Shown here: positions 1 through 64,000 of the stretch, piece by piece
How positions within the stretch are numbered: position 1 is the first letter of the stretch
Layout of the letters: each line of letters opens with the position of its first letter
DNA from: Pseudomonadota bacterium
GTDB lineage: Bacteria > Pseudomonadota > Alphaproteobacteria > Rhodospirillales > Magnetospirillaceae
Direction of reading: 5' to 3'
DNA: 64,000 nt
Assembly (NCBI GenBank): GCA_021782815.1
Contig: JAJXUO010000008.1
Location: forward strand, 1 to 64,000
Made by a program: the position numbers and the translations under genes
Notes under the pieces: model-generated
What the model was told of the DNA's origin: nothing
Database searches by the model: none
What the model saw: only the letters and a program-made list of their open reading frames with translations

Positions 1-488
1 GCGGGGCGCCCGCACCGGCCCCACGGGGGGCGGCGGCCGCGGCGCGGGCCTGGCGGGCGCCGGACCGGGCGGTGGCGGCGGCGGCCAATACGGTGATCCT
101 GGTGGTGGAGGATAACGGCGTCAACCGGCTGGTGATCAGTCGGATGCTGGATCGGCTGGGCATGGTCTACGACGTAGCGGTGGACGGTCAGTTCGCCCTG
201 GAACGGCTGTGCCGCGGCGCCTACGGGTTGATCCTCACCGATTTTCACATGCCGCGCACCGACGGGCTGACCCTGGCGCGCACGGTGCGCGAGGGGGAGC
301 GGGGCGGTCAGCGTCCGCCGGTGCCCATCGTGGCCCTGACCGCCGACGCCCTGCCGGAAACGGCGGCGCTCTGCCTGCGGAACGGCATGCAGGATTTCCT
401 GACCAAGCCGCTGACCCTGGATGGGTTGGAACGGGTTCTGCGCGCGTGGCTGCCCGCCGCCCTGGATCTGCGCAAACCCCTGGAATAA
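1..488 (+). CDS. Response-regulator receiver domain, C-terminal end of a hybrid sensor kinase (partial)
   Basis: The frame is open to the left edge, so the start lies outside the window. An Ala/Pro/Arg-rich linker is followed by one complete receiver domain. The acidic pocket is in VVEDN, the phospho-accepting Asp in LTDFHMP, the switch Thr in VALTAD and the conserved Lys in FLTKPL. The protein ends soon after the domain, so the receiver is the last module. A low-complexity linker before a terminal receiver is typical of hybrid histidine kinases with a phosphorelay to an Hpt protein, but the kinase part is not visible. It could also be a stand-alone receiver starting at the GTG at 72. The stop codon abuts a palindrome at 488-542. 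Confidence 0.8.
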   Translation, partial: GAPAPAPRGAAAAARAWRAPDRAVAAAANTVILVVEDNGVNRLVISRMLDRLGMVYDVAVDGQFALERLCRGAYGLILTDFHMPRTDGLTLARTVREGERGGQRPPVPIVALTADALPETAALCLRNGMQDFLTKPLTLDGLERVLRAWLPAALDLRKPLE

Positions 489-542
489 TACCGGTCGGCA
501 CTTGATTTGACCCAACGGGTCAAATCATTGGCCGGGCGGTAT
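488..542. repeat. Palindromic element next to the stop codon of the receiver gene
   Basis: Nested inverted repeat: outer arms ATACCG (488-493) and CGGTAT (537-542), inner arms TGATTTGACCC (503-513) and GGGTCAAATCA (517-527) around AAC. There is no T-run after the inner stem, so it is not a standard terminator. It resembles a REP-type element. No second copy was found in the window. Confidence 0.6.
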
Positions 543-556
543 AAGCCGGACCTTGC

Positions 557-601
557 GCCCAAACAAAGACGCCCGGCGCTCCGGAAAACCGGTGCCGGGC
601 G
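557..601 (-). terminator. Likely terminator of ccoQ
   Basis: Stem arms at 570-577 and 594-601, with an inner CCGG/CCGG pair around AAAA. On the minus strand it is followed by the T-rich stretch GTCTTTGTTTGGG, 25 bp past the ccoQ stop. Confidence 0.5.
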
Positions 602-625
602 CGGGATGCGCGAGCCTGGAGAGGG

Positions 626-796
626 TCAGTGCTGCGGAACGTCTTCCGAGCCGTCGTCCCGGAGCGGGATATCGGCGTGGGATTCCACCTTCGACTTATT
701 CTTCGGCCAGTAGGCCCACAGCACGATGGCGGTGAAGAACAGGACCACCCACACGGTCCACAGCGACCGCAGGGCTTCCAGGGACCAACCCATCAT
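626..796 (-). CDS. ccoQ: CcoQ/FixQ-type subunit of cbb3 cytochrome c oxidase
   Basis: A 56-residue protein starting with two Met codons (794-796 and 791-793) behind an AAGGAG ribosome site about 8 bases upstream. It has one membrane segment at about residues 13-30 (WTVWVVLFFTAIVLWAYWP), then a basic stretch and an acidic polar tail with HADIPLRDD. Size, single helix, the W-A-Y/F-x-P exit and the IPxRxD-like tail fit CcoQ, a small subunit that stabilises the cbb3 oxidase in the inner membrane. CcoQ genes normally sit inside ccoNOQP. Here the flanking genes are an EAL protein and a hybrid kinase, so this copy is isolated. It may be a second CcoQ or a CcoQ-like protein with another partner. Confidence 0.72.
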   Translation of the reverse strand: MMGWSLEALRSLWTVWVVLFFTAIVLWAYWPKNKSKVESHADIPLRDDGSEDVPQH

Positions 797-810
797 GGGA
801 CACACTCCTT

Positions 811-838
811 AAAATCTTGGTGGCGGAGTCCCTCCGCC
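811..838 (-). terminator. Possible terminator of the EAL gene
   Basis: Perfect 7-bp stem GGCGGAG (822-828) / CTCCGCC (832-838), followed on the minus strand by ACCAAGATTTT. The stem is short. It lies between the EAL gene and ccoQ and suggests that the two are separate units. Confidence 0.4.
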
Positions 839-862
839 GGAAAACGCCGCATCATGGCAGCA

Positions 863-2614
863 TTAGGGGCAGAAGAACAGAACATCGTTGCGCCGCTGGA
901 CATGGGCGGTCTGCCAGGCGGCCAATCCCTGGCCCTGCGGCTTCATGGCCTTGCCGAAATAAAAGCCCTGGCCGTAGCGCACATTATAAAGACGCAGCAG
1001 GTTGGCGGTCTCCTGGCTTTCGATATGTTCGGCGATGGTGGCGATCTTCAGTTCGCGGCACAGATGGGCGATGGCGCGCAGGAAAGGCAGGCTGGCGCCG
1101 GTTTGCACCGCCTCGCGCACATAGCTGCCGTCGATCTTGACGTGATCCACCTTGAGGGCGCGCAGATAATGGAAGGCGGCGGCGCCGGCGCCGAAATCGT
1201 CCAGCCCCACCAGATTGCCGTGGTCGCGGATCTCCTGGATCACGCCGTTGACCACCTGCAGATCCTGGATGGCCGCCGATTCCGTCACCTCGAACATCAG
1301 CCGCCCTTTCAGGTCGGGGGCTTCCAGGATCACGCGCATCAGGCGGGCGGCGATGGCGGCGTTGGACAGCGAGCGCCCCGACAGATTGACGGCGAACTTG
1401 AGATTGGGATCCTTGCCCGGCTCCTGGCGCATGAAGGCGATGGCCCGGCCGAGGATGGCCAGATCCAGCTCGCCCACCAGCCCCAGATCCTCGGCGAAGG
1501 TGACGGTGCCGTAAGGCGACTGGTCGTTGCCGAAACGCACCAGCGCCTCGAAATGATGCACGGCGCTGTTCCACAGATCGACGATGGGCTGGAAATGCAG
1601 CTCGAAATCGCCCCGGTCGATCATCTCGCGCACTTCACGCATCCGGGCCACGGTGGGAGACAGGCGGCTGCCCGCCGATTTGGCCAGATCGGCCAGCGAG
1701 CCGCCGCCGTCGGCGGTGAAGCGGTTCAGGGTGTAAAGCAGGGCGTTGGTGGCCTCTTCCACCGAAATATCGTCGCCGCCGAGCGGAATGCTGGCCGATT
1801 GCGGCCGCAGATTGAGTTTGCCGCCGGTCAGCGTCTGGGCCAGATCGATGATCTTCGTCTGGATCTCATCGGCGGAAATGTCGTCGCCGTGCAGGACGCC
1901 ATAGCGGTTCTGCCCGAAATCGGCGGCGCTTTCGCCGCCCAGGGAACACTCCTGCAACTGTTCGGTGAAATGGCCGATGAACCGGGCCGAGCCCTCGGTG
2001 CCCAGGCTGTGGCGCAGGTCGGCGATCTCGGGAATGTCCAAAAGGGTCAGCCGCACCGCGTCTCCGGCGCCGTCGGGATTTTCCCGCAGCACGGTGCGGG
2101 CCATCATTTCCAGGCCGTCCTTGTTCAGGAGGCCGTCGGGGCGGCGGGGCAGGGTGCCGGCCAGAGTGCCGCTATGGGCCAGAGCCAGCAGCAGGGTGTC
2201 GGCGCGGTCGGGATGGAGGTAGCCGCTGATGGAAACCGGCACCTCGGCGGTGCCGGGGGTGAGGGCGGTCAGCAGCACGTGGCGCACGCGTTTTCCCGCC
2301 GCCATGCGGTGCAGGGCGTTGGTGAGGCGCGGCTGGTCGGCCGGGCGGATCAGCGCCTCCAGCCGCTCATGCGGCAGCAGGCGGGCGGGACGGCCCACCA
2401 GCGACATGGCGGCGCCGATGGCGAAGAGGATCTGGCCGTCCAGGGTGGTTTCCAGCAGCAGATCGGCCGAGGCGAAGGCGAAGGCGACGTAGGTTTTGGC
2501 CGAGCGGGGCAACGCGGCATCGCGTCCATCGGGCGTTCCCGGCGGCGGCGCTTCGGCACTGATGTTGTCGCCCATGTTTTCAGACCGTTCCCCTTGATCC
2601 ACCAGGGCGATCAT
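863..2614 (-). CDS. EAL-domain c-di-GMP phosphodiesterase with N-terminal PAS-like region
   Basis: A cytoplasmic protein of about 583 residues. The N-terminal ~170 residues look PAS-like, the middle resembles a degenerate GGDEF fold without a GGDEF signature, and the C-terminal ~240 residues form an EAL domain. The EAL catalytic set is present: FEALVRF, VNLSG, EVTES, LDDFGAG, KIDGSYV, AEHIES and YGQGFYFGKA. This predicts hydrolysis of c-di-GMP to pGpG. The ATG at 2612-2614 was chosen because GGAGC lies about 8 bases upstream; a TTG at 2638 and an ATG at 2575 are alternatives. It is divergent from an HD-GYP regulator across ~140 bp. The input sensed by the PAS-like part cannot be read from the sequence. 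Confidence 0.85.
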   Translation of the reverse strand: MIALVDQGERSENMGDNISAEAPPPGTPDGRDAALPRSAKTYVAFAFASADLLLETTLDGQILFAIGAAMSLVGRPARLLPHERLEALIRPADQPRLTNALHRMAAGKRVRHVLLTALTPGTAEVPVSISGYLHPDRADTLLLALAHSGTLAGTLPRRPDGLLNKDGLEMMARTVLRENPDGAGDAVRLTLLDIPEIADLRHSLGTEGSARFIGHFTEQLQECSLGGESAADFGQNRYGVLHGDDISADEIQTKIIDLAQTLTGGKLNLRPQSASIPLGGDDISVEEATNALLYTLNRFTADGGGSLADLAKSAGSRLSPTVARMREVREMIDRGDFELHFQPIVDLWNSAVHHFEALVRFGNDQSPYGTVTFAEDLGLVGELDLAILGRAIAFMRQEPGKDPNLKFAVNLSGRSLSNAAIAARLMRVILEAPDLKGRLMFEVTESAAIQDLQVVNGVIQEIRDHGNLVGLDDFGAGAAAFHYLRALKVDHVKIDGSYVREAVQTGASLPFLRAIAHLCRELKIATIAEHIESQETANLLRLYNVRYGQGFYFGKAMKPQGQGLAAWQTAHVQRRNDVLFFCP

Positions 2615-2752
2615 AGGCCGTGCTCCGGCCCCTGGCAACGACCAGGGTCATCGGGGGAACCCGATCGCCCTGGCAACGGCCCTGGTCTGCGCGGACGGGA
2701 CGAGCTATGCTCGTGACAGTATCGCCCGAACCCGAAGAGTCGCGTTCCGTCA

Positions 2753-3898
2753 ATGTCAGTGCAAAAGACCAGACCAGAGGCATCGGGGATCGGCATCCAT
2801 AATCCTGGGCGCCGCAATCAACGGGTGTGCGTGATCGACGCCAACCCGAAATTCCGCGCCGACGTGGCTTCGGCGCTGCTGTCGTTCTACGAGGTTTCGG
2901 AGCAATGGGACCAGGGGGCGGCGCTGGAGGCCATCGCCTTCGATCCGCCCGCCGCCATCATCCTCGACGAGAACGTGACGCCCAGGGGCGGACTGCCGCT
3001 GTTGCGCGAGATCTGCTGCGTGCCCGAACTGGACCGTATTCCCGTCATCTGCACCGCCTCGGCCGACCGTCGCTCCTTTCTGGCCGATGCCGCCCTGCTG
3101 GGGGTGCGCACCACCCTGACCAAGCCCTTCCGTCGCAGTCTGCTGCTGGCCGCCCTGTCGGCCGAGATCAACGGCAAGATCGAGCGCAACTGGATCAAGA
3201 TCGAACCGGTGCAGCGCGCGGCCCTGCAAAAGACCACGGCGTTGTTCAACAGTATCGCCGACGCCATCGGCAGCGGCGAGAGCATGCCTTATGAAACCCT
3301 GCGCGCGGCCTGCGAGCCGTTGCTGCAGGCCATTTCCTCGGGGAACTACAGCCGCATCCTCGACGGCGTGCGCGATCACGACAATTACACCTACGTGCAT
3401 TCGCTGCGGGTGGCGGTGTTTCTCTCGGTGCTGGGGCACGCCATCGGCCTGCGCGACCGCGATCTGTCGATCCTGGCCACCGGGGGCATGATCCACGATA
3501 TCGGCAAGCTGTCGGTGCCTTCGCACATCCTCAATAAGTCGGGCCGTCTGACCGACCAGGAATGGGCCATCATGCAGGGCCACGTTCCTCCCGCCGAACG
3601 CTTTTTGCATCTGGTGCCGGATTTGCAGCGCGGCGCCCTGATCATCGCCACCCAGCATCACGAGAAGCTGGACGGATCGGGCTATCCGCACGGTCTCAAG
3701 GGCGCCGAGCTCGATGATCTGACCCGCATGGCCAATATCGTCGATATCTTCTGCGCCCTCACCGACTGGCGGCCCTACAAGGAGGCGCTGGATCCCGAAC
3801 ATGCCTTCTTCATCATGCGCCAGCAGCCCGAGCAGCTGGATCAGGGGCTGCTGAAGGTGTTCCGCGAGGTGCTACTCGACACCGCCCGCCGGGGCTGA
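2753..3898 (+). CDS. Response regulator with HD-GYP c-di-GMP phosphodiesterase domain
   Basis: 381 residues. The receiver spans about residues 24-145, with phospho-acceptor Asp72 in ILDEN, Thr101 and Lys124. The first acidic position is IDAN rather than the usual DD pair, so metal binding may be weaker. The HD-GYP domain spans about residues 200-375, with His216, His248-Asp249 in MIHDIGK, His277, HHEKLDGSGYP at 302-312 and Asp331. These residues bind the metal centre of active HD-GYP enzymes that hydrolyse c-di-GMP. The overall design resembles RpfG. It is divergent from the EAL gene, and its last 27 bases overlap the end of the convergent RND outer-membrane gene. The cognate kinase is not obvious; the hybrid kinase at the left edge is one candidate. 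Confidence 0.88.
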   Translation: MSVQKTRPEASGIGIHNPGRRNQRVCVIDANPKFRADVASALLSFYEVSEQWDQGAALEAIAFDPPAAIILDENVTPRGGLPLLREICCVPELDRIPVICTASADRRSFLADAALLGVRTTLTKPFRRSLLLAALSAEINGKIERNWIKIEPVQRAALQKTTALFNSIADAIGSGESMPYETLRAACEPLLQAISSGNYSRILDGVRDHDNYTYVHSLRVAVFLSVLGHAIGLRDRDLSILATGGMIHDIGKLSVPSHILNKSGRLTDQEWAIMQGHVPPAERFLHLVPDLQRGALIIATQHHEKLDGSGYPHGLKGAELDDLTRMANIVDIFCALTDWRPYKEALDPEHAFFIMRQQPEQLDQGLLKVFREVLLDTARRG

Positions 3899-5302
3899 GC
3901 CTTCGGCCGGTCCCGGCCAGCCGCCGCCCAGGGCCACGGCCAGGGCGGCGCTGGCGGCCAGCCGTTCCTCCTGAATGGACAGCGCGGTCTGGCGCGCCGA
4001 CAGGGCGGCGGCCTGGGCGGTGACCACCGTGGTATAGGCCACGGTTCCGGCCTGATACTGGTTCAGGGCCAGCCGTTCCGACAGGGCGGCGCTCGCCACC
4101 GCCCGCTGCTGGGCCTGGGCCTGCTCGGCCTCGCGGCCCAGGGCGGCCAGATCGTCCTCCACCTGCTGGAAGGCGGTGAGCACGGTCTGGCGGTAGCTGG
4201 CGATGGTGCCGTCATAGGCGGCGCGGGCCTCGGCCACCTGGGCGGCGCGCAGGCCGCCGTCGAACAGGGTGTCGCCGACCCCCGGCCCCAACGACCATAC
4301 CGAATGCGAGGCCCGCAGCAGGCTGTCGAGGGCGGTGCCGGCGAAGCCGTAGGAGGCCGACAGGGTGAGATCGGGGTAATAGGCGGCCTCGGCCACGCCG
4401 ATCTCGGCATTGGCGGCGGCCATGCGCCGTTCGGCGGCGGCGATGTCGGGGCGGCGCTCCAGCAGGCGCGACGGCAGGCCCACCGGCAGCGACGGCACCT
4501 CCGGCACCTGGGCGGCGGCGGCCAGGGTGAAATCGGCCGGAGCCTGGCCCACCAGCACGGCGATGGCATGTTCTAACTGGGCGCGGGTCACGCGCACGGC
4601 GATGGCCTGGGCCTGGGTGGCCTTGAGCTGGGTATCGGCCTGGGCCACGTCGGAGCGGGCCGCCACCCCGGCGGCATACTGGTTGCGGGCGATCTCCAGG
4701 CTGCGGGCATAGGCGGCCACGGTGGCGTCCAGCAGGCGCTGCTGCTCGTCGGCGGCGCGCAAGGCGAAATAATCGGCGGCCAGGGCGGACTGCTCGGCCA
4801 GGCGGGCGGCGGCCAGATCGTCGGCGCCGGCCTGGGCCGAGGCCTCGGCGTTCTCGGCGGCGCGGCGCACCTTGCCCCAGATGTCGGGAACCCAGCTGGC
4901 GCTCAAGGCGGCGCCGCTGCTGCTGGCGAACAGCGGCCGTCCGGTGCTGTCGGTGCGGCTGCGGCTTTGCGAGGCGTCGAGGCCGAGGGTGGGAAAGAAG
5001 CCGGCGCGGGCGGCGTCGGCGGCGGCCAGGGCCTGGCGCCAGGCCGCCTCCGATTCCTTGACCGTCTGGTTGGAGACGGCGACCCTGGCCTCCAGGGCCG
5101 ACAGCGCGGCATCGTGGTAGACCGTCCACCAGGCGCCGCCGTCCACTCCTTGCGGCGCGGCCCGTTTCCAGCCGTCCAGTTCCTTGAAGCGGGCCGGGGC
5201 CGGGGCCGCGGGGCGGTGGTAGTCGGGGCCGACGGCGCAGCCGGCCAGGAGCAGGGCCAGGGCGGCGGAAAGGGCGGCCGGAAACGGCGTCTTAGGCATC
5301 AT
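3872..5302 (-). CDS. RND efflux outer-membrane lipoprotein, NodT/OprM family
   Basis: 476 residues. A lipoprotein signal ends in LLAGC with the lipid-modified Cys at residue 22, followed by the family hallmark AVGPDYHRP. Two similar OEP halves of long Ala/Gln-rich helices follow, ending with the conserved [21 protein letters not shown] tail. It forms the trimeric TolC-like exit duct for the adaptor and permeases encoded upstream. Its start overlaps the end of the second permease gene by 11 bases, so it is the last gene of the operon. GGAG lies 4 bases before the first of two adjacent ATG codons (5302 and 5299); the second has better spacing. Confidence 0.92.
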
Positions 5303-8300
5303 GGCTCTCCTGCCGGGCGCCGCGTCCGGCCCATTGGCGGAAGCGGTCGAGGTAAAGATAGACCACCGGGGTGGTGTAAAGGGTGAGCATCTGGCTGACG
5401 ATGAGGCCGCCGACGATGGCGATGCCCAACGGCCTGCGCATCTCGGCGCCCTCGCCCTGGCCCAGGGCCAGGGGCAGGGCGCCCAAAAGGGCCACCATGG
5501 TGGTCATCATGATGGGACGGAAGCGCAAAAGGCAGGCCTGGCGGATGGCCTCGCGCGGCGTCAGCCCCTGGTTGCGCTGGGCGTCCAGGGCGACGTCGAT
5601 CATCATGATGGCGTTCTTCTTGACGATGCCGATCAGCAGAATCACCCCGATCAGGGCGATGATGGTGAAATCGGTCTTGCACAGCAGCAGGGCCAGCACC
5701 GCCCCCACCCCGGCCGAGGGCAGGGTGGAGAGGATGGTGACGGGGTGGATATAGCTCTCGTAGAGGATGCCCAGCACGATATAGACCGCCAGCAGGGCGG
5801 CCAGGATCAGCAGGGGCTCGTTGCTCAAGGACGATTGGAAGGCCTTGGCGGTCCCCTGGAAACTGCCGTGCACGGTGGGCGGCACGCCGATGCGGGTCAT
5901 GGTGGCGTCGATGGCCGCCACGGCGTCGTTCAGCGAGACCCCCAGCGGCAGATTGAAGGACAGGGTGCTGGCGGCGAAATGGCCCTGGTGGTTGACGGCC
6001 AGCGGCGTGGTGCCGGGACCGAAGCGGCTGAAGGCGGCCAGCGGCACCATGGTTTCCGCCGAGGTGCTGACCGAGGCCCCGGCCGAAGCGGTGCCGTGCC
6101 CGGTATTGGCCAGGGCGTTGGAGCTGAGATTGCGGGCGGAATCGGCGGCGATGGCGGCGGCGCTGCGGGCGGATCCCTTCAAGACGGTGGTGCCGCTGAC
6201 GGCGTTGCTGCTTTGGGTGCCGCTGGGGGTGGCCGCCGCGGTGCTGACATAGAGCAGTTTCAGGCTGTCGGGGGTCTGCCAGTAGCGCGGCGCCACCTCC
6301 ATGACCACGTGATACTGGTTGAGGGCGTTGTAGATCACCGAAACCTGGCGCTGGCCGAAGGCGTCATAGAGGGTATTGTCGATCTGGCTGGCCTGAAGGC
6401 CGAGGCGCGAGGCCGTGTCGCGGTCCACCGTTACCTCGGTTTCGAGGCCGGTATCCTGCTGGTCGGAATTGACGTCGGCCAGCTGCGGCACATGGCGCAG
6501 CGCCTCGGTCAGGCGCGGCGCCCAGGTTTGCAGATCGTGCAGGCTGTCGGCCTCCAGGGTATATTGGAACTCGGCCGGGCTGGGCCGCCCGCCCATGCGG
6601 ATGTCCTGGGCGGCCTGCAGGAACAGCGAGGCGCCCGGCACGTGCGACAGTTTATGGCGCAGCCGGCCGATGACCTGATCCACCGACAGCTTGCGCTCGG
6701 CCAGCGGCTTCAGGGCGATGAACAGGCGGCCGCTGTTGGTCTGGCTGCCGCCGGTGAAGCCCACCACGCTGGCCACCGCCGGGTCGTTCTTGACGATGGT
6801 GGTGAACTTCACCAGCTTCTCGCGCATCAGCTGGAAGGAAATGCTCTGGTCGGCGACGATGCCGCCCATGACGCGGCCGGTATCCTGCTGCGGGAAGAAG
6901 CCCTTGGGCACCACGGCGAACAGATAGAGGTTGAGCCCCACCGTGGCCAGCAGGATCAGCATGGTCAGGCGGGTGTGGCGCAGCGCCGCGTCCAGGCTGC
7001 GCCGGTAGCCGGATTGCAGGGCGTCGAACCAGCGTGCGCTGAAATGCTGGAAGCGTCCGCTCCCCTCCGCCTGCGGTCGGCGCAGCAGGCGGGCGCACAT
7101 CATCGGGGTGGTGGTCAGCGACACCAGCAGCGATACCAGGATGGCCACCGACAGGGTGACGGCGAATTCGCGGAACAGCCGTCCGACGATGCCGCCCATC
7201 AGCAGGATGGGGGTGAAGACGGCGATCAGCGACAGGCTCATGGACAGCACGGTGAAGCCCACCTCGCGGGCCCCCTGCAGGGCGGCCTGACGGCGCGGCA
7301 TGCCGGCCTCGACATGGCGCATGATGTTTTCCAGCACCACGATGGCGTCGTCCACCACGAAGCCGGTGCCGATGGTGAGGGCCATCAGCGACAGATTGTC
7401 CAGGCTGTAATCCAGGAGATACATCACGGCGAAGGTGCCGATCAGCGACACCGGCACCGCCACGCCGGGAATGAAGGTGGCGCGGCCGTCGCGCAGGAAC
7501 AGGAACACCACCAGAATCACCAGGGAGATGGAGATCAGCAGGGTCTGCTCCACATCGTGCAGCGAGGCGCGGATGGTGGAGGTGCGCTCCATGGCCACCG
7601 ACAGCGAAATGGCGGCGGGAATGGAGGCCCGGAGCTGCGGCAGGGCGTCTTCGACGTTCTGCACCGTCTGGATGATGTTGGCGCCCGGTTCGCGGAACAG
7701 GATGACCAGCACGGCGGGCTTGCCGTTGGACAGGCCCTGGTTGCGCAGATCCTCCACCGAATTTTCCACGTCGGCCACGTCGGAAAGCCGCACCGGCGCC
7801 GTGTCGCGGTAGGCGATGACCATGCGGCGGTATTGTTCGGCGTGGCTGGCCTGGTCGTTGGTGTAGATCTGCAGGTGGCGGTCGCCCACCTCGATGGCGC
7901 CCTTGGGGCTGTTGGCGTTGGCCGAGGCCAGGGCGGCGCGCACGTCCTCGAGGCCGATGCCGTATTTGAACAGGGCGTTGGGATTGAGCTCCACCCGCAC
8001 GGCGGGCAGCGAACTGCCGCCCACCAGCACCTGGCCGATGCCGTTCACCTGCGACAGCTTCTGCTGGAGGATGGTGGCGGCGGAATCGTAGAGCTGGCCG
8101 GGGGTCAGGCTGTCGGAGCTTAAGGCCAGCACCATGATGGGGGCGTCGGCCGGGTTGACCTTGCGGTAGGTGGGATTGCTGCGCAGGCTGGTGGGCAGAT
8201 CGGCGCGGGCGGCGTTGATGGCGGCCTGGACGTCGCGGGCGGCGCCGTCGATATCGCGGTCGAGGCCGAATTGCAGGATGACCTGGGTGGCGCCCAGCGA

Positions 8301-8552
8301 GCTGGACGAGGTCATCTCGGTAACGTCGGCGATCTGGCCCAGATGGCGTTCCAGCGGCGTGGCCACGCTGGTGGCCATGGTGTCGGGGCTGGCGCCCGGC
8401 ATGTTGGCCATCACCAGGATGGTGGGAAAATCCACCTGCGGCAGCGGCGACACCGGCAGCAGGAAGAAGGCCACCACCCCCAGCAGCGCCACCCCCAGCG
8501 TCAGCAGGGTGGTGGCGACCGGGCGGTCGATGAACGGGGCCGAGATGCGCAT
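5292..8552 (-). CDS. RND multidrug efflux permease, MdtC/MuxC type
   Basis: 1086 residues with the AcrB/MdtBC layout: twelve membrane segments and two large periplasmic loops. The proton-relay acidic pair is in [15 protein letters not shown] and the conserved Lys in [12 protein letters not shown]. It exports hydrophobic compounds from the inner membrane and periplasm, driven by protons. In MdtBC and MuxBC, two different permeases combine into one trimer, and the preceding gene encodes the other one. A low-complexity Ser/Ala/Thr-rich insert of about 60 residues (around residues 770-830) in the second periplasmic loop makes it longer than the ~1030-residue norm. It starts 1 base after the stop of the other permease gene, so expression is coupled. 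Substrates cannot be predicted. Confidence 0.93.
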
Positions 8553-8553
8553 G

Positions 8554-11500
8554 TTACGCCTCGGCGTCGGAGGGGTCGCGCCGGTGGCCCAGGCGGGCGC
8601 GCAGGCGGCGGGTCAGGGCGTCGAAGGCCAGATAGATCACCGGCGTGGTGAACAGGGTGAGGAGCTGGCTGACGATGAGGCCGCCGACGATGCTCACCCC
8701 TAAGGGCCGGCGCAGCTCCGAACCGGTGCCGCTGCCCAGCATCAGCGGCAGGGCGCCCAGCAGGGCGGCCATGGTGGTCATCAGAATGGGACGGAAGCGC
8801 AAAAGACAGGCCTGATAGATGGCCTCGCGCGGGGATTTGCCTTCGTCGCGCTCGGCGTCGAGGGCGAAGTCCACCATCATGATGGCGTTCTTCTTAACGA
8901 TGCCGATCAGCAGAATGATGCCGATGATGCCGATGATGCCGAGATCCATGCGCAGGCTCATCAGGGCCAGCAAGGCTCCCACCCCGGCCGAGGGCAGAGT
9001 GGAGAGGATGGTGACGGGGTGGATGTAGCTTTCGTAGAGCACGCCCAGCACGATGTACATGGTGACCACGGCGGCCAGGATCAGCAAAAGCTCGTTGCGG
9101 AGCGAGGCCTGGAAGGCCATGGCCGCGCCCTGGAACACGGTGATCAGGCTGCCGGGCGGGGCCAGATCGGCCTCGGCGGCCTTGATGGCGTCCACCGCCT
9201 CGCCCAGAGAGGTGCCGGGGGTGAGGTTGAAGGAGACGGAGGCGGCGGGAAACTGCCCCAGATGGTTGATCTGCAGCGGCGCCGGGCGCAGGCCGACCTT
9301 GACGATGGCCGACAGCGGCACCTGGCCGCCGCTGGACGAGGGCAGATAAAGGCTGCCCAGGCTGGCCAGGGTTTCCTGCTGGTCGGGGCGGGCTTCCAGG
9401 ATCACCCGGTACTGGTTGGACTGGGTGAAAATGGTGGAGACGATGCGCTGGCCGAAGGCGTCGTAAAGGGCGTTGTCCACCGTGGCCGGGGTGATGCCGA
9501 AGCGTCCGGCGGTATCGCGGTCGATATCGATATAAACGGCCTCGCCCTGGTCCTGGGCGTTGGAGGAGACGTCGGCCAAAGCCGGCTCCTGGCGCAGGCG
9601 GCGCACCAGTTTCGGCACCCAGGCCGCCAGTTCGGCGGGGTTGGCGTCCTCCAGCATGAACTGGTACTGGGTGCGGCTGACGGCGGAGTCCAGGGTCAGA
9701 TCCTGCACCGGCTGCATGTAAAGGCTGATGCCGGGCAGATCGGCGGTTTCGGCCTGCAGGCGGCGGATGATGGCGCCGGCGTCGTCGGCGCGGCGGTCGC
9801 GCGGCACCAGATTGATCAGCATGCGCCCGGTGTTCAGGGTGGTGTTGCTGCCGTCGACGCCGATATAGGACGACAGATTGGCCACATCCTTATCCTTCAT
9901 GATCAGGGCGGCCAGGGCCTGCTGGCGCCGGGCCATGGCCTTGAAGGAAATGGTCTGGGGCGCCTCGGTCACCGCTTCGATCAGGCCGGTATCCTGCACC
10001 GGGAAGAAGCCCTTGGGGATCCAGACATAAAGCGCCGCCGTCAGGGCCAGGGTGGCCAGGGCCACAAGAAGGGTTAAGCGGGCATGGTCCAGCACCCAGG
10101 TCAGCAGGCGGCCGTAGGCGGCGATCAGGGCGTCGAAATGGCGCTGCGCCCAGCGGTTGACGGCGCTCTCCTCGGCCGGTGCGTGGTGGCGCAGCAGTTT
10201 GGCGCAGAGCATGGGCACCAGGGTCAGCGACACCACGGCGGAAATGAGGATGGTCACCGCCAGGGTGACGGCGAATTCGCGGAACAGCCGCCCCACCACG
10301 TCGCCCATGAACAACAGCGGGATCAGCACGGCGATCAGCGAGATGGTGAGCGAGACGATGGTGAAGCCGATCTGCTGCGATCCCTTCAGGGTGGCGGCGA
10401 GCGGGCTTTCCCCGGCCTCGATGAAGCGGGCGATGTTCTCGATCATGACGATGGCGTCGTCCACCACGAAGCCGGTGGCGATGGTCAGGGCCATCAGCGA
10501 CAGATTGTTGACGGAAAAACCGGCCAGATACATCACCGCGAAGGTGCCCACCAGCGACAGCGGCACCGACAGGCTGGGGATGAGGGTGGCCGGGATATTG
10601 CGCAGGAACAGGAAGATCACCAGCACCACCAGGGCCACCGCCAGCCCCAGTTCGAACTCCACGTCGGCGACCGAGGCGCGGATGGTGGCGGTGCGGTCGG
10701 CGATCACCGCCACCGTGACCGAGGCCGGCAGGGCGGCGGTCATGGCCGGCAGCATCTTCTTGATGGTATCCACCACCTGGATGACGTTGGCGCCGGGCTG
10801 GCGCTGGATATTGAGGATGATGGCCGGGGTGACGTTCATCCAGGCCGCCAGTTTGCTGTTTTCGGCGCCGTCCACCACCCGGGCCACGTCGGAGAGGCGC
10901 ACCGGGGCGCCGTTCTTGTAGGCGACGACGATGGCGTTGTACTCGCGGGCGTCCTTCAGCTGATCGTTGGCGTTGATGGAATAGGAGCGCATGGGACCGT
11001 CGAAGCTGCCCTTGGGCACATTGACGTTGGCGTTGGCGATGGTGGTGCGCAGATCGTCGATATTGAGGCCGTAGGCGGCCAGGGCCTGCGGATTGGCCTG
11101 GATGCGCACGGCCGGGCGCTCGCCGCCGCCGATGCTCACCAGGCCAACGCCGGGCAGCTGCGAGATCTTCTGGGCCAGCCGGGTGTCGGCCAGATCCTCC
11201 ACCTGGGGCATGGGCATGGATTTGGCGGTGACGGCCAGGGTCAGCACCGGGGCGTCGGCGGGATTGACCTTGGCGTAGATGGGCGGCGCCGGCAGGTCGG
11301 AGGGCAGCAGATTGCCGGCGGCGTTGATGGCGGCCTGCACCTCCTGCTCGGCCACGTCGAGGCTGAGATTGAGCCCGAACTGCAGGGTGATCAGCGAAGC
11401 CCCGGCCGAGCTGGTGGACGACATCTGCGCCAGGCTGGGCATTTCGCCGAACTGCCGTTCCAGGGGCGCGGTCACCGACGAGGTCATCACCTCGGGGCTG

Positions 11501-11661
11501 GCGCCGGGATAGAAGGTTTGCACCTGGATGGTGGGATAATCCACCTCGGGCAGGGCCGACAGCGGCAGGAAGTGGAAGGCCACCATGCCCACCAGCAGGA
11601 TCGAGGCCATCAGCAGCGAGGTGGCGATGGGCCGCAGGACGAACGGGCGGGAAATGTTCAT
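8554..11661 (-). CDS. RND multidrug efflux permease, MdtB/MuxB type
   Basis: 1035 residues, the usual RND permease length. The start is typical ([20 protein letters not shown]), the TM4 relay Asp pair is in [16 protein letters not shown], and the TM10 Lys is in [14 protein letters not shown]. It lacks the Ser/Ala-rich insert of its partner at 5292-8552. The order adaptor, permease B, permease C, outer-membrane factor matches muxABC-opmB, where both permeases are needed for one heteromeric pump. Assignment as the B subunit rests on gene order and on similarity to the first-encoded permease of such operons. Confidence 0.93.
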
Positions 11662-11687
11662 GACGGAGCGCGCTCCTGCCGGGGCGG

Positions 11688-12929
11688 TTACGACTGGGCC
11701 TTGGACGGGCGCGTGCGGCGGGCGGGCGCGGCCCCGTCACCGGTGTGCGGCGCGGCGGGCTGATCCTCGCTCAAGGGGTGCGGGGCCACCTTGCTGCCCT
11801 CGCGCAGGCGGTCGGTGCCGTCCACCACCAGCTGCTCGCCGGCCTTGAGGCCCTTGAGCACCGCCACCCGCTCGCCCGAAACCGGGCCCAGGGTCACGGG
11901 GCGCATGGTTACGGTATTGTCGGCCTTGACCACATAGACGAAGGTGCCGTCCACGCCGCGCTGCACCCCGGCGCTGGGGATCACGGTCACCCCCCTCAGG
12001 GTGTCGAGATGCAGCACCGCATTGACGAACTGCTGCGGGAACAGGGCTTCCTCGCTGTTGCTGAACAGGGCGCGCAGCTTGACGGTGCCGGTGGTGCTGT
12101 CGATCTGGTTGTCGAGGGTGGCCAGGGTGCCGTCGGCCAGTTTCACGCTCTGGGCGCGGTCGAAGGCCTCCACCGGCAGCCTGGCCCCGGCGCGCAGGCG
12201 CCGCGCCACCGCCGGCAGATCGTCCTCGGGCAGGGTGAAGACCACGCTGATGGGCTGCTCCTGGGTAATCACCACGATGCCGCCGCTGTCGCTGGTCTGC
12301 ACATAATTGCCCTGGTCCACCTGGCGCAGCCCCACCCGGCCGGAAACCGGGGCGGTGATATGGCAATAGGTGAGGTTGAGGCGGGCGGTATCCACCTCGG
12401 CCTGATCGGTGGCGACGGCGCCGAGATACTGATCCACCAGCGAGCGTTGGGTGTCGAGCTGCTGGCGGGCGATGGAGTCCTGGGCCACCAGGGTTTGATA
12501 GCGGGCCAGATCGAGGCGGGCCTCGCGCAGCAGCGCCTGGTCCCTGGCCAGCTGGCCGCGATACTGCTCCAGCTGGGCCTGATAGGGGCGGGGGTCGATC
12601 TGCGCCAGGAAATCGCCGGCCTTCACCGTCTGGCCCTCCTTGAAGGCGATGCGGGTCAGCTGTCCGGCGATCTGGGTCTTCACCGTCACCGTGGCCAGGG
12701 GCGTGACGGTGCCCAGGGCGTCCAGCACCTCGGGGATATCCCCGGTGACGGCGCTGGCCACCACCACCGGCGTGGCGCCGCCGCCGAAGTGATGCCCGGC
12801 ATCTCCGCCGGCATGTCCGCCGGAATGGGTGACGCGATAGATCCCCGCGCCCAGGGCGACGACGGCGGCCAGGGGCAGAATCAGGCGCAGGCGGAAGAAA
12901 CCGGAGGAGGGCGGCGGGGCGGCGGTCAT
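11688..12929 (-). CDS. RND efflux periplasmic adaptor (membrane fusion protein), MdtA/MuxA type
   Basis: 413 residues. An N-terminal membrane anchor at about residues 12-30 is followed by a His/Gly-rich linker ([17 protein letters not shown]). Then come the split lipoyl (biotinyl) halves ([15 protein letters not shown] and [20 protein letters not shown]), an alpha-hairpin, and beta-barrel and membrane-proximal domains. It bridges the inner-membrane permease and the outer-membrane duct. The His-rich linker right after the anchor is not a general feature of MdtA and could bind metal, but this is speculative. It is the first gene of the operon; the 27-bp gap to the first permease supports co-transcription. 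No dedicated regulator gene is adjacent. The protein ends in a basic Ala/Arg/Pro tail. Confidence 0.9.
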
Positions 12930-13319
12930 GACGGGGTCCGTATGCGGGCAAAAGGCGTTCTGGCTTATACGCCCAAAACACCCCCGGCTTACGCGCTTTT
13001 CTATGAAAACTTTCAGGATCGACCGCTCCGCGCCGGCGTTTTACGCGGCACAGGGCTGCTAAAATGTGAATCGAATTTTATCATGGCGCGGGTTTCCGCG
13101 GGGCTCATCCACCCAGGATGCTTAAGGTATGCGAAACTGCATGGGTGCGTTGCGATTTTGCAACAGGCTGTCACAAAATGGTGATGCAGCCGCCGCGGGA
13201 CGGAGTCAGCGCTGGTCAAGCGTGTGCGAAAAGTCATAATCGGATCCGTCAACCGCCCGTCAATGGCGGGCAAACGAAATGCGCTCAAGGGGTGAGCGCG
13301 TGAACTGGGAGGAATTTTG
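12930..13319. other. Divergent intergenic region between the RND operon and a channel gene
   Basis: About 390 bp with no credible gene. It should carry both divergent promoters. For the rightward gene, TGGTCA at 13213-13218 and CATAAT at 13235-13240 with a 16-bp spacer form a plausible sigma-70-type promoter. Confidence 0.5.
13213..13240 (+). promoter_or_regulatory. Possible promoter of the outer-membrane channel gene
   Basis: TGGTCA, 16-bp spacer, CATAAT. Each box matches the consensus at 4 or 5 of 6 positions. It lies 80 bp upstream of the ATG at 13320. Confidence 0.35.
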
Positions 13320-14261
13320 ATGAAGAAGCTGACTTGTGTCGCTTTGGCCGCGCTGGGTGTTGCCATCGCCGCCGGCTCCGCCAGCGCCGAAGAACTGTGG
13401 GATCCCCATCTTCGTGGCGTTGACGAAGGTCTGGCCGCCGGCGCCCTGCCGCCGCCCGGCGTCTATGGCGTGATGGACAACTACTGGGCCGGTTACGACC
13501 AGTACAACTCCTCGGGCCACAAGACCGGCGTGCATCTGGACGCCCTGATCGAAATTCCGATCGTGCTGTGGAACCCCGGCATCAAGGTGCTGGGCGCCGA
13601 CTACGCCATGGCCATTGCCCAGGCCGGCGACTACACCAACCTGAAGGTTGCCAACAACGCCAGCAGCAGCAGCAATGCCCACTGGGGCACCTTCAACACC
13701 ATCCTGGTTCCCGGCATCCTGTCCTGGACCCTGCCGAACGACCTGCATGTCAAGACCGGCCTGACCATCTATATGGATGACGCCAGCTCGTCGCCCGCCA
13801 GCCCGCCCGCCGGCGGCGGCGTGGGGGCCGGCAACGGCTACTGGTCGGTGCAGCCCGACTTCGGCATCAGCTGGCTGCATGACGGCTGGAACCTGTCGGC
13901 CGACATGCACTACACCTACAACTTCGCCGACAACAGCTACAAAGTTGCTGGTGTGGGCTACACCTATAAGTCCGGCCAGGAAATCACCGGTGATTACACC
14001 GTCACCAAGACCATCGGCAAGTGGACCGCTGGTGTGGGCGCCTACAGCCTGAACCAGATCAACAGCGATAGCGGCGAAGGTGCCGTTCTGGCCGGTTGCG
14101 GCAAGGCCAACGGCTGTAAGGCCGTCAGCTACGGTGCCGGTCCGATCCTGGGCTACCAGTTCGGCGGCATCAGCATCATGGGTCAGTACAGCCACAACAT
14201 CTACACCGAGAACGATGTGGCGGGCGAAATGGTCAACGTTCGTCTCGTGACCGCGTTCTAA
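13320..14261 (+). CDS. Outer-membrane channel-like protein, SphA/MetA (phenol-degradation meta) family
   Basis: 313 residues. The ATG at 13320 was preferred over the TTG at 13317 because GGGAGG at 13307-13312 is then 7 bases away. A Sec signal peptide ends at ASAEE (residue ~23). The remainder consists of alternating beta strands with Gly/Tyr/Asn turns and ends in an aromatic residue (RLVTAF), as outer-membrane barrels do. Segments such as GVYGVMDNY, IPIVLW and the C-terminal GPILGYQFGG...MGQYSHNIYTEND resemble the family named after the phenol-degradation protein MetA, whose members are thought to transport hydrophobic compounds. No catabolic genes are adjacent, so no substrate is assigned. 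A strong terminator follows. Confidence 0.72.
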   Translation: MKKLTCVALAALGVAIAAGSASAEELWDPHLRGVDEGLAAGALPPPGVYGVMDNYWAGYDQYNSSGHKTGVHLDALIEIPIVLWNPGIKVLGADYAMAIAQAGDYTNLKVANNASSSSNAHWGTFNTILVPGILSWTLPNDLHVKTGLTIYMDDASSSPASPPAGGGVGAGNGYWSVQPDFGISWLHDGWNLSADMHYTYNFADNSYKVAGVGYTYKSGQEITGDYTVTKTIGKWTAGVGAYSLNQINSDSGEGAVLAGCGKANGCKAVSYGAGPILGYQFGGISIMGQYSHNIYTENDVAGEMVNVRLVTAF

Positions 14262-14284
14262 TCGCCCTCGGGCAGGAACGGGAA

Positions 14285-14322
14285 ACGGCCGCCGGAGCGA
14301 TCCGGCGGCCGTTTTCTTTTTC
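14285..14322 (+). terminator. Rho-independent terminator of the channel gene
   Basis: A perfect 12-bp stem (14285-14296 with 14301-14312), GCGA tetraloop, then TTTTCTTTTTC. Confidence 0.9.
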
Positions 14323-14490
14323 AGGTTGCGTGAAATAAAGGGGATTTGTCTTAAATTTTCCTCTCCGCTCCTTTTCAAGCCCCTCTCCCTGGACTAACTT
14401 TTGATATGGATATAAAGGACAGGTGCGCGGCTGGCGCATCTTAAAGAACAGGGCTGGGTTGGCTTAACCAGCGGGAACGGATGACGAGGG

Positions 14491-15957
14491 ATGCCTATTG
14501 TCTGGCGCGATGCCATGGCCGTCGGTGCGGCGGATCTGGATGCGGATCATAAACGGCTGCTGGCGCTGCTGAACGCCAGCGAAAAGGCCGTGGGCGAACA
14601 GGCCCTGGAAGTGGGGGCGCGGCTGTTCGAACTGGTGGCCGACTATGCCCAGACCCACTTCCAGCGCGAGGAAGTGTTCATGCTGTCCTCGGGGTTTTCC
14701 GGGTACGAACGCCACAAGCGCCTGCACCGGGCCATGACCGAGGAGGCCCGCCAGCTGTGGCGGGGCTATTTGAGCGCGGGCGAGGATAAGGCCCGCCTGC
14801 CCCATCTGGTGTCGCTGCGCGACATGCTCAACCGCTGGCTGACCGAGCATGTGCTGGGCGAGGACATGCAGCTGAAAGCCCTGACCGGCAAGCGCGCGCG
14901 CGCCGCCGCTCCGTCCGGCGCGCCGCCGGTGGCGCCGAAAGAGGTGTTGTCGCGTCAGGTGGAGGTGCAAAAGACGGCGGATGTGGTCTACGACCTGCCG
15001 CCCGAATTCGCCCATCTGCTGCAGCCCTTTTCCTGCAAGGTGCCGGAACTGCCGCCGCCGGAAAGCGACTTCACCCGTTTCGAGGATCTGTGCCAGGCCG
15101 CCATCCGCCACCGGATCGAGCGGGTGCTGGTGTTTTTTCAGCGCGGCAACCCGGAGGTGCGCCGCGCCCTGCCGCCGCCGTTTCTGGCCTCGGCCGAATT
15201 TGCCGGAAAGTTCCACGCCGCCGTGGCGCAATTGATCCTGCCTGCCATCCTTTCCAGCCGGCAGATCAAGATGATGTCCACCAATATCGACTGCACCGGG
15301 CTGGATACCGACAGCTTCTGGGAGGTGCTGCCGCCGATCCTCAAAGACCATATCCTGGCCTGCTGGCGCGCCGCCTGGGATGATCTGCGGCTGCTGCCGG
15401 GCAAGAAGGCCGACGGCACCCGTATCTGGCAGGTAAAGGAGGAAACCCGCGCCTTGCGGGCGCTGCTGGAGCCCTCCGATCCCGCCGCCTACGATCTGCC
15501 GCGCATCGCCAACCGCGAGATCGACCTCTTCACCTCGCTGCTCGATACCGTCACCGACTGGTGGGGCCAGCTCAACCGCTGCTGGGATATCGTCGAGGAT
15601 ATCTACGAGCAGGAAAAGGATCCGCGCATTTTTCAGGATAAGGCGCGGGTCGGCGCCCTGCGCGACAATCTGCTGGCGGCCTTCGAAACCTTCCCCGAGC
15701 AGTGGGGCGATTTCCTGGTGCTGGCCTGCCATCGCATGTTTCCCCGCATTTCCAGCCTGTTCCTGGAGCGCTTCACCCACAATGTCGGCCATAACGAGGC
15801 CGAACGGGAGCTGCATCTGCCTTATACCGTGCGCTATCTGCGTCAGGTGCGCGCCCACCCCGACATCCGTGCCGAGGAGGAGCGCGAGGAAGAGGCATGG
15901 CAGGCGGAGATGGAGCAGTTGCGGCTTTATCTGAAAGGCCGGAGCGCCGCCTCCTGA
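14491..15957 (+). CDS. Bacteriohemerythrin-domain protein with a long uncharacterised C-terminal region
   Basis: 488 residues. The first ~130 residues are a hemerythrin domain with all seven diiron ligands: His20, His56, Glu60 (HxxxE), His75, His79 (HxxxH), His120 and Asp125 (HxxxxD). It should reversibly bind O2 or sense redox or NO in the cytoplasm. A low-complexity Ala/Pro/Arg linker (about 132-150) leads to ~330 mostly helical residues that I do not recognise, rich in Trp, Phe and acidic residues and ending with a Glu/Arg-rich helix. Typical bacteriohemerythrins have only ~130-150 residues. The diguanylate cyclase gene follows 67 bp downstream on the same strand, with no terminator visible between them, so a shared oxygen-signalling role is plausible. 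The start ATG at 14491 has a weak GAGGG just upstream. Confidence 0.8.
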   Translation: MPIVWRDAMAVGAADLDADHKRLLALLNASEKAVGEQALEVGARLFELVADYAQTHFQREEVFMLSSGFSGYERHKRLHRAMTEEARQLWRGYLSAGEDKARLPHLVSLRDMLNRWLTEHVLGEDMQLKALTGKRARAAAPSGAPPVAPKEVLSRQVEVQKTADVVYDLPPEFAHLLQPFSCKVPELPPPESDFTRFEDLCQAAIRHRIERVLVFFQRGNPEVRRALPPPFLASAEFAGKFHAAVAQLILPAILSSRQIKMMSTNIDCTGLDTDSFWEVLPPILKDHILACWRAAWDDLRLLPGKKADGTRIWQVKEETRALRALLEPSDPAAYDLPRIANREIDLFTSLLDTVTDWWGQLNRCWDIVEDIYEQEKDPRIFQDKARVGALRDNLLAAFETFPEQWGDFLVLACHRMFPRISSLFLERFTHNVGHNEAERELHLPYTVRYLRQVRAHPDIRAEEEREEEAWQAEMEQLRLYLKGRSAAS

Positions 15958-16024
15958 AAAGCGCTTTACCTGCCGGTGCGCGGCTGATACGTGAGTCGGC
16001 GGGGGAGATGCGGGGAGGCGAAGG

Positions 16025-16942
16025 GTGCCGCCAAGAAATCTTTTGCTCGATACCGGGGCCGCAGCGCTGACCACGCTGTTGGACGCGGTGGGCGACGGGG
16101 CCTGGGAATGGGAGCCCGGCAGCGATGTCATGCTTTGTTCCGAGGCCTGGTTGCGGATCTGCGGCCTGGAGGTGACGCGGGGGCCGGCCGTTTTTTTATG
16201 GCGCGACCGTATCCATCCCGAGGACCGCACCGCCGTGGCGGCCGCCATCGATGACCTGTGCTGCGGTCGGACAAGGCGTCTTTTCTCCGAGTATCGGCTG
16301 TTGATGGCGGCGGGCGGCTATCGTCCGGTGCTGATGCGCGGGGCGGTGCTGCGTCGGGACGAAAGCGATCGGCCGCGTACATTGGCGGGGACCTTCACCG
16401 ATCTCAGCGACCGGCGTCAGTTGGAGGAGAGCGTGCGTCGGCTGTCGTCGGGCGATTCCCTGACCGGATTGCGCAATCGCCGCGCCTTTCTGGAGGCGGC
16501 GGAAAGCGAGCGGTTGCGGGTGCGCCGCTATGGCGGCGCGTTGTCGCTGATCCTGGCGGATATCGATGGCTTCAGGCGGATCAACGACGCCTTCGGACAT
16601 GCGGCGGGAGACGCGGTGCTGTGCCGGGTGGCCCGCTGCCTCGAGGCCGCCTTGCGCAAGACCGATGTCGTCGGCCGTGTGGGCGGCGAGGAGTTCGCCG
16701 TGCTTTTACCGGAAACCGAAGGGGCGCGGGCCGGGATGGTGGCGGAAAGCCTGCGTCAGGCCATCGCCGATGCCTCGGTGCCCGGTCCCGGCGGTGAGGC
16801 TGTCGCCGTGACCGCCAGCTTCGGCGTGGCCTGTCTCGGCGGAGAGACGGACGGCGTTGCCGATCTGCTGCAACGCGCCGATGCGGCCCTGTGCGACGCC
16901 AAGCGTTTGGGGCGCAACCGGGTCTGCCGCCCGGCCGGCTGA
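16025..16942 (+). CDS. PAS-GGDEF diguanylate cyclase
   Basis: 305 residues. A PAS/PAC-type sensor fills about residues 12-130 (GAWEWEPGSDVML ... LAGTFTDLSDR) and leads by a short helix to a GGDEF domain at about 140-303. The active-site loop is GGEEF at 220-224, metal-binding Asp179 lies in LADIDGF, and the inhibitory site RxxD is RKTD at 211-214. It is therefore predicted to make c-di-GMP with product feedback. There are no membrane segments. The start is GTG at 16025, about 7 bases after GGGGAGG. It is probably co-transcribed with the hemerythrin gene 67 bp upstream, which recalls oxygen-responsive hemerythrin-GGDEF fusions known in Vibrio. Confidence 0.9.
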   Translation: MPPRNLLLDTGAAALTTLLDAVGDGAWEWEPGSDVMLCSEAWLRICGLEVTRGPAVFLWRDRIHPEDRTAVAAAIDDLCCGRTRRLFSEYRLLMAAGGYRPVLMRGAVLRRDESDRPRTLAGTFTDLSDRRQLEESVRRLSSGDSLTGLRNRRAFLEAAESERLRVRRYGGALSLILADIDGFRRINDAFGHAAGDAVLCRVARCLEAALRKTDVVGRVGGEEFAVLLPETEGARAGMVAESLRQAIADASVPGPGGEAVAVTASFGVACLGGETDGVADLLQRADAALCDAKRLGRNRVCRPAG

Positions 16943-17014
16943 TCCCGGCTGTCTCCGGAAGGGATGCGGCTCCAGGCGGCGGCCGGATGGTGTCTCGGCA
17001 GAGGCGCTTTTCAC

Positions 17015-17048
17015 AAAAAAAAGACCCCCCGGAAAATTTCCGGGGGGT
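17015..17048 (-). terminator. Strong Rho-independent terminator of the candidate structured RNA
   Basis: The 12-bp stem ACCCCCCGGAAA (17024-17035) / TTTCCGGGGGGT (17037-17048) is followed on the minus strand by C and eight T. On the plus strand only TTCC follows, so minus-strand use is far more likely. Confidence 0.85.
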
Positions 17049-17203
17049 TCCTAGTAACAGGGAGGCTTCACGTCTGGGAGACGTAGGGTCCGAAGACCCG
17101 AGATCGGGCAGGGCCCGAACCAAGGTGGGTTTGCAAGGAAACCCGAAATCCGTCCTCACGCTGCGCGGCAACGTGCGGTGAGGTCTTTGTAGGGGATTTT
17201 TGC
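17024..17203 (-). ncRNA. Candidate structured non-coding RNA of about 180 nt
   Basis: Read on the minus strand, the segment is a chain of short perfect hairpins: an arm pair at 17154-17159/17178-17183, GGGTTT...AAACCC, CGGGC...GCCCG, GGGTC-TTCG-GACCC with a stable cUUCGg tetraloop, ACGTCT...AGACGT, then the strong terminator at 17015-17048. The UUCG loop and the T-run both occur only in the minus-strand transcript. A possible promoter (ATGACC, 16 bp, CATAGT; -10 at 17211-17216) would start the RNA near 17203. No open frame fits the segment. It lies between the diguanylate cyclase and LysR genes. I could not match it to 6S (present at 51603), SRP, tmRNA or RNase P RNA. Confidence 0.6.
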
Positions 17204-17324
17204 CGGGGCGACTATGGATGATGCGACATGGGGTCATGCGCTGTGCACATAGCGGCGGCGTTCGCGGGTTTTTTCGCCGCCGCTGCCTGCCCTTTGGGCA
17301 AGGGGTGGGGCGTGGGCCGGTGGT

Positions 17325-18248
17325 TCAGAAGGTTTGCGCCACCTGTTGCGCGGCGATCTGCTCCGACTGGTCGGCGATTTTCTTGATGAGGAAATCGCGG
17401 AACACGGCGATGCGCTTGGAGTGGCGCAGTTCCTCGGGGTAAACGAAATAGGCGTCGAAGCTGGGGCCGCGCAGTTCGGGCAGGATTTCCACCAGATTGT
17501 CGGCCTCGCGCGAGAAATAGTCGGGCAGGGCGCCGATGCCCAGCCCGCTCTGCACGGCGCGGAAGATGCCGTAGATGTTGTTGACCTTCAGCACCGGGCG
17601 GCGCGGCGATTCCGGCTGGGCTCCGGCGTCCAGCAGCCAGTTGACGTTGCCCACCGGCGGGCGGCAATCGTCGCCGTAGATGATGATGCGGTGGTTGTCC
17701 AGTTCCTCGATGGTGCGCGGCACGCCGTGGCGCTTCAGGTAATCGGGGGCGGCATAGACATTGTAGTGCATGGGCATCAGATGGCGCTGCACCAGATCGG
17801 GCTGGCGCGGCGGCATCATGCGGATGGCGACATCGGCCTGGCGCATGGCCAGATCCAGTTCGCCATCATCCAGCACCACGCTCATCTGAATATCGGGATA
17901 AAGTTCCAGGAATTCCCGCACGCGCGGGGTCAGCCACAGGGTGCCGAAGGCGACGGTGGTGGTGACTTTCAAAGGGCCTTGCGGACGTTCGCGGCTTTCC
18001 GAGAGCTGGGCCTCGGTCATGGCCAGTTTGGCGAAAACGTCGCGGGCGGTGCGGAACAGCAGTTCGCCCTGCTCGGTCAGGATCAGGCCGCGGGCGTGGC
18101 GGTGGAACAGCGGTACGTTGAGGCTTTCCTCCAGCGCGCTGATCTGGCGGCTGACCGCCGATTGGCTAAGGTTCAGCGCCTCGCCCGCATGGGTGAAGCT
18201 TCCGGCCTCGGCCACCGCATGGAACACCCTTAACTTGTCCCAGTCCAT
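17325..18248 (-). CDS. LysR-family transcriptional regulator
   Basis: 307 residues. The N-terminal winged helix-turn-helix is intact (MDWDKLRVFHAVAEAGSFT ... LNLSQSAVSRQISALEESL ... LFHR), followed by a type 2 periplasmic-binding-like effector domain at about 90-300. It binds DNA as a multimer and responds to a small ligand or redox cue. It lies downstream of trxB on the same strand with a 104-bp gap, so it may control or be co-expressed with the thioredoxin reductase/peroxiredoxin genes. No Cys pair of the OxyR type is visible in the effector domain; the single Cys of GDDCRPP is not at the OxyR position. OxyR is therefore unlikely. Confidence 0.88.
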   Translation of the reverse strand: MDWDKLRVFHAVAEAGSFTHAGEALNLSQSAVSRQISALEESLNVPLFHRHARGLILTEQGELLFRTARDVFAKLAMTEAQLSESRERPQGPLKVTTTVAFGTLWLTPRVREFLELYPDIQMSVVLDDGELDLAMRQADVAIRMMPPRQPDLVQRHLMPMHYNVYAAPDYLKRHGVPRTIEELDNHRIIIYGDDCRPPVGNVNWLLDAGAQPESPRRPVLKVNNIYGIFRAVQSGLGIGALPDYFSREADNLVEILPELRGPSFDAYFVYPEELRHSKRIAVFRDFLIKKIADQSEQIAAQQVAQTF

Positions 18249-18352
18249 TCTCTATCCAGTCGCAGGCCGATCCATAATCGCTTCAAGATCCGTGCCGGAC
18301 AGTGGCCCATCTGTCCCGGAGCGGAAATACTCCGGGACCATTCTGCCGTGAC

Positions 18353-19384
<1,032 letters not shown>

Positions 19385-19996
19385 TTACAGGCTCTTGCCG
19401 TGTTCGGCCAGATAGGCGGCAACGCCATCGGGGCTGGCGGTCATGCCGGCCTGGCCCTTCTGCCAGCCGGCCGGGCACACCTCGCCATGTTCCTCATGGA
19501 ACTGCAGGGCGTCCACCAGGCGCAGGGCCTCGTCCACATTGCGGCCCAGCGGCAGGTTGTTGATGTGGGCCGACTGCACCACGCCGGCCTTGTCGATCAG
19601 GAAGGTGCCGCGCAGGGCCACGCCGCCGGGCAGCAGCACGCCGTAATCACGGGCGATGTCCTTGGTGAGATCGGCCACCATGGGGAACTGCACGTTGCCC
19701 AGGCCGCCCTTCTCCACCGGGGTGTTCTTCCAGGCCAGGTGGGTGAAATGGCTGTCCACCGACACCGCCACCACCTTCACGCCCTTTTCGGCGAAGGCGG
19801 CCAGGCGGTGGTCGTGCGCCAGGATTTCCGAGGGGCAGACGAAGGTGAAATCGAGCGGGTAGAAAAACACCAGACCGTACGACCCGGCCAGATAGCTCTT
19901 CAGGTTGAAGCTGGGATTGATCTCGTTGTTCGGCATCACGGCCGGAGCGGTGAAGTCCGGGGCGGCCTGGGTCACGAGCGTGGCGGGGGTGGTCAT
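19385..19996 (-). CDS. Typical 2-Cys peroxiredoxin (AhpC/TSA, Prx1 group)
   Basis: 203 residues. Peroxidatic Cys54 lies in FYPLDFTFVCPSE and resolving Cys174 in HGEVCPAGW, the layout of dimeric or decameric 2-Cys peroxiredoxins that reduce H2O2, peroxynitrite and alkyl hydroperoxides in the cytoplasm. No ahpF is nearby, whereas trxB follows directly, which suggests reduction through thioredoxin. AGGAG lies about 6 bases before the ATG at 19996. The gene is divergent from an Lrp-family regulator across 272 bp. Calling it ahpC would imply AhpF dependence, so no symbol is given. Confidence 0.93.
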   Translation of the reverse strand: MTTPATLVTQAAPDFTAPAVMPNNEINPSFNLKSYLAGSYGLVFFYPLDFTFVCPSEILAHDHRLAAFAEKGVKVVAVSVDSHFTHLAWKNTPVEKGGLGNVQFPMVADLTKDIARDYGVLLPGGVALRGTFLIDKAGVVQSAHINNLPLGRNVDEALRLVDALQFHEEHGEVCPAGWQKGQAGMTASPDGVAAYLAEHGKSL

Positions 19997-20268
19997 CGGA
20001 GTGCTCCTTCAAAGAAGACGGAATGGGGCCAATGTAAGCACGCCCCGGAGGCTCTGCAAGTTTCAACGATTACAAGCTGGGGCGGATGTCGCTAAAAAAT
20101 AATGATATTCCGCTGAAAAGGCGGTTTTTTTAGGACGGATGTCCGCGCCATAAAATTTCAGGGCGGACGGCATGGCGCCGCCGGAGGCCGAAAGAAGACT
20201 TGGCGAAGGGCGGGGGTGTGCGTAATATAATTACCGACTGATGGTTTTTTTCCCGGAGTATCCCCCTT

Positions 20269-20775
20269 ATGCAGCGGGTCAAGCTTGACCGCATCGATCG
20301 TCGCATTCTGCACGATCTGCAGGCCGATGGCCGCATGACCAATGTGGATCTGGCCCGCCGGGCCGGGATATCCGCTCCGCCCTGTCTGCGCCGCGTGCGC
20401 GCCCTGGAAGAGGCGGGGTATATCCGCGGGTATCACGCCGATGTGGACGCGGTGGCCCTGGGGTTCAATGTCACGGTGTTCGCCCATGTCGGCCTCAACA
20501 GCCAGGCCGAGGCCGATCTCAAGGCCTTCGAGGATCTGGTGCTGGCTTGGCCGGAAGTGCGCGAATGCTCGATGCTGGCCGGCGAAACCGATTTTCTGAT
20601 GAAGGTGGTGGCCGAGGATTGGGATTCCTATCAGCGCTTCCTGACCACCAAGCTGACCGCCGCCCCCAATATCAGCCATGTGAAATCGGCCCTGGCCATC
20701 CGCACCTCCAAACATCAGCCGGGCGTGCCCATCGTTCTGGACGAGGGCGACGGCCCCGCCGAGGGCGAGGAATAA
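20269..20775 (+). CDS. Lrp/AsnC-family transcriptional regulator
   Basis: 168 residues. The N-terminal helix-turn-helix is LDRIDRRILHDLQADGRMTN ... ISAPPCLRRVRALEEAGYI, followed by the RAM ligand-binding domain (FVE-type beta-alpha-beta repeat, with GETDFLMKV) at about 72-150. Family members form octamers and usually respond to amino acids. The acidic tail (DEGDGPAEGEE) is longer than usual. It is divergent from the peroxiredoxin gene and has its own terminator. Control of the neighbouring thiol-peroxidase genes is possible but unproven. Confidence 0.92.
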   Translation: MQRVKLDRIDRRILHDLQADGRMTNVDLARRAGISAPPCLRRVRALEEAGYIRGYHADVDAVALGFNVTVFAHVGLNSQAEADLKAFEDLVLAWPEVRECSMLAGETDFLMKVVAEDWDSYQRFLTTKLTAAPNISHVKSALAIRTSKHQPGVPIVLDEGDGPAEGEE

Positions 20776-20798
20776 AATTTCCGCATCGCAGCATAAGG

Positions 20799-20828
20799 AA
20801 AAGCCCCGGCCGTTTGGCCGGGGCTTTT
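20799..20828 (+). terminator. Terminator of the Lrp-family gene
   Basis: 12-bp stem AAAGCCCCGGCC / GGCCGGGGCTTT with a GTTT loop, followed by TTCG; it has T residues on both strands. Confidence 0.85.
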
Positions 20829-20845
20829 TCGATCGTGGCGGGTAA

Positions 20846-20990
20846 TACCAAGTCGCGGTGAGCTTGGCTCATCGCGACGCCGGTTAGGAGCAAGGCGACG
20901 CGCGGCTGATGCCGCGTTAGGCAAGGGGTCTGGAAGACCCCGCCCGCCGCTTGAGGGGCTCCGTTGATCGGGTCCGATCAACGGGATTTG
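20846..20990 (+). repeat. 145-bp multi-hairpin interspersed repeat, copy 1 (subtype A)
   Basis: It begins TACCAAGTCGCGG and contains four stem-loops: GTCGCGGTGAG...CTCATCGCGAC, CGCGGC-TGAT-GCCGCG, GGGGTCT-GGA-AGACCCC and CCGTTGATCGG-GT-CCGATCAACGG. Between the first two stems is the conserved segment GCCGGTTAGGAGCAAGGCGA. It lies between the Lrp terminator and the lipoprotein gene. Its 3' end is somewhat degenerate. Confidence 0.92.
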
Positions 20991-21031
20991 CTATTATGAG
21001 CGCCTTTGCGGCGGAGGGTAAGAAACGGATC

Positions 21032-21481
21032 ATGCGCGGGGTGCGCCGGATGATAATACGCGGAACGCGCCGGATACTGCTGGTCACGCTGGCGGCTTTG
21101 TCGCTGGCGGCCTGTTCCCTGGTGGAACCGCATCCCGGTCCGGTCTCCCGTCCGCCGGTAACGCGGGGGCCGCCGCCGGTGCCGCCGGTGCCGCCACGTC
21201 CGCCCGCGCCGCCGCGCGCCGCCGCGTCCGAGGGGCCGGACCGGCTTTTGGGGCTGGACGAGGCCGGGGTTACCGCCCTGCTGGGGCGGCCGGGCCTGAC
21301 GCGGGACCGCGACATGGGGCGGCTGTGGCGCTACCGCAAAGGGCATTGCGTGCTGGCGCTGATCTTTTTTCCCGAGGTGGAGGGCGGCGGCCTGCGGGTG
21401 GCCAGTTACGATTTCGAGCATGGCGGACGCAAAAGCTGTTGGCGGCGGCTGCGGGCGGCGGGAGGGCGCCATGTCCGCTGA
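21032..21481 (+). CDS. Proline-rich putative lipoprotein upstream of a two-component system
   Basis: About 149 residues from the ATG at 21032; earlier starts at 20951 or 20996 would run into the repeat element. The lipoprotein signal ends at LSLAAC, followed by a Pro-rich spacer of ~40 residues. A small C-terminal domain (LLGLDEAGVTALLGRP ... DMGRLWRYRKGHCVLALIFFP) resembles SmpA/BamE-like small outer-membrane lipoprotein folds, but I cannot assign it. Its last 11 bases overlap the response-regulator start, so it is translationally coupled and may be an accessory envelope sensor for that system. Confidence 0.65.
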   Translation: MRGVRRMIIRGTRRILLVTLAALSLAACSLVEPHPGPVSRPPVTRGPPPVPPVPPRPPAPPRAAASEGPDRLLGLDEAGVTALLGRPGLTRDRDMGRLWRYRKGHCVLALIFFPEVEGGGLRVASYDFEHGGRKSCWRRLRAAGGRHVR

Positions 21482-22199
21482 GGGGCCGCCGCTGATCGCC
21501 CTGGTGGACGACGACGCCCTGTTTCGCGAAACCCTGGGAGGCAATCTGGCCGATGCCGGCTACGGCGTCAGCGCCTGGTCCGATGGCGACAGCTTTCTGG
21601 CCGCGGTCGCCGGCGGTTTGCGGCCCGGTCTGGTGTTGCTGGATTGGAAAATGCCGGGGTTGAACGGTATCGAGGTGCTGCGCCGCCTGCGCGCCGATGC
21701 CGTGCCCTGTCCGGTGATTTTCCTGACCGTGCTCAGCGATCAGATCTTCGAGGAGGCCGCCTTGCAGGGCGGCGCCGTGGATTTCGTGGAAAAATCCCGC
21801 AGCTTCACCATTTTGGAAAAACGCATCGCCCTCAGTCTGGGGCGGCGCGATCCGCCCTCCGCCCCGCCGCCGCCGCCCGAGGGACTGACCCTGGACCATG
21901 ACAGCCGCCGCGCCGCCTGGCGGGGGCGGCCGCTGGAATTGACGGTGGGGGAGTTCGCCATGGTGGCGGCGCTGGCCGCCCGTCCCGGGCGCGATCTCAG
22001 CTACCGCGATCTCTACGATGCCGGACGCGGCAAGGGCTTTCATGCCGGAGCCGGCGAGGACGGTTACCGCACCAATGTGCGCGCCGCCATCAAACGCATA
22101 CGCGAGAAATTCCGTCTGGTCGATCCCGCCTTCGACCAGATCGGCAACTATCCGGGGTTCGGCTATGTCTGGCAGGTGGATCACCCGAAAACTTCTTGA
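21471..22199 (+). CDS. ChvI-like response regulator with winged-helix output
   Basis: 242 residues from the ATG at 21471, chosen because GGAGGG sits 4 bases upstream. The receiver at about 5-120 has the acidic triad DDD in LVDDDALF, phospho-Asp in LLDWKMPG, Thr in FLTV and Lys in FVEKS. The C-terminal OmpR-type winged helix (about 140-238) contains GYRTNVRAAIKRIREKF and NYPGFGYVW, which are characteristic of the alphaproteobacterial ChvI group. ChvI regulators control envelope and host- or stress-related genes with the ChvG kinase. The downstream kinase overlaps by 35 bases, giving a cotranslated pair. Calling it true ChvI would need a phylogeny, because the kinase differs from classic ChvG. 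Confidence 0.85.
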   Translation: MSAEGPPLIALVDDDALFRETLGGNLADAGYGVSAWSDGDSFLAAVAGGLRPGLVLLDWKMPGLNGIEVLRRLRADAVPCPVIFLTVLSDQIFEEAALQGGAVDFVEKSRSFTILEKRIALSLGRRDPPSAPPPPPEGLTLDHDSRRAAWRGRPLELTVGEFAMVAALAARPGRDLSYRDLYDAGRGKGFHAGAGEDGYRTNVRAAIKRIREKFRLVDPAFDQIGNYPGFGYVWQVDHPKTS

Positions 22200-23670
22200 A
22201 ACGGCGCTGCGTTCGTTCGCCTTCAAGCTGGCGGCGGCGGCGCTGATCTTCGCCGTGGTGCCGGTGCTCATCGCCCAGCAGGTGCGCCTGGCCGACCGCC
22301 AGCGCGGCGATTTGCTGTTGCATCTCATTCAGGAGCAGGGGCGCCTGGCCGGCGAGGCGGTGTTTCCCCTGCTGGACCGATTCTCGCCCCGCACGGCGTC
22401 GGCGCTCGACGGCGCCGTGACCCGGCTGGCGGCGGGGGGCCTGTCGTTGAAACTGTTGTTCCGCCCGGCCAAGGCGCGCGACGGGGCCTTTCTGCTGGTG
22501 GCCTCGGCGCCGGAACGCGGCGCGGCGGAGGGGCGGGCGGCCATGGCCCGGCTGGCGGCCAGCGGGGTGCTCGCGCCTCTGGCCGGAAGTTGCCGGGGGC
22601 AAAGCCCGCTGGCCTTGCGTCTGCCCGCCGACGGCGGCGGCGCGGGCCAGGATCTGCTGACCTATCTGGCCCCGCACGATACCCCGCAAGGCTGCTGGGT
22701 GGTGCTGGCGGCCCAGCCCACCGGCAGCCTGCCGGAACGGCTGATCGGACGGCCGTTCTGGCGTTCGCCCGAGATCCGGGCGGCGGCCTCCATCTATCTG
22801 CTGATGGCGGTGCTGGTGTTGTCGATCTTCATCGACGCCTGGCGCAATCTCGGCCGTTTCCGCAAGGTGGCCCAGGGCATGGGGCGCAAGCCGGCGCCGT
22901 CGTTCGCCGCCGGCAACCGCATTCCCGAACTGGCCGAGGTGGCGGCCGGGCTGGATGCCATGGTGGGGGCGCTGTCGCGCTCGGAGACCCTGCTGCGCCA
23001 GGCGGCCGAGGAAAACGCCCATGCCCTCAAGGGGCCGTTGGCGGTGATCAGCCAGTCCCTGGAGCCGTTGCGCCGCGCCGTGCCCGAGGAGGACGGCCGG
23101 GCGCGGCGCAGCCTGGAGGTGATCGAGCAGTCGGTGGAACGGCTCGATCAATTGGTGTCGCTGGCCCGCCGCATCGACGAGGCCATCGCCGGGCTGATCG
23201 ACTGCCCGCGCCATCCGGTGGCGCTGTCGCTGTTGCTGGAGCGGCAGGGGCGGGGCTATGCGCGCCTGGCGGCGGAACGCGGGGTGGGGTTGGACCTGGA
23301 TCTGACCCCCGGCCTCATGGTGGCGGGCAGCGAGGAGATGCTGGAAACCATCACCGAGAACGTGCTGGACAATGCCCTGGATTTCGCCCCCGCCGGATCC
23401 CGTGTGACCTTGTCCTTAAGCGCCGAGGGCGATTGGCTGCGCCTGCGGGTGCGCGATCGGGGGCCGGGAGTGGCGCTGGATCAGCTGGAACGGATCTTCG
23501 GGCGGCATGTGTCGCGCCGGCCGGGGGAGGAGGGCGGCGAGGCCCATTATGGTCTGGGCCTGTGGCTGGTGCGGCGCAATGCCGAGGCCATGGGCGGCAC
23601 GGCCGCCGCCGCCCCGGCGGCGGAGGGCGGGCTGGACGTCACGGTCACGCTGCCGCGGCTGTCCGGGTAA
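22165..23670 (+). CDS. Membrane sensor histidine kinase, partner of the ChvI-like regulator
   Basis: 501 residues from the ATG at 22165, inside the end of the regulator gene. Membrane segments are at about residues 14-36 and 205-230, around a periplasmic domain of ~165 residues. The H-box is AEENAHALKGPLAVI, of the PhoQ-like HALK/HGLKTPL kind. The N-box is NVLDNALDFAP, followed by DRGPGV and YGLGLWLVRRN. No clear HAMP domain is visible. The TAA stop is immediately followed by repeat copy 2. Confidence 0.88.
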   Translation: MSGRWITRKLLETALRSFAFKLAAAALIFAVVPVLIAQQVRLADRQRGDLLLHLIQEQGRLAGEAVFPLLDRFSPRTASALDGAVTRLAAGGLSLKLLFRPAKARDGAFLLVASAPERGAAEGRAAMARLAASGVLAPLAGSCRGQSPLALRLPADGGGAGQDLLTYLAPHDTPQGCWVVLAAQPTGSLPERLIGRPFWRSPEIRAAASIYLLMAVLVLSIFIDAWRNLGRFRKVAQGMGRKPAPSFAAGNRIPELAEVAAGLDAMVGALSRSETLLRQAAEENAHALKGPLAVISQSLEPLRRAVPEEDGRARRSLEVIEQSVERLDQLVSLARRIDEAIAGLIDCPRHPVALSLLLERQGRGYARLAAERGVGLDLDLTPGLMVAGSEEMLETITENVLDNALDFAPAGSRVTLSLSAEGDWLRLRVRDRGPGVALDQLERIFGRHVSRRPGEEGGEAHYGLGLWLVRRNAEAMGGTAAAAPAAEGGLDVTVTLPRLSG

Positions 23671-23815
23671 GACCAAGTCGCGGTGAGCAGGGCTCATCGC
23701 GACGCCGGTTAGGAGCAAGGCGACGCGCGGCTGATGCCGCGTTAGGCAAGGGGTCTGGAAGACCCCGCCCGCCGCTTGAGGGGCCCCGGTGATCGGGTCC
23801 GATCACCGGGATTTA
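23671..23815 (+). repeat. 145-bp multi-hairpin interspersed repeat, copy 2 (subtype A)
   Basis: It is nearly identical to copy 1 but starts with GACCAAG, and the last stem is CCCGGTGATCGG-GT-CCGATCACCGGG, where copy 1 has CCGTTGATCGG. Both arms changed together. It begins at the base after the kinase stop codon. Confidence 0.93.
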
Positions 23816-23923
23816 GGATAAGGCGGTCACAGCTTTATCACAGCCTTCTCACCCCGTGATCCCCGGGGGGCGGGCTAGGGTTGTCCTGTCGGTGAGACCT
23901 TTTTCAAGACAAGGACCAGTCCC

Positions 23924-24145
23924 ATGAAAACCGCTCGTCTATTTTCCGTCGTTGTGCTGTTGGCCGTGGGCCTTTCGGCCTGCGCCGAGATGACGCCGCG
24001 TCAGCAACGCGCCTTGTCGGGCGGCGCGTTGGGCGCCGCCGGTGGTGCGGCCATCGCCGCCATGACCGGCGGCGCGGTGCTGCCCGGCGCCCTGATCGGC
24101 GGCGGCGCCGGTGCCGCCGTCGGCGCCCTGCTGCCGGGGCGCTGA
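23924..24145 (+). CDS. Small glycine-zipper lipoprotein
   Basis: 73 residues. A lipoprotein signal ends in VGLSAC (Cys at residue 20), then MTPRQQRAL and a Gly/Ala zipper (GGALGAAGGAAIAAMTGG ... IGGGAGAAVGALLPG) to the end. Glycine-zipper lipoproteins of this size (YMGG/OsmB/SlyB-like) associate with the envelope, often under stress control. The region upstream (23816-23923) follows a repeat and should hold its promoter. It converges on the sensor kinase gene 3 bp away. No specific function is assigned. Confidence 0.8.
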   Translation: MKTARLFSVVVLLAVGLSACAEMTPRQQRALSGGALGAAGGAAIAAMTGGAVLPGALIGGGAGAAVGALLPGR

Positions 24146-24148
24146 GGA

Positions 24149-25957
24149 TCAGCCCGGTTCGCCGGACCTGGGCAGGGTCACATGGAAGATGGTGCCCTGT
24201 CCGGGCTGGCTGTCGTACCAGATGGCGCCGCCGTGCTTTTGCACGATGCGCTTGCAGATGGCCAGTCCCACGCCGGAGCCGGGATAGACCTGCTTGGCGT
24301 GCAGGCGGTTGAAGATTTCGAAAACGTCCTGGCCCTCGGCGTCGATGCCGACGCCGTTGTCGGCCACATCCACCTGCCAGGCGTCGTCCAGGCGGCGGGC
24401 CGAAACGGTGATGCGGGGCGGCACGCCGGGGCGGCGGAATTTCAGGGCGTTGCCGATCAGGTTCTGGAACAGCTGGATCAGTTGGATCTTGTCGCCGCGC
24501 ACCTGGGGCAGATCGGCCAGGGTCACGGCGCCGCCGCTTTCCTGCAGGCTTTCATGCAGATTGCGCAGGGCGGCCTCGCAGCACGCCTCCAGCGGCAGCA
24601 TTTCCTGGCGGCTGCTCTTGCTGTTGACGCGGGAATAGCTGAGCAGATCGGTGATCAGCAGGCGCATATGCTTGGCGGCGTCGATGACGAAGCGGGAATA
24701 GTCGCGCGCCTCCTCGGGCAGGCTTTCGCCCCAGCGCCGCTCCAGAAGCTGGGTGAAGGAGACGATGGTGCGCAAGGGTTCCTGCAGATCGTGCGAGGCG
24801 ACGTAGGCGAAGCGTTCCAGTTCGGTGTTGGAGACGGTGAGCCGCTCCACCGCGTCCTGCAACCGGCGTTCGCTCTTGCGCCGTTCGGTGATGTCGTGCA
24901 GCACCAGCACGCCGCCCAGCACGGCGCCGCTCTGGTCGAGAATGGGGGCGTGGCTGATCTCGGCCACGCGCGGTTCGTCCGGTGGGCGGGGCAGCTCCAC
25001 CAGGATATCGGCGTCGCCGCTGTCGCCGCCGGCCTGATGCCAGGCGGCGGGCAGACAGTCCGCCAGGACGGGCAGGCAGGTGGCGAAATCCCGTGCCGCC
25101 AGGGCCTCGGCGCTGGCGCCCAGCAGACGGGCGGCGCTGGGATTGCTGCGCAGGATGCGGCCGTCGGTGCCCACGGCCAGCACGCCGTCGGCGATGGCGT
25201 CGAGGATGGCGGTGATTTCCTCCTCGTTGCGGCGGGACTGGCCCACCAGGGCGCCGATGGTGGCGGTCATGGAATTGATGCCGTCCTGCAGGCGGCCCAG
25301 TTCGTCGGCCACCGGCACGGCGATACGGCGGGAGAGATCGCCCCGCTCGATATGTTGCAGCACCGCCAGGGATCCTTCGAGGCGGCGGGCGATCAGGGCG
25401 CGCAGCATGAGCAGAATGGCCAGCGTGCCCAGCAGAATGACCAGACCGGCCAGCACCAGGCCGCGCAGGACGATGGCCAGGCGCTGATGGTTGATCTCGG
25501 CGCTGTTGACCGTCAGGCGCAGGGTGTAAAGCGGGGCGCCGTTGCCGGCGCGCAGCAAGGCGGTGTAGGTCAGATGATCATCCCAGGCGAGGAAGCGCTC
25601 GCCGCCGCCCCGGGCGGCCCAGGCGGGATCGTAGCCGGGCAGGCCGGCGGCGCTCCGCCCCAGCAGGGCGGGATCGAGGGCGGCGATGACCCAGCCGCCC
25701 TGGCCGATCACCATGGCCTGTTCGCACGGGGCCCCGATGAAAGCGCGCAGCATGGCGGCATCGGACACGGCGCTGAGGGGCAGATCCTCCTGGGCCATCA
25801 ACTGGGCGAACAGGTGGAGCTGGGCATGCAGGCGGTCGAGCTCGGCCTGGCTGAAGCGCTCGACGTAAAACAGGCCCAACAGGCCGCAGGCGGCGATTTC
25901 GATGAGGAGCACCAGGGTGGCGATGCGGGTGATCAGGCCGAAGCGGGGCGTGTTCAT
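24149..25957 (-). CDS. Membrane PAS-domain sensor histidine kinase (HAMP-PAS-HisKA-HATPase)
   Basis: 602 residues. Membrane segments at about residues 9-28 and 165-190 frame a periplasmic sensor of ~135 residues. HAMP (ARRLEGSLAVLQHIERGDLS), a PAS domain (about 245-365) and a HisKA domain with H-box VASHDLQEPLRT follow. The ATPase motifs are NLIGNALKF, DNGVGID and GSGVGLAIC. It autophosphorylates in response to a periplasmic and/or PAS-sensed cue. Its ATG overlaps the stop of the solute-binding protein gene (ATGA, 25954-25957). No response regulator is adjacent, so the output partner lies elsewhere. Confidence 0.92.
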   Translation of the reverse strand: MNTPRFGLITRIATLVLLIEIAACGLLGLFYVERFSQAELDRLHAQLHLFAQLMAQEDLPLSAVSDAAMLRAFIGAPCEQAMVIGQGGWVIAALDPALLGRSAAGLPGYDPAWAARGGGERFLAWDDHLTYTALLRAGNGAPLYTLRLTVNSAEINHQRLAIVLRGLVLAGLVILLGTLAILLMLRALIARRLEGSLAVLQHIERGDLSRRIAVPVADELGRLQDGINSMTATIGALVGQSRRNEEEITAILDAIADGVLAVGTDGRILRSNPSAARLLGASAEALAARDFATCLPVLADCLPAAWHQAGGDSGDADILVELPRPPDEPRVAEISHAPILDQSGAVLGGVLVLHDITERRKSERRLQDAVERLTVSNTELERFAYVASHDLQEPLRTIVSFTQLLERRWGESLPEEARDYSRFVIDAAKHMRLLITDLLSYSRVNSKSSRQEMLPLEACCEAALRNLHESLQESGGAVTLADLPQVRGDKIQLIQLFQNLIGNALKFRRPGVPPRITVSARRLDDAWQVDVADNGVGIDAEGQDVFEIFNRLHAKQVYPGSGVGLAICKRIVQKHGGAIWYDSQPGQGTIFHVTLPRSGEPG

Positions 25958-27195
25958 GGCGTGTATTGCGGCGTGGCCGATAGGGGTTCCAGCACCGTTT
26001 GCCGCTCCCGGTCATAGACATTATCGGCGGGGGAGACATGGCCCAGCACCTCCAGCCCCAATTCCGGATGATCGGTGCGCGGATGCCAGGTGGCGATATA
26101 GGTGCTTTGCTGCAGATGGTGGCTGACCGGATCCATGACGGCGGCATCGTCCTGCATGGCATCGGCGGGGCTGGCCTTATAGTGCTCCAATTGGCGGATC
26201 ACCGCGTGGTTGTTGGTGGTGCCGGCCTGGCGGATGGCTTCCAGCAGGGCCTTGGTGGCCAGATAGGCGGTGCGGGTGATGTGGCCGGGATAGGGCAGGG
26301 TGGTGCGGCCGTAGCGGGCGCGGTAGCGGGCCACGAAGGCGCTGGTGCCCGGTGTTTTAAAGGTCCAGTTCCAGGTGATGCCGAACAGCGGGCGCGGCGT
26401 GCCGGGGGCGGGGTAAAGCTCCTCCCAGTCCACCTCGCCCACCACCCAGGAGCGTTGTTGCAAAAGGCGGGGCGGGATATGGGAGAACAGGCGGATCTGG
26501 TTGTCGCCGCTGATGTTCACCGCCACCACCTCGGCGGGGGTGGCCTCCACCTTGGCCAACAGGGCGGTCGGGTCGCTCAAGGTGGCGGGGACCATGATCT
26601 GCGCCACGACCTGGCCGCCGTTGGCGGCGATGATGGGCCGCGAGGCCTGGGCGCTGCTTCGCCCCCATTCGTCGTCCTCGGTGAGCAGCAGCACCCGTTT
26701 CGAGGCGTGGCGGTCGAGGGCGTATTTCAGCAGGGTGCGGTTGTAATTGGCGGCGTTGGCGTCGAAGACGAACTTGGTGCGGTGGGCGTTTTCCACCGCC
26801 TCCGAGGGCGCCGAGGAATTGGTGTTGATGAAGATCACGCCATAATGCTGGCAGACCGCCGACATGGCGGCGGCCACGTCGGAGCTGATGGCCCCCACCA
26901 TGAAGCCCACATGGGTGCGCAGGATCAGATCGCGGGCGACGCGGGCGGCCTGGGCCGGATCGAGGCCGGGATCGCGCGAGATCATCACCACGTGGCGGCC
27001 CAGCACGCCGCCGTCGGCGTTGGCCTCGTCCACCGCCATCTGGGCGCCGCGGCGATCGGATTCCGAATGCAGGGCGAAGCGGCCGGTGGCCGGGGTGACA
27101 TGGGCGATGAGCAGCGGGGGGGCTTCGTCGGCCCGAACGGGCCGGACCGCCAGCAGGAGGAGGCTTAGCAGAAGAAAAGCCGGCGTCGGCCGCAT
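25954..27195 (-). CDS. Periplasmic solute-binding protein, branched-chain amino-acid/urea type, coupled to a sensor kinase
   Basis: 413 residues from the ATG at 27195 (AAGGAT 9 bases upstream). The signal peptide ends near RPVRADEAPP. The mature protein has a type 1 periplasmic-binding fold like LivJ/UrtA (GRFALHSESDRRGAQMAVDE, VGAISSDVAAAM, YGRTTLPYPGH). No permease or ATPase of the Liv/Urt type is nearby. Instead the gene overlaps a membrane sensor kinase by ATGA. This suggests a signalling role: the protein may bind a small molecule and dock to the kinase's periplasmic domain, as TorT does with TorS. The ligand is unknown. Confidence 0.85.
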   Translation of the reverse strand: MRPTPAFLLLSLLLLAVRPVRADEAPPLLIAHVTPATGRFALHSESDRRGAQMAVDEANADGGVLGRHVVMISRDPGLDPAQAARVARDLILRTHVGFMVGAISSDVAAAMSAVCQHYGVIFINTNSSAPSEAVENAHRTKFVFDANAANYNRTLLKYALDRHASKRVLLLTEDDEWGRSSAQASRPIIAANGGQVVAQIMVPATLSDPTALLAKVEATPAEVVAVNISGDNQIRLFSHIPPRLLQQRSWVVGEVDWEELYPAPGTPRPLFGITWNWTFKTPGTSAFVARYRARYGRTTLPYPGHITRTAYLATKALLEAIRQAGTTNNHAVIRQLEHYKASPADAMQDDAAVMDPVSHHLQQSTYIATWHPRTDHPELGLEVLGHVSPADNVYDRERQTVLEPLSATPQYTP

Positions 27196-27379
27196 CGCCC
27201 ATGGATCCTTGAGGTTCGCCAGGACAGGGAAATCCCTGAACAGGCTCAAGGCTATACGATTTTCGGGCCGATGAAAAACGGGGATTAAGCCGAAAGAGAG
27301 GCTGACGCGGCCCCGTCCGCCGTTCCACACTGCGGCCCGGCCGGGGGGCTGATCCGCCTGAGATGAGGAGCGGTGCGAC

Positions 27380-28015
27380 GTGACGAAGAAACACGAAATC
27401 ACCAATGAGGACGTTCTGCTGGCCATTCTGTCCCTGCGCCACGAACTGGAAACCGGGCTGACCGTTTCGGCCGGGGGTGCTGCGGGGGCGCCCGATCTGG
27501 ATCTCTTGCGCCGCGAGATGCGGGATTTGCGCGATTACATCCGCCAGACCAAGACCGAGATCGCCGCCATCAAGCATCCCAAGGCCCGCGAGGACCGCAT
27601 CGTGTCGGCCACCTACGAACTGGACGCCATCGTCGGGGCCACCGAGTCGGCCACGCACGACATTCTGCAGCAGGCCGAGGAGATCGAACGCCTGGCCGAG
27701 CGCATCCGCGACAACGTGACGGACGAGTTGGCGGTGAACGTGGCCGACCAGATCAGCGACGCCACCCTGCGGCTGTTCGAGGCCTGCGGCTTTCAGGACA
27801 TCACCGGCCAGCGGGTGGCCAAGGTGGTGCGCACCCTGCGCTATGTGGAGGATCGGGTTCTGGCCATCATCCGCATCTGGGGCGAGGAGGAATTCGGCGC
27901 CGTGCCGCTGCCGCAGGCGCAAGGTTCGGCCGGCGACGAGGCCGCCCTGCTGAACGGCCCGCAACTGGCGGGGGCGGGCATCGACCAGTCGGCGGTGGAC
28001 AGCCTGTTTCCGTGA
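27380..28015 (+). CDS. cheZ: CheZ, CheY-P phosphatase
   Basis: 211 residues. The start is GTG at 27380 behind GAGGAG. The protein is largely helical, as expected for the CheZ four-helix bundle. The catalytic signature ACGFQDITGQRVAKV contains the Gln that orients water for CheY-P hydrolysis. The C-terminal peptide SAVDSLFP fits the CheY-binding tail. It ends the tactic signal at the flagellar motor. No other che gene is adjacent, although two MCP genes occur in the window. It is divergent from the solute-binding protein/kinase pair. Confidence 0.93.
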   Translation: MTKKHEITNEDVLLAILSLRHELETGLTVSAGGAAGAPDLDLLRREMRDLRDYIRQTKTEIAAIKHPKAREDRIVSATYELDAIVGATESATHDILQQAEEIERLAERIRDNVTDELAVNVADQISDATLRLFEACGFQDITGQRVAKVVRTLRYVEDRVLAIIRIWGEEEFGAVPLPQAQGSAGDEAALLNGPQLAGAGIDQSAVDSLFP

Positions 28016-28039
28016 ACCGGAAGGGGGGCGCGCCCGCGT

Positions 28040-28738
28040 TCAGCGGGCGTGGCGCAGATGGCGGTTCAGGATGTTTTCCGCCAGCTTGAAGGTGCGGACC
28101 ATGAGAAAGGAGATGGCCAGATAGCAGGCCCCGGCGGCCAGGAAGATCTCCACCGGCATATAGGTTTCGGCGATGATGGTGCGGGCCATGCCGGTCAGTT
28201 CCAGAAGGGTGATGGTGCTGGCCAGGGCGCTGCCCTTCAGCATGAGGATCACCTCGTTGGAATAGGCCGGCAGGCCGATGCGCACGGCGCGCGGCACCAG
28301 GATGCGCCGCAGGATCTGGCCTTTCGACATGCCCACCGCAATGGCGGCCTCGATCTCGCCCCGGGGCACGGCCTGCAGGGCGCCGCGCAGGATTTCGGCG
28401 ATATAGGCGGCGGTGTTCATCGACATGGCGATGAGGGCGCACCAATAGGGATCGCGCAGATAGGGCCACAGCAGTTCGGAATGGCGGATGGCGGAAAACT
28501 GCGAGAGGCCGTAATAGACCAGGAACAGCTGCACCAGCAGCGGCGTGCCGCGGAAGAAGAAGATGTAGCACCAGGGCAGGGCCCGTACCCAGGGCCGCCG
28601 CGAGGAGCGGGCGATGCCGATGGGAAAGGCCAGGGCCAGGCCGCCCAGGCCCGACAGCGCCACCAGCTGCACGGTGAGCACGGCGCCGGTGAGCAGCTTG
28701 GGGAAATTGTCGAGAATGACGCCGGTATCGAAACTCAC
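28040..28738 (-). CDS. Polar amino-acid ABC transporter permease (HisM/ArtM type)
   Basis: 232 residues from the GTG at 28738, which overlaps the upstream stop as GTGA. About five membrane segments are present, with the EAA loop EIEAAIAVGMSKGQILRRILVP that contacts the ATPase. The N-terminal LLTGAVLTVQLVALS is typical of His/Glu/Gln/Arg/Opine permeases. It is the last gene of an operon encoding ATPase, binding protein and two permeases, and should pair with the permease at 28735-29427. Confidence 0.93.
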   Translation of the reverse strand: MSFDTGVILDNFPKLLTGAVLTVQLVALSGLGGLALAFPIGIARSSRRPWVRALPWCYIFFFRGTPLLVQLFLVYYGLSQFSAIRHSELLWPYLRDPYWCALIAMSMNTAAYIAEILRGALQAVPRGEIEAAIAVGMSKGQILRRILVPRAVRIGLPAYSNEVILMLKGSALASTITLLELTGMARTIIAETYMPVEIFLAAGACYLAISFLMVRTFKLAENILNRHLRHAR

Positions 28739-29427
28739 GAGCGCGCCCTCCGGTAGCCGCGGTTGGCGCGGTGCTCCAGGGCCATCAGGCCGCCGCTGGT
28801 CAGAACCGTGAGGCCGAGATAGATGAGGGCGGCGCAGCCGTAGAAGGTGAAGGGTTCGCGGGTGTCGCCCACGGCGATCTGCGCCTTGCGCATGATCTCG
28901 TCCAGCCCCACCACCGAAATGAGGGCGGTGTCCTTCAGCAGCACCATGAACAGGTTGCCGAGGCCGGGCAGGGCGATGCGCCACAATTGCGGCAGCACGA
29001 TGCGGTGGAAGCAATGCCAGCGGCCCAGGCCCAGCGATTGCGCCGCCTCGATCTGCCCCCGGGGCACGGTCAGGAGGGCGCCGCGGAACACCTCGGTGGC
29101 ATAGGCGCCGAAGGTGAGGCCGAGGGCGACGGTGCCCGAAAGGAACGGCCCCAGTTCCACATAGGTGTCGATGCCGAACTGGCGCAGCACGGCGCCGATC
29201 ATGGTGGAGGAGCCGAAATAGACGATCAGCACCATCAGGAGTTCGGGAATGCCGCGCACGATGGTGGTGTAACCCTCGCCCAGCAGGCGCAGGGCGGCAT
29301 GGCGCGAGGATTTGGCGATGGCGCCGAGCAGGCCCAGCACCAGGCCGACGCTGACGGCGGACAGGGCCAGCCGCACCGTCATGAGCGTGCCCTGGAGCAG
29401 TTGAGGGCCGAAGCCGTGCAGGTTCAT
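28735..29427 (-). CDS. Polar amino-acid ABC transporter permease (HisQ/ArtQ type)
   Basis: 230 residues from the ATG at 29427. It has the family N-terminus LLQGTLMTVRLALSAV and the EAA loop QIEAAQSLGLGRWHCFHRIVLP, with about five membrane segments. It forms the heteromeric channel with the downstream permease. A strong hairpin separates it from the binding-protein gene, so permeases are probably made at lower levels than the binding protein. Confidence 0.93.
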   Translation of the reverse strand: MNLHGFGPQLLQGTLMTVRLALSAVSVGLVLGLLGAIAKSSRHAALRLLGEGYTTIVRGIPELLMVLIVYFGSSTMIGAVLRQFGIDTYVELGPFLSGTVALGLTFGAYATEVFRGALLTVPRGQIEAAQSLGLGRWHCFHRIVLPQLWRIALPGLGNLFMVLLKDTALISVVGLDEIMRKAQIAVGDTREPFTFYGCAALIYLGLTVLTSGGLMALEHRANRGYRRARS

Positions 29428-29440
29428 CAAGTAGTCCGAA

Positions 29441-29480
29441 TCAAAACGCGGCGCCGGGCGGGGCTGTCCGCCCGGCGCCG
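29441..29480 (-). terminator. Intra-operon hairpin (attenuating terminator or mRNA stabiliser)
   Basis: Perfect 13-bp stem CGGCGCCGGGCGG (29449-29461) / CCGCCCGGCGCCG (29468-29480), followed on the minus strand by CGTTTTGA. It stands between the binding-protein and permease genes, where such structures commonly raise the level of the binding-protein mRNA. Confidence 0.65.
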
Positions 29481-29488
29481 CCGGGATC

Positions 29489-30235
29489 TTAATAGATGCT
29501 GAAGGGGAAGTACTTTTCGTTGATCTTCTTGTAGGTGCCGTCGGCCAGGATGACCTTGAGGGCGGCATTCAGCTTTTCGCGCAGGCTGTTGTCGCCCTTG
29601 CGCACGGCGATGGCGATCTTGTCGTTGCTGAACACCGGCTTGCCCTTGAACTCGAAATCCTTGCCGGCATCGCTCTTCAGCCAGGCATAGTTGACGAACT
29701 TGTCGGCCAGGATGGCGTCGAGACGGCCGGCGGCCAGGTCGAGATAGGCGTTTTCCTGGGTGTCGTAGAGCTTGATCTGGGCGCCTTTGGCGTTCTTTTC
29801 CAGCCAGGTGCCGGCGATGGTGGCGCGCTGGGCTCCCAGCACCTTGCCCTTCAGCTGATCGGGCGAGAAGGCCGTGCCCTTGGGCGCCACGAACTGCAGC
29901 TTGTTGGTGTAGTAGGGATCGGTGAAGTCCACCGCCTTCTTGCGCTCCTCGGTGATGGACATGGAGGCGGCGATGGCGTCGAACTTGCGGGCGTTGAGGG
30001 CGGGGATGATGCCGTCCCAATCCTGGGTGACGATGGTGCAGTCCAGCTTGGCGGCGGCGCACAGCGCCTTGGCGATATCCACGTCGAAGCCGGTGATGTT
30101 GCCCTTGCTGTCCACCTGATTGAAGGGCGGGTAGGCGCCTTCGGTGCCGATGCGGACCTTCTGGGCGGCGAAGGCCTGGCCGCACAGGCTGGCGGTGGCG
30201 AAGGCGGCGGCAATCAATAAGGACTTGAAGCGCAT
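29489..30235 (-). CDS. Polar amino-acid ABC transporter substrate-binding protein (ArgT/HisJ family)
   Basis: 248 residues. The Sec signal peptide ends at GQAFAAQK. The mature protein shows the family signature IGTEGAYPPFNQVDSKGNITGFDVDIAKALC (first part of lobe 1), then SITEERKKAVDFTDPYY and the C-terminal DGTYKKINEKYFPFSIY. The basic amino-acid binders (Lys/Arg/Orn/His) match best, but specificity cannot be fixed without a structural comparison. GGGGG lies a few bases before the ATG at 30235. It is the second gene of the operon. Confidence 0.93.
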   Translation of the reverse strand: MRFKSLLIAAAFATASLCGQAFAAQKVRIGTEGAYPPFNQVDSKGNITGFDVDIAKALCAAAKLDCTIVTQDWDGIIPALNARKFDAIAASMSITEERKKAVDFTDPYYTNKLQFVAPKGTAFSPDQLKGKVLGAQRATIAGTWLEKNAKGAQIKLYDTQENAYLDLAAGRLDAILADKFVNYAWLKSDAGKDFEFKGKPVFSNDKIAIAVRKGDNSLREKLNAALKVILADGTYKKINEKYFPFSIY

Positions 30236-30264
30236 GTGAACCCCCTCTTTCGAAACATGCAGGG

Positions 30265-31050
30265 TCAGCGGTGGCTGGCCATGAATTGCCGGCAGCGCGG
30301 CGATGCGGGATCGTCGAACACCTTGTCCGGCGTTCCCTCTTCCTCGATGCGTCCGTCATGCAGGAACAGGACGCGGGTCGAAACATTGCGGGCGAAGCGC
30401 ATCTCGTGGGTGACCAGCAGCATGGTGCGGCCCTCTTCGGCCAGGCCGTTGATCACATTCAGCACTTCGGCCACCATTTCCGGATCAAGGGCCGAGGTCG
30501 GCTCGTCGAACAGCAGCACGCGCGGCTGCATGGCCAGGGTGCGGGCGATGGCGGCGCGCTGTTGCTGGCCGCCCGACAGATGGCCGGGATAAGCGTTGCG
30601 CTTGTCGGCGATGCCCACTTTTTCCAGCAGGGCCTCGGCCTCGGCCACGGCCTGCTTGCGCGGGGTTTTGCGCACCATGACCGGCGCCTCGATGACGTTT
30701 TCCAAAATCGTCATGTGCGGCCACAGATTGAAGCTTTGAAAGACGAAGCCCATGCTGGCGCGCAGGCGGGTGATCTGGCGGGGATCGGCCGAAACCAGCG
30801 AGCCATCCTTCAGGCGCTTCAGCTTGAAGTCCTCGCCGCCCAGGGCGATGCGCCCCTCATGGGGCGCTTCCAGCAGGTTGAGGCAGCGCAGGAAGGTGCT
30901 TTTGCCCGAGCCGGACGAGCCCAGGATGGAGATGACCTCGCCGTCATGGGCGGTCAGGCTGATGCCTTTCAGAACCTCCAACGAGCCGAAGCGTTTATGG
31001 ATATTGTCCGCTTGCAGCGCGGGGGGGAGGGTGTGCGTCATCGTGATCAT
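30265..31050 (-). CDS. Polar amino-acid ABC transporter ATP-binding protein (HisP type)
   Basis: 261 residues from the ATG at 31050 (a second ATG at 31041 is possible). Walker A is GSSGSGKST, the Q-loop region is GFVFQSFNLWPH, the signature is LSGGQQQR, and Walker B is LLFDEPTSALDPE with the switch His in LLVTHEM. The charged insert after Walker A matches HisP/GltL proteins, which carry an extra loop. It energises uptake through the two permeases downstream and is the first gene of the operon, with a good promoter 13-50 bp upstream. Confidence 0.95.
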   Translation of the reverse strand: MITMTHTLPPALQADNIHKRFGSLEVLKGISLTAHDGEVISILGSSGSGKSTFLRCLNLLEAPHEGRIALGGEDFKLKRLKDGSLVSADPRQITRLRASMGFVFQSFNLWPHMTILENVIEAPVMVRKTPRKQAVAEAEALLEKVGIADKRNAYPGHLSGGQQQRAAIARTLAMQPRVLLFDEPTSALDPEMVAEVLNVINGLAEEGRTMLLVTHEMRFARNVSTRVLFLHDGRIEEEGTPDKVFDDPASPRCRQFMASHR

Positions 31051-31069
31051 TTTGTGATGGGACGCCGGT

Positions 31070-31098
31070 ATTCGATTGGATTTTCATCCCATTGTCAA
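31070..31098 (-). promoter_or_regulatory. Promoter of the amino-acid ABC operon
   Basis: On the minus strand: TTGACA (31093-31098), 17-bp spacer, TCGAAT (31070-31075). The -35 box is perfect and the -10 matches 4 of 6. Predicted start is near 31063. Confidence 0.6.
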
Positions 31099-31164
31099 AC
31101 AGGGAAATGGACGGATGCTCAGAAAATGCGCAAGAGGGGGGCGGGGACTGGGATCTGATTAAGG

Positions 31165-31199
31165 AAAAAGCGCCGGCGATGCTTCCTCGCCGGCGCTTT
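31165..31199 (-). terminator. Terminator of the first porin gene
   Basis: Stem AAAGCGCCGGCGA / TCGCCGGCGCTTT with a 7-base loop, followed on the minus strand by TTTTTCC. It ends 26 bp past the porin stop. Confidence 0.85.
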
Positions 31200-31224
31200 C
31201 CCCGTTTGGTGGTGCCGTGAAAAA

Positions 31225-32595
31225 TTAGAACTTCACGCGCACGCCGGTGGTGGTGGACACGGTGTTGTTGTGCAGATAGCCGTTGGCCATGCCGCCGCTG
31301 ACGATGGAGTACATCACGCCGCCATAAAGATCGATATGGTGGTTCAGGGCGTAAACGGCGTCGAACGAGCCGGCGTTCAGGTTACCGCTGCAGTAGGCCG
31401 AGCTGGAATCCGAGCAGGAGGCGGTGGCGGTGGTGGTGCCGAAGGCGCCCTGGGCGTAGCCGTAATAGGCGGCGGTCAGGGTCAGCTTGTCGATGGGCTG
31501 GTAGGCGACGCCGGTCCAGTAGATGGCCAGGTGCTTGTCGCGGCCGAAGGCGTTGTTGTTGGCGACGATGCCGTAGTCGCCGAGGCCGTTGCCGATGGAG
31601 AAGGGATTGGCCGGATTGGCCATGGTGATGTGCTCGTAACCGCCGAACAGGGTGGTCTGATGGGTGAGCTTGTACTTCAGCATCAGGCCCAGGGTGGTGT
31701 TGTCGGAAACGGTGGCGGCCAGATTGTTGCCGTACTTCAGGCTGTTGGCGGCGCTGGGCAGAAAGGCACCGATGGCCACGGCGTCGTTCTTGTGGGCGAA
31801 GATGGCATCGCCCGACAGGCCGGCGTAATCGGCGCCGAGGTCGACCTGTTCGGCCGAGCCGGTCTTTTCCATGCCGTAGCCGATCTGATACTGGTTGCCG
31901 CCCGGCTGATACAGCAGGGCGGTACGGAACATGCCGTACTGGCCGGTGTACTTGATGGAATCGTCGTAGCGGGCATCCTCGGTGGTGCCGCCGCCGGCGG
32001 CGGCGCCCGAGAAGCCGATGACGGCGAAGGCGTAGGAGCCGTGGTTGGGATCGTAGGTGCCGATATCATCGGCCAGCGGGGTGGTCTGGCGGCCGACGGT
32101 CAGGGTGCCGAAGGTCTTGTCCTTCAGGCCGACATAGCCGGCGGCGTTGTCGAACTGGCCGGCGCGGCTGGAATCGCCGTTGGAGCTCTGCTCGCTCAGC
32201 GGCACGCCGTTGTTGCTTTTCATCGAGCCGAGGCCGTTGGCCAGATGCACACCGGCCAGGGTCGGATTGAAGCCGGCTTCCACCTTGAAGATGAAGTCGA
32301 GGCGATCGGTCAGGGCCTCATCGCCCTTCAAGCCGATGTTCGACTGGCTGAGGCCGTTGGCGGCCAGCAGGGTCTGGCTGCGGCTGTTGCTCTTCATCAC
32401 CAGATAGTTGGCCGTGGTGGGCATGTCGGCATTGAGGCCGGACCCATGGTTCTGGTTGGTGACGTCGATGTCGATGGTGCCGTAGAGGGTGATGCCGGCA
32501 TAGGTCAGGCTGTCGTCGGCGCGGGCGGCGCCGGTCACGGCGGTCAGGGCGACGGCGGCGACACCGGCGGCCAGGAGGCTGCGAGAAAAGGACAT
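31225..32595 (-). CDS. General porin (Gram-negative porin family)
   Basis: 456 residues from the ATG at 32595; an upstream GTG at 32631 would add 12 residues before a normal signal peptide. The signal ends at GAARADDS. The mature barrel begins LTYAGITLYGTIDIDV, has the porin segments GLSQSNIGLKGDE, KVEAGFNP, AGYVGLKDKTFGTLTVGRQ and DDSIKYTG, and ends with GVRVKF and a C-terminal Phe. It forms a trimeric outer-membrane diffusion channel. One Cys pair (SCSDSSSAYC) lies in a probable surface loop. It is related to the porin at 33809-35323 and to the fragment at 33060-33208. Confidence 0.92.
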   Translation of the reverse strand: MSFSRSLLAAGVAAVALTAVTGAARADDSLTYAGITLYGTIDIDVTNQNHGSGLNADMPTTANYLVMKSNSRSQTLLAANGLSQSNIGLKGDEALTDRLDFIFKVEAGFNPTLAGVHLANGLGSMKSNNGVPLSEQSSNGDSSRAGQFDNAAGYVGLKDKTFGTLTVGRQTTPLADDIGTYDPNHGSYAFAVIGFSGAAAGGGTTEDARYDDSIKYTGQYGMFRTALLYQPGGNQYQIGYGMEKTGSAEQVDLGADYAGLSGDAIFAHKNDAVAIGAFLPSAANSLKYGNNLAATVSDNTTLGLMLKYKLTHQTTLFGGYEHITMANPANPFSIGNGLGDYGIVANNNAFGRDKHLAIYWTGVAYQPIDKLTLTAAYYGYAQGAFGTTTATASCSDSSSAYCSGNLNAGSFDAVYALNHHIDLYGGVMYSIVSGGMANGYLHNNTVSTTTGVRVKF

Positions 32596-33059
32596 AGGAA
32601 TAAACACCCCGTTATTTTGAATTCGCGGCACTGTGAAACCGCTGCCCCAGGGTGAACAATTAAAGATTTTTTCATATTAAAAAGGAATATGGGGTTGTGC
32701 TTGAGTTAAAATGACGATGTTAAAATAATTATATCAACCATATTGGTGCAATTATATCACGGTTTAGCAACGGTATGAGAATGAGAAGGTGTCTCATCCG
32801 GGTTTGTGAAAATTGGTTCAGTAATTGGTGGGGGGAGTGGAGGGGGCTTGGTCTTATGTAAATATGTTTACGATGCACTTCATGTCTGTTTCAATAATAT
32901 TTCATACTATTGAGGTCGGCCGCGGTTCTCTGGCGGTCCCTATGGCAATTGTCTGTGGTAAATTCGCAACAGGTGCCTTGGAATTTTTCCGGAGCGCCCT
33001 GAAGTTGCGTAAGGAAACGGGCTGTCAGCCGTTGTGGCGTTTTCCTGTCCGTCTCATGC
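32596..33059. other. AT-rich intergenic region upstream of the first porin
   Basis: About 460 bp of markedly lower GC than the surroundings. It contains several A/T runs and no convincing gene. It should include the porin promoter. The frame at 32825-33100 is open but lacks a ribosome site and any recognisable protein features. Confidence 0.5.
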
Positions 33060-33208
33060 AAAAAACGCCGACGGCCATGCCGCCGGGAGGACCGGTTTAG
33101 AATGTCACGCGGACAACCGGTGCGGGTGGGGGCGGTGGTGCCCGGCCAGCCGATCAGCGAGACGGCGTCGGAGCCGTGGTTGGGGGGGGGCGCCGATGGC
33201 GGCGGTTC
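33060..33208 (-). pseudogene. Decayed porin gene fragment
   Basis: The minus strand at 33139-33195 still encodes PNHGSDAVSLIGWPGTT, matching PNHGSYAFAVIGFSGAA of one flanking porin and GGSYAFSLIGWAGAA of the other, with an indel just upstream (ATCGGCGCC then a C-run). About 40 bp further along the same strand, GGCGGCATGGCC matches the GGMA segment near the porin C-terminus. The frame is broken and most of the gene is missing. Repeat copy 3 abuts the fragment at 33225. It is probably the relic of a third porin in a tandem cluster. Confidence 0.55.
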
Positions 33209-33224
33209 ATCCCTGGGCTACTTA

Positions 33225-33352
33225 TACCGAATTGCGGTGGCCGGGTCCGATCACCGCCCCCTCATGCGCGCTTTGCCTCGCCGCGCCATCAGGCGCGCGT
33301 CGGCTTGTTCCTCACCGGGGTCGCGATGAGTCAAACGCATCACGGCTTGGTA
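33225..33352 (-). repeat. Multi-hairpin interspersed repeat, copy 3 (degenerate)
   Basis: In inverted orientation, from TACCGAATTGCGGTG to CACGGCTTGGTA. The conserved cores GGTCCGATCACCGC, CCATCAGGCGCGCGTCG and GTCGCGATGAGTCAAACGCAT are present. It is 17 bp shorter than the full copies, and its stems carry mismatches. Confidence 0.8.
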
Positions 33353-33808
33353 TTGCCGGGGGCTTCCGGGTGAAACCGGGCTCTTCGTTATGGCCGCCGC
33401 GTCCGTCACCCGTCATGAGCGGATCGTCTTATGTGCCCGGCGTCCGAGAGAGGCATTGTAAAATGAAGGTTTCGTGAATAATTCTCTGGATGGATGCGGG
33501 GTGTGTCGATGATTTTCAGGTCGCATATAGAGTTCATTCTGTAATTGCAGATGTTGCCTAATTGCATCAGATCGCCCTAAAACGACGCCCTTGGCCGGTG
33601 CAACTTTTAGGTGTTAAATATAATTTATTATCTCTCATATCTTTAAAATTATTTATATTCAATAAGTTATTGCGATGCTCTCCTGATGCGAGAGGAGCCT
33701 TTCCGGACGGCGCGGGGGTGGGCGAGCGGATATTAAAATAATTTTAATTGCCGCTGGGAGTGGGTTGGTATCGCATGCGCTCGTCTCGTTTATCCATGTG
33801 GGGTTCCA
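33353..33808. other. Intergenic region upstream of the second porin
   Basis: About 455 bp without a recognisable gene. The right half (from ~33480) is strongly AT-rich with runs such as AAATATAATTTATTATC and should carry the porin promoter and regulatory sites. No clear -35/-10 pair was chosen. Confidence 0.45.
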
Positions 33809-35323
33809 ATGATTACTCAATATTACAGTTATGTTACATCGCGTCGTCTTGCGCGCCGGTTCGCGCTCGCCGCGGGTATTGCTGTGATTGCCTTGCCGGC
33901 CCTGGCCAGCGCTCAGAGCGTCGATCCGCAGGCCCTGCAGCAGCAGGTCGATAGCCTGCAGCAGCAGATCAACAGCCTGAAGGCTTCCAGCGCCGCCGCT
34001 TCCGGCGAGAGCTCCGAATCGGAAGCCGACATTCTCAAGAAATACATGGCGGGCCAGACCAATCTCACCACGCATGGCATCACGCTCTACGGCACTCTCG
34101 ATATCGGCATGAGCTATCAGACTCATGGCGCGCCGCTGAACGACTATTTCTACCCCGGTGTGAACGAACTGGTGCAGAAGAACAGCACCCGCTCGATCTT
34201 CGGTGTGACCCCCAGCGGTCTCAGCCAGTCGAAGATCGGCATCAAGTTCGAGGAGCCGCTCATCGCCGATCAGCTTAATCTCGTCGGTAAGCTGGAAACC
34301 GGCTTCAATCCGCAGTCGGGCGTTCTGTCCGATGCCGTCAAATCGGTCCAGCAGAATAACGGCGTGGCTTTGGGCAACCAGACCGCCAATGCCGACGGCA
34401 GCCGTGCCGGCCAGTTCCTGAACGGCGAGGCCTATATCGGCGTCGATTCCAAGACCTATGGCCGTTTCACCGTCGGTCGTCTGGACAGCCTGCTGCTGGA
34501 TAACGTCGTGACCTATGATCCGATGGGCGGCTCCTACGCCTTCTCGCTGATCGGCTGGGCCGGCGCCGCCAACGGCGGCGGCGACACCCAGGATGCCCGT
34601 CTGGACAATTCGGCCCGCTATGCCGTTCAGCTGGGGCCGGTGCATATGATCGCCCTGGCCCAGGCCAACAATGGCTACAATAACACCGGGCTGGGCGCCG
34701 GCCAGTTCGACGTCGGCACCCAGTGGGGCGGCCTGTCGGTGGACGCCACGGTGTCGGATGTGAAGGACGCCGTGCATCTGGGTTCGGTTCCGGGCGGCAC
34801 CCTCGGCAACAACACCTATCTGAGCGGCACCATCTCGGACAATATCGCCGAAGCTCTGATGCTGAAATACGGCATGGGGCCGGCCACTCTTTATGGTGGC
34901 TACGAGCACATCCTCTACAGCGACCCCTCGCATAATCTGAACACCGGCGCTCAGGATATCGGCGGCTATCTGCTGCAGGTGACCAACAATGCCTATCAGT
35001 CGGGCAACGAGGTCCTGCAGATCGCCTGGACCGGTGCCAAATACCAGTTCACCCCGAAGTTCTCGCTGGCCGGTGCCTATTACTACCAGCATCAGAACAA
35101 TTACGCCGGATCCAATGTTTCGTGCGGCGGTACCGCCTATGGCCGGAGCGGCAAGTGCGCGGGTAGCGAGAACGTCATGTCGCTCATGGGCGACTATGCC
35201 GTCACCAAGCGCTTCGACCTTTATGCCGGTGTGATGTACTCCCAGGTTCTGGGCGGCATGGACTCCGGTTACGCTTACAACAACGCCGTTTCCACCATGG
35301 CCGGCGCTCGTTTCAACTTCTAA
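33809..35323 (+). CDS. Porin with N-terminal coiled-coil segment
   Basis: 504 residues. A long signal peptide ends near ALASAQSV. A Gln-rich heptad segment (LQQQVDSLQQQINSLKASS, about residues 41-60) follows, which probably forms a periplasmic trimeric coiled coil, and then a Ser/Glu linker. The barrel begins THGITLYGTLDIGMSYQTHG and shows GLSQSKIGIKFEE, KLETGFNP, AYIGVDSKTYGRFTVGR and a terminal GARFNF. This is the same family as the porin at 31225-32595, which lacks the coiled coil. It is an outer-membrane diffusion channel. Confidence 0.92.
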   Translation: MITQYYSYVTSRRLARRFALAAGIAVIALPALASAQSVDPQALQQQVDSLQQQINSLKASSAAASGESSESEADILKKYMAGQTNLTTHGITLYGTLDIGMSYQTHGAPLNDYFYPGVNELVQKNSTRSIFGVTPSGLSQSKIGIKFEEPLIADQLNLVGKLETGFNPQSGVLSDAVKSVQQNNGVALGNQTANADGSRAGQFLNGEAYIGVDSKTYGRFTVGRLDSLLLDNVVTYDPMGGSYAFSLIGWAGAANGGGDTQDARLDNSARYAVQLGPVHMIALAQANNGYNNTGLGAGQFDVGTQWGGLSVDATVSDVKDAVHLGSVPGGTLGNNTYLSGTISDNIAEALMLKYGMGPATLYGGYEHILYSDPSHNLNTGAQDIGGYLLQVTNNAYQSGNEVLQIAWTGAKYQFTPKFSLAGAYYYQHQNNYAGSNVSCGGTAYGRSGKCAGSENVMSLMGDYAVTKRFDLYAGVMYSQVLGGMDSGYAYNNAVSTMAGARFNF

Positions 35324-35339
35324 AAACCGTTGCCGTGAC

Positions 35340-35408
35340 GCGGGTCCGTGGTGCGCCACGGACCCGCCGCGAAACACGACGGCTCCCCGCCGCGAGGCGG
35401 GGAGCCGT
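35340..35408 (+). terminator. Two tandem strong hairpins after the porin gene
   Basis: GCGGGTCCGTGG-TGCG-CCACGGACCCGC (35340-35367) is followed by a 13-bp stem at 35379-35391/35396-35408 with a GCGA loop. Neither has a long T-run, so they may stabilise the porin mRNA as much as end it. Confidence 0.55.
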
Positions 35409-35450
35409 TGCCGTTGGTGGGAGGAGTTCGGACTTTATACCGGTGTGTTA

Positions 35451-35595
35451 TACCAAGTCGCGATGAGTTTGACTCATCGCGACGCCGGTTAGGAGCAAGG
35501 CGACGCGCGCCTGATGGCGCGAAGCCAAGGGTTTCGGAGAAACCCGCCCGGCGCATGAGGGTGCGGTGATCGGGTCCGATCACCGCAACTCGATT
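35451..35595 (+). repeat. 145-bp multi-hairpin interspersed repeat, copy 4 (subtype B)
   Basis: It begins TACCAAGTCGCGATGAG. Stems: GTCGCGATGAG/CTCATCGCGAC, CGCGCC-TGAT-GGCGCG, GGGTTTC-GGA-GAAACCC and GCGGTGATCGG-GT-CCGATCACCGC. Stems two and three differ from subtype A on both arms. It lies downstream of the second porin. Confidence 0.93.
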
Positions 35596-35612
35596 TACTG
35601 AAGTGACCCACC

Positions 35613-35650
35613 TTATTGTCCCTCGCCGGGCGGCTGCATCCGCAGCCTTG
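35613..35650 (+). repeat. Partial copy of the terminal-inverted-repeat element seen at 63377
   Basis: TTATTGTCCCTCGCCGGGCGG matches the left terminus of the 63377-63573 element except for a small gap, and is followed by a hairpin GGCTGC-ATCC-GCAGCC. Only this end is present. It lies just past the BON gene. Confidence 0.4.
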
Positions 35651-35658
35651 GCAGCGCC

Positions 35659-35949
35659 CTAATAGGTGTTGCCGCGGACGCCGGTCAGATCGATGACTTG
35701 TCTGACGCCGGGAACGGATCGGGCGATATCCTCGGCCTGCCCCTGTTCCGCAGCCGTATCCACAAGACCGTCGAGATAGACGGTGCCGTTGTCGGCGCGG
35801 ACCGTGATGTGGTCGCTTTCCAGTCCTGCTTCCTCATTGATCTGCTGTTCGACGGCGGCGCTGAGCGCGGCGTCGGCGGGGGTTTGGGTGGCGCAGGCGG
35901 ATAAAAGGATGGCAAGAGCGGGCAGGCAAAGGTATTTGGCGATAGCCAT
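35659..35949 (-). CDS. BON-domain lipoprotein
   Basis: 96 residues. The lipoprotein signal ends in LSAC (Cys at residue 19). A single BON domain follows (AALSAAVEQQINEEAGLESDH ... VRADNGTVYLDGLVDTAAEQ ... ARSVPGVRQVIDLTGV). BON domains bind phospholipid and occur in envelope-stress proteins such as OsmY and DolP; this one should be anchored at the outer membrane facing the periplasm. GGAG lies 6 bases before the ATG. The region upstream carries a repeated AATATTTTCAT around the hairpin ATTGTTC-TGG-AACAAT (about 36013-36048), a possible operator. Confidence 0.88.
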   Translation of the reverse strand: MAIAKYLCLPALAILLSACATQTPADAALSAAVEQQINEEAGLESDHITVRADNGTVYLDGLVDTAAEQGQAEDIARSVPGVRQVIDLTGVRGNTY

Positions 35950-36083
35950 GGCGGACTCCGATCATAGGGGGGACCATTCATTGGCGGAAAGGGAATGCGG
36001 GCAAGGAAAAATATTTTCATGTCATTGTTCTGGAACAATATTTTCATTTTAGTGTCATGTTGTTGGTCTTCCCGGCATGGCCT

Positions 36084-37355
36084 TCAGGCCGGCATGTAGT
36101 AGGGCTGGGCGCGGCGCATCAGCAGCAGGCGGGCGCGATCGTCCTCGCGGCCGCCGAAGGCCTGGAAATCGGGGCCGACGGTGCGGATGAACAGATCGAA
36201 CAGGGTTGGGTCGAAATGGCGGCCCCGGCCCCGCGCCATGATCTCCAGGGCCTGTTCGGGCGGCATCGGCTCCTTGTAGGGGCGGCGCGAGGTCAGGGCG
36301 TCGAAAACGTCGGCCAGGGCGAAAATGCGGGCATTCAGGGGGATGGCCTCGCCTCGCAGGCCCTGGGGATAGCCCGAGCCGTCCCATTTCTCGTGATGGC
36401 CGCCCACCACCTCGGCGGCGCCTTCCAGCCACTGCGACTGGTGAACGATATCGAGCCCGTGCCGCACATGGGTTTTCATCAGCGCGAACTCGTCGTCGGT
36501 TAGCGGGCCGGGCTTCAGGAGCACGCTATCGGAAATGGCGATCTTGCCCACATCGTGCAGCCACGAGCCCTTGATCAGTTCGCGGATGGCGGCGCGGGGC
36601 AGACCGGCGCGCTCGGCCAGGCCCAGGGCATAGAGGGTCACGCGGAAATTATGGGCGTAGGTATCGCTGTCGCGCTTGGCGATGGCGCTGCCCAGCACCG
36701 CCAGGGTATCGAGATTGGCTTTCAGGAGATCGCGCGACAGGTCGGCCTGCTCGCGGTGCAGGCCGAGAATGATGGGGTAAAGGGTGGCGGCGGTGATCAT
36801 CACCACCAGCACCACCAGGGCCACCATGGCGGTGGTGCGCCCGGTGATCACCGACAGCTCGGCGGGCGGGATGCTGTAGACGCCTTCCAGCGTGCCGGCG
36901 GGCTGCCCTTCGGCGGTGAACAGCGGCGTCAGCACCTGCAGATAGAGGCGGTCGTGGGCGACGATCTTGTGATACCAGGAGCGATGGCCGGGGGGGAAAC
37001 GGTGCCGGCTGGTTTCCACCTGGCGCTCCACGTCGGGCGGCAATCCTTCGTTGGCCTGGGCGATTTCCTGGCGGGCCGGGGTGTAGATCTCGGCCATGAG
37101 GAAATGCCCCTGATGCGCGCTCTGACGGTTGCGCAGGAAGGTGACGAGACGCTGCTGAATCAGAGGGGCCCGCGCCGCCTCCTGCACGCCGGGGGATTGC
37201 TCGGTGAAGGCGGTGGCCTCCTGGCTGGCCAGGGTGACGATGGTGTCGTCCACCCGTTCCAGTTCCAGGGTCAGGGTGGCGGCCCCGGCCAGCAGGCCGA
37301 TGACCAGGGCCCCCAGGGCCAGACGCAGGGCGAGGCGGCGATGCAGGGAGGGCAA
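36084..37355 (-). CDS. Membrane-anchored HD-GYP c-di-GMP phosphodiesterase with periplasmic sensor
   Basis: 423 residues. Membrane segments at about residues 9-30 and 178-200 enclose a periplasmic domain of ~145 residues of the single-Cache or double-helical kind. The HD-GYP domain (about 225-405) keeps the metal ligands: His in DTYAHNFRV, HD in SWLHDVGK, the HHEKWDGSGYP core and the Asp of LADVFDALT. It is predicted to hydrolyse c-di-GMP in response to an extracytoplasmic signal. It is transcribed leftward, away from the TPR/ATP-grasp gene. Its ligand is unknown. Confidence 0.9.
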   Translation of the reverse strand: MPSLHRRLALRLALGALVIGLLAGAATLTLELERVDDTIVTLASQEATAFTEQSPGVQEAARAPLIQQRLVTFLRNRQSAHQGHFLMAEIYTPARQEIAQANEGLPPDVERQVETSRHRFPPGHRSWYHKIVAHDRLYLQVLTPLFTAEGQPAGTLEGVYSIPPAELSVITGRTTAMVALVVLVVMITAATLYPIILGLHREQADLSRDLLKANLDTLAVLGSAIAKRDSDTYAHNFRVTLYALGLAERAGLPRAAIRELIKGSWLHDVGKIAISDSVLLKPGPLTDDEFALMKTHVRHGLDIVHQSQWLEGAAEVVGGHHEKWDGSGYPQGLRGEAIPLNARIFALADVFDALTSRRPYKEPMPPEQALEIMARGRGRHFDPTLFDLFIRTVGPDFQAFGGREDDRARLLLMRRAQPYYMPA

Positions 37356-37439
37356 GCGGATCTCCAGGAGGGAAAGAGGGGGACGGGTCTTCGCTCACGA
37401 CTTTAATATGGGATGGCCCGCCGGTCATGGGGTCTTTAA

Positions 37440-37506
37440 AAACCACGTCGTGATGAGCGTTGCTCATCGCGATGAACGTGACACATCGCGGCGGCGGGGT
37501 GTGGTA
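37440..37506. repeat. Possible mini-copy of the multi-hairpin repeat
   Basis: ACCACGTCGTGATGAGCGTTGCTCATCGCGAT has the first hairpin of the 145-bp family, and the segment ends GGGTGTGGTAT, so the outer ends ACCAC/GTGGT are complementary. The middle hairpins are missing. It is an internally deleted derivative or a chance resemblance. Confidence 0.45.
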
Positions 37507-37537
37507 TGACGGCAACGGGCGGCCAGGGAGAGCGGCA

Positions 37538-38818
37538 ATGGACGATGGGATGACGGCCGAGGACTACGACCGGCTGGCGGCGCGGTTTCAGGCCGAGGGA
37601 CGGCAGGCCGAGGCCACCGGAGCCTTGTGCGCCGCCATGGCCCTGCGTGACGGCTCGGCCCTGGCCTTCTACAATCTGGGCACCGCCTATTTGCAGGCCA
37701 ACCGCCTGGACGAGGCCGAGGCCTGGTATCGCCGCGCCCTGGCCGTGGATGCCGATCTGGTGGCGGCCAATCAGAATCTGGCGGTGGCGCTGGAGCGGCT
37801 GGGGCGGCTCGACGAGGCGGCGCCGTTCCGCGCCCGCGCCCTGGCCCGGCAGTGGCTGCAGGTGGAGGAGGCCGGACCGGGGGCGCCGCGCGTGCTGATC
37901 CTGGCGGCCTCGGGCCTGGGCAATGTGCCGCTGGACGCGTTGTTGCCGCGCGGCCGGGTCACGCGGCTGGTATGGTTTCTGGAATATGCCCCCGATGCCG
38001 GGGAAAGCCTGCCGCCCTACGATCTGGTGTTCAACGCCATCGGCGATGCCGATCTGGCCGGTCCCGCCGCCGCCACCCTGGCCGCCTTTCTGGCCCGTTG
38101 CGAGCGGCCGCTGCTGAACCGCCCCGAACGGGTGGCGCGCACCCGCCGCCACGCCATGCCGGATTTGCTGGGGGGTATTCCCGATCTCGTGGTGCCGCCG
38201 GTGCTGCGCTGGCGGGCCGATGCCGGGGGCGCCGCGGCCCTGGCCGCCGCCGTGGCGGCGCGCGCCGATCTGCCGCCGCCCTGGCTGGTGCGCCCCATCG
38301 GCTCGCACGGCGGCATCGGCCTGCGGCGCTGCGACGATGCGGCGGCATTGGCCGCCCTGGCCTTGCGCGCCGGTGAGGACTATTACCTTACCGCCTTTCA
38401 CGACTATCGGAGCCCGGACGGCTGTTACCGCAAATACCGCCTGATTTTCGTCGACGGCGCGGCCTATCCCTACCATTTGGCGATTTCGCCGCACTGGCTG
38501 GTGCATTACGGCTCGGCCGGCATGCGCGAGGCGGCGTGGAAACGGGCCGAGGAGGAGCGCTTTCTCGCCGATCCCGCCGCCCAACTGGGGGCGCGGGCCA
38601 TGACCGCCATCGGCGCCGTGGCCCAGCGTCTCGGCCTTGATTTCGCCGGCATCGATTGCGCCCTGCTGCCCGACGGCCGCGTGCTGCTGTTCGAGGCCAA
38701 CGCCACCATGAACGTGCATCTGAACGATCCGCCCGATCTTTTCCCCTATAAGCAGCGTTACGTGCCGCGCATCTTCGCCGCCTTCGCCGCCATGTTGGAG
38801 CGCACGCTTACAAGATAG
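37538..38818 (+). CDS. TPR protein with C-terminal ATP-grasp-like domain
   Basis: 426 residues from the ATG at 37538, which has GGGAGAG 6 bases upstream. About residues 10-110 form two to three TPR helices (YNLGTAYLQANRLDEAEAWY ... NLAVALERLGRLDEAAPF). The rest has ATP-grasp features: WLVRPIGSHGGIGLRR (nucleotide loop), YYLTAFHDYRSPDG, YRLIFVDG, IDCALLPDGRVLLFEANATMN (Mg-binding Glu and Asn). ATP-grasp enzymes ligate a carboxylate to an amine or thiol through an acyl phosphate. No substrate can be inferred, and no obvious precursor-peptide gene is adjacent. Its end overlaps by 11 bases the end of the convergent HD-GYP regulator gene. Confidence 0.78.
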   Translation: MDDGMTAEDYDRLAARFQAEGRQAEATGALCAAMALRDGSALAFYNLGTAYLQANRLDEAEAWYRRALAVDADLVAANQNLAVALERLGRLDEAAPFRARALARQWLQVEEAGPGAPRVLILAASGLGNVPLDALLPRGRVTRLVWFLEYAPDAGESLPPYDLVFNAIGDADLAGPAAATLAAFLARCERPLLNRPERVARTRRHAMPDLLGGIPDLVVPPVLRWRADAGGAAALAAAVAARADLPPPWLVRPIGSHGGIGLRRCDDAAALAALALRAGEDYYLTAFHDYRSPDGCYRKYRLIFVDGAAYPYHLAISPHWLVHYGSAGMREAAWKRAEEERFLADPAAQLGARAMTAIGAVAQRLGLDFAGIDCALLPDGRVLLFEANATMNVHLNDPPDLFPYKQRYVPRIFAAFAAMLERTLTR

Positions 38819-39860
38819 GGGCGCTCTCGTCCTGGAAGCGGGCGTGGATGGCCTCCACCTCGGGCCAATGCGCCAGGAAAATCCGCGCATAGGCGGGATC
38901 GAAATGGCTGCCGGCGGCCTCGGCGATGTAGGCGCGGGCCTGGTCCAGGCTCCAGGCCCGCTTGTAGGGGCGCTCCGAGGTCAGGGCGTCGAAAACGTCG
39001 GCGATGGCGACGATGCGGCCGCTGACGGGAATGGCCTCTCCGGCCAGGCCGTGCGGATAGCCGCTGCCGTCCCATTTCTCATGGTGGGTGAGGGCGATCT
39101 CGGCGGCCAGTTCGATGAGGTGGGAGGCGCTGTCCTGCAAAATGGTATGGCCGATCTCGGGATGCTGGCGCATGACCTGCATTTCCAAGGCGTCCAGGCG
39201 GCCCGGCTTCAGCAGGATGCCGTCGGGGATGCCCATCTTGCCCAGATCGTGCATGGGGGCGGCCCGCAGCAGCAGGGCGCAGTCCTCGTCGCCCAGGCCG
39301 GCGTGGCGGGCGATCAGCTCGGAATAATGGGCCATGCGCTGGATATGGAAACCGGTTTCCGGGTCGCGCAGTTCGGCGGCCTTGGCCAGGCGCAGGATCA
39401 GTTCCTCCTCGCGGTCGAACACCGTCCGGGTGGCTTTGCGCACCTCCTCGGCCAGCCAGCTGTTGGCGTTTTGCAGCTTTAAATGGCTGCGGCGCAAGGC
39501 CAGCAGATTGCGCAGGCGGGTTTTCACCTCGGTCGCGTCCACCGGCTTGGTGAGGAAATCGGTGGCGCCGAGCTCGAGGGCGCGGTGGCGGACCTGACGT
39601 TCATCCGCGGCGGTGACCATGACGATGGGAACGTCGCGGGCGGCGGACAGGGCGCGCACCCGGGCGATGAAGTCGTGGCCGTTCAGCCCCGGCATCATGT
39701 AATCCACCAGAATCAGATCGGGCATGGCCTGCTGGCAGGCGGCAAACGCGTCGCGCGGGTCGAGGAAGGTTTCCACCTCCACGTCCTCGTTCAGGCCGCC
39801 CGCAAGCTGGGAAAACAGGATGAGATTGGTTTCGTTGTCGTCGATAACCTGAATCTTCAT
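38808..39860 (-). CDS. RpfG-like response regulator with HD-GYP domain
   Basis: 350 residues. The receiver at 1-120 has the acidic pair in VIDDNE, phospho-acceptor Asp53 in LVDYMMPG, Thr83 and Lys105 in LTKP. A linker helix and the HD-GYP domain at about 150-340 follow: HD at 204-205 in APMHDLGK, HHEKWDGSGYP at 259-269, then IADVFDALTSERPYKR. All family metal ligands are present, so c-di-GMP hydrolysis under phosphorylation control is predicted. It is the third HD-GYP protein of the window. No kinase is adjacent. Confidence 0.92.
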   Translation of the reverse strand: MKIQVIDDNETNLILFSQLAGGLNEDVEVETFLDPRDAFAACQQAMPDLILVDYMMPGLNGHDFIARVRALSAARDVPIVMVTAADERQVRHRALELGATDFLTKPVDATEVKTRLRNLLALRRSHLKLQNANSWLAEEVRKATRTVFDREEELILRLAKAAELRDPETGFHIQRMAHYSELIARHAGLGDEDCALLLRAAPMHDLGKMGIPDGILLKPGRLDALEMQVMRQHPEIGHTILQDSASHLIELAAEIALTHHEKWDGSGYPHGLAGEAIPVSGRIVAIADVFDALTSERPYKRAWSLDQARAYIAEAAGSHFDPAYARIFLAHWPEVEAIHARFQDESAPIL

Positions 39861-40655
39861 TGCTCTCCCCGCGGCACGCCCCCGGCGCCATGCGCGCCGA
39901 TTCGTGGCGGACCCAAGAAATATTCCGAAATTAATTTTTAAAATACTAGTCTATTCCGGCGCGGTTCCGCAAGAGATGCGGAAGTCTCCGTGCTGTTTCC
40001 CTGGGGAACGGAAGTTAATCCTGCGCCTCGGATCCCGGAAATGGGCATTGATCCGTCTTCGCCTTAATCGGGAAGTTTTGCTCGCTTTTCCATGAAAGGT
40101 GCGAGGTGTCCATCTGCGGGGTTGGAGGCCGGAAATAGCAACCTTCAGACTGTGTTTTTCTTCGCGAGCGCCATTATTTATGCGGGTAAATCTTGCTTTG
40201 CACAACTTAAAATAATCTATTTAACTTTATGTTTACATGGCGCTCCGATATGACGGGCTATTTTTTCCTCTGATTACTTGTGCAAATTCAAAGTAAAACA
40301 AAGCTGATTATGCGTAAAATTTTACATTAAATTAGTATTGGTGGAATTTTTAAGAATCATTTTCAAGAATTGATATTGATTGCTTGAGAATCAAAGTCCG
40401 ATTTTGTATGGTTCTATCAGGTGCTTTTTTGGGCGCCTCCAATCATAAAAATATAAGAAAAACAAAATATGATGCATGAAGGATGGCTCATGACTTCAGC
40501 GCAATCGTGCTGCGAGCTTTCAGGCGTGAAATTGTATTTGAGGGAAAACATGCTGGATTGGGAAAAAGAATGCCGGCAGGGGCTGCCGGCAACAGGCGTC
40601 GAACATCTGATCATGTTCGGCAGGACCGCACCCCTTTCACATCGGGACGTCGGCA
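39861..40655. other. AT-rich 0.8-kb gene-free region
   Basis: GC content falls sharply from about 39940, lowest around 40200-40470 with long A/T stretches. No reading frame has a ribosome site plus recognisable protein features; the 70-codon frame at 40469-40681 runs into the next gene and looks spurious. It must include the promoter of the degenerate EAL gene. Foreign DNA or a large regulatory region are both possible. Confidence 0.5.
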
Positions 40656-41888
40656 ATGCCCAGTCCGTCCGATCTCCTTGAGGCCGCTCCGGCGGCGCGG
40701 AGCGGACGGACGCCGCGTCCGGCCGCCCCGGTCCTGGTGGGCGGCGACCGCGACCTGCTGCTGGATCTGGCCCGGCTGCGCAAGGCGCCCCACGGCTGGC
40801 GCGCGGTGCATGTGCTGGCCTCGGTCCTGGCCGGTCGCCCGCGTTTCGCACAGGATCTGGCGGCGGCCAATGTCCGGGTGCAGGCCGTGCTGGGCGGCGG
40901 CGCCGGCTACAAGATCTATAATATGAGCAACGGCGATCTGGTGTTCGTCTATGTGCAGATCGCCACGCCGGCGATCGTGGCCTTGTGCACCTCGCTGGTG
41001 GCGACGCTGTTCGACGGGGTGCCGCCAACCCGCAACATCTATGAGGAGCACGGCCACTACAAGCTGTTCGACATGGCCCGCGACAGTGCCCGGCTGGTGG
41101 AAGGCGTGCGCGGCGTTCTGGCCGCTAAAACCGCGGTGGCGCCGGCCAAGCCGCCCATCGGCCCGAAGCATGCGGTGATCATCTCGGAGAAGCTGCGCGG
41201 CTCCAATATCCGCAGCCTGGTCTTCAACCAGCCCATCTACAACATCGCCCATGCCCGGCCGGGGATCGAGTTTTTGGAGTTTTACACCTCCATCGCCGAG
41301 TTGGAGAAAGCCTTCGCCCCCGATCGCTCCATCGCCGCCAATCCCTGGCTGTTCAATCTGATCAAGCGGGAGTTGGACGTGGCCCTGATGCGGGCCATCC
41401 AGCGCGAGATCGGCGATTATCGCCACAAGGCCTTCAGCCTCAATCTGCTGGTGGACAGTTTCATGTCGGACGGCTTCCGCGCCTTTCTGGCGGCGCTGCC
41501 GGTCAAGCTGGGCGGCAAGGTCTATGCCGAGCTGGAAAAAGGCGATCTGGTGCAGAACTCCCATCTTCTGGGTGATCTGATGGCGCGGGCGCGCAGCCTG
41601 GGGGTGCCGGTTTGCGTCGACGGACTGTCGCATCACGATGTGCGGCTGATGCGCCTGTCGGATCTGGGCTGCAGCTATATCAAGCTGAAATGGGATGCCG
41701 ACATCGCCGCCGCTTCGGGCGAGGCCATGGCCTTCCTGGTGCAGGAACTGCGCGCCGCCAATTCCCGCATCATCCTTACCCGCTGCGACAGTCCCAAGGC
41801 CCTGTCCTTCGCCCGGGCTGTGGGCATTACCTTCGTTCAGGGTCGCCTGGCCGACGAGATGTTCAAGACGGGCGATGCCCTGGGGTAG
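40656..41888 (+). CDS. Catalytically degenerate EAL-domain protein
   Basis: 410 residues. The C-terminal ~240 residues follow the EAL fold in order: NQPIYNIA, EFLEFYTSI where EAL stands in active enzymes, FSLNLLVDSF, VYAELEKGD, VCVDGLSHHDV instead of DDFG, YIKLKW, ILTRCDSP instead of AExVE, and FVQGRLAD. The Glu of EAL, the Asp-Asp pair and the late Glu are all replaced, so c-di-GMP hydrolysis is not expected. The protein may instead bind c-di-GMP or a partner protein. The N-terminal ~170 residues are not recognised. The TAG stop is inside an 18-bp direct repeat that flanks a tandem-repeat block. Confidence 0.72.
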   Translation: MPSPSDLLEAAPAARSGRTPRPAAPVLVGGDRDLLLDLARLRKAPHGWRAVHVLASVLAGRPRFAQDLAAANVRVQAVLGGGAGYKIYNMSNGDLVFVYVQIATPAIVALCTSLVATLFDGVPPTRNIYEEHGHYKLFDMARDSARLVEGVRGVLAAKTAVAPAKPPIGPKHAVIISEKLRGSNIRSLVFNQPIYNIAHARPGIEFLEFYTSIAELEKAFAPDRSIAANPWLFNLIKRELDVALMRAIQREIGDYRHKAFSLNLLVDSFMSDGFRAFLAALPVKLGGKVYAELEKGDLVQNSHLLGDLMARARSLGVPVCVDGLSHHDVRLMRLSDLGCSYIKLKWDADIAAASGEAMAFLVQELRAANSRIILTRCDSPKALSFARAVGITFVQGRLADEMFKTGDALG

Positions 41889-41952
41889 TGGATTGGGGAA
41901 TCATCGGCTGAACGCGCGAACGTCGTTTCCGTGAGTGGGATTTGCGCCGCGT

Positions 41953-42239
41953 TGGCGCATTGAGCGCCCGCGCAATCGTTTGCGCGCAAGCCAAGCTGGC
42001 GGCCGGCCCGTGCCCGGCGATTGAGTGGACATCTGGAACCGGCGCAGCCGGTGACTGGCGCATTGAGCGCCCGCGCAATCGTTTGCGCGCAAGCCAAGCT
42101 GGCGGCACGCCAGCGCCCGGCGATTGAGTGGACATCTGGAACCGGCGCAGCCGGTGACTGGCGCATTGAGCGCCCGCGCAATCGTTTGCGCGAAAGCCAA
42201 GCTGGCGGCACGCCAGCGCCCGGCGATTGAGTGGACATA
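41953..42239 (+). repeat. Tandem repeat, 103-bp unit, 2.8 copies
   Basis: Units begin at 41953, 42056 and 42159; the last is cut after ~81 bp. Each unit has several small hairpins: GGCGC-ATTGA-GCGCC, GCGCAA-TCG-TTTGCGC, GCTGGCG-GCA-CGCCAGC (units 2 and 3) and ACCGGC-GCA-GCCGGT. Units 2 and 3 are almost identical; unit 1 differs in one 15-bp patch. The repeats are directly adjacent with no spacers, so this is not a CRISPR array. Confidence 0.95.
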
Positions 42240-42245
42240 TGAAAA

Positions 42246-42277
42246 CCAGGGCAATCGGGCTCGCCCGATTGCCCTGG
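42246..42277 (+). terminator. Strong hairpin before rpsD
   Basis: A 14-bp perfect stem (42246-42259 with 42264-42277) around CTCG. No T-run follows. It could shield rpsD from read-through or belong to the repeat element, because its right arm lies in the 18-bp direct repeat. Confidence 0.4.
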
Positions 42278-42294
42278 GGTAGTGGATATTTTCA

Positions 42295-42322
42295 TTGACT
42301 CGTGCGGTGGCCTTTGCATAAT
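42295..42322 (+). promoter_or_regulatory. rpsD promoter
   Basis: TTGACT (42295-42300), 16-bp spacer, CATAAT (42317-42322), both 5 of 6 to consensus. It gives a leader of about 100 nt before the rpsD ATG, long enough for the S4 autoregulation seen in other bacteria, but no specific leader structure was identified. Confidence 0.75.
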
Positions 42323-42428
42323 CCCCCGCTCAATTCCCGTGAACGTGGGCCGGTAGCCAATCCGTTCCCCGCCTGGCCGTTAAAGGCTAAGGACTTATCG
42401 GGACACCATAAGTTGGATAGGATATCCG

Positions 42429-43046
42429 ATGAGCAAGCGTATTCAAGCCAAGTTCAAGATTAATCGCCGCCTGGGCGTGAACCTGTGGGGCCGCGGCAAG
42501 AGCCCGCTCAACAAGGGTCATGAAAATCCCCCGGGCCAGCATGGCGCCCGCCGCAAGAAGCCTTCCGATTTCGGCACCCAGCTGTCGGCCAAGCAGAAGC
42601 TGAAGGGCTATTACGGCAACATCAGCGAAAAGCAGTTCCGCAAGCTCTACGACGAAGCCGTGCGCCGCAGCGGCGACACTTCGGAGAACCTGATCGAGCT
42701 CCTGGAACGCCGCCTCGACGCCGTGGTCTATCGCCTGAAGTTCGCCCCCACCCCGTTCGCCGCCCGTCAGATCGTCAACCACGGTCACATCCGCGTGAAC
42801 GGCAAGCGCGTCAACATCGCCTCCTACCAGATCAAGGACGGCGACGAAATCGCGGTGAAGGACAAGAGCCGTGAAATGGCTCTGATCCTGGAAGCCACCC
42901 AGTCGCCGGAACGCGATGTGCCGGAATATCTGTCGGTGGATCACAAGGCCATGAAGGGCGCCTTCGTGCGCGCCCCCAAGCTGGCCGACGTGCCCTATCC
43001 GGTGCAGATGGAACCGCATCTGGTCATCGAATTCTACTCCCGCTAA
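42429..43046 (+). CDS. rpsD: 30S ribosomal protein S4
   Basis: 205 residues, the normal size. The N-terminus is [20 protein letters not shown], with [18 protein letters not shown], and the S4 RNA-binding domain [15 protein letters not shown] ... [18 protein letters not shown] is intact. It nucleates 30S assembly by binding the 16S 5' domain. The four-Cys zinc site of some S4 proteins is absent, as in other Cys-free S4 forms. It is a single-gene unit between its own promoter and a strong terminator. Confidence 0.98.
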
Positions 43047-43070
43047 TCCGGGGGTCGGAGGTTCAAGAAG

Positions 43071-43102
43071 CGCGCCGCCCTTCCGGGGCGGCGCGTTTTT
43101 TT
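43071..43102 (+). terminator. rpsD terminator
   Basis: 10-bp stem CGCGCCGCCC / GGGCGGCGCG followed by seven T. Confidence 0.92.
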
Positions 43103-43487
43103 ATGGGACCAGGGGATCGGGGCCGAAACGGTTGCCGCCCGCCTCGCCGGGGCGGCAATACCACCACAGCAGCAACAGCAGCCCGGCCAGGGGCACGAAG
43201 GCGATCAACTGCCACCAGCCGGAGCGGCCGGTATCGTGCAGACGGCGGCTGGCCACGGCCAGGTTGGGCACCAGGACGGCCAGGGTCAGCAGCGCCGACA
43301 GCAGCGGCCGCTGGTGGAACAGCAACAGATCCACCAGTCCGGCCGCCAGATAGGCCAGCAGATAGCCCAGATAAAACAGCCAATATTCCGACCGGGAGGC
43401 CCGGCCGCGGAAATCGGCATAGTGGCGAAGGCAATGGCGCACCGCCGATCCCAGGCTATGGCGGCGGGGCAGGGGGGAGGCTGGCAT
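43101..43487 (-). CDS. DUF805 membrane protein
   Basis: 128 residues from the ATG at 43487, with GGAGAG 8 bases upstream. Family hallmarks are YADFRGRASRSEYWLFYL near the N-terminus, RRLHDTGRSGWWQL in the middle and NRFGPDPL at the end. About four membrane segments are present. DUF805 proteins are small inner-membrane proteins of unknown function. It converges on rpsD, and its stop falls in the rpsD terminator T-run. Confidence 0.9.
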   Translation of the reverse strand: MPASPLPRRHSLGSAVRHCLRHYADFRGRASRSEYWLFYLGYLLAYLAAGLVDLLLFHQRPLLSALLTLAVLVPNLAVASRRLHDTGRSGWWQLIAFVPLAGLLLLLWWYCRPGEAGGNRFGPDPLVP

Positions 43488-43610
43488 GGCGAGGTCTCTC
43501 CACGGGCAATAATGTAGAATCATCTAATATACGATCTGTCGTCTCATGCTATCATGCCGCGCCGCTTTTTGGTTGAAAGGCGGGCCGACAGTTTGAGGGG
43601 AATGCCGTTC

Positions 43611-44897
43611 ATGCAGATCGCACCGCGGATGATTTTGCTGTTCATCCTGATGGCGGCGCTGGCCGCCGCCGGATCCAGTCTGGCCAATGCCCTGACCGGC
43701 TGGTCGCTGGCGGCGGCGCGGCCGGAAATGGTGCCTGAGCTGGCGCGGCGCATGGCCATGCTCAATCTGGCCGCCGTCGCCGTCTGGCTGGTGGTGGGCG
43801 GCGGCATCATGGCCATGATCGCCGTATCCATTCTCAGGCCGCTGCGCCGGGTGACCGGAGCCCTGACGGCGCTGGCGGCCGGTGATGTGACGGTGACGGT
43901 CGAGGCCGGCGCCCGGCGGGACGAGGCCGGCACCCGGCGGGACGAGATCGGCGACATGGCGCGGGCGGTGGAGGTGTTCCGGGCCAACGCCGTCGAGCGT
44001 TTGCGCCTGGCCGAGTCCGAGGCGGCCAACCTGGCGCGCAGCGAGGCCCGGCAGGCCCGCCTCGGCGCCCTGACCCGCGACTTCGACGCGGCGGTGCTGT
44101 GCCTGCTGGCGGCGATGACCGAGCATGCCGGAGCCATGGGCGGCACCTCCGACAGCATGGCCGGCAACGCCGAGGAAACCCGGTCGCGCAGCGGCACGGT
44201 GCTGGCGGTTACCCGTCAGGCCAGCGGCAACATGGAGGCGATCAGCGACGCCAGCGGAAAAGTTCTGACGGCGATCCAGGCCATCGGCGGCCAGGCGGCG
44301 CGGTCGTCCGAGATCGCGGCGCAGGCGGTGCGCGATGTGGCGGCCTCCAGCCGGACCATCGAGCGTCTGGCGGGGACCGCCCAGCGTATCGGCGAAGTCA
44401 CCACCCTGATCAGCGAGATCGCCAATCAGACCAATCTTCTGGCCTTGAACGCCACCATCGAGGCGGCGCGGGCCGGCGAGGCCGGGAAGGGCTTCGCCGT
44501 GGTGGCGGGCGAGGTGAAAAATCTGGCCGGGCAGACGGCCAAGGCCACCGCCGAGATCGCCGACCAGATCGGCGCCATTCAGGCGCAGACGCAGGAGGCG
44601 GTGGCGGCGGTGCGGCAGATCGCCTTAGTGATCGGCGAGATCAACGACATGGCGGCGCGCATCACCGGCGCGGTGGAGGATGAGGGCGACAGCATGCGCG
44701 CCGTGGTGCGCAACGTGGAGCAGGCCTCGGCGGGCATTCGCGCCGTGGCGGCGGATCTGGACCACATGGCCGGGGCCGCCGACGGCACCGGCCGCCTGGC
44801 CGCCGAGGTGCAAAGCACCGCCCATGTGCTGATGGCCGACGGAGACCGCCTGCGCGCCGCGGTGGAGGCGTTTCTCGGCAGCGTCAAAGAGATCTGA
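43611..44897 (+). CDS. Methyl-accepting chemotaxis protein without a large periplasmic domain
   Basis: 428 residues from the ATG at 43611, with GAGGGG 10 bases upstream; the ATG at 43602 is only 1 base from that site. Two membrane segments at about residues 7-28 and 48-75 enclose only ~20 periplasmic residues, so there is no classical ligand domain. A HAMP-like segment contains an internal duplication [15 protein letters not shown]. The signalling tip [20 protein letters not shown] and [20 protein letters not shown] is intact. It relays signals to CheA/CheW and may sense membrane or cytoplasmic conditions. No C-terminal receptor pentapeptide is visible. Confidence 0.88.
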
Positions 44898-44945
44898 ACA
44901 TCCCCTTCCGCCCCGGTGGGGCGGGAGAGGACGTTACGGGGAGGG

Positions 44946-45275
44946 TTACGCCGCCAGCAGGCCCTTGCCGCGCAGCAGCTCCTGCAGTTCGCCGTTGGCG
45001 TACATTTCGCGCACGATGTCGCAGCCGCCGACGAACTCGCCCTTGACGTAAAGCTGGGGCAGGGTCGGCCAGTTGGTGAACTGCTTGACGGCATCACGCA
45101 GCGAGGGATCGACCAGAATGTCGATGCCTTTGAACTTCACGCCCAGCTCGCTCAGGATCTGTACCACGGCCGCCGAGAACCCGCACTGGGGGAACATCGG
45201 CGTTCCCTTCATGTACAGAACCACGTCGTTCTCGCTGAGGTCCTGCTGGATGCGTTCAAAAACGGGATTGCTCAT
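44946..45275 (-). CDS. grxD: Monothiol glutaredoxin, Grx4 type
   Basis: 109 residues with the active site CGFS at residues 31-34, YMKGTP upstream and TNWPTLPQLYVKGEFVGGCDI downstream, as in GrxD/Grx4. It carries and transfers [2Fe-2S] clusters with glutathione and cooperates with BolA-type proteins. A bolA gene lies 1.1 kb upstream on the same strand, separated only by rarD and a repeat element. In many alphaproteobacteria bolA and grxD are adjacent, so repeat copy 5 and rarD appear to have come between them. Confidence 0.95.
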   Translation of the reverse strand: MSNPVFERIQQDLSENDVVLYMKGTPMFPQCGFSAAVVQILSELGVKFKGIDILVDPSLRDAVKQFTNWPTLPQLYVKGEFVGGCDIVREMYANGELQELLRGKGLLAA

Positions 45276-45352
45276 GGTGATGTCGATCCTTGGTGTGAAA
45301 AAGATGAGGGGGATATGGCTCTTTTCGCCGGCGGTTTCAACCGTTGGCGTAA

Positions 45353-45497
45353 TACCAAATTGCAGTGATCGGAACCGATCACTGCCCCCTCATGCGCCGG
45401 GCGGGTTTCTCCGAAACCCTTGGCTTCGCGCCATCAGGCGCGCGTCGCCTTGCTCCTAACCGGCGTCGCGATGAGTCAAACTCACCGCGACTTGGTA
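45353..45497 (-). repeat. 145-bp multi-hairpin interspersed repeat, copy 5 (subtype B)
   Basis: In inverted orientation, from TACCAAATTGCAGTG to CGCGACTTGGTA. The last stem is GCAGTGATCGG-AA-CCGATCACTGC, changed on both arms relative to copy 4. It overlaps the last codons and stop of rarD (45482-45497). Confidence 0.94.
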
Positions 45498-46360
45498 TAA
45501 CGACGGGCGGGGAGGGAGTAAAGCGCCAGACCGCCCCAGATGAACAGGAAGGTGAGGGCATGGGTGCGGGTGAAATGTTCGCCCAGCAGTCCCACCGCCA
45601 CCGCCATCTGGATGGTGGGGTTGAGATATTGCATCAGCCCCAGGGTGGAAAGCTGCAGGCGCCGCGCCCCGTAGGCGAACAGCACCAGCGGCACGGTGGT
45701 GACCGGACCCGAGACCAGCAGCATCAGGGTGGTGAAGAGATCGCCCTGCAGCAGGGCGCCGCCTTGCGGCCGGGTCAGCAGATAGAGGGCGGCGGGCGGG
45801 GCCAGCAGCAGGGTTTCCACGCAAAGCCCGGTCAGGGCCTCCACCGGCACCAGCTTGCGCAGCAGGCCGTAGCCGCCGAAGGAAAAGGCCAGCACCAGCA
45901 CGATCCACGGCACGCCGGAAAGCCCGGTGGCCAGCACCAGCACGCCTAGAACCACCAGGCCGATGGCGGCCAGCTGGCGGCGGCTCAGCCGTTCCTTCAG
46001 CAGGAGGGCGCCCAGGGCCACCGCCACCAGCGGCAGCACGTAATAGCCGATGCTGGCGTCGAGGGCGTGGCCGTGCCCCACCGCCCAGATATAGACGCCC
46101 CAGTTGATGGTGATGCAGACGGCCGACGCGGCCAGCCCGGCCAGACGGCGGCGGTCGCGGAACACCGCCAGGAGATCCGGGCCCTTGCCCAGGGCCAGCA
46201 CCAGGGCGGTGGTCAGAACCGCGCTCCACACGATGCGATGGGCCAGGATTTCCACGGCCGGCACGGCGGCCAGGGCGTGGAAGAAGAGGCCGAACACGCC
46301 CCAGCACAAATAGGCCGCCAGGGCGGCCAGGGCCCCCTGACGGCGGTCGGCGTCATGCAC
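45482..46360 (-). CDS. rarD: EamA-family transporter RarD
   Basis: 292 residues with ten membrane segments in two EamA repeats. The N-terminus AALAAYLCWGVFGLFFHAL and the motifs AHRIVWS, INWGVYIWAVGHGHALDASIGYYVLPL (first part) and QYLNPTIQM are typical of RarD. It is an inner-membrane drug/metabolite-superfamily permease whose substrate is not established. The last codons (YTKSR) and the TGA stop are read from the end of repeat copy 5, so the native C-terminus has been replaced. The alternative frame reading at 45456-46307 is a shadow. Confidence 0.9.
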   Translation of the reverse strand: MHDADRRQGALAALAAYLCWGVFGLFFHALAAVPAVEILAHRIVWSAVLTTALVLALGKGPDLLAVFRDRRRLAGLAASAVCITINWGVYIWAVGHGHALDASIGYYVLPLVAVALGALLLKERLSRRQLAAIGLVVLGVLVLATGLSGVPWIVLVLAFSFGGYGLLRKLVPVEALTGLCVETLLLAPPAALYLLTRPQGGALLQGDLFTTLMLLVSGPVTTVPLVLFAYGARRLQLSTLGLMQYLNPTIQMAVAVGLLGEHFTRTHALTFLFIWGGLALYSLPARRYTKSR

Positions 46361-46386
46361 GACGGATCTCCGGGAAAGACGGGCGG

Positions 46387-46638
46387 TCAGCCCAGGTCGG
46401 GGCGGGTTTCCGGGGTGGCGGTCTGCAGGGCCAGGGCGTGCAGATCGCCGCCCATCTTGCCTTGCAGGGCGGCATAGACCATCTGGTGCTGACGCACCTT
46501 GCTGAGGCCGCGGAAGGCGGGCGAAACCACCAGGGCGGCGTAATGATCGCCGTCGCCGCGCAGGTCCTCGATGGTGACCTCGGCGTCGGGAATGCCCTGG
46601 CGGATCATGGTGGCGATGACGTCGGCGTCCATGGCCAT
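46387..46638 (-). CDS. BolA-family protein
   Basis: 83 residues from the ATG at 46638 (AGGA 11 bases upstream); the ATG at 46632 is an alternative. The BolA fold is visible: MIRQGIPDAEVTIEDLRGDGDHYAALVVS, FRGLSKVRQHQMVYAALQGKMGGDLHALAL. The loop HY and the late His residues can co-ligate an iron-sulfur cluster with monothiol glutaredoxin. This is the short YrbA/BolA3-like group usually paired with GrxD, and grxD lies downstream. It is separated from purL by a terminator. Confidence 0.88.
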   Translation of the reverse strand: MAMDADVIATMIRQGIPDAEVTIEDLRGDGDHYAALVVSPAFRGLSKVRQHQMVYAALQGKMGGDLHALALQTATPETRPDLG

Positions 46639-46660
46639 GATGAAAAAATTCCTTTCAGAA

Positions 46661-46695
46661 ACGAAAATGGCGGAAGGAGATCCCCCTTCCGCCAT
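46661..46695 (-). terminator. Terminator of purQ-purL
   Basis: 11-bp stem ATGGCGGAAGG / CCTTCCGCCAT, followed on the minus strand by TTTCGTTTC. Confidence 0.75.
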
Positions 46696-46716
46696 CGGTC
46701 GCGGCCCCGTTCGGGG

Positions 46717-48923
<2,207 letters not shown>

Positions 48924-48927
<4 letters not shown>

Positions 48928-49613
48928 GACAATGCCTCCACCAGACCGTCGAACATCACTTTGCCGTCGCTGCCGCCCAGCAGATCCTCGGCCAGGCGTT
49001 CGGGGTGGGGCATCAGCCCCAGCACCCGGCGGTTTTCGCTGAAGATGCCGGCGATGTTGCGGGCCGAGCCGTTGGGATTGGCCGCCGCCGAAACGCTGCC
49101 GTCGGCCCCGGCGTAGCGGAAGGCCACCAGGCCCTCGCCTTCCAGGCGGTCCAGGGTGGCGGCGTCGGCATAATAATTGCCTTCGGCGTGGGCGATGGGC
49201 AGGCGCACCACGGCGTCCTGCGCATAGGCGCGGGTGAAGGGGCTGTCGGTGCGCTCCACCTTCAGGAACACGTCCTTGCAGATGAACTTCAGCTGGGCGT
49301 TGCGCATCAGCACGCCGGGCAGCAGCCCGGCCTCGGTGATGATCTGAAAGCCGTTGCAGATGCCGAGAACCGGGGTGCCGGCCTCGGCGCGGGCCTTGAC
49401 CTCGCGCAGGATGGGCGAATGGGCGGCCATGGCGCCGCAGCGCAGATAGTCGCCGTAGGAGAAGCCGCCGGGAACGACGATCAGGTCAACGGCGGGGAGG
49501 GCGGTGTCGCGGTGCCACACCATGAGGGGCGCCTTGCCCGTGCTGGCTTCCAACGCAACGGCGACATCGCGGTCGCAGTTGGAGCCGGGGAAGACGATGA
49601 CAGCGGCTTTCAA
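48924..49613 (-). CDS. purQ: Phosphoribosylformylglycinamidine synthase subunit PurQ (glutaminase)
   Basis: 229 residues if started at the TTG at 49613, which places the N-terminus at (M)[15 protein letters not shown] as in other PurQ proteins; no ATG or GTG fits. The class I amidotransferase triad is present: Cys in GICNGFQ, His and Glu in PHPE. It supplies ammonia to PurL. The ribosome site before the TTG is weak. purS, normally directly upstream, is not seen here; the next 230 bp hold only a doubtful frame and then parDE. PurS may be encoded elsewhere. Confidence 0.95.
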
Positions 49614-49843
49614 AGGGATCCATCCATCGCGTTCGGGGAAGATGAGGCTTCTGTTTAATACGGATGCCGTCCGGTTTCCAGGAAAGACTTGCGGCCGGGA
49701 GAGGACGGAAGCGCAGGTGTAAGCAAGGAGAAGCTGCGCGATCTGGCGCGGACCTGCCTGCGTTCGCAAGAACGGCGGGGTGTGCTCCGGCGCACGCCCG
49801 TGGACGGCAAGGACAGTTGGGTGATCGTGGCGTGCCCCGCCGA
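49614..49843. other. purQ upstream region with a possible gene remnant
   Basis: The plus frame from ~49689 reads [20 protein letters not shown] ... [20 protein letters not shown] up to ~49860 and then runs into DNA antisense to the toxin gene. It has no good start codon. It may be the head of a gene truncated by arrival of parDE. The purQ promoter must also lie here. Confidence 0.25.
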
Positions 49844-50266
49844 TTACCTGAACTTCAACGAGTCCTCGGCTGGAGGATCGCCGTCAGGTTCGAGAGGCTG
49901 GGATGAGGGGGCCTGCACGCTGGCGCGGGCGAGATGCAGCCTTGGTTCCATGCCCTCATGGAGAAGGCGCAGGATGACGACTCGCGGCGATCCATCGGGC
50001 ATCCGTTCCATGCCGTAATACAGGGTATGCGCCGCTGCGCCGCGCTTACCCGCGGCATTCTCCAGGTGAAACGCGCGAAGGCCGGGCAGGATGCCTCCTC
50101 TGTCCCACGAGCCGCCACGCCCAGGCTCAGCGGCAACCATCTCCACGCCTGTGGCGATCAGCCGCTTGTAGATTTCCCGTTGGCGCGAACCGAAATACGC
50201 CTCCGTTTCTTTGAGAATCGCCCTGAAATCCCGTTTGGCGGTTTCGGTTACCCGATAGGACGTCAC
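49844..50266 (-). CDS. parE: ParE/RelE-superfamily toxin
   Basis: 140 residues. The core matches Par[60 protein letters not shown] and [18 protein letters not shown]. ParE toxins inhibit DNA gyrase. The usual ~100-residue protein would end at about residue 113; the ~27 extra residues (from RASVQAPSS) are low-complexity and look like read-through into flanking DNA. Its start overlaps the antitoxin stop (50263-50266). Confidence 0.85.
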
Positions 50267-50523
50267 GGCTCGTCCCCGTCAATTTCGTCCAGAATCTCAT
50301 TGATGGGGCGGTCATCCACACGGCCTTCCCGCCAATCCTCAACACCGACCATGACGGCCCGGCGGAGCATCTCCAGCCTCTCTTGTTCCGCCGCCTTTTC
50401 CCGCTGAAGAAGACGAATGGCATCCCGAACGACCTCGCTTTGCGTCGAGTACCCTCCGGCGGCAACCTCCTGCTCGACGAAAGAGGCCAGAGTGTCCGGC
50501 AGGCTGACGTTCATGGTGGGCAT
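50263..50523 (-). CDS. parD: ParD-type ribbon-helix-helix antitoxin
   Basis: 86 residues. The N-terminal ribbon-helix-helix is MPTMNVSLPDTLASFVEQEV ... YSTQSEVVRDAIRLLQ, which binds the operon promoter. The acidic C-terminal half ([16 protein letters not shown]) should wrap the toxin. GGAGAG lies 4-5 bases before the ATG. Repeat copy 6 ends only 25 bp upstream, so promoter and operator must be in that gap or within the repeat. Confidence 0.92.
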   Translation of the reverse strand: MPTMNVSLPDTLASFVEQEVAAGGYSTQSEVVRDAIRLLQREKAAEQERLEMLRRAVMVGVEDWREGRVDDRPINEILDEIDGDEP

Positions 50524-50548
50524 GGGAACTCTCCTCGCATGGAGCTTA

Positions 50549-50693
50549 TACCAAATTGCAGTGATCGGAACCGATCACTGCACCCTCATGCGCCGGGCGG
50601 GTTTCTCCGAAACCCTTGGCTTCGCGCCATCAGGCGCGCGTCGCCTTGCTCCTAACCGGCGTCGCGATGAGTCAAACTCATCGCGACTTGGTA
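50549..50693 (-). repeat. 145-bp multi-hairpin interspersed repeat, copy 6 (subtype B)
   Basis: It has the same orientation as copy 5, from which it differs at only a few positions, and runs from TACCAAATTGCAGTG to CATCGCGACTTGGTA. It sits directly upstream of parD. Confidence 0.95.
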
Positions 50694-50933
50694 TTACCAT
50701 ATAGGCTGTTTGGCAAATTTTGCCAAGACCGTGTGGTTTTTGCCATTCCCAACCGCCGATCATCGCCCTCAGGCACAGCCGTTCCGTCGGTTTGCGGAGG
50801 AGCACGGCGCCAATACCCGTCCCATGACGGCCCTCCGTGACGAGGCGCGTCCGTGGTTGTCCCGTCCGTCCGTGTTGCGACCGCCCGGGGGAGCGGTCTG
50901 CTCTCATCACGGAGATCGGTTTTTGGCGGGTGA
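50694..50933. other. Intergenic region between repeat copy 6 and the zapA unit
   Basis: No gene is recognised. It contains a near-palindrome TTTGGCAAATTTTGCCAAG (50708-50727) that could be an operator or part of another element. Confidence 0.4.
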
Positions 50934-50962
50934 TTGACGTTGCCGGACCGGGGTCTTAAACT
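50934..50962 (+). promoter_or_regulatory. Promoter of the zapA-6S-fau unit
   Basis: TTGACG (50934-50939), 17-bp spacer, TAAACT (50957-50962). Predicted start near 50968, 17 nt before the TTG start of the first gene. Confidence 0.6.
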
Positions 50963-50984
50963 CGGCGGCCGGAGGAGATTTCCC

Positions 50985-51224
50985 TTGGACCCGCTCGAAT
51001 CCCATCTGCCGCGTTCCCGCGTGGCCCTGCAATCGCTGGAGCGCGCCCTGGCGCGTCTGGAAGGCGTGGTGGCGCGCGGCCATCACGGCGATCTGTTCCT
51101 GGCCCAGCAACTGCAGGCCATGAAGGCCGATTACGCCCGGCTGGACGAAACCTCGCGCGCGGTGGAGGAGCGCCTGGACGGCGCCATCGACCGTTTGCGT
51201 TCCCTGCTGGAAGAAGAGGATTAG
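50985..51224 (+). CDS. Small coiled-coil protein upstream of zapA (DUF4164-like)
   Basis: 79 residues. TTG at 50985 was chosen because GGAGGAG (50971-50977) is 7 bases upstream and the promoter rules out earlier starts. The protein is one long amphipathic helix pair (LESHLPRSRVALQSLERALARLEG ... LRSLLEEED) with no membrane segment. Such proteins regularly precede zapA in alphaproteobacteria; their role is not established, and a link to cell division is inferred from position. ZapA starts 3 bp after its stop. Confidence 0.75.
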   Translation: MDPLESHLPRSRVALQSLERALARLEGVVARGHHGDLFLAQQLQAMKADYARLDETSRAVEERLDGAIDRLRSLLEEED

Positions 51225-51227
51225 CCC

Positions 51228-51590
51228 GTGGCCTCCACCGTTGCCGTCACCATCGTCGGCCGCACCTACGAACTGAATTGCGACGAGGGCCAGGAGGCGT
51301 ATCTGCAAAGCCTGGCCGCCGCCGTGGACGAGCGCGCCGCCGAGCTGTTGCGCCATGTCGGCCAGGTGGGCGACGCCCGCCTGCTGGTGATGGTGGCCCT
51401 GTCCATGGCCGACGAGATGATCGATCTCAAGGGCGCGGTCAGCCGCCAGGAGGAGGCCCTGGCCGCCGCGCCGGTCCTTCCCGAGGGCCCCGGCCCCGAG
51501 ACCGGCGAGGCCGACGGCCTGCTGGCCAGCGGCATCGAAAAGCTGGCCCGGCGGATCGAGGCCATTGCGGAACGGCTGGAGAAGGCCTAA
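51228..51590 (+). CDS. zapA: Cell division protein ZapA
   Basis: 120 residues. GTG start at 51228. It has the ZapA N-terminal motif VAVTIVGRTYELNCDEGQE and YLQSLAAAVDERAAELL, then a central helix with LLVMVALSMADEMIDL and a C-terminal coiled coil. ZapA bundles FtsZ filaments at the division site. The order DUF4164-like, zapA, 6S RNA, fau is the usual proteobacterial arrangement. Confidence 0.93.
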   Translation: MASTVAVTIVGRTYELNCDEGQEAYLQSLAAAVDERAAELLRHVGQVGDARLLVMVALSMADEMIDLKGAVSRQEEALAAAPVLPEGPGPETGEADGLLASGIEKLARRIEAIAERLEKA

Positions 51591-51602
51591 TTTCCCTTTT
51601 AA

Positions 51603-51767
51603 GGAACGGTGGCTGCGCGGTGCGTCAGGCTGCTTAATCCCCGGGGCCAATGTTTGATCTCCTGGGAGCTGTCCCTGTCGGAACCGTGGTTCCGGTACAC
51701 GGCGCCCACCTGCACTTGCAGGCCACGGAGGGATAGCACGGGCCAACGGCCGAGGCGGCCCCGTTCC
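51603..51767 (+). ncRNA. ssrS: 6S RNA
   Basis: The ends pair (GGAACGG at 51603-51609 with CCGTTCC at 51761-51767), giving a ~165-nt rod typical of 6S RNA, with internal helices such as GGGAGCTGTCCC and CACCTGCACTTGCAGG around an open central bubble. The position between zapA and the 5-formyl-THF cyclo-ligase gene is the classical one. 6S RNA binds the housekeeping RNA polymerase and mimics an open promoter. Exact ends are approximate. Confidence 0.82.
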
Positions 51768-51807
51768 CCCGTCTTTCCCCAGCCGTCCGGTTTCCGCCCC
51801 CTTTAAG

Positions 51808-52386
51808 ATGACGCCGCTCGATCAGCAGAAAGCCCTGCTGCGCCGCCAGGCCCTGGCCCGCCGCGCCGCCGCCCGCGCCGCCCTTGGCGCCGACGCCCCG
51901 GCCTTGCTGGCCCGGGCCGGGCTGGCGGCGCTGGAGGGCGTGGAGATGGCCGCCCAGGTGGTGGCGGGCTACTGGCCGTTGGGCGACGAGGCCGATCCCC
52001 GCCCGCTGATGCGGGCATTGGCCGCCGCCGGAGCGGCGCTGTGCCTGCCGGTGGTGGCGGGGCGGGGCCGGCCGTTATTGTTCCGCCGCTGGGCGCCGGG
52101 CCAGCGCCTGGAGGCCGGGCCGCACGGCACCCGTCATCCCGCCGCCGGGATGGAGGCCTTGACCCCCACCCTGTTGCTGGTGCCGCTGCTGGCCTTCGAC
52201 GGAAGCGGCGGGCGGCTGGGCTATGGCGGCGGGTTCTACGACCGCACCCTGGCGGATTTGCGCGCCGCCGATCCGGGCGTGCGGGCGCTGGGGCTGGCCT
52301 TCGCGGCGCAAAGAGTGGACAAGCTGCCGTTGGATCGCTTTGATCAGCGGCTGGATCTGATCGTGACGGAAACGGGCGTGGCATGA
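51808..52386 (+). CDS. fau: 5-formyltetrahydrofolate cyclo-ligase
   Basis: 192 residues. The N-terminal QKALLRRQALARRAA matches the family's basic ATP-binding start. Other motifs are VAGYWPLGDEADPRPLM and the signature LAFDGSGGRLGYGGGFYDRTL. It converts 5-formyl-THF to 5,10-methenyl-THF with ATP. It is co-encoded with 6S RNA as in most proteobacteria, and its end overlaps the next gene (ATGA). Confidence 0.94.
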   Translation: MTPLDQQKALLRRQALARRAAARAALGADAPALLARAGLAALEGVEMAAQVVAGYWPLGDEADPRPLMRALAAAGAALCLPVVAGRGRPLLFRRWAPGQRLEAGPHGTRHPAAGMEALTPTLLLVPLLAFDGSGGRLGYGGGFYDRTLADLRAADPGVRALGLAFAAQRVDKLPLDRFDQRLDLIVTETGVA

Positions 52387-53198
52387 GACTGTTGTATTGC
52401 GGGGACGTGGTGGGCCGGAGCGGCCGCGATGTGGTGCTGGAGCATCTGCCGGAGCTGCGGCGGCGCTTGAACCTGGATTTCGTGGTGGTGAACGGCGAGA
52501 ACGCCGCCCATGGCTTCGGCATCACCCCGAAGATCTGCGAGGAGTTCTTCGCCGTCGGCGTCGATGTGCTGACCCTGGGCAACCACAGCTGGGACCAGCG
52601 CGAGATCCTGCCCTATCTCGACCAGCAGCCGCGCGTGCTGCGGCCGCGCAATTATCCCGCCGGCACGCCGGGCCGGGGCGTGGGGCTGTTCGAGGCGCCG
52701 CGCGGCCGCAAGGTGATGGTGTTGCAGGTGATGGGGCGCCTGTTCATGGATCCGCTGGATTGCCCCTTCGCGGCGGTGGAGCAGGAACTGGCCCGCCATC
52801 CCCTGGGGGCGGTGGCGCAGGCGGCGATCCTCGATGTGCACGGCGAGGCCAGCAGCGAAAAGATGGCCCTGGGGCATTATGCCGATGGCCGGGTGTCGCT
52901 GGTGGTGGGCAGCCACAGCCATATTCCCACCGCCGACGCCCAGATCCTGCCGCGCGGCACCGCCTATCAGACCGATGCCGGCATGTGCGGCGATTATGAT
53001 TCGGTGATCGGCATGAAGAAGGAGGCGGCCATGGCCCGTTTCATCCGCAAGGTGCCGGGCGACCGCCTGACCCCGGCGGAAGGGCCGGGCACCCTGTGCG
53101 CCACCTTCGTGGAGACCGACGACCGCAGCGGCCTGGCCAAACACATCGGGATGGTGCGCCTGGGCGGACGGCTGCAGGAAAGCCTGCCGGAGGTTTAG
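52383..53198 (+). CDS. YmdB-family metallophosphoesterase (TIGR00282)
   Basis: 271 residues. Dimetal ligands are in CGDVVGRSGR, NGENAAHGFG, LGNHSWDQ, DVHGEASSEK and GSHSHIPTADA. The fold and motifs match YmdB-like calcineurin-superfamily phosphoesterases, reported to hydrolyse 2',3'-cyclic nucleotides and to affect RNA metabolism in Bacillus. It overlaps fau by 4 bases and so is translationally coupled to it. The physiological substrate here is unknown. Confidence 0.92.
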   Translation: MRLLYCGDVVGRSGRDVVLEHLPELRRRLNLDFVVVNGENAAHGFGITPKICEEFFAVGVDVLTLGNHSWDQREILPYLDQQPRVLRPRNYPAGTPGRGVGLFEAPRGRKVMVLQVMGRLFMDPLDCPFAAVEQELARHPLGAVAQAAILDVHGEASSEKMALGHYADGRVSLVVGSHSHIPTADAQILPRGTAYQTDAGMCGDYDSVIGMKKEAAMARFIRKVPGDRLTPAEGPGTLCATFVETDDRSGLAKHIGMVRLGGRLQESLPEV

Positions 53199-53214
53199 CC
53201 CCGCCGGACGCGGT

Positions 53215-54387
53215 TTATGACGCTTCCGGCTGATCCAGCGGGATCAGGCGCAGGCCCTTGCCGTTCTCGGCCAGGGCCAGGCCGAGGCGGCCGTGCTTCA
53301 GCTTCAGGGCGTCCTCGCCGAAGATCTCGCGGCGCCAGCCCTGCAGGGCGGGCACGCTTGCCTGATCGTCGGCGGCGATGAGGTCGATGTCGGCGCTGGC
53401 GGCCACCAGGCGCTGGGCCACGTCGTGCTGGTCGCACTTCAGTTTCAGCAGCACCTTCAAAAGATCCACCACCGGCCCCAGGCCGCGCGGGATGTCGTGG
53501 CGTTCCGGCGGCACCGGCCATTCGCTTTCCGGCGTGGCCAGGGCGCGGCGCACGGCCTCGAGAATATGGGTGCCGTGGCGGCCCTCCGCCGCGCCCTTCG
53601 ACAGGCCGCGGGTGCGGGCCAGATCGTCGGTGGTGGCGGGGGCGTGGGCGGCGATTTCCATCAGGGATTCGTCGCGGATCACCCGTTGGCGCGGCAGGTC
53701 GCGTTCCTGGGCCTCGCGTTCGCGCCAGGCGGCCAGTTCCTTCAACACCATCAGGAAACGGGGGCTGGTGGTGCGCGGCTTCAGGCGTCGCCACGCCTCC
53801 TCGGGCTCCACCCGGTAGGTGGCGGGATCGGTCAGCAGGGCCATTTCCTCGCCCAGCCAGGCGGCGCGGCCGTCGCGGTTCAGGCGCTTTTGCAGCTTTT
53901 CGTAGACCGGACGCAGATGGGTGACGTCGGAGAGGGCGTATTGCAGCTGACGGTCGGTCAGCGGGCGGGCGCTCCAATCGGTGAAGCGCAGCGATTTGTC
54001 GATGCGGGCGCGGGCCAGTTGGGTGGCCAGGGTCTCGTAAGAGACGGAATCGCCGAAGCCGCAGACCATGGCCGCCACCTGGGTGTCGAACAGCGGCGTC
54101 GGCACGGCGCCGGTCAGATGGGTGAAGATTTCCACATCCTGGCGGGCGGCGTGGAACACCTTGAGAATGGCGGGATCCTGCATCAGCGCGAACAGCGGCG
54201 CCAGATCGATGCCCGGTGCCAGCGGATCGATGGCGAAGGCTTCCTCCGGTCCGGCCACCTGTACCAGGCAGAGCTGCGGCCAGTAAGTCTTCTCCCGCAT
54301 GAACTCGGTGTCGACGGTGATGTAGGGGGCGGTCTTCAGGCGGGCGCAGAACGCGGCCAGAGACTCGGTATCGGCAATCAAAGTCAT
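53215..54387 (-). CDS. rnd: Ribonuclease D
   Basis: 390 residues from the ATG at 54387. The DEDDy exonuclease core is at the N-terminus: ITVDTEFMREKTYWP (D, E), KVFHAARQDVEIF (second D) and YALSDVTHLRPVYEKL (Tyr and Asp). Two HRDC-like helical domains follow (LMVLKELAAWREREAQERDLPRQRVI and the C-terminal third). It trims the 3' ends of tRNA precursors and other small RNAs. The upstream kinase gene ends 34 bp before its ATG on the same strand, so co-transcription is possible. Confidence 0.95.
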   Translation of the reverse strand: MTLIADTESLAAFCARLKTAPYITVDTEFMREKTYWPQLCLVQVAGPEEAFAIDPLAPGIDLAPLFALMQDPAILKVFHAARQDVEIFTHLTGAVPTPLFDTQVAAMVCGFGDSVSYETLATQLARARIDKSLRFTDWSARPLTDRQLQYALSDVTHLRPVYEKLQKRLNRDGRAAWLGEEMALLTDPATYRVEPEEAWRRLKPRTTSPRFLMVLKELAAWREREAQERDLPRQRVIRDESLMEIAAHAPATTDDLARTRGLSKGAAEGRHGTHILEAVRRALATPESEWPVPPERHDIPRGLGPVVDLLKVLLKLKCDQHDVAQRLVAASADIDLIAADDQASVPALQGWRREIFGEDALKLKHGRLGLALAENGKGLRLIPLDQPEAS

Positions 54388-54421
54388 GGATGAGTTACAT
54401 ACACGCATCCGCCGGACGGGT

Positions 54422-56095
54422 CTACTGTTTGGGCAGGGAAATGAAAATAGTGCAACCTTTCCCGGCTTCCGAGTCCAGCCAGATGCGGCCGCCGTGATGT
54501 TCGGCGATCTTGCGGCAGGCGGCCAGGCCGATGCCGGTGCCCTCGTATTGTTCGCGCGACACCAGGCGCTGGAATACCATGAACAGGCGGTCGTGGTATT
54601 CCGGGGCGATGCCGATGCCGTTGTCGGCCACCGACAGGATCCAGTCGCGGCCGTCGTCGCGGCAGGCGATGCGGACAAGGGGGGCGCGGTCGGGGGCGCG
54701 GAACTTGACGGCGTTGCCCACCAGATTTTGCAAAAGCCGCTCCAGTTCGCTGGGGTAGCCGGGCAGGACCACGCCGGTCTCGGGGCACTCCAGTTCGGCT
54801 CCGGCCTCGGCGATGGCCGCCGCCAGGGTCTCCCGGGCGCGGTGCAGGATGTCGTCGAGGCGCACCATCTCCTTTTCGGCGCTCTGGCGGCCGATGCGGG
54901 AATAGTCCAGAAGATCGGTGATCATGCGATCCATGCGGCGCGCGCCTTCGGTGGCGTAGCTGATGAAGGTGGTCTCCTCCTCGCCCAGGCGGTCGTTTAA
55001 GGAGCGGCGCAGCAGGGTGAGATAGCTCGACACCGTGCGCAGGGGCTGGCGGAGGTCGTGCGAGGCCACATAGGCGAAACGCTCCAGTTCCTCGTTGGAG
55101 CGCTGCAGATCCAGTTCCAGGGCCTTGCGGTCGGTGATGTCCTCGGCGGTCCACACCACGCCGAGATCGGGGCGGGCGCTGTCGACGATGTGCGAGACCA
55201 GCCGCACCCAGATCTCGGCGCCGTCGCGCCGGGCCATGCGGATCTCGCCGCGGAAGGTGTCGCCGGCCCGCAGCACCGGATAGGCCCGCTCGCCCACATC
55301 GGTGAAATAGCGTTCCTGGCTGTAGAGATGGCGGGCGTGCATGCCGCGCAGATCCTCGCCGGCGCGGCCGAACACGGCGGCGAAGGTCTGGTTGGACTCC
55401 ACCACCACCCGATCGAGGCCGATCAGGGCCATGCCGATGGGGGCGTTGTCGAGCATGGCCTGACGGTAGCGGGTCAGGGTGCGGATTTCCCGCGCCGCCC
55501 GTTTCTGCTCCGAGGTGTCGTGGAACACCAGCACGGCGCCGGACACCCGGCCGTCGTCGCCGCGCAAGGGCGAAACGGTGTAGTCCACCGGGCAGGGCTG
55601 GCCGCTGCGCCCCTGGAAGAATTCGCCGGAGATGCGGCGGGTCTGCCCGTCCTTCATGGTGGCGCGCACGGCGCAGTGGCCGGTATGGCAGGGTTTGCCG
55701 TCGGACAGATGGTGGCCCAGCACTTGGGCGCCGTCGCCGCCCAGCATGGCGGCGCTGCTGTCCCAGCCCAGCAGGCGGGCGGCGGCGGTGTTGGCCAGGA
55801 TCACCCGGCGTTCGGTATCGACGCCGAAAATGCCTTCGGCGGCGGTTTCAAAGACCAGTTGCAGACGGTCGGCGGCGGCGCTGGCGGCGCGGTGGCGGCG
55901 GCGCGACAGCGCCAGCGGCGGCAGCAGCGCCAGCAGGGTGGCGCCGGCCCCCAGGGCGATGCCGATGGACAGGGGCGGAGCGGCGGGCAGCAGGGGCAGG
56001 GCGGCGGCGATGGCCGCCGGGCCGGCGGCGCTCATGGCCAGGGTTGCGAAAAAGCGGCCCGACAGACCCTGACGCGGCAACCCGGTTGTTGGCAT
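54422..56095 (-). CDS. PAS-PAS sensor histidine kinase with N-terminal membrane segments
   Basis: 557 residues from the ATG at 56095; an upstream start at 56230 would add 45 unremarkable residues. Two membrane helices at about 13-60 have almost no periplasmic loop. PAS domain 1 (about 80-190) contains a Cys-rich CHTGHC motif, PAS domain 2 spans about 205-320, then HisKA with VASHDLRQPLRT and HATPase motifs NLVGNAVKF, DNGIGI and GTGIGLAAC. Its C-terminal half is closely related in design to the kinase at 24149-25957. The response regulator is not adjacent. Confidence 0.9.
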   Translation of the reverse strand: MPTTGLPRQGLSGRFFATLAMSAAGPAAIAAALPLLPAAPPLSIGIALGAGATLLALLPPLALSRRRHRAASAAADRLQLVFETAAEGIFGVDTERRVILANTAAARLLGWDSSAAMLGGDGAQVLGHHLSDGKPCHTGHCAVRATMKDGQTRRISGEFFQGRSGQPCPVDYTVSPLRGDDGRVSGAVLVFHDTSEQKRAAREIRTLTRYRQAMLDNAPIGMALIGLDRVVVESNQTFAAVFGRAGEDLRGMHARHLYSQERYFTDVGERAYPVLRAGDTFRGEIRMARRDGAEIWVRLVSHIVDSARPDLGVVWTAEDITDRKALELDLQRSNEELERFAYVASHDLRQPLRTVSSYLTLLRRSLNDRLGEEETTFISYATEGARRMDRMITDLLDYSRIGRQSAEKEMVRLDDILHRARETLAAAIAEAGAELECPETGVVLPGYPSELERLLQNLVGNAVKFRAPDRAPLVRIACRDDGRDWILSVADNGIGIAPEYHDRLFMVFQRLVSREQYEGTGIGLAACRKIAEHHGGRIWLDSEAGKGCTIFISLPKQ

Positions 56096-56295
56096 GAGTG
56101 ATCCATATCCCCTGGATGTATGGGGGCAGGATAGCGCAAGCCCCCCTTGGGGTGGTAGTCGAATTGTCGGCATTTGATTGAATTTGCCGATATTGGAGCA
56201 AGGGCGATTTGACGCTTCCGGACTTGACAAAAAACGCCGTGCGTGTGTCTCCTTCCGCTTTCCTGAAGCCTGTCGTTTCCCGGGATTTGTAACCG

Positions 56296-58131
56296 ATGCA
56301 CCTTTACAGAACGCATACCTGCGGCCAGCTGCGCAAGGCTGATGCCGGTTCCACCGTGCGCCTTTCCGGCTGGGTTCACCGCAAGCGCGATCATGGCAAC
56401 CTGCTGTTCGTCGATCTGCGCGATCATTACGGGCTGACCCAGTGCGTCGTCGATGTGTCGAGCCCGGTGTTCCAGGTGCTGGAGCAGGCGCGGCCGGAAA
56501 GCGTGGTCACCGTCACCGGCAAGGTGGTGCCGCGCAGCGCCGACACCGTCAATCCCAAGCTGCCCACCGGCGAGATCGAACTGCAGGTGGCCGAGGCGGC
56601 CCTGCAATCCACCGCCGACATCCTGCCCATGCAGGTGGCGGGCGAGCAGGAGTTCCCGGAAGACATGCGGCTGCGCTACCGCTATCTGGATCTGCGCCGC
56701 GACAAGCTGCACGCCAACATGCTGTTGCGCAGCAACGTCATCGCCTATCTGCGCCGCGCCATGATCGACCAGGGGTTCGTGGAATATCAGACCCCCATCC
56801 TCACCGCCTCCTCGCCCGAGGGCGCGCGCGATTATCTGGTGGTCAGCCGCGTGCATCCCGGCAAGTTCTACGCCCTGCCGCAGGCGCCGCAGCAGTTCAA
56901 GCAGCTTTTGATGGTGGCGGGCTTCGACCGTTATTTCCAGATCGCGCCCTGTTTCCGCGACGAGGACGGCCGCGCCGACCGCTCGCCCGGCGAGTTCTAT
57001 CAGCTCGATTTCGAAATGAGCTTCGTGACGCAGGACGACGTGTTCGCCGCCATCGAGCCGGTGCTGCAGGGCGTGTTCGAACAGTTCGGCAATGGCCGCA
57101 AGGTCACTCCGGCGCCGTTCCCGCGCATCACCTATCAGGACGCCATGCTGAAATACGGCTCCGATAAGCCCGATCTGCGCAATCCGCTGCTGATTTCCGA
57201 CGTCACCGAGGCCTTCCGCGGCTCCAATTTCGGCATCTTCGCCCGCGCCATCGACGAAAAGAAGGCGGTGGTGCGCGCCATTCCGGCGCCCGGCGCCGGT
57301 GATCGGCCGCGCAGCTTCTTCGACAAGCTGAACGACTGGGCCCGCGAACAGGGGGCCGGCGGTCTGGGCTATATCATCTTCGCCGCCGACGGCGCCAAGG
57401 GCCCCATCGCCAAGAATCTGGAGGCCGAGCGCATCGCCGCCATCCGCGCCGCCACCGGCGCCCGGGACGGCGACGCCGTGTTCTTCTGCTGCGACAAGGT
57501 GGCCGTGGCCGAGAAGTTCGCCGGCGCCGTGCGCACCCGCGTTTGCGGCGAGCTCGATCTTCTGGAAAAGGATATCTTCAAGTTCTGCTGGACGGTGGAT
57601 TTCCCCATGTACGAGCGGGACGAGGAGACCGGCAAGATCGAGTTCTCGCACAATCCCTTCTCGATGCCGCAATATGATCACGACGCCTTCCTGGCCCTGG
57701 ACGCCCAGGCCGACGAGGAGGCGATCCTCGGCATCAAGGCCTTCCAGTACGATATCGTCTGCAACGGCGTGGAACTGTCGTCGGGCGCCATCCGCAACCA
57801 TCGCCCCGACGTCATGCTGAAGGCCTTCGAGCTGGCCGGCTATCCCAACGAGGAGGTGGAAGCCCGCTTCGGCGGCATGCTGAACGCCTTCCGCTACGGC
57901 GCGCCGCCGCATGGCGGCTCGGCCCCCGGCGTGGACCGCATCGTCATGCTGCTGGCCGACGAGCCCAACATCCGCGAGGTGATCCTGTTCCCCATGAACC
58001 AGCAGGCCCAGGATCTGCTGATGCAGGCCCCGGCCCCGGTGGAGCCGGAACGGCTGAAGGAACTGCATATCAAGCTGGATCTGCCCAAACCGAAAAAGCC
58101 CGCCGCCGACGGCGAGGCCGCCAAGGGCTGA
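56296..58131 (+). CDS. aspS: Aspartyl-tRNA synthetase
   Basis: 611 residues, bacterial size. The N-terminal OB-fold anticodon domain begins [19 protein letters not shown] and includes [19 protein letters not shown]. Class II motif 2 is [19 protein letters not shown], the GAD insertion domain is at about 290-420, and motif 3 is [14 protein letters not shown]. It charges tRNA-Asp; whether it also charges tRNA-Asn cannot be decided here. A TTGACA at 56224-56229 is a probable -35 box, with a poor -10. A strong terminator follows. Confidence 0.97.
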
Positions 58132-58135
58132 GACA

Positions 58136-58167
58136 AAACCGCCGGTCGCGAGACCGGCGGTTTTTTT
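58136..58167 (+). terminator. aspS terminator
   Basis: 12-bp stem AAACCGCCGGTC / GACCGGCGGTTT around GCGA, then further T residues to 58167. It may also serve the convergent gene. Confidence 0.93.
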
Positions 58168-58594
58168 AGGATTCGTCCGGAAGATAAAGCCCGGCGCGAC
58201 GCCGCAGCAGGGTCAGGATGCGTTCGGCCCGGCGAAGCGTGGCGGCATCCCAGTGGTGATGGGCGCGGGCGAAGGCGATGCGGGTCTGCCAGTCGGCCAG
58301 CATGTCGCGGCGGCGGTCGAGCTTGGCGGTCTCGCCGGTCAGGGCGCCGATGGTGGCGTTGTAGTCGCGGTGCAGATCGCTGGGCAGGGCCAGTTGGTAA
58401 TCTTCCCACGACAGGGCGCCGCCCAGATAATGTTCATAGGCCCAGTCGGCCATTTCCCGGGGCGACATCGGGCAGCCTTCCGGGCGGGGGGCGGGGATGG
58501 AGATGGGGGGCAGGGCGAGGCGCGCCAAAGAGGGCTCGCGCAGGCGGCGGGGGGGGTGGCGGCTGGGCCGGCTGAGGAAAAAATCCATGAACAT
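58166..58594 (-). CDS. Hypothetical protein
   Basis: 142 residues from the ATG at 58594, or 140 from the ATG at 58588; neither has a clear ribosome site. The N-terminal ~40 residues are Pro/Arg-rich, then MSPREMADWAYEHYLGGALSWEDYQLALPSDLH and two long helices (ATIGALTGETAKLDRRRDMLAD ... RRAERILTLLRRRAGLYL). No signal peptide or membrane segment is visible. I do not recognise a family. It converges on aspS. A longer in-frame extension to 59383 is antisense to the next gene and was rejected. Confidence 0.6.
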   Translation of the reverse strand: MFMDFFLSRPSRHPPRRLREPSLARLALPPISIPAPRPEGCPMSPREMADWAYEHYLGGALSWEDYQLALPSDLHRDYNATIGALTGETAKLDRRRDMLADWQTRIAFARAHHHWDAATLRRAERILTLLRRRAGLYLPDES

Positions 58595-58879
58595 GGGTGT
58601 AGCGGATCCATTGTCTGCTCCGCGCCGGGGCGGAGAACGACGCCGTGAAACACCGAAGCAATCCCCATGCCAGCGGCGCGGGGCGGAAATGCGCCGTCTT
58701 TTCCTTAACAGGTGGAAAGGATTGCGGATCGGGCGGTATTTTTTGCCGCCTTGCCGGTCATTCCGGCCGGTTTTGCGGCGTGGCGGGACTATCCGGGGCG
58801 GGAAAAGCCTGTATAATGCCAGCGCTGTAGTGGGTCTTGACTCCGTCCGGCGGGTGCCGGTGGAGCTTCGGAGGGGCGA

Positions 58880-59710
58880 ATGAAAGCGGGAGTGGCCGCG
58901 GGCGCGGTGGGACTGGCTTTGACCTTTGGTCAGCCAACGCTTGCCTGGGCCGCCGGAGTGGATCTGGCACCGCATGAAGCGCTCTATTCCATGTCCCTGG
59001 CCTCCACCAATCTGTCGGGCGGCGTGACCGGGGCCTACGGCACCATGAGCTATAAATTCGCCGACAGCTGCACCGGCTGGACGGTGGAAAGCAAGACCGA
59101 CCTCACCTTTTCCTATAACGAGGGCGACCCGGTGGCCACCACCTGGGACTTCGTCACCTGGGAATCCAAGGACGGCCTGCGCTACCGCTTCCGCGAACGC
59201 AGCACCCGCGACGGCGTGGTGAGCGAGGAGATCGAAGGCACCGCCCGGCTCGACGGCATCGGCAAGGGCGGCATGGTGCATTACACCCAGCCCGAGGAAC
59301 GGGTGATCCGCCTGCCCAGGGGCACGCTGTTTCCCACCTATCATACCGAGGAGCTGCTGGCCCTGGCGGTGAAGGGCGGCCACGCCCTGCTGCGGCCGCT
59401 GTTCGACGGCACCGGCACGGAAGGGCCGCTCGACGTCAATGCCGTTTTGGGGCGCGAGGTGGCGGCCAACGCCAATATCAGCCCCTCGGAAGCCAAGACG
59501 GCGGTGGACGCCGCCCTGCTGTCGGCGCCGTCGTGGCGTATCCAGATGGCCTTCTTCTCGCAGGATGCCACCGACGGCACCCCCGATTACGAAGTGGGGC
59601 TGCGCTATTACGAAAACGGCGTGGTGGACGAGGTTTTGCAGTCCTACGGCGATTTCTCGCTGCGCGGCATCCTGGAAAAACTGCGGCCCCTGCCCAAGCC
59701 CGATTGCTGA
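58880..59710 (+). CDS. EipB-like periplasmic envelope protein (DUF1849)
   Basis: 276 residues. The signal peptide ends near LAWAAG. The family features follow: VDLAPHEALYSMSL, Cys64 in SCTGWTVESKT, WESKDGLRYRFRERS, GTLFPTYHTEELLALA, PLFDG and a Cys as the very last residue. In Brucella EipB a disulfide links equivalent positions and the protein forms a spiral beta structure needed for envelope integrity. The same role is inferred here. A TATAAT at 58812-58817 is a likely -10 box. GGAGGGG lies just before the ATG. Confidence 0.88.
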   Translation: MKAGVAAGAVGLALTFGQPTLAWAAGVDLAPHEALYSMSLASTNLSGGVTGAYGTMSYKFADSCTGWTVESKTDLTFSYNEGDPVATTWDFVTWESKDGLRYRFRERSTRDGVVSEEIEGTARLDGIGKGGMVHYTQPEERVIRLPRGTLFPTYHTEELLALAVKGGHALLRPLFDGTGTEGPLDVNAVLGREVAANANISPSEAKTAVDAALLSAPSWRIQMAFFSQDATDGTPDYEVGLRYYENGVVDEVLQSYGDFSLRGILEKLRPLPKPDC

Positions 59711-59751
59711 GGGGCGGCGCGCGGCGGAAAACCGCCGCGCGGCCGTTCTCG

Positions 59752-61425
59752 TCAGGCGGCGCGCATATCGGCCAGAAAGGCCTCCACCGCCCGTTCCAGG
59801 GTGGCGCTTTCCTCCAAAAGGCCGTTGGCGGCCTGAAACACCCCTTCGGCCATGCGCGTGGTCTGCTGGGTGGCCTGGGTCACGTCCTGGATATTGTGGG
59901 CGACGTCGCTGGTGCCGGTGGAGGCCAGGGCCACGTTGCGGGCGATATCGGCCGCCGCCGCGCCCTGTTCCTCCACGGCGCCGGCGATGATGGTGGCCAT
60001 CTCGTTCAAGGACACGATGGTCTGGCCGATGCTGGTGATGGCGCCCACGGCGTCCTGGGTCTGGGATTGCACGTTGGCCACCTGGGTGGCGATGTCCTCG
60101 GTGGCGCGTCCGGTCTGGTTGGCGAGGTTCTTCACCTCGCCCGCCACCACGGCGAAGCCCTTTCCGGCCTCGCCGGCCCGCGCCGCCTCGATGGTGGCGT
60201 TCAAGGCCAGGAGATTGGTCTGGCTGGCGATGTCGTTGATGAGATTGACCACCTCGCCGATCTTCTGGGCCGAGTCCCGCAGGCCGGAGACCTTGCCGCT
60301 GGCGGTTTCCGCCTCGTTCTGGGCGGCGCGGGCGATTTCGGCCGAACGCTGCACCTGGGCCGAGATTTCGGCGATGGCGCTGGTCAACTGATTGCCCGCC
60401 GCCGAAACGGAATGCACGTTGGCGCTGGCCTCCTCGGTGGCGCGGGAGACCGCCTCGCTGCGGTTGCGGGTCTGCTCGGCATTGGCCGACAGGGTGTCGG
60501 AGGAGCGGTGCAGAGCCTCCACCGCCTGCTTGATGCGGGCGAGCAGGGCGAGGATCTCGTTTTCGAAGCGGCCGGTGGCCTCCAGAATGCGCTTCTGGCG
60601 GGCGTCGCGGGCGGCCATGTCGTCGGCGTCCTGGCGCTTCCTGGCCTCGGTGGCGATCAGGCTTTGCCGCCAGTGTTCAATGGCCTGGGCCAGCGGGGCG
60701 ATCTCGTCGCGGCGCTCGGTGCCCTCCACCGGCCGGTCCACCGCGCCCTGACCCAGGCGGCGCACGGTGGCGATGACGCCGTTCAGCGGCAGGATCACCG
60801 AACGGGAAATGCCGACCGACAGGCCCAGCCCCAGCACGAAGCTCAAGCCCCCCACCAGCAGCGCCAGATCGATGACATGGTCGATGGTGGCGGCGGTTTC
60901 GGCGCGGCTTTGGCTGTTCAGGCGCTCCAGGGCGTCGCGCAGGGTTTTGCCGCTGCCGTCGATGCCCTCGGCAGCCTTGCCGGCCAGGGCCAGACCGCGC
61001 AGGGCCACATCGCTTTTGAGGTTGCCGTTGGCGCCCGGCACCTGGCGCAGCAGGGTCATGGATTGCTGGTAAAGCTCGATGGCCTGGCCGATGGCCTCCA
61101 CCTGGGCGCGGTCGGCGGGGTTGGTCAGGGCGTGCAGCAGCTCCTTTTGCAGGACGCGGGTGGTGTTCAGCGACTCCTCGGCCCGTTGCCAGCGCACCGC
61201 CTCGCCGGTGGCCAGGCCGGCATAGGCGTTCATGCGGGTGACGTAGAGCGCGGTTTCCAGTTTCTGATCGAGAAGCTCGGCCTGAAAGGCGCGCTGCAAT
61301 TCATCGGCGCTGCCGCGAAAGCGATGGCTGGAATAAACGGTAAGCGCGCTCAAGCCGGCGATGATGACAAGCAGGACGCCGAATCCCATCAATAGCCGCG
61401 CAGTAATCTTAAACCCGTTCAGCAT
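59752..61425 (-). CDS. Methyl-accepting chemotaxis protein
   Basis: 557 residues from the ATG at 61425 (GGGGATGGGG upstream). Membrane segments are at about 11-32 and 190-212 with a four-helix-bundle-like periplasmic domain between ([21 protein letters not shown]...). HAMP and the signalling domain follow, with tip [20 protein letters not shown] and [20 protein letters not shown]. It feeds periplasmic signals to the CheA array. The C-terminus ([11 protein letters not shown]) matches that of the MCP at 43611-44897 ([11 protein letters not shown]), suggesting one paralogous family. The ligand is unknown. Confidence 0.94.
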
Positions 61426-61647
61426 GACCCCATCCCCCAAATGACTATATCCACCGCCATCCATCGATCGGAACATGGCGGAATTTCGACGCCGACTTGA
61501 TCATATTGCACTGATCCGGTCACAATCGAAGTTCAGCTAATACATTCAAGAAGAGGGTAAGGCGACTCTCTTAGGCCATTCGGGATATGCGCAATTGATA
61601 TGGCCGTATGCGCTGGAGGCGTATCGGGATTTATTGATCGGTGTGAT

Positions 61648-62421
61648 CTACTCTTTTCTAGGAATAAAGCCCGTTATGGCGTTGAGAAGGGTTCTGTTCA
61701 TAAGCGATAGAATAAGAACTGAAAACCTTAGTATAAGAGGGAAGCATATGAGGAATTTATTGTGTTCGATGCCGTGGCGAATGCGGCGGGCGGCGGCGTC
61801 GGCCTCCATCAGCAGCGGCATGGCGAAGCGGTTTTGCGCGGTGATGCGGCTTTTGACGAAGCCGGGGCAGATCACCGAAACGCCGATGCCATCGGCGGCC
61901 AGGCGGTTGTGCAGGCCTTCCCCCAACACCCGCACGGCGGCCTTGCTGGCGCAATAGGCCGGGGCGGCGCCCAGGCCGAGAAACCCGGCCAGCGACGACA
62001 TCAGGGCGATGTGGCCGCGCCGCCGCGCCTGCAGGGCGGGCAGGGCGGGCAGAACGGTGTTCAGCACTCCTTTGACGTTGACGTCGATAATGGCCAGGCT
62101 TTTCGCCAGATCGCCGTCGTCCCGGGATCCGGCGGTTCCGGCCGAGATGCCGGCATTGGCGATGATGAGATCGAGCGGCGCCCGGGCCTCGGCCTCGGTG
62201 ATCCAGGCGGCCATGGCGGCGGGGTCGGCCACGTCCACCACGGCGCCCCAGGCTTCGGCGCCCAGGGCGCGGCAGCGGGCCGCCACCGCCTCCAGGCGGG
62301 CGGCGTCGCGCCCGGACAGGGCCAGATGCACGCCCGGCGCGGCATAGGCCAGGGCCAGGGCCTCGCCCAGGCCGCTGGAGGCGCCGGTGATCAAAGCCGA
62401 GCGGAATTGCGGGGGCGTCAC
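61648..62421 (-). CDS. Short-chain dehydrogenase/reductase
   Basis: 257 residues, GTG start at 62421. The cofactor motif is TGASSGLGEA, with NAG in the fourth strand, catalytic Ser in LMSSLAG, YCASK and PGFVKS. The C-terminal ~40 residues (NKFLICFPLILRFSVLILSL...) are hydrophobic, as in membrane-associated SDRs of this subgroup. The codons for this tail are AT-rich, unlike the rest of the gene. It starts 3 bp after hepT, so it may be co-transcribed with the toxin-antitoxin pair. The substrate is unknown. Confidence 0.88.
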   Translation of the reverse strand: MTPPQFRSALITGASSGLGEALALAYAAPGVHLALSGRDAARLEAVAARCRALGAEAWGAVVDVADPAAMAAWITEAEARAPLDLIIANAGISAGTAGSRDDGDLAKSLAIIDVNVKGVLNTVLPALPALQARRRGHIALMSSLAGFLGLGAAPAYCASKAAVRVLGEGLHNRLAADGIGVSVICPGFVKSRITAQNRFAMPLLMEADAAARRIRHGIEHNKFLICFPLILRFSVLILSLMNRTLLNAITGFIPRKE

Positions 62422-62424
62422 CGC

Positions 62425-62772
62425 TCAGTCCCGTTCCTGGCGCAACACGGCGCGCAAGGGGCCGGTGAGCCCGCTCAGATCATGTTCGATGGTGGCCCAG
62501 ATCAGGCCGGGATCCACCGAATGATATTCGTGCACCAGAATATGGCGGGCTTCGGTCATATGGCTCCAGGGAACGTCGGGGTGGCGCTGCATGACGTCGA
62601 AGGGGATGCGGTGGGCGGCCTCGCCGAGGATTTCCAGATTACGCACCACGGCGTCGATGCTGCGCTCGTCCTCGCAAAACTCACGCTGGTTCATGTCGCG
62701 GGTGAAGCGTTCGATCTTGTCGAGCGCGTCCAGCATGTCTTCGATCCTGACCCGCCAATCCTTATGCGACAT
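62425..62772 (-). CDS. hepT: HEPN-domain toxin, HepT-like (DUF86)
   Basis: 115 residues. It is an all-helical HEPN domain with the RX4HXY motif complete: Arg76, His81, Tyr83 in ARHILVHEYH. It resembles Shewanella HepT, which acts on RNA and is inhibited by an adenylyl-transferring MNT antitoxin that modifies the Tyr of this motif. The MNT gene lies 79 bp upstream. The family is usually annotated as DUF86. Confidence 0.9.
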   Translation of the reverse strand: MSHKDWRVRIEDMLDALDKIERFTRDMNQREFCEDERSIDAVVRNLEILGEAAHRIPFDVMQRHPDVPWSHMTEARHILVHEYHSVDPGLIWATIEHDLSGLTGPLRAVLRQERD

Positions 62773-62851
62773 CCCTCATCCTCTCCGTCCCCTCATGTTT
62801 CATCTCTGTGAATATGGGAGAATTCGTGAGAGAGTTCAATGGGATAAGTTC

Positions 62852-63280
62852 CTAATAGACGGTCAGGCACTCGGCCAGGATGCGGTCCTTCAGGCGGGGT
62901 TTCAGGGTGTCGGCGGTGGTGAGATCGACGGGGCGGCCCAGCAGCCCCTCCAGATGGTGCTTGAGATCGACGAACTCGAACAGGCCCGAGGGCCGGCCCG
63001 GCGCGAAGGCCACCAGCAGGTCGATATCGGAATGGGGCTTGGTCTCGTTGCGCCGGGCCGAGCCGAACAGGGCCAGCGACACCACGCCGAAACGGTTGGC
63101 CAGGATCTCGCGGTGCTGGCGCAGGATCTCCAGGATTTCCTCGCGCTCGGGCGCGGCGCGGCGCTGGCCGATGCGGCGGGCATAGCCGCGCACGGCCTCG
63201 GCCTTTTCCACCGGAACCCAGACCGTGATTTCCGCCAGGCCGTGCCGGCTGTGCCGGCGATCGTTATCGGAGCTGTTCAT
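62852..63280 (-). CDS. mntA: MNT-domain nucleotidyltransferase antitoxin with N-terminal extension
   Basis: 142 residues from the ATG at 63280, with GGAAA 7 bases upstream. The nucleotidyltransferase motif GSX10DXD is exact: Gly73-Ser74 and Asp85-x-Asp87 in LFGSARRNETKPHSDIDLL. The first ~45 residues (GLAEITVWVPVEKAEAVRGYARRI) are not part of the MNT fold and look like a short ribbon-helix-helix-type strand-helix. This suggests that the antitoxin also binds DNA. MntA should AMPylate and silence the HEPN toxin encoded downstream. Confidence 0.87.
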   Translation of the reverse strand: MNSSDNDRRHSRHGLAEITVWVPVEKAEAVRGYARRIGQRRAAPEREEILEILRQHREILANRFGVVSLALFGSARRNETKPHSDIDLLVAFAPGRPSGLFEFVDLKHHLEGLLGRPVDLTTADTLKPRLKDRILAECLTVY

Positions 63281-63376
63281 GATGGTTTCCAGAATAGCAT
63301 AAGGAGGCACGGTCTGTCACAGGCGGCGGGGCAATCGGCAGGGTGATCGCATTTGCGCTCACCCTGGCTTCTTTAT

Positions 63377-63573
63377 TGTCCCTCAAGCGCCGGGCGCTGG
63401 CGTTCCGCCAGCTTGGCTGTCCTCACTTATGCCTCCGCGTTACCGCTCCGGCAACGCTCCGGCGCGCGAGAAAGCGCTAGTCAGCCGCTGATAGCGGCTT
63501 CCATATGCGATCACCCTGGGGCAATCGGCAGAGTGACCCCATATGGAAGCCGCCGCCCGGCGCCTGAGGGACA
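63377..63573. repeat. 197-bp element with 20-bp terminal inverted repeats (MITE-like)
   Basis: The left end TGTCCCTCAAGCGCCGGGCG (63377-63396) matches the reverse complement of the right end (63554-63573) at 19 of 20 positions. Internally there is a second inverted pair GCGGCTTCCATATG / CATATGGAAGCCGC and the hairpin AGCCGCTGATAGCGGCT. GGGGCAATCGGCAG occurs both inside (63518) and just outside on the left (63328). There is no open frame. It lies between mntA and yicC. Confidence 0.75.
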
Positions 63574-63678
63574 TACCACTCAAAGCAAGCGCTTTTAAGC
63601 GATCGCCTTGCACAGGGGTGGCGGCGGCGGGAGCGGGGTTGTATAACCCGGGGACCGGACTTTTGGAGGGTTTGCCCC

Positions 63679-64000
63679 GTGACCGTGAACAGCATGACCG
63701 GCTATGCCCGCGCCCAGGGCCAGGATGCCGCCGTTTCCTGGATCTGGGAGATCAAAACCGTCAACGGACGCGGCCTGGAGCTGCGCACCCGCCTGCCCGG
63801 CGGTTACGATTTTCTCGACCTGCCGGCCCGCGAACTGGTGCAAAAGCGCCTGAAGCGCGGCAGCGTCACCCTGTCGCTCAACATCACCCGTCTGCAGAAG
63901 GCGGCCAACCTCGCCATCAACGAGGATCTGCTGGGGCAATATGCCGCGCTGGCGCAGGCCTGGGCGGCGCGCACCGGTCTGGCCGCCGGTTCGCTCGACG
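63679..64000 (+). CDS. yicC: YicC-family endoribonuclease (5' part, cut by window end)
   Basis: 107 codons are visible. The start is GTG at 63679 with GGAGGG 8 bases upstream; an internal ATG at 63694 is possible. The N-terminus reads VNSMTGYARAQGQ ... WEIKTVNGRGLELRTRLP and later LVQKRLKRGSVTLSLN, matching the conserved YicC_N start (SMTGYAR, E-I-K-x-V-N-x-R). YicC proteins are recently recognised endoribonucleases linked to stationary-phase survival. The gene usually precedes gmk, which would lie beyond the window. Confidence 0.92.
   Translation, partial: MTVNSMTGYARAQGQDAAVSWIWEIKTVNGRGLELRTRLPGGYDFLDLPARELVQKRLKRGSVTLSLNITRLQKAANLAINEDLLGQYAALAQAWAARTGLAAGSLD

Follow-up and report, generated by a model that had tools for sequence, protein, structure and literature searches.

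The 64,000-nucleotide stretch of contig JAJXUO010000008.1 analysed here (the window) very probably carries, behind the gene of the LysR-type regulator VtlR/LsrB, a stand-alone small RNA gene that would be activated by VtlR and whose product would repress mRNAs at their ribosome-binding sites by means of two anti-Shine-Dalgarno motifs. The RNA looks like the counterpart of AbcR in Magnetospirillum-like bacteria and many of their relatives. Conservation, synteny and covariation lend strong support to a structured minus-strand RNA at 17015–17180, as supposed in the initial annotation of this DNA. Its description there as novel holds in the sense that the segment gives no Rfam match at cutoff, but AbcR1's place, the promoter palindrome and the anti-Shine-Dalgarno motifs are common to both RNAs, and it would therefore be a diverged form of a small RNA type already known. 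The elements of the locus are as follows.

17015–17180, minus strand: predicted small RNA gene of about 165 nt, from its fold and its conservation in relatives; the T run marks the 3' end, and the 5' end is a deduced one
17157–17175, minus strand: hairpin 1, from the fold, eight pairs including one G-U; compensatory changes in relatives
17127–17144, minus strand: hairpin 2, from the fold; variable in length among relatives and outside the covariation analysis
17104–17118, minus strand: hairpin 3, from the fold; double changes in 7/7 pairs
17086–17099, minus strand: hairpin 4 with a UUCG loop (GGGUC-UUCG-GACCC), from the fold; double changes in 5/5 pairs
17070–17084, minus strand: hairpin 5 (ACGUCU-CCC-AGACGU); double changes in 6/7 pairs, one pair invariant
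17075–17080, minus strand: CUCCCA in the loop of hairpin 5, identical to motif M1 of the Brucella AbcR RNAs (PMC5461406, excerpt)
17050–17069, minus strand: linker GAAGCCUCCCUGUUACUAGG; GAA and CCUCCCUGU invariant across 30 family sequences
17056–17065, minus strand: second anti-Shine-Dalgarno motif CCUCCCUGUU, within the linker
17015–17049, minus strand: intrinsic terminator, stem of 11 bp and eight T; double changes in 9/9 modelled pairs
17186–17191, minus strand: putative −10 element TACAAA, at a TA conserved about 60 nt past the box start in 62 loci
17236–17250, minus strand: LysR-type box ATGTGCACAGCGCAT (ATG-N9-CAT), one mismatch to ATGC-N7-GCAT
17325–18248, minus strand: vtlR/lsrB orthologue of the LysR family, presumed activator; 51% identical to the S. 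meliloti protein, matched by LysR-family models
18353–19330, minus strand: trxB, thioredoxin reductase (TIGR01292, 409.8 bits, above cutoff)

On the minus strand the order is a peroxiredoxin-like gene, trxB, the lysR gene and the RNA, and the neighbours first assigned to the segment were borne out as genes for a GGDEF protein (TIGR00254, above cutoff) and a LysR-family protein. None of the LysR-family models among the matches listed for the 17325–18248 protein exceeded its own equivalog cutoff; this LysR gene, which follows trxB, is the orthologue of vtlR/lsrB.

Folding recovered the five minus-strand hairpins described at the outset, one of them with a UUCG loop, followed by the strong terminator, whose eight T were confirmed while its stem counted 11 pairs instead of the 12 initially given. 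Of 200 dinucleotide shuffles, 199 folded less stably than the 231-nt segment 17000–17230 (z −3.3). Since its plus strand appeared equally stable (z −3.4), the strand is not given by folding alone, and the initial orientation is upheld by the T run and by the 80 aligned matches, all of which are conserved on the strand of VtlR. The hairpins of the 5' part showed a mean z of −2.1 over 30 loci versus −1.2 for an upstream control (p 0.02), and those of the window itself were no more stable than shuffles (z −0.05). The RNA occurs once in the source genome; a further DNA match there is the terminator stem on the opposite strand.

At the DNA level, 40 of the 55 family genomes gave a match. Thirty of the matched loci were aligned, 28 of which, unlike L018 and L023, had this LysR gene in the sequence retrieved, and the covariance model R1 built from these 30 family sequences matched 45/55 family genomes at E ≤ 0.01. 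At E ≤ 1e-8 the count was 42, the 30 training genomes being among the matches, with the position behind VtlR checked for part of the 42. Among 80 titled VtlR loci, some of which share genomes with the R1 training set, 59 gave an R1 match at E ≤ 0.1, and all of these except L214 did so at E ≤ 1e-8. The positive loci include Magnetospirillum, Paramagnetospirillum, Thalassospira, Novispirillum and Terasakiella, and R1 found no match in four of five Telmatospirillum, three of three Rhodospira and the single Roseospira loci. A class-wide model, R2, was built from 80 matches and recognized 61 of 90 alphaproteobacterial VtlR loci (E ≤ 0.01), these being sampled from 100 VtlR places. Fourteen of the 61 lie outside the training set, including two doubtful matches, L292 and L097, which lack CUCCC or resemble bare terminators.

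Compensatory changes support the fold. In the 80-row alignment, which was fitted to the model and covers hairpins 3, 4 and 5 plus the terminator, 96.3% of the cells were paired and both sides had changed in 27 of the 28 modelled pairs. Neither value was reached in any of 500 shuffles, and pairing fell to 45–50% when the partners were slid by one column. An independent MAFFT alignment of 30 sequences showed double changes in 19/33 predicted pairs and supports hairpin 1. The loci are related, and therefore these counts are not independent. Eleven family loci (L111–L115, L117–L120, L122 and L124), whose VtlR proteins are 78–88% identical, had no R1 match at E ≤ 0.01 and no ATG-N9-CAT in 572–700 nt; this common absence of RNA and palindrome suggests their joint loss. 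In these loci, as in Telmatospirillum L137–L140, trxB-vtlR is kept where no RNA match was found; L116 retains both RNA and palindrome, and Telmatospirillum sp. J64-1 (L146) has the RNA.

The region between vtlR and the RNA appeared highly enriched in a LysR-type palindrome. Eight extra copies within the same loci were removed from the 80 aligned matches. Of the 72 loci left, 57 carried ATGC-N7-GCAT, against 0.26 expected from shuffles or 1.0 from a Markov control (at most 4 in 200 runs); none of 72 coding stretches of the same length had it. The published VtlR box GCAT-N3-TG-N3-T occurred in 18/72 loci versus 1.07 expected; the exact 13-bp form is absent from the window. Within 400 nt of VtlR the palindrome was found in 41 of 61 loci with the RNA versus 6 of 29 without it (p 4e-5), and it was not found behind VtlR in Paracoccus, nor in Shinella, which has its ar15 RNAs at that place. 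Sixty-two loci anchored on ATG-N9-CAT share a conserved TGG near +37 and a TA near +60. This spacing, from which the 5' end of the RNA was derived, would have transcription begin near 17180 with the box centred around −63, and suggests a promoter composed of a LysR-type box and weak −35/−10 elements. The 'plausible promoter' of the initial annotation did not stand in conventional form, as the promoter scan found no sigma-70 consensus on the minus strand. In 14 named loci with two close copies, about 270–380 nt apart, each of the 28 copies has a palindrome of its own (L170, whose second match is 2.5 kb off, was left out of this count). Tandem full copies occur in L180–L184, L190 and other Thalassospira/Terasakiella loci, reminiscent of abcR1-abcR2.

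The arrangement of the locus resembles that of the AbcR RNAs of Sinorhizobium, Agrobacterium and Brucella (AbcR1/AbcR2; ar15, RF02345), which in S. meliloti and Agrobacterium are likewise found downstream of trxB-vtlR/lsrB on the same strand. The Agrobacterium order is trxB-vtlR-abcR1-abcR2, with direct activation of abcR1 by VtlR (PMC7486931, excerpt), and LsrB acts on abcR1 of S. meliloti through a promoter containing T-N11-A motifs (PMC8844928, excerpt). In S. meliloti CP090106.1, a record labelled plasmid, trxB, lsrB, two ar15 RNAs and an ArsR gene follow one another on the same strand. Upstream of abcR1 lies a LysR-type box, which has the exact form ATGC-N7-GCAT in both S. meliloti and Sinorhizobium sp. 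K101; the putative box of the window RNA has one mismatch to it. AbcR and the window RNA have in common the CUCCCA loop motif, a second CU-rich motif, an intrinsic terminator and the occurrence of tandem copies, in this case those of Thalassospira. The architectures differ, since AbcR RNAs of 114–120 nt with three hairpins are described (PMC7143759, excerpt; three are also predicted in the excerpt of PMC3712013), whereas the window RNA has about 165 nt and five hairpins before the terminator. Likewise, the second AbcR motif, GUUCCC/UUCCCCUC, follows the first hairpin, and CCUCCCUGUU stands at the corresponding place in the window RNA.

Homology to ar15 could not be demonstrated by covariance models in either direction. 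The ar15 model (cutoff 40 bits) found no match in the genome at E ≤ 0.001, while scoring 110.2 and 106.5 bits on the S. meliloti positive control L129; in the weak-match listing a sub-threshold ar15 score could be masked by a better clan member. R2 against six AbcR copies from S. meliloti, Sinorhizobium sp. and Shinella was not significant (best E 0.17), and neither was a model of those six copies against the window RNA (E 0.097). A screen of 190 class genomes gave no ar15, but neither did 14 controls, hence this screen is uninformative on absence. The label ar15 was consequently rejected, on account of the model failure and the different architecture, and the RNA is best termed AbcR-like by place, presumed regulator and motif rather than an ar15 member.

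These failed cross-matches, together with the three hairpins predicted for AbcR and its different second motif (excerpts of PMC3712013, PMC8844928 and PMC5461406), could also mean that an unrelated RNA settled behind VtlR and resembles AbcR without common descent. We regard this as possible although somewhat doubtful, because locus, order and strand are identical, the same palindrome precedes abcR1 in two Sinorhizobium records, and two loci, L082 and L085, appear intermediate by eye. The latter carry two or three copies, in which a CCUCCCAGU loop reminiscent of AbcR stem-loop 1 precedes CCUCCCUGUUAGACUU and the 3' part is like that of the family of the window RNA; they possibly represent evolutionary intermediates. 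The literature searched contained no published description of this RNA in Rhodospirillales, nothing joining AbcR with Rhodospirillales and nothing on AbcR1 with Magnetospirillum. AbcR and Azospirillum were co-mentioned twice, in one case with the name, as far as the excerpt shows, in the reference list only, and a motif search in the excerpt of an Azospirillum small RNA paper (PMC7685610) found nothing.

The SorX and SorY RNAs of Rhodobacter (RF02784, RF02651) share with the window RNA the 3' part, CCUCCCUGUU-GACU-terminator, although their models are shorter (73 and 83 positions), and SorX scored 15.9 bits on the window RNA against a cutoff of 46.6. An RNA behind VtlR in Paracoccus denitrificans (L134, 3521–3628) exceeded the SorX cutoff with 52.6 bits, and RNAs behind VtlR in L302 (2242–2350) and L303 (2224–2314) scored 52.3, also over the cutoff, and 41.5 bits; the last two scored with SorY as well, both below its cutoff. 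R2 matched the Paracoccus RNA (E 1e-9) and those of L302 and L303 (1e-11 and 6e-9), none of which was used in training. SorX was not found together with VtlR, LsrB or AbcR1 among the literature matches listed; a co-mention of LsrB and SorY concerns Salmonella, where we take the names to mean other things.

Unlike the AbcR-like RNA proposed here, SorX of R. sphaeroides is cleaved by RNase E from the 3' UTR of ompR-1 (PMC6238624, excerpt), which raises the alternative that the window RNA is cotranscribed with vtlR and released by RNase E without a promoter of its own. Its position directly behind vtlR on the same strand, the missing sigma-70 consensus and the scores, below cutoff, of the SorX model on some class members are in line with such an origin. 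It nonetheless appears improbable, given the LysR-type palindrome between vtlR and the RNA at conserved spacing to −35/−10-like positions, the repetition of that palindrome ahead of each tandem copy and the fact that abcR1 has its own LsrB-driven promoter (PMC8844928, excerpt).

In Rfam 15, the 6S RNA was the sole window match at cutoff, no family reaching it on the RNA segment. This 6S RNA (RF00013; 51607–51765, plus strand, 63.2 bits against a cutoff of 46.4) lies elsewhere, as first noted, and being the single 6S match of the window it was rejected as the identity of the RNA. A divergent copy of mmgR/suhB (RF00519) is very unlikely: it gave the best weak match by bits and has a similar CUCCCU linker ahead of the terminator, but 25.7 bits are below the cutoff of 41, and a clear suhB copy elsewhere in the genome (64.8 bits) argues that the RNA behind vtlR is not mmgR, which was thus discarded. 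NfeR1, with three anti-Shine-Dalgarno motifs per molecule (PMC8844928, excerpt), is likened to the window RNA by description only; no such family figured in the weak Rfam listing, where overlapping matches of the same clan are hidden.

The 3' end of the gene appears to be used by mobile elements. Twelve second copies were fetched from family genomes (L246–L257), and in all ten that were searched against Pfam the divergent frame beside the copy was a tyrosine integrase with an Arm-DNA-bind_3 domain. A similar frame adjoins the copy in L253, seen without a Pfam search, and a scripted scan found no integrase-like motif beside that of L250. Ten of the eleven pairs of full and second copies share an exact run of 32–97 nt, starting within hairpin 5 and excluding the upstream part of the gene, and several genomes have the full and the second copy on separate contigs. 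The duplication of the 3' end beside these integrases looks like that of an attachment site, generated by integration of elements into the 3' end of the small RNA gene in Magnetospirillum relatives. That the locus is nothing but such a site with a strong terminator, retained through reuse by mobile elements, is scarcely credible despite the duplicated 3' core, since it is also conserved in genomes with a single match (source genome included) and across numerous further families of the class, and the stems upstream of the shared core covary.

From the structure, conservation, synteny, box and motifs described above, we infer that the gene, of roughly 165 nt, is transcribed on its own, with VtlR/LsrB, encoded just upstream, binding the ATG-N9-CAT palindrome near −63 and activating transcription. 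With CUCCCA of hairpin 5 and CCUCCCUGUU of the linker as its anti-Shine-Dalgarno motifs, the RNA would pair at ribosome-binding sites and so repress target mRNAs, like AbcR1. In S. meliloti both CU-rich motifs of AbcR pair with target mRNAs, partly at least at ribosome-binding sites (PMC8844928, excerpt). Candidate sites of the form CAGGGAGG-N(2-11)-ATG have 26 matches in the genome (two pairs overlapping) versus three for the reversed pattern. The frames at these matches suggested, by eye, an acyl-CoA dehydrogenase, methylenetetrahydrofolate reductase, a glutamate synthase subunit and ferredoxin, and many matches had no long reading frame. No ABC transporter, the kind of target repressed by the Hfq-dependent AbcR RNAs, was recognized by eye among the genes with a matching strong Shine-Dalgarno sequence, and hence an AbcR-like target class is not confirmed.

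The signal at the head of this predicted circuit may also be different. Two conserved redox cysteines are discussed for rhizobial/Agrobacterium LsrB (PMC11975290, excerpt), and both positions, matched by eye, are valine in the window VtlR and the aligned Magnetospirillum and Thalassospira proteins; Paracoccus VtlR, matched in the same way, has no cysteine at either. Owing to these replacements by valine, the signal sensed by the window VtlR may differ from that of LsrB.

Taken together, it is plausible, with about equal weight for and against, that AbcR in Hyphomicrobiales, the SorX/SorY-like RNAs in Rhodobacterales and the five-hairpin RNA are the forms taken in different lineages by a single ancestral anti-Shine-Dalgarno small RNA under VtlR control. 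Throughout Alphaproteobacteria this RNA would have kept its place behind trxB-vtlR even as its body was remodelled around CUCCC motifs, and in Magnetospirillum relatives its 3' end would also serve as a recurrent integration site of elements with tyrosine integrases. Work on AbcR RNAs has centred on rhizobia, Agrobacterium and Brucella. A unit of regulator and small RNA at about two thirds of the 90 sampled VtlR loci would extend the AbcR circuit to Magnetospirillum, Thalassospira and many others, would supply VtlR with a likely target in those groups and would permit a class-wide comparison of small RNA rewiring. As the window VtlR lacks the redox cysteines found in Agrobacterium LsrB, the same output module may answer different signals.
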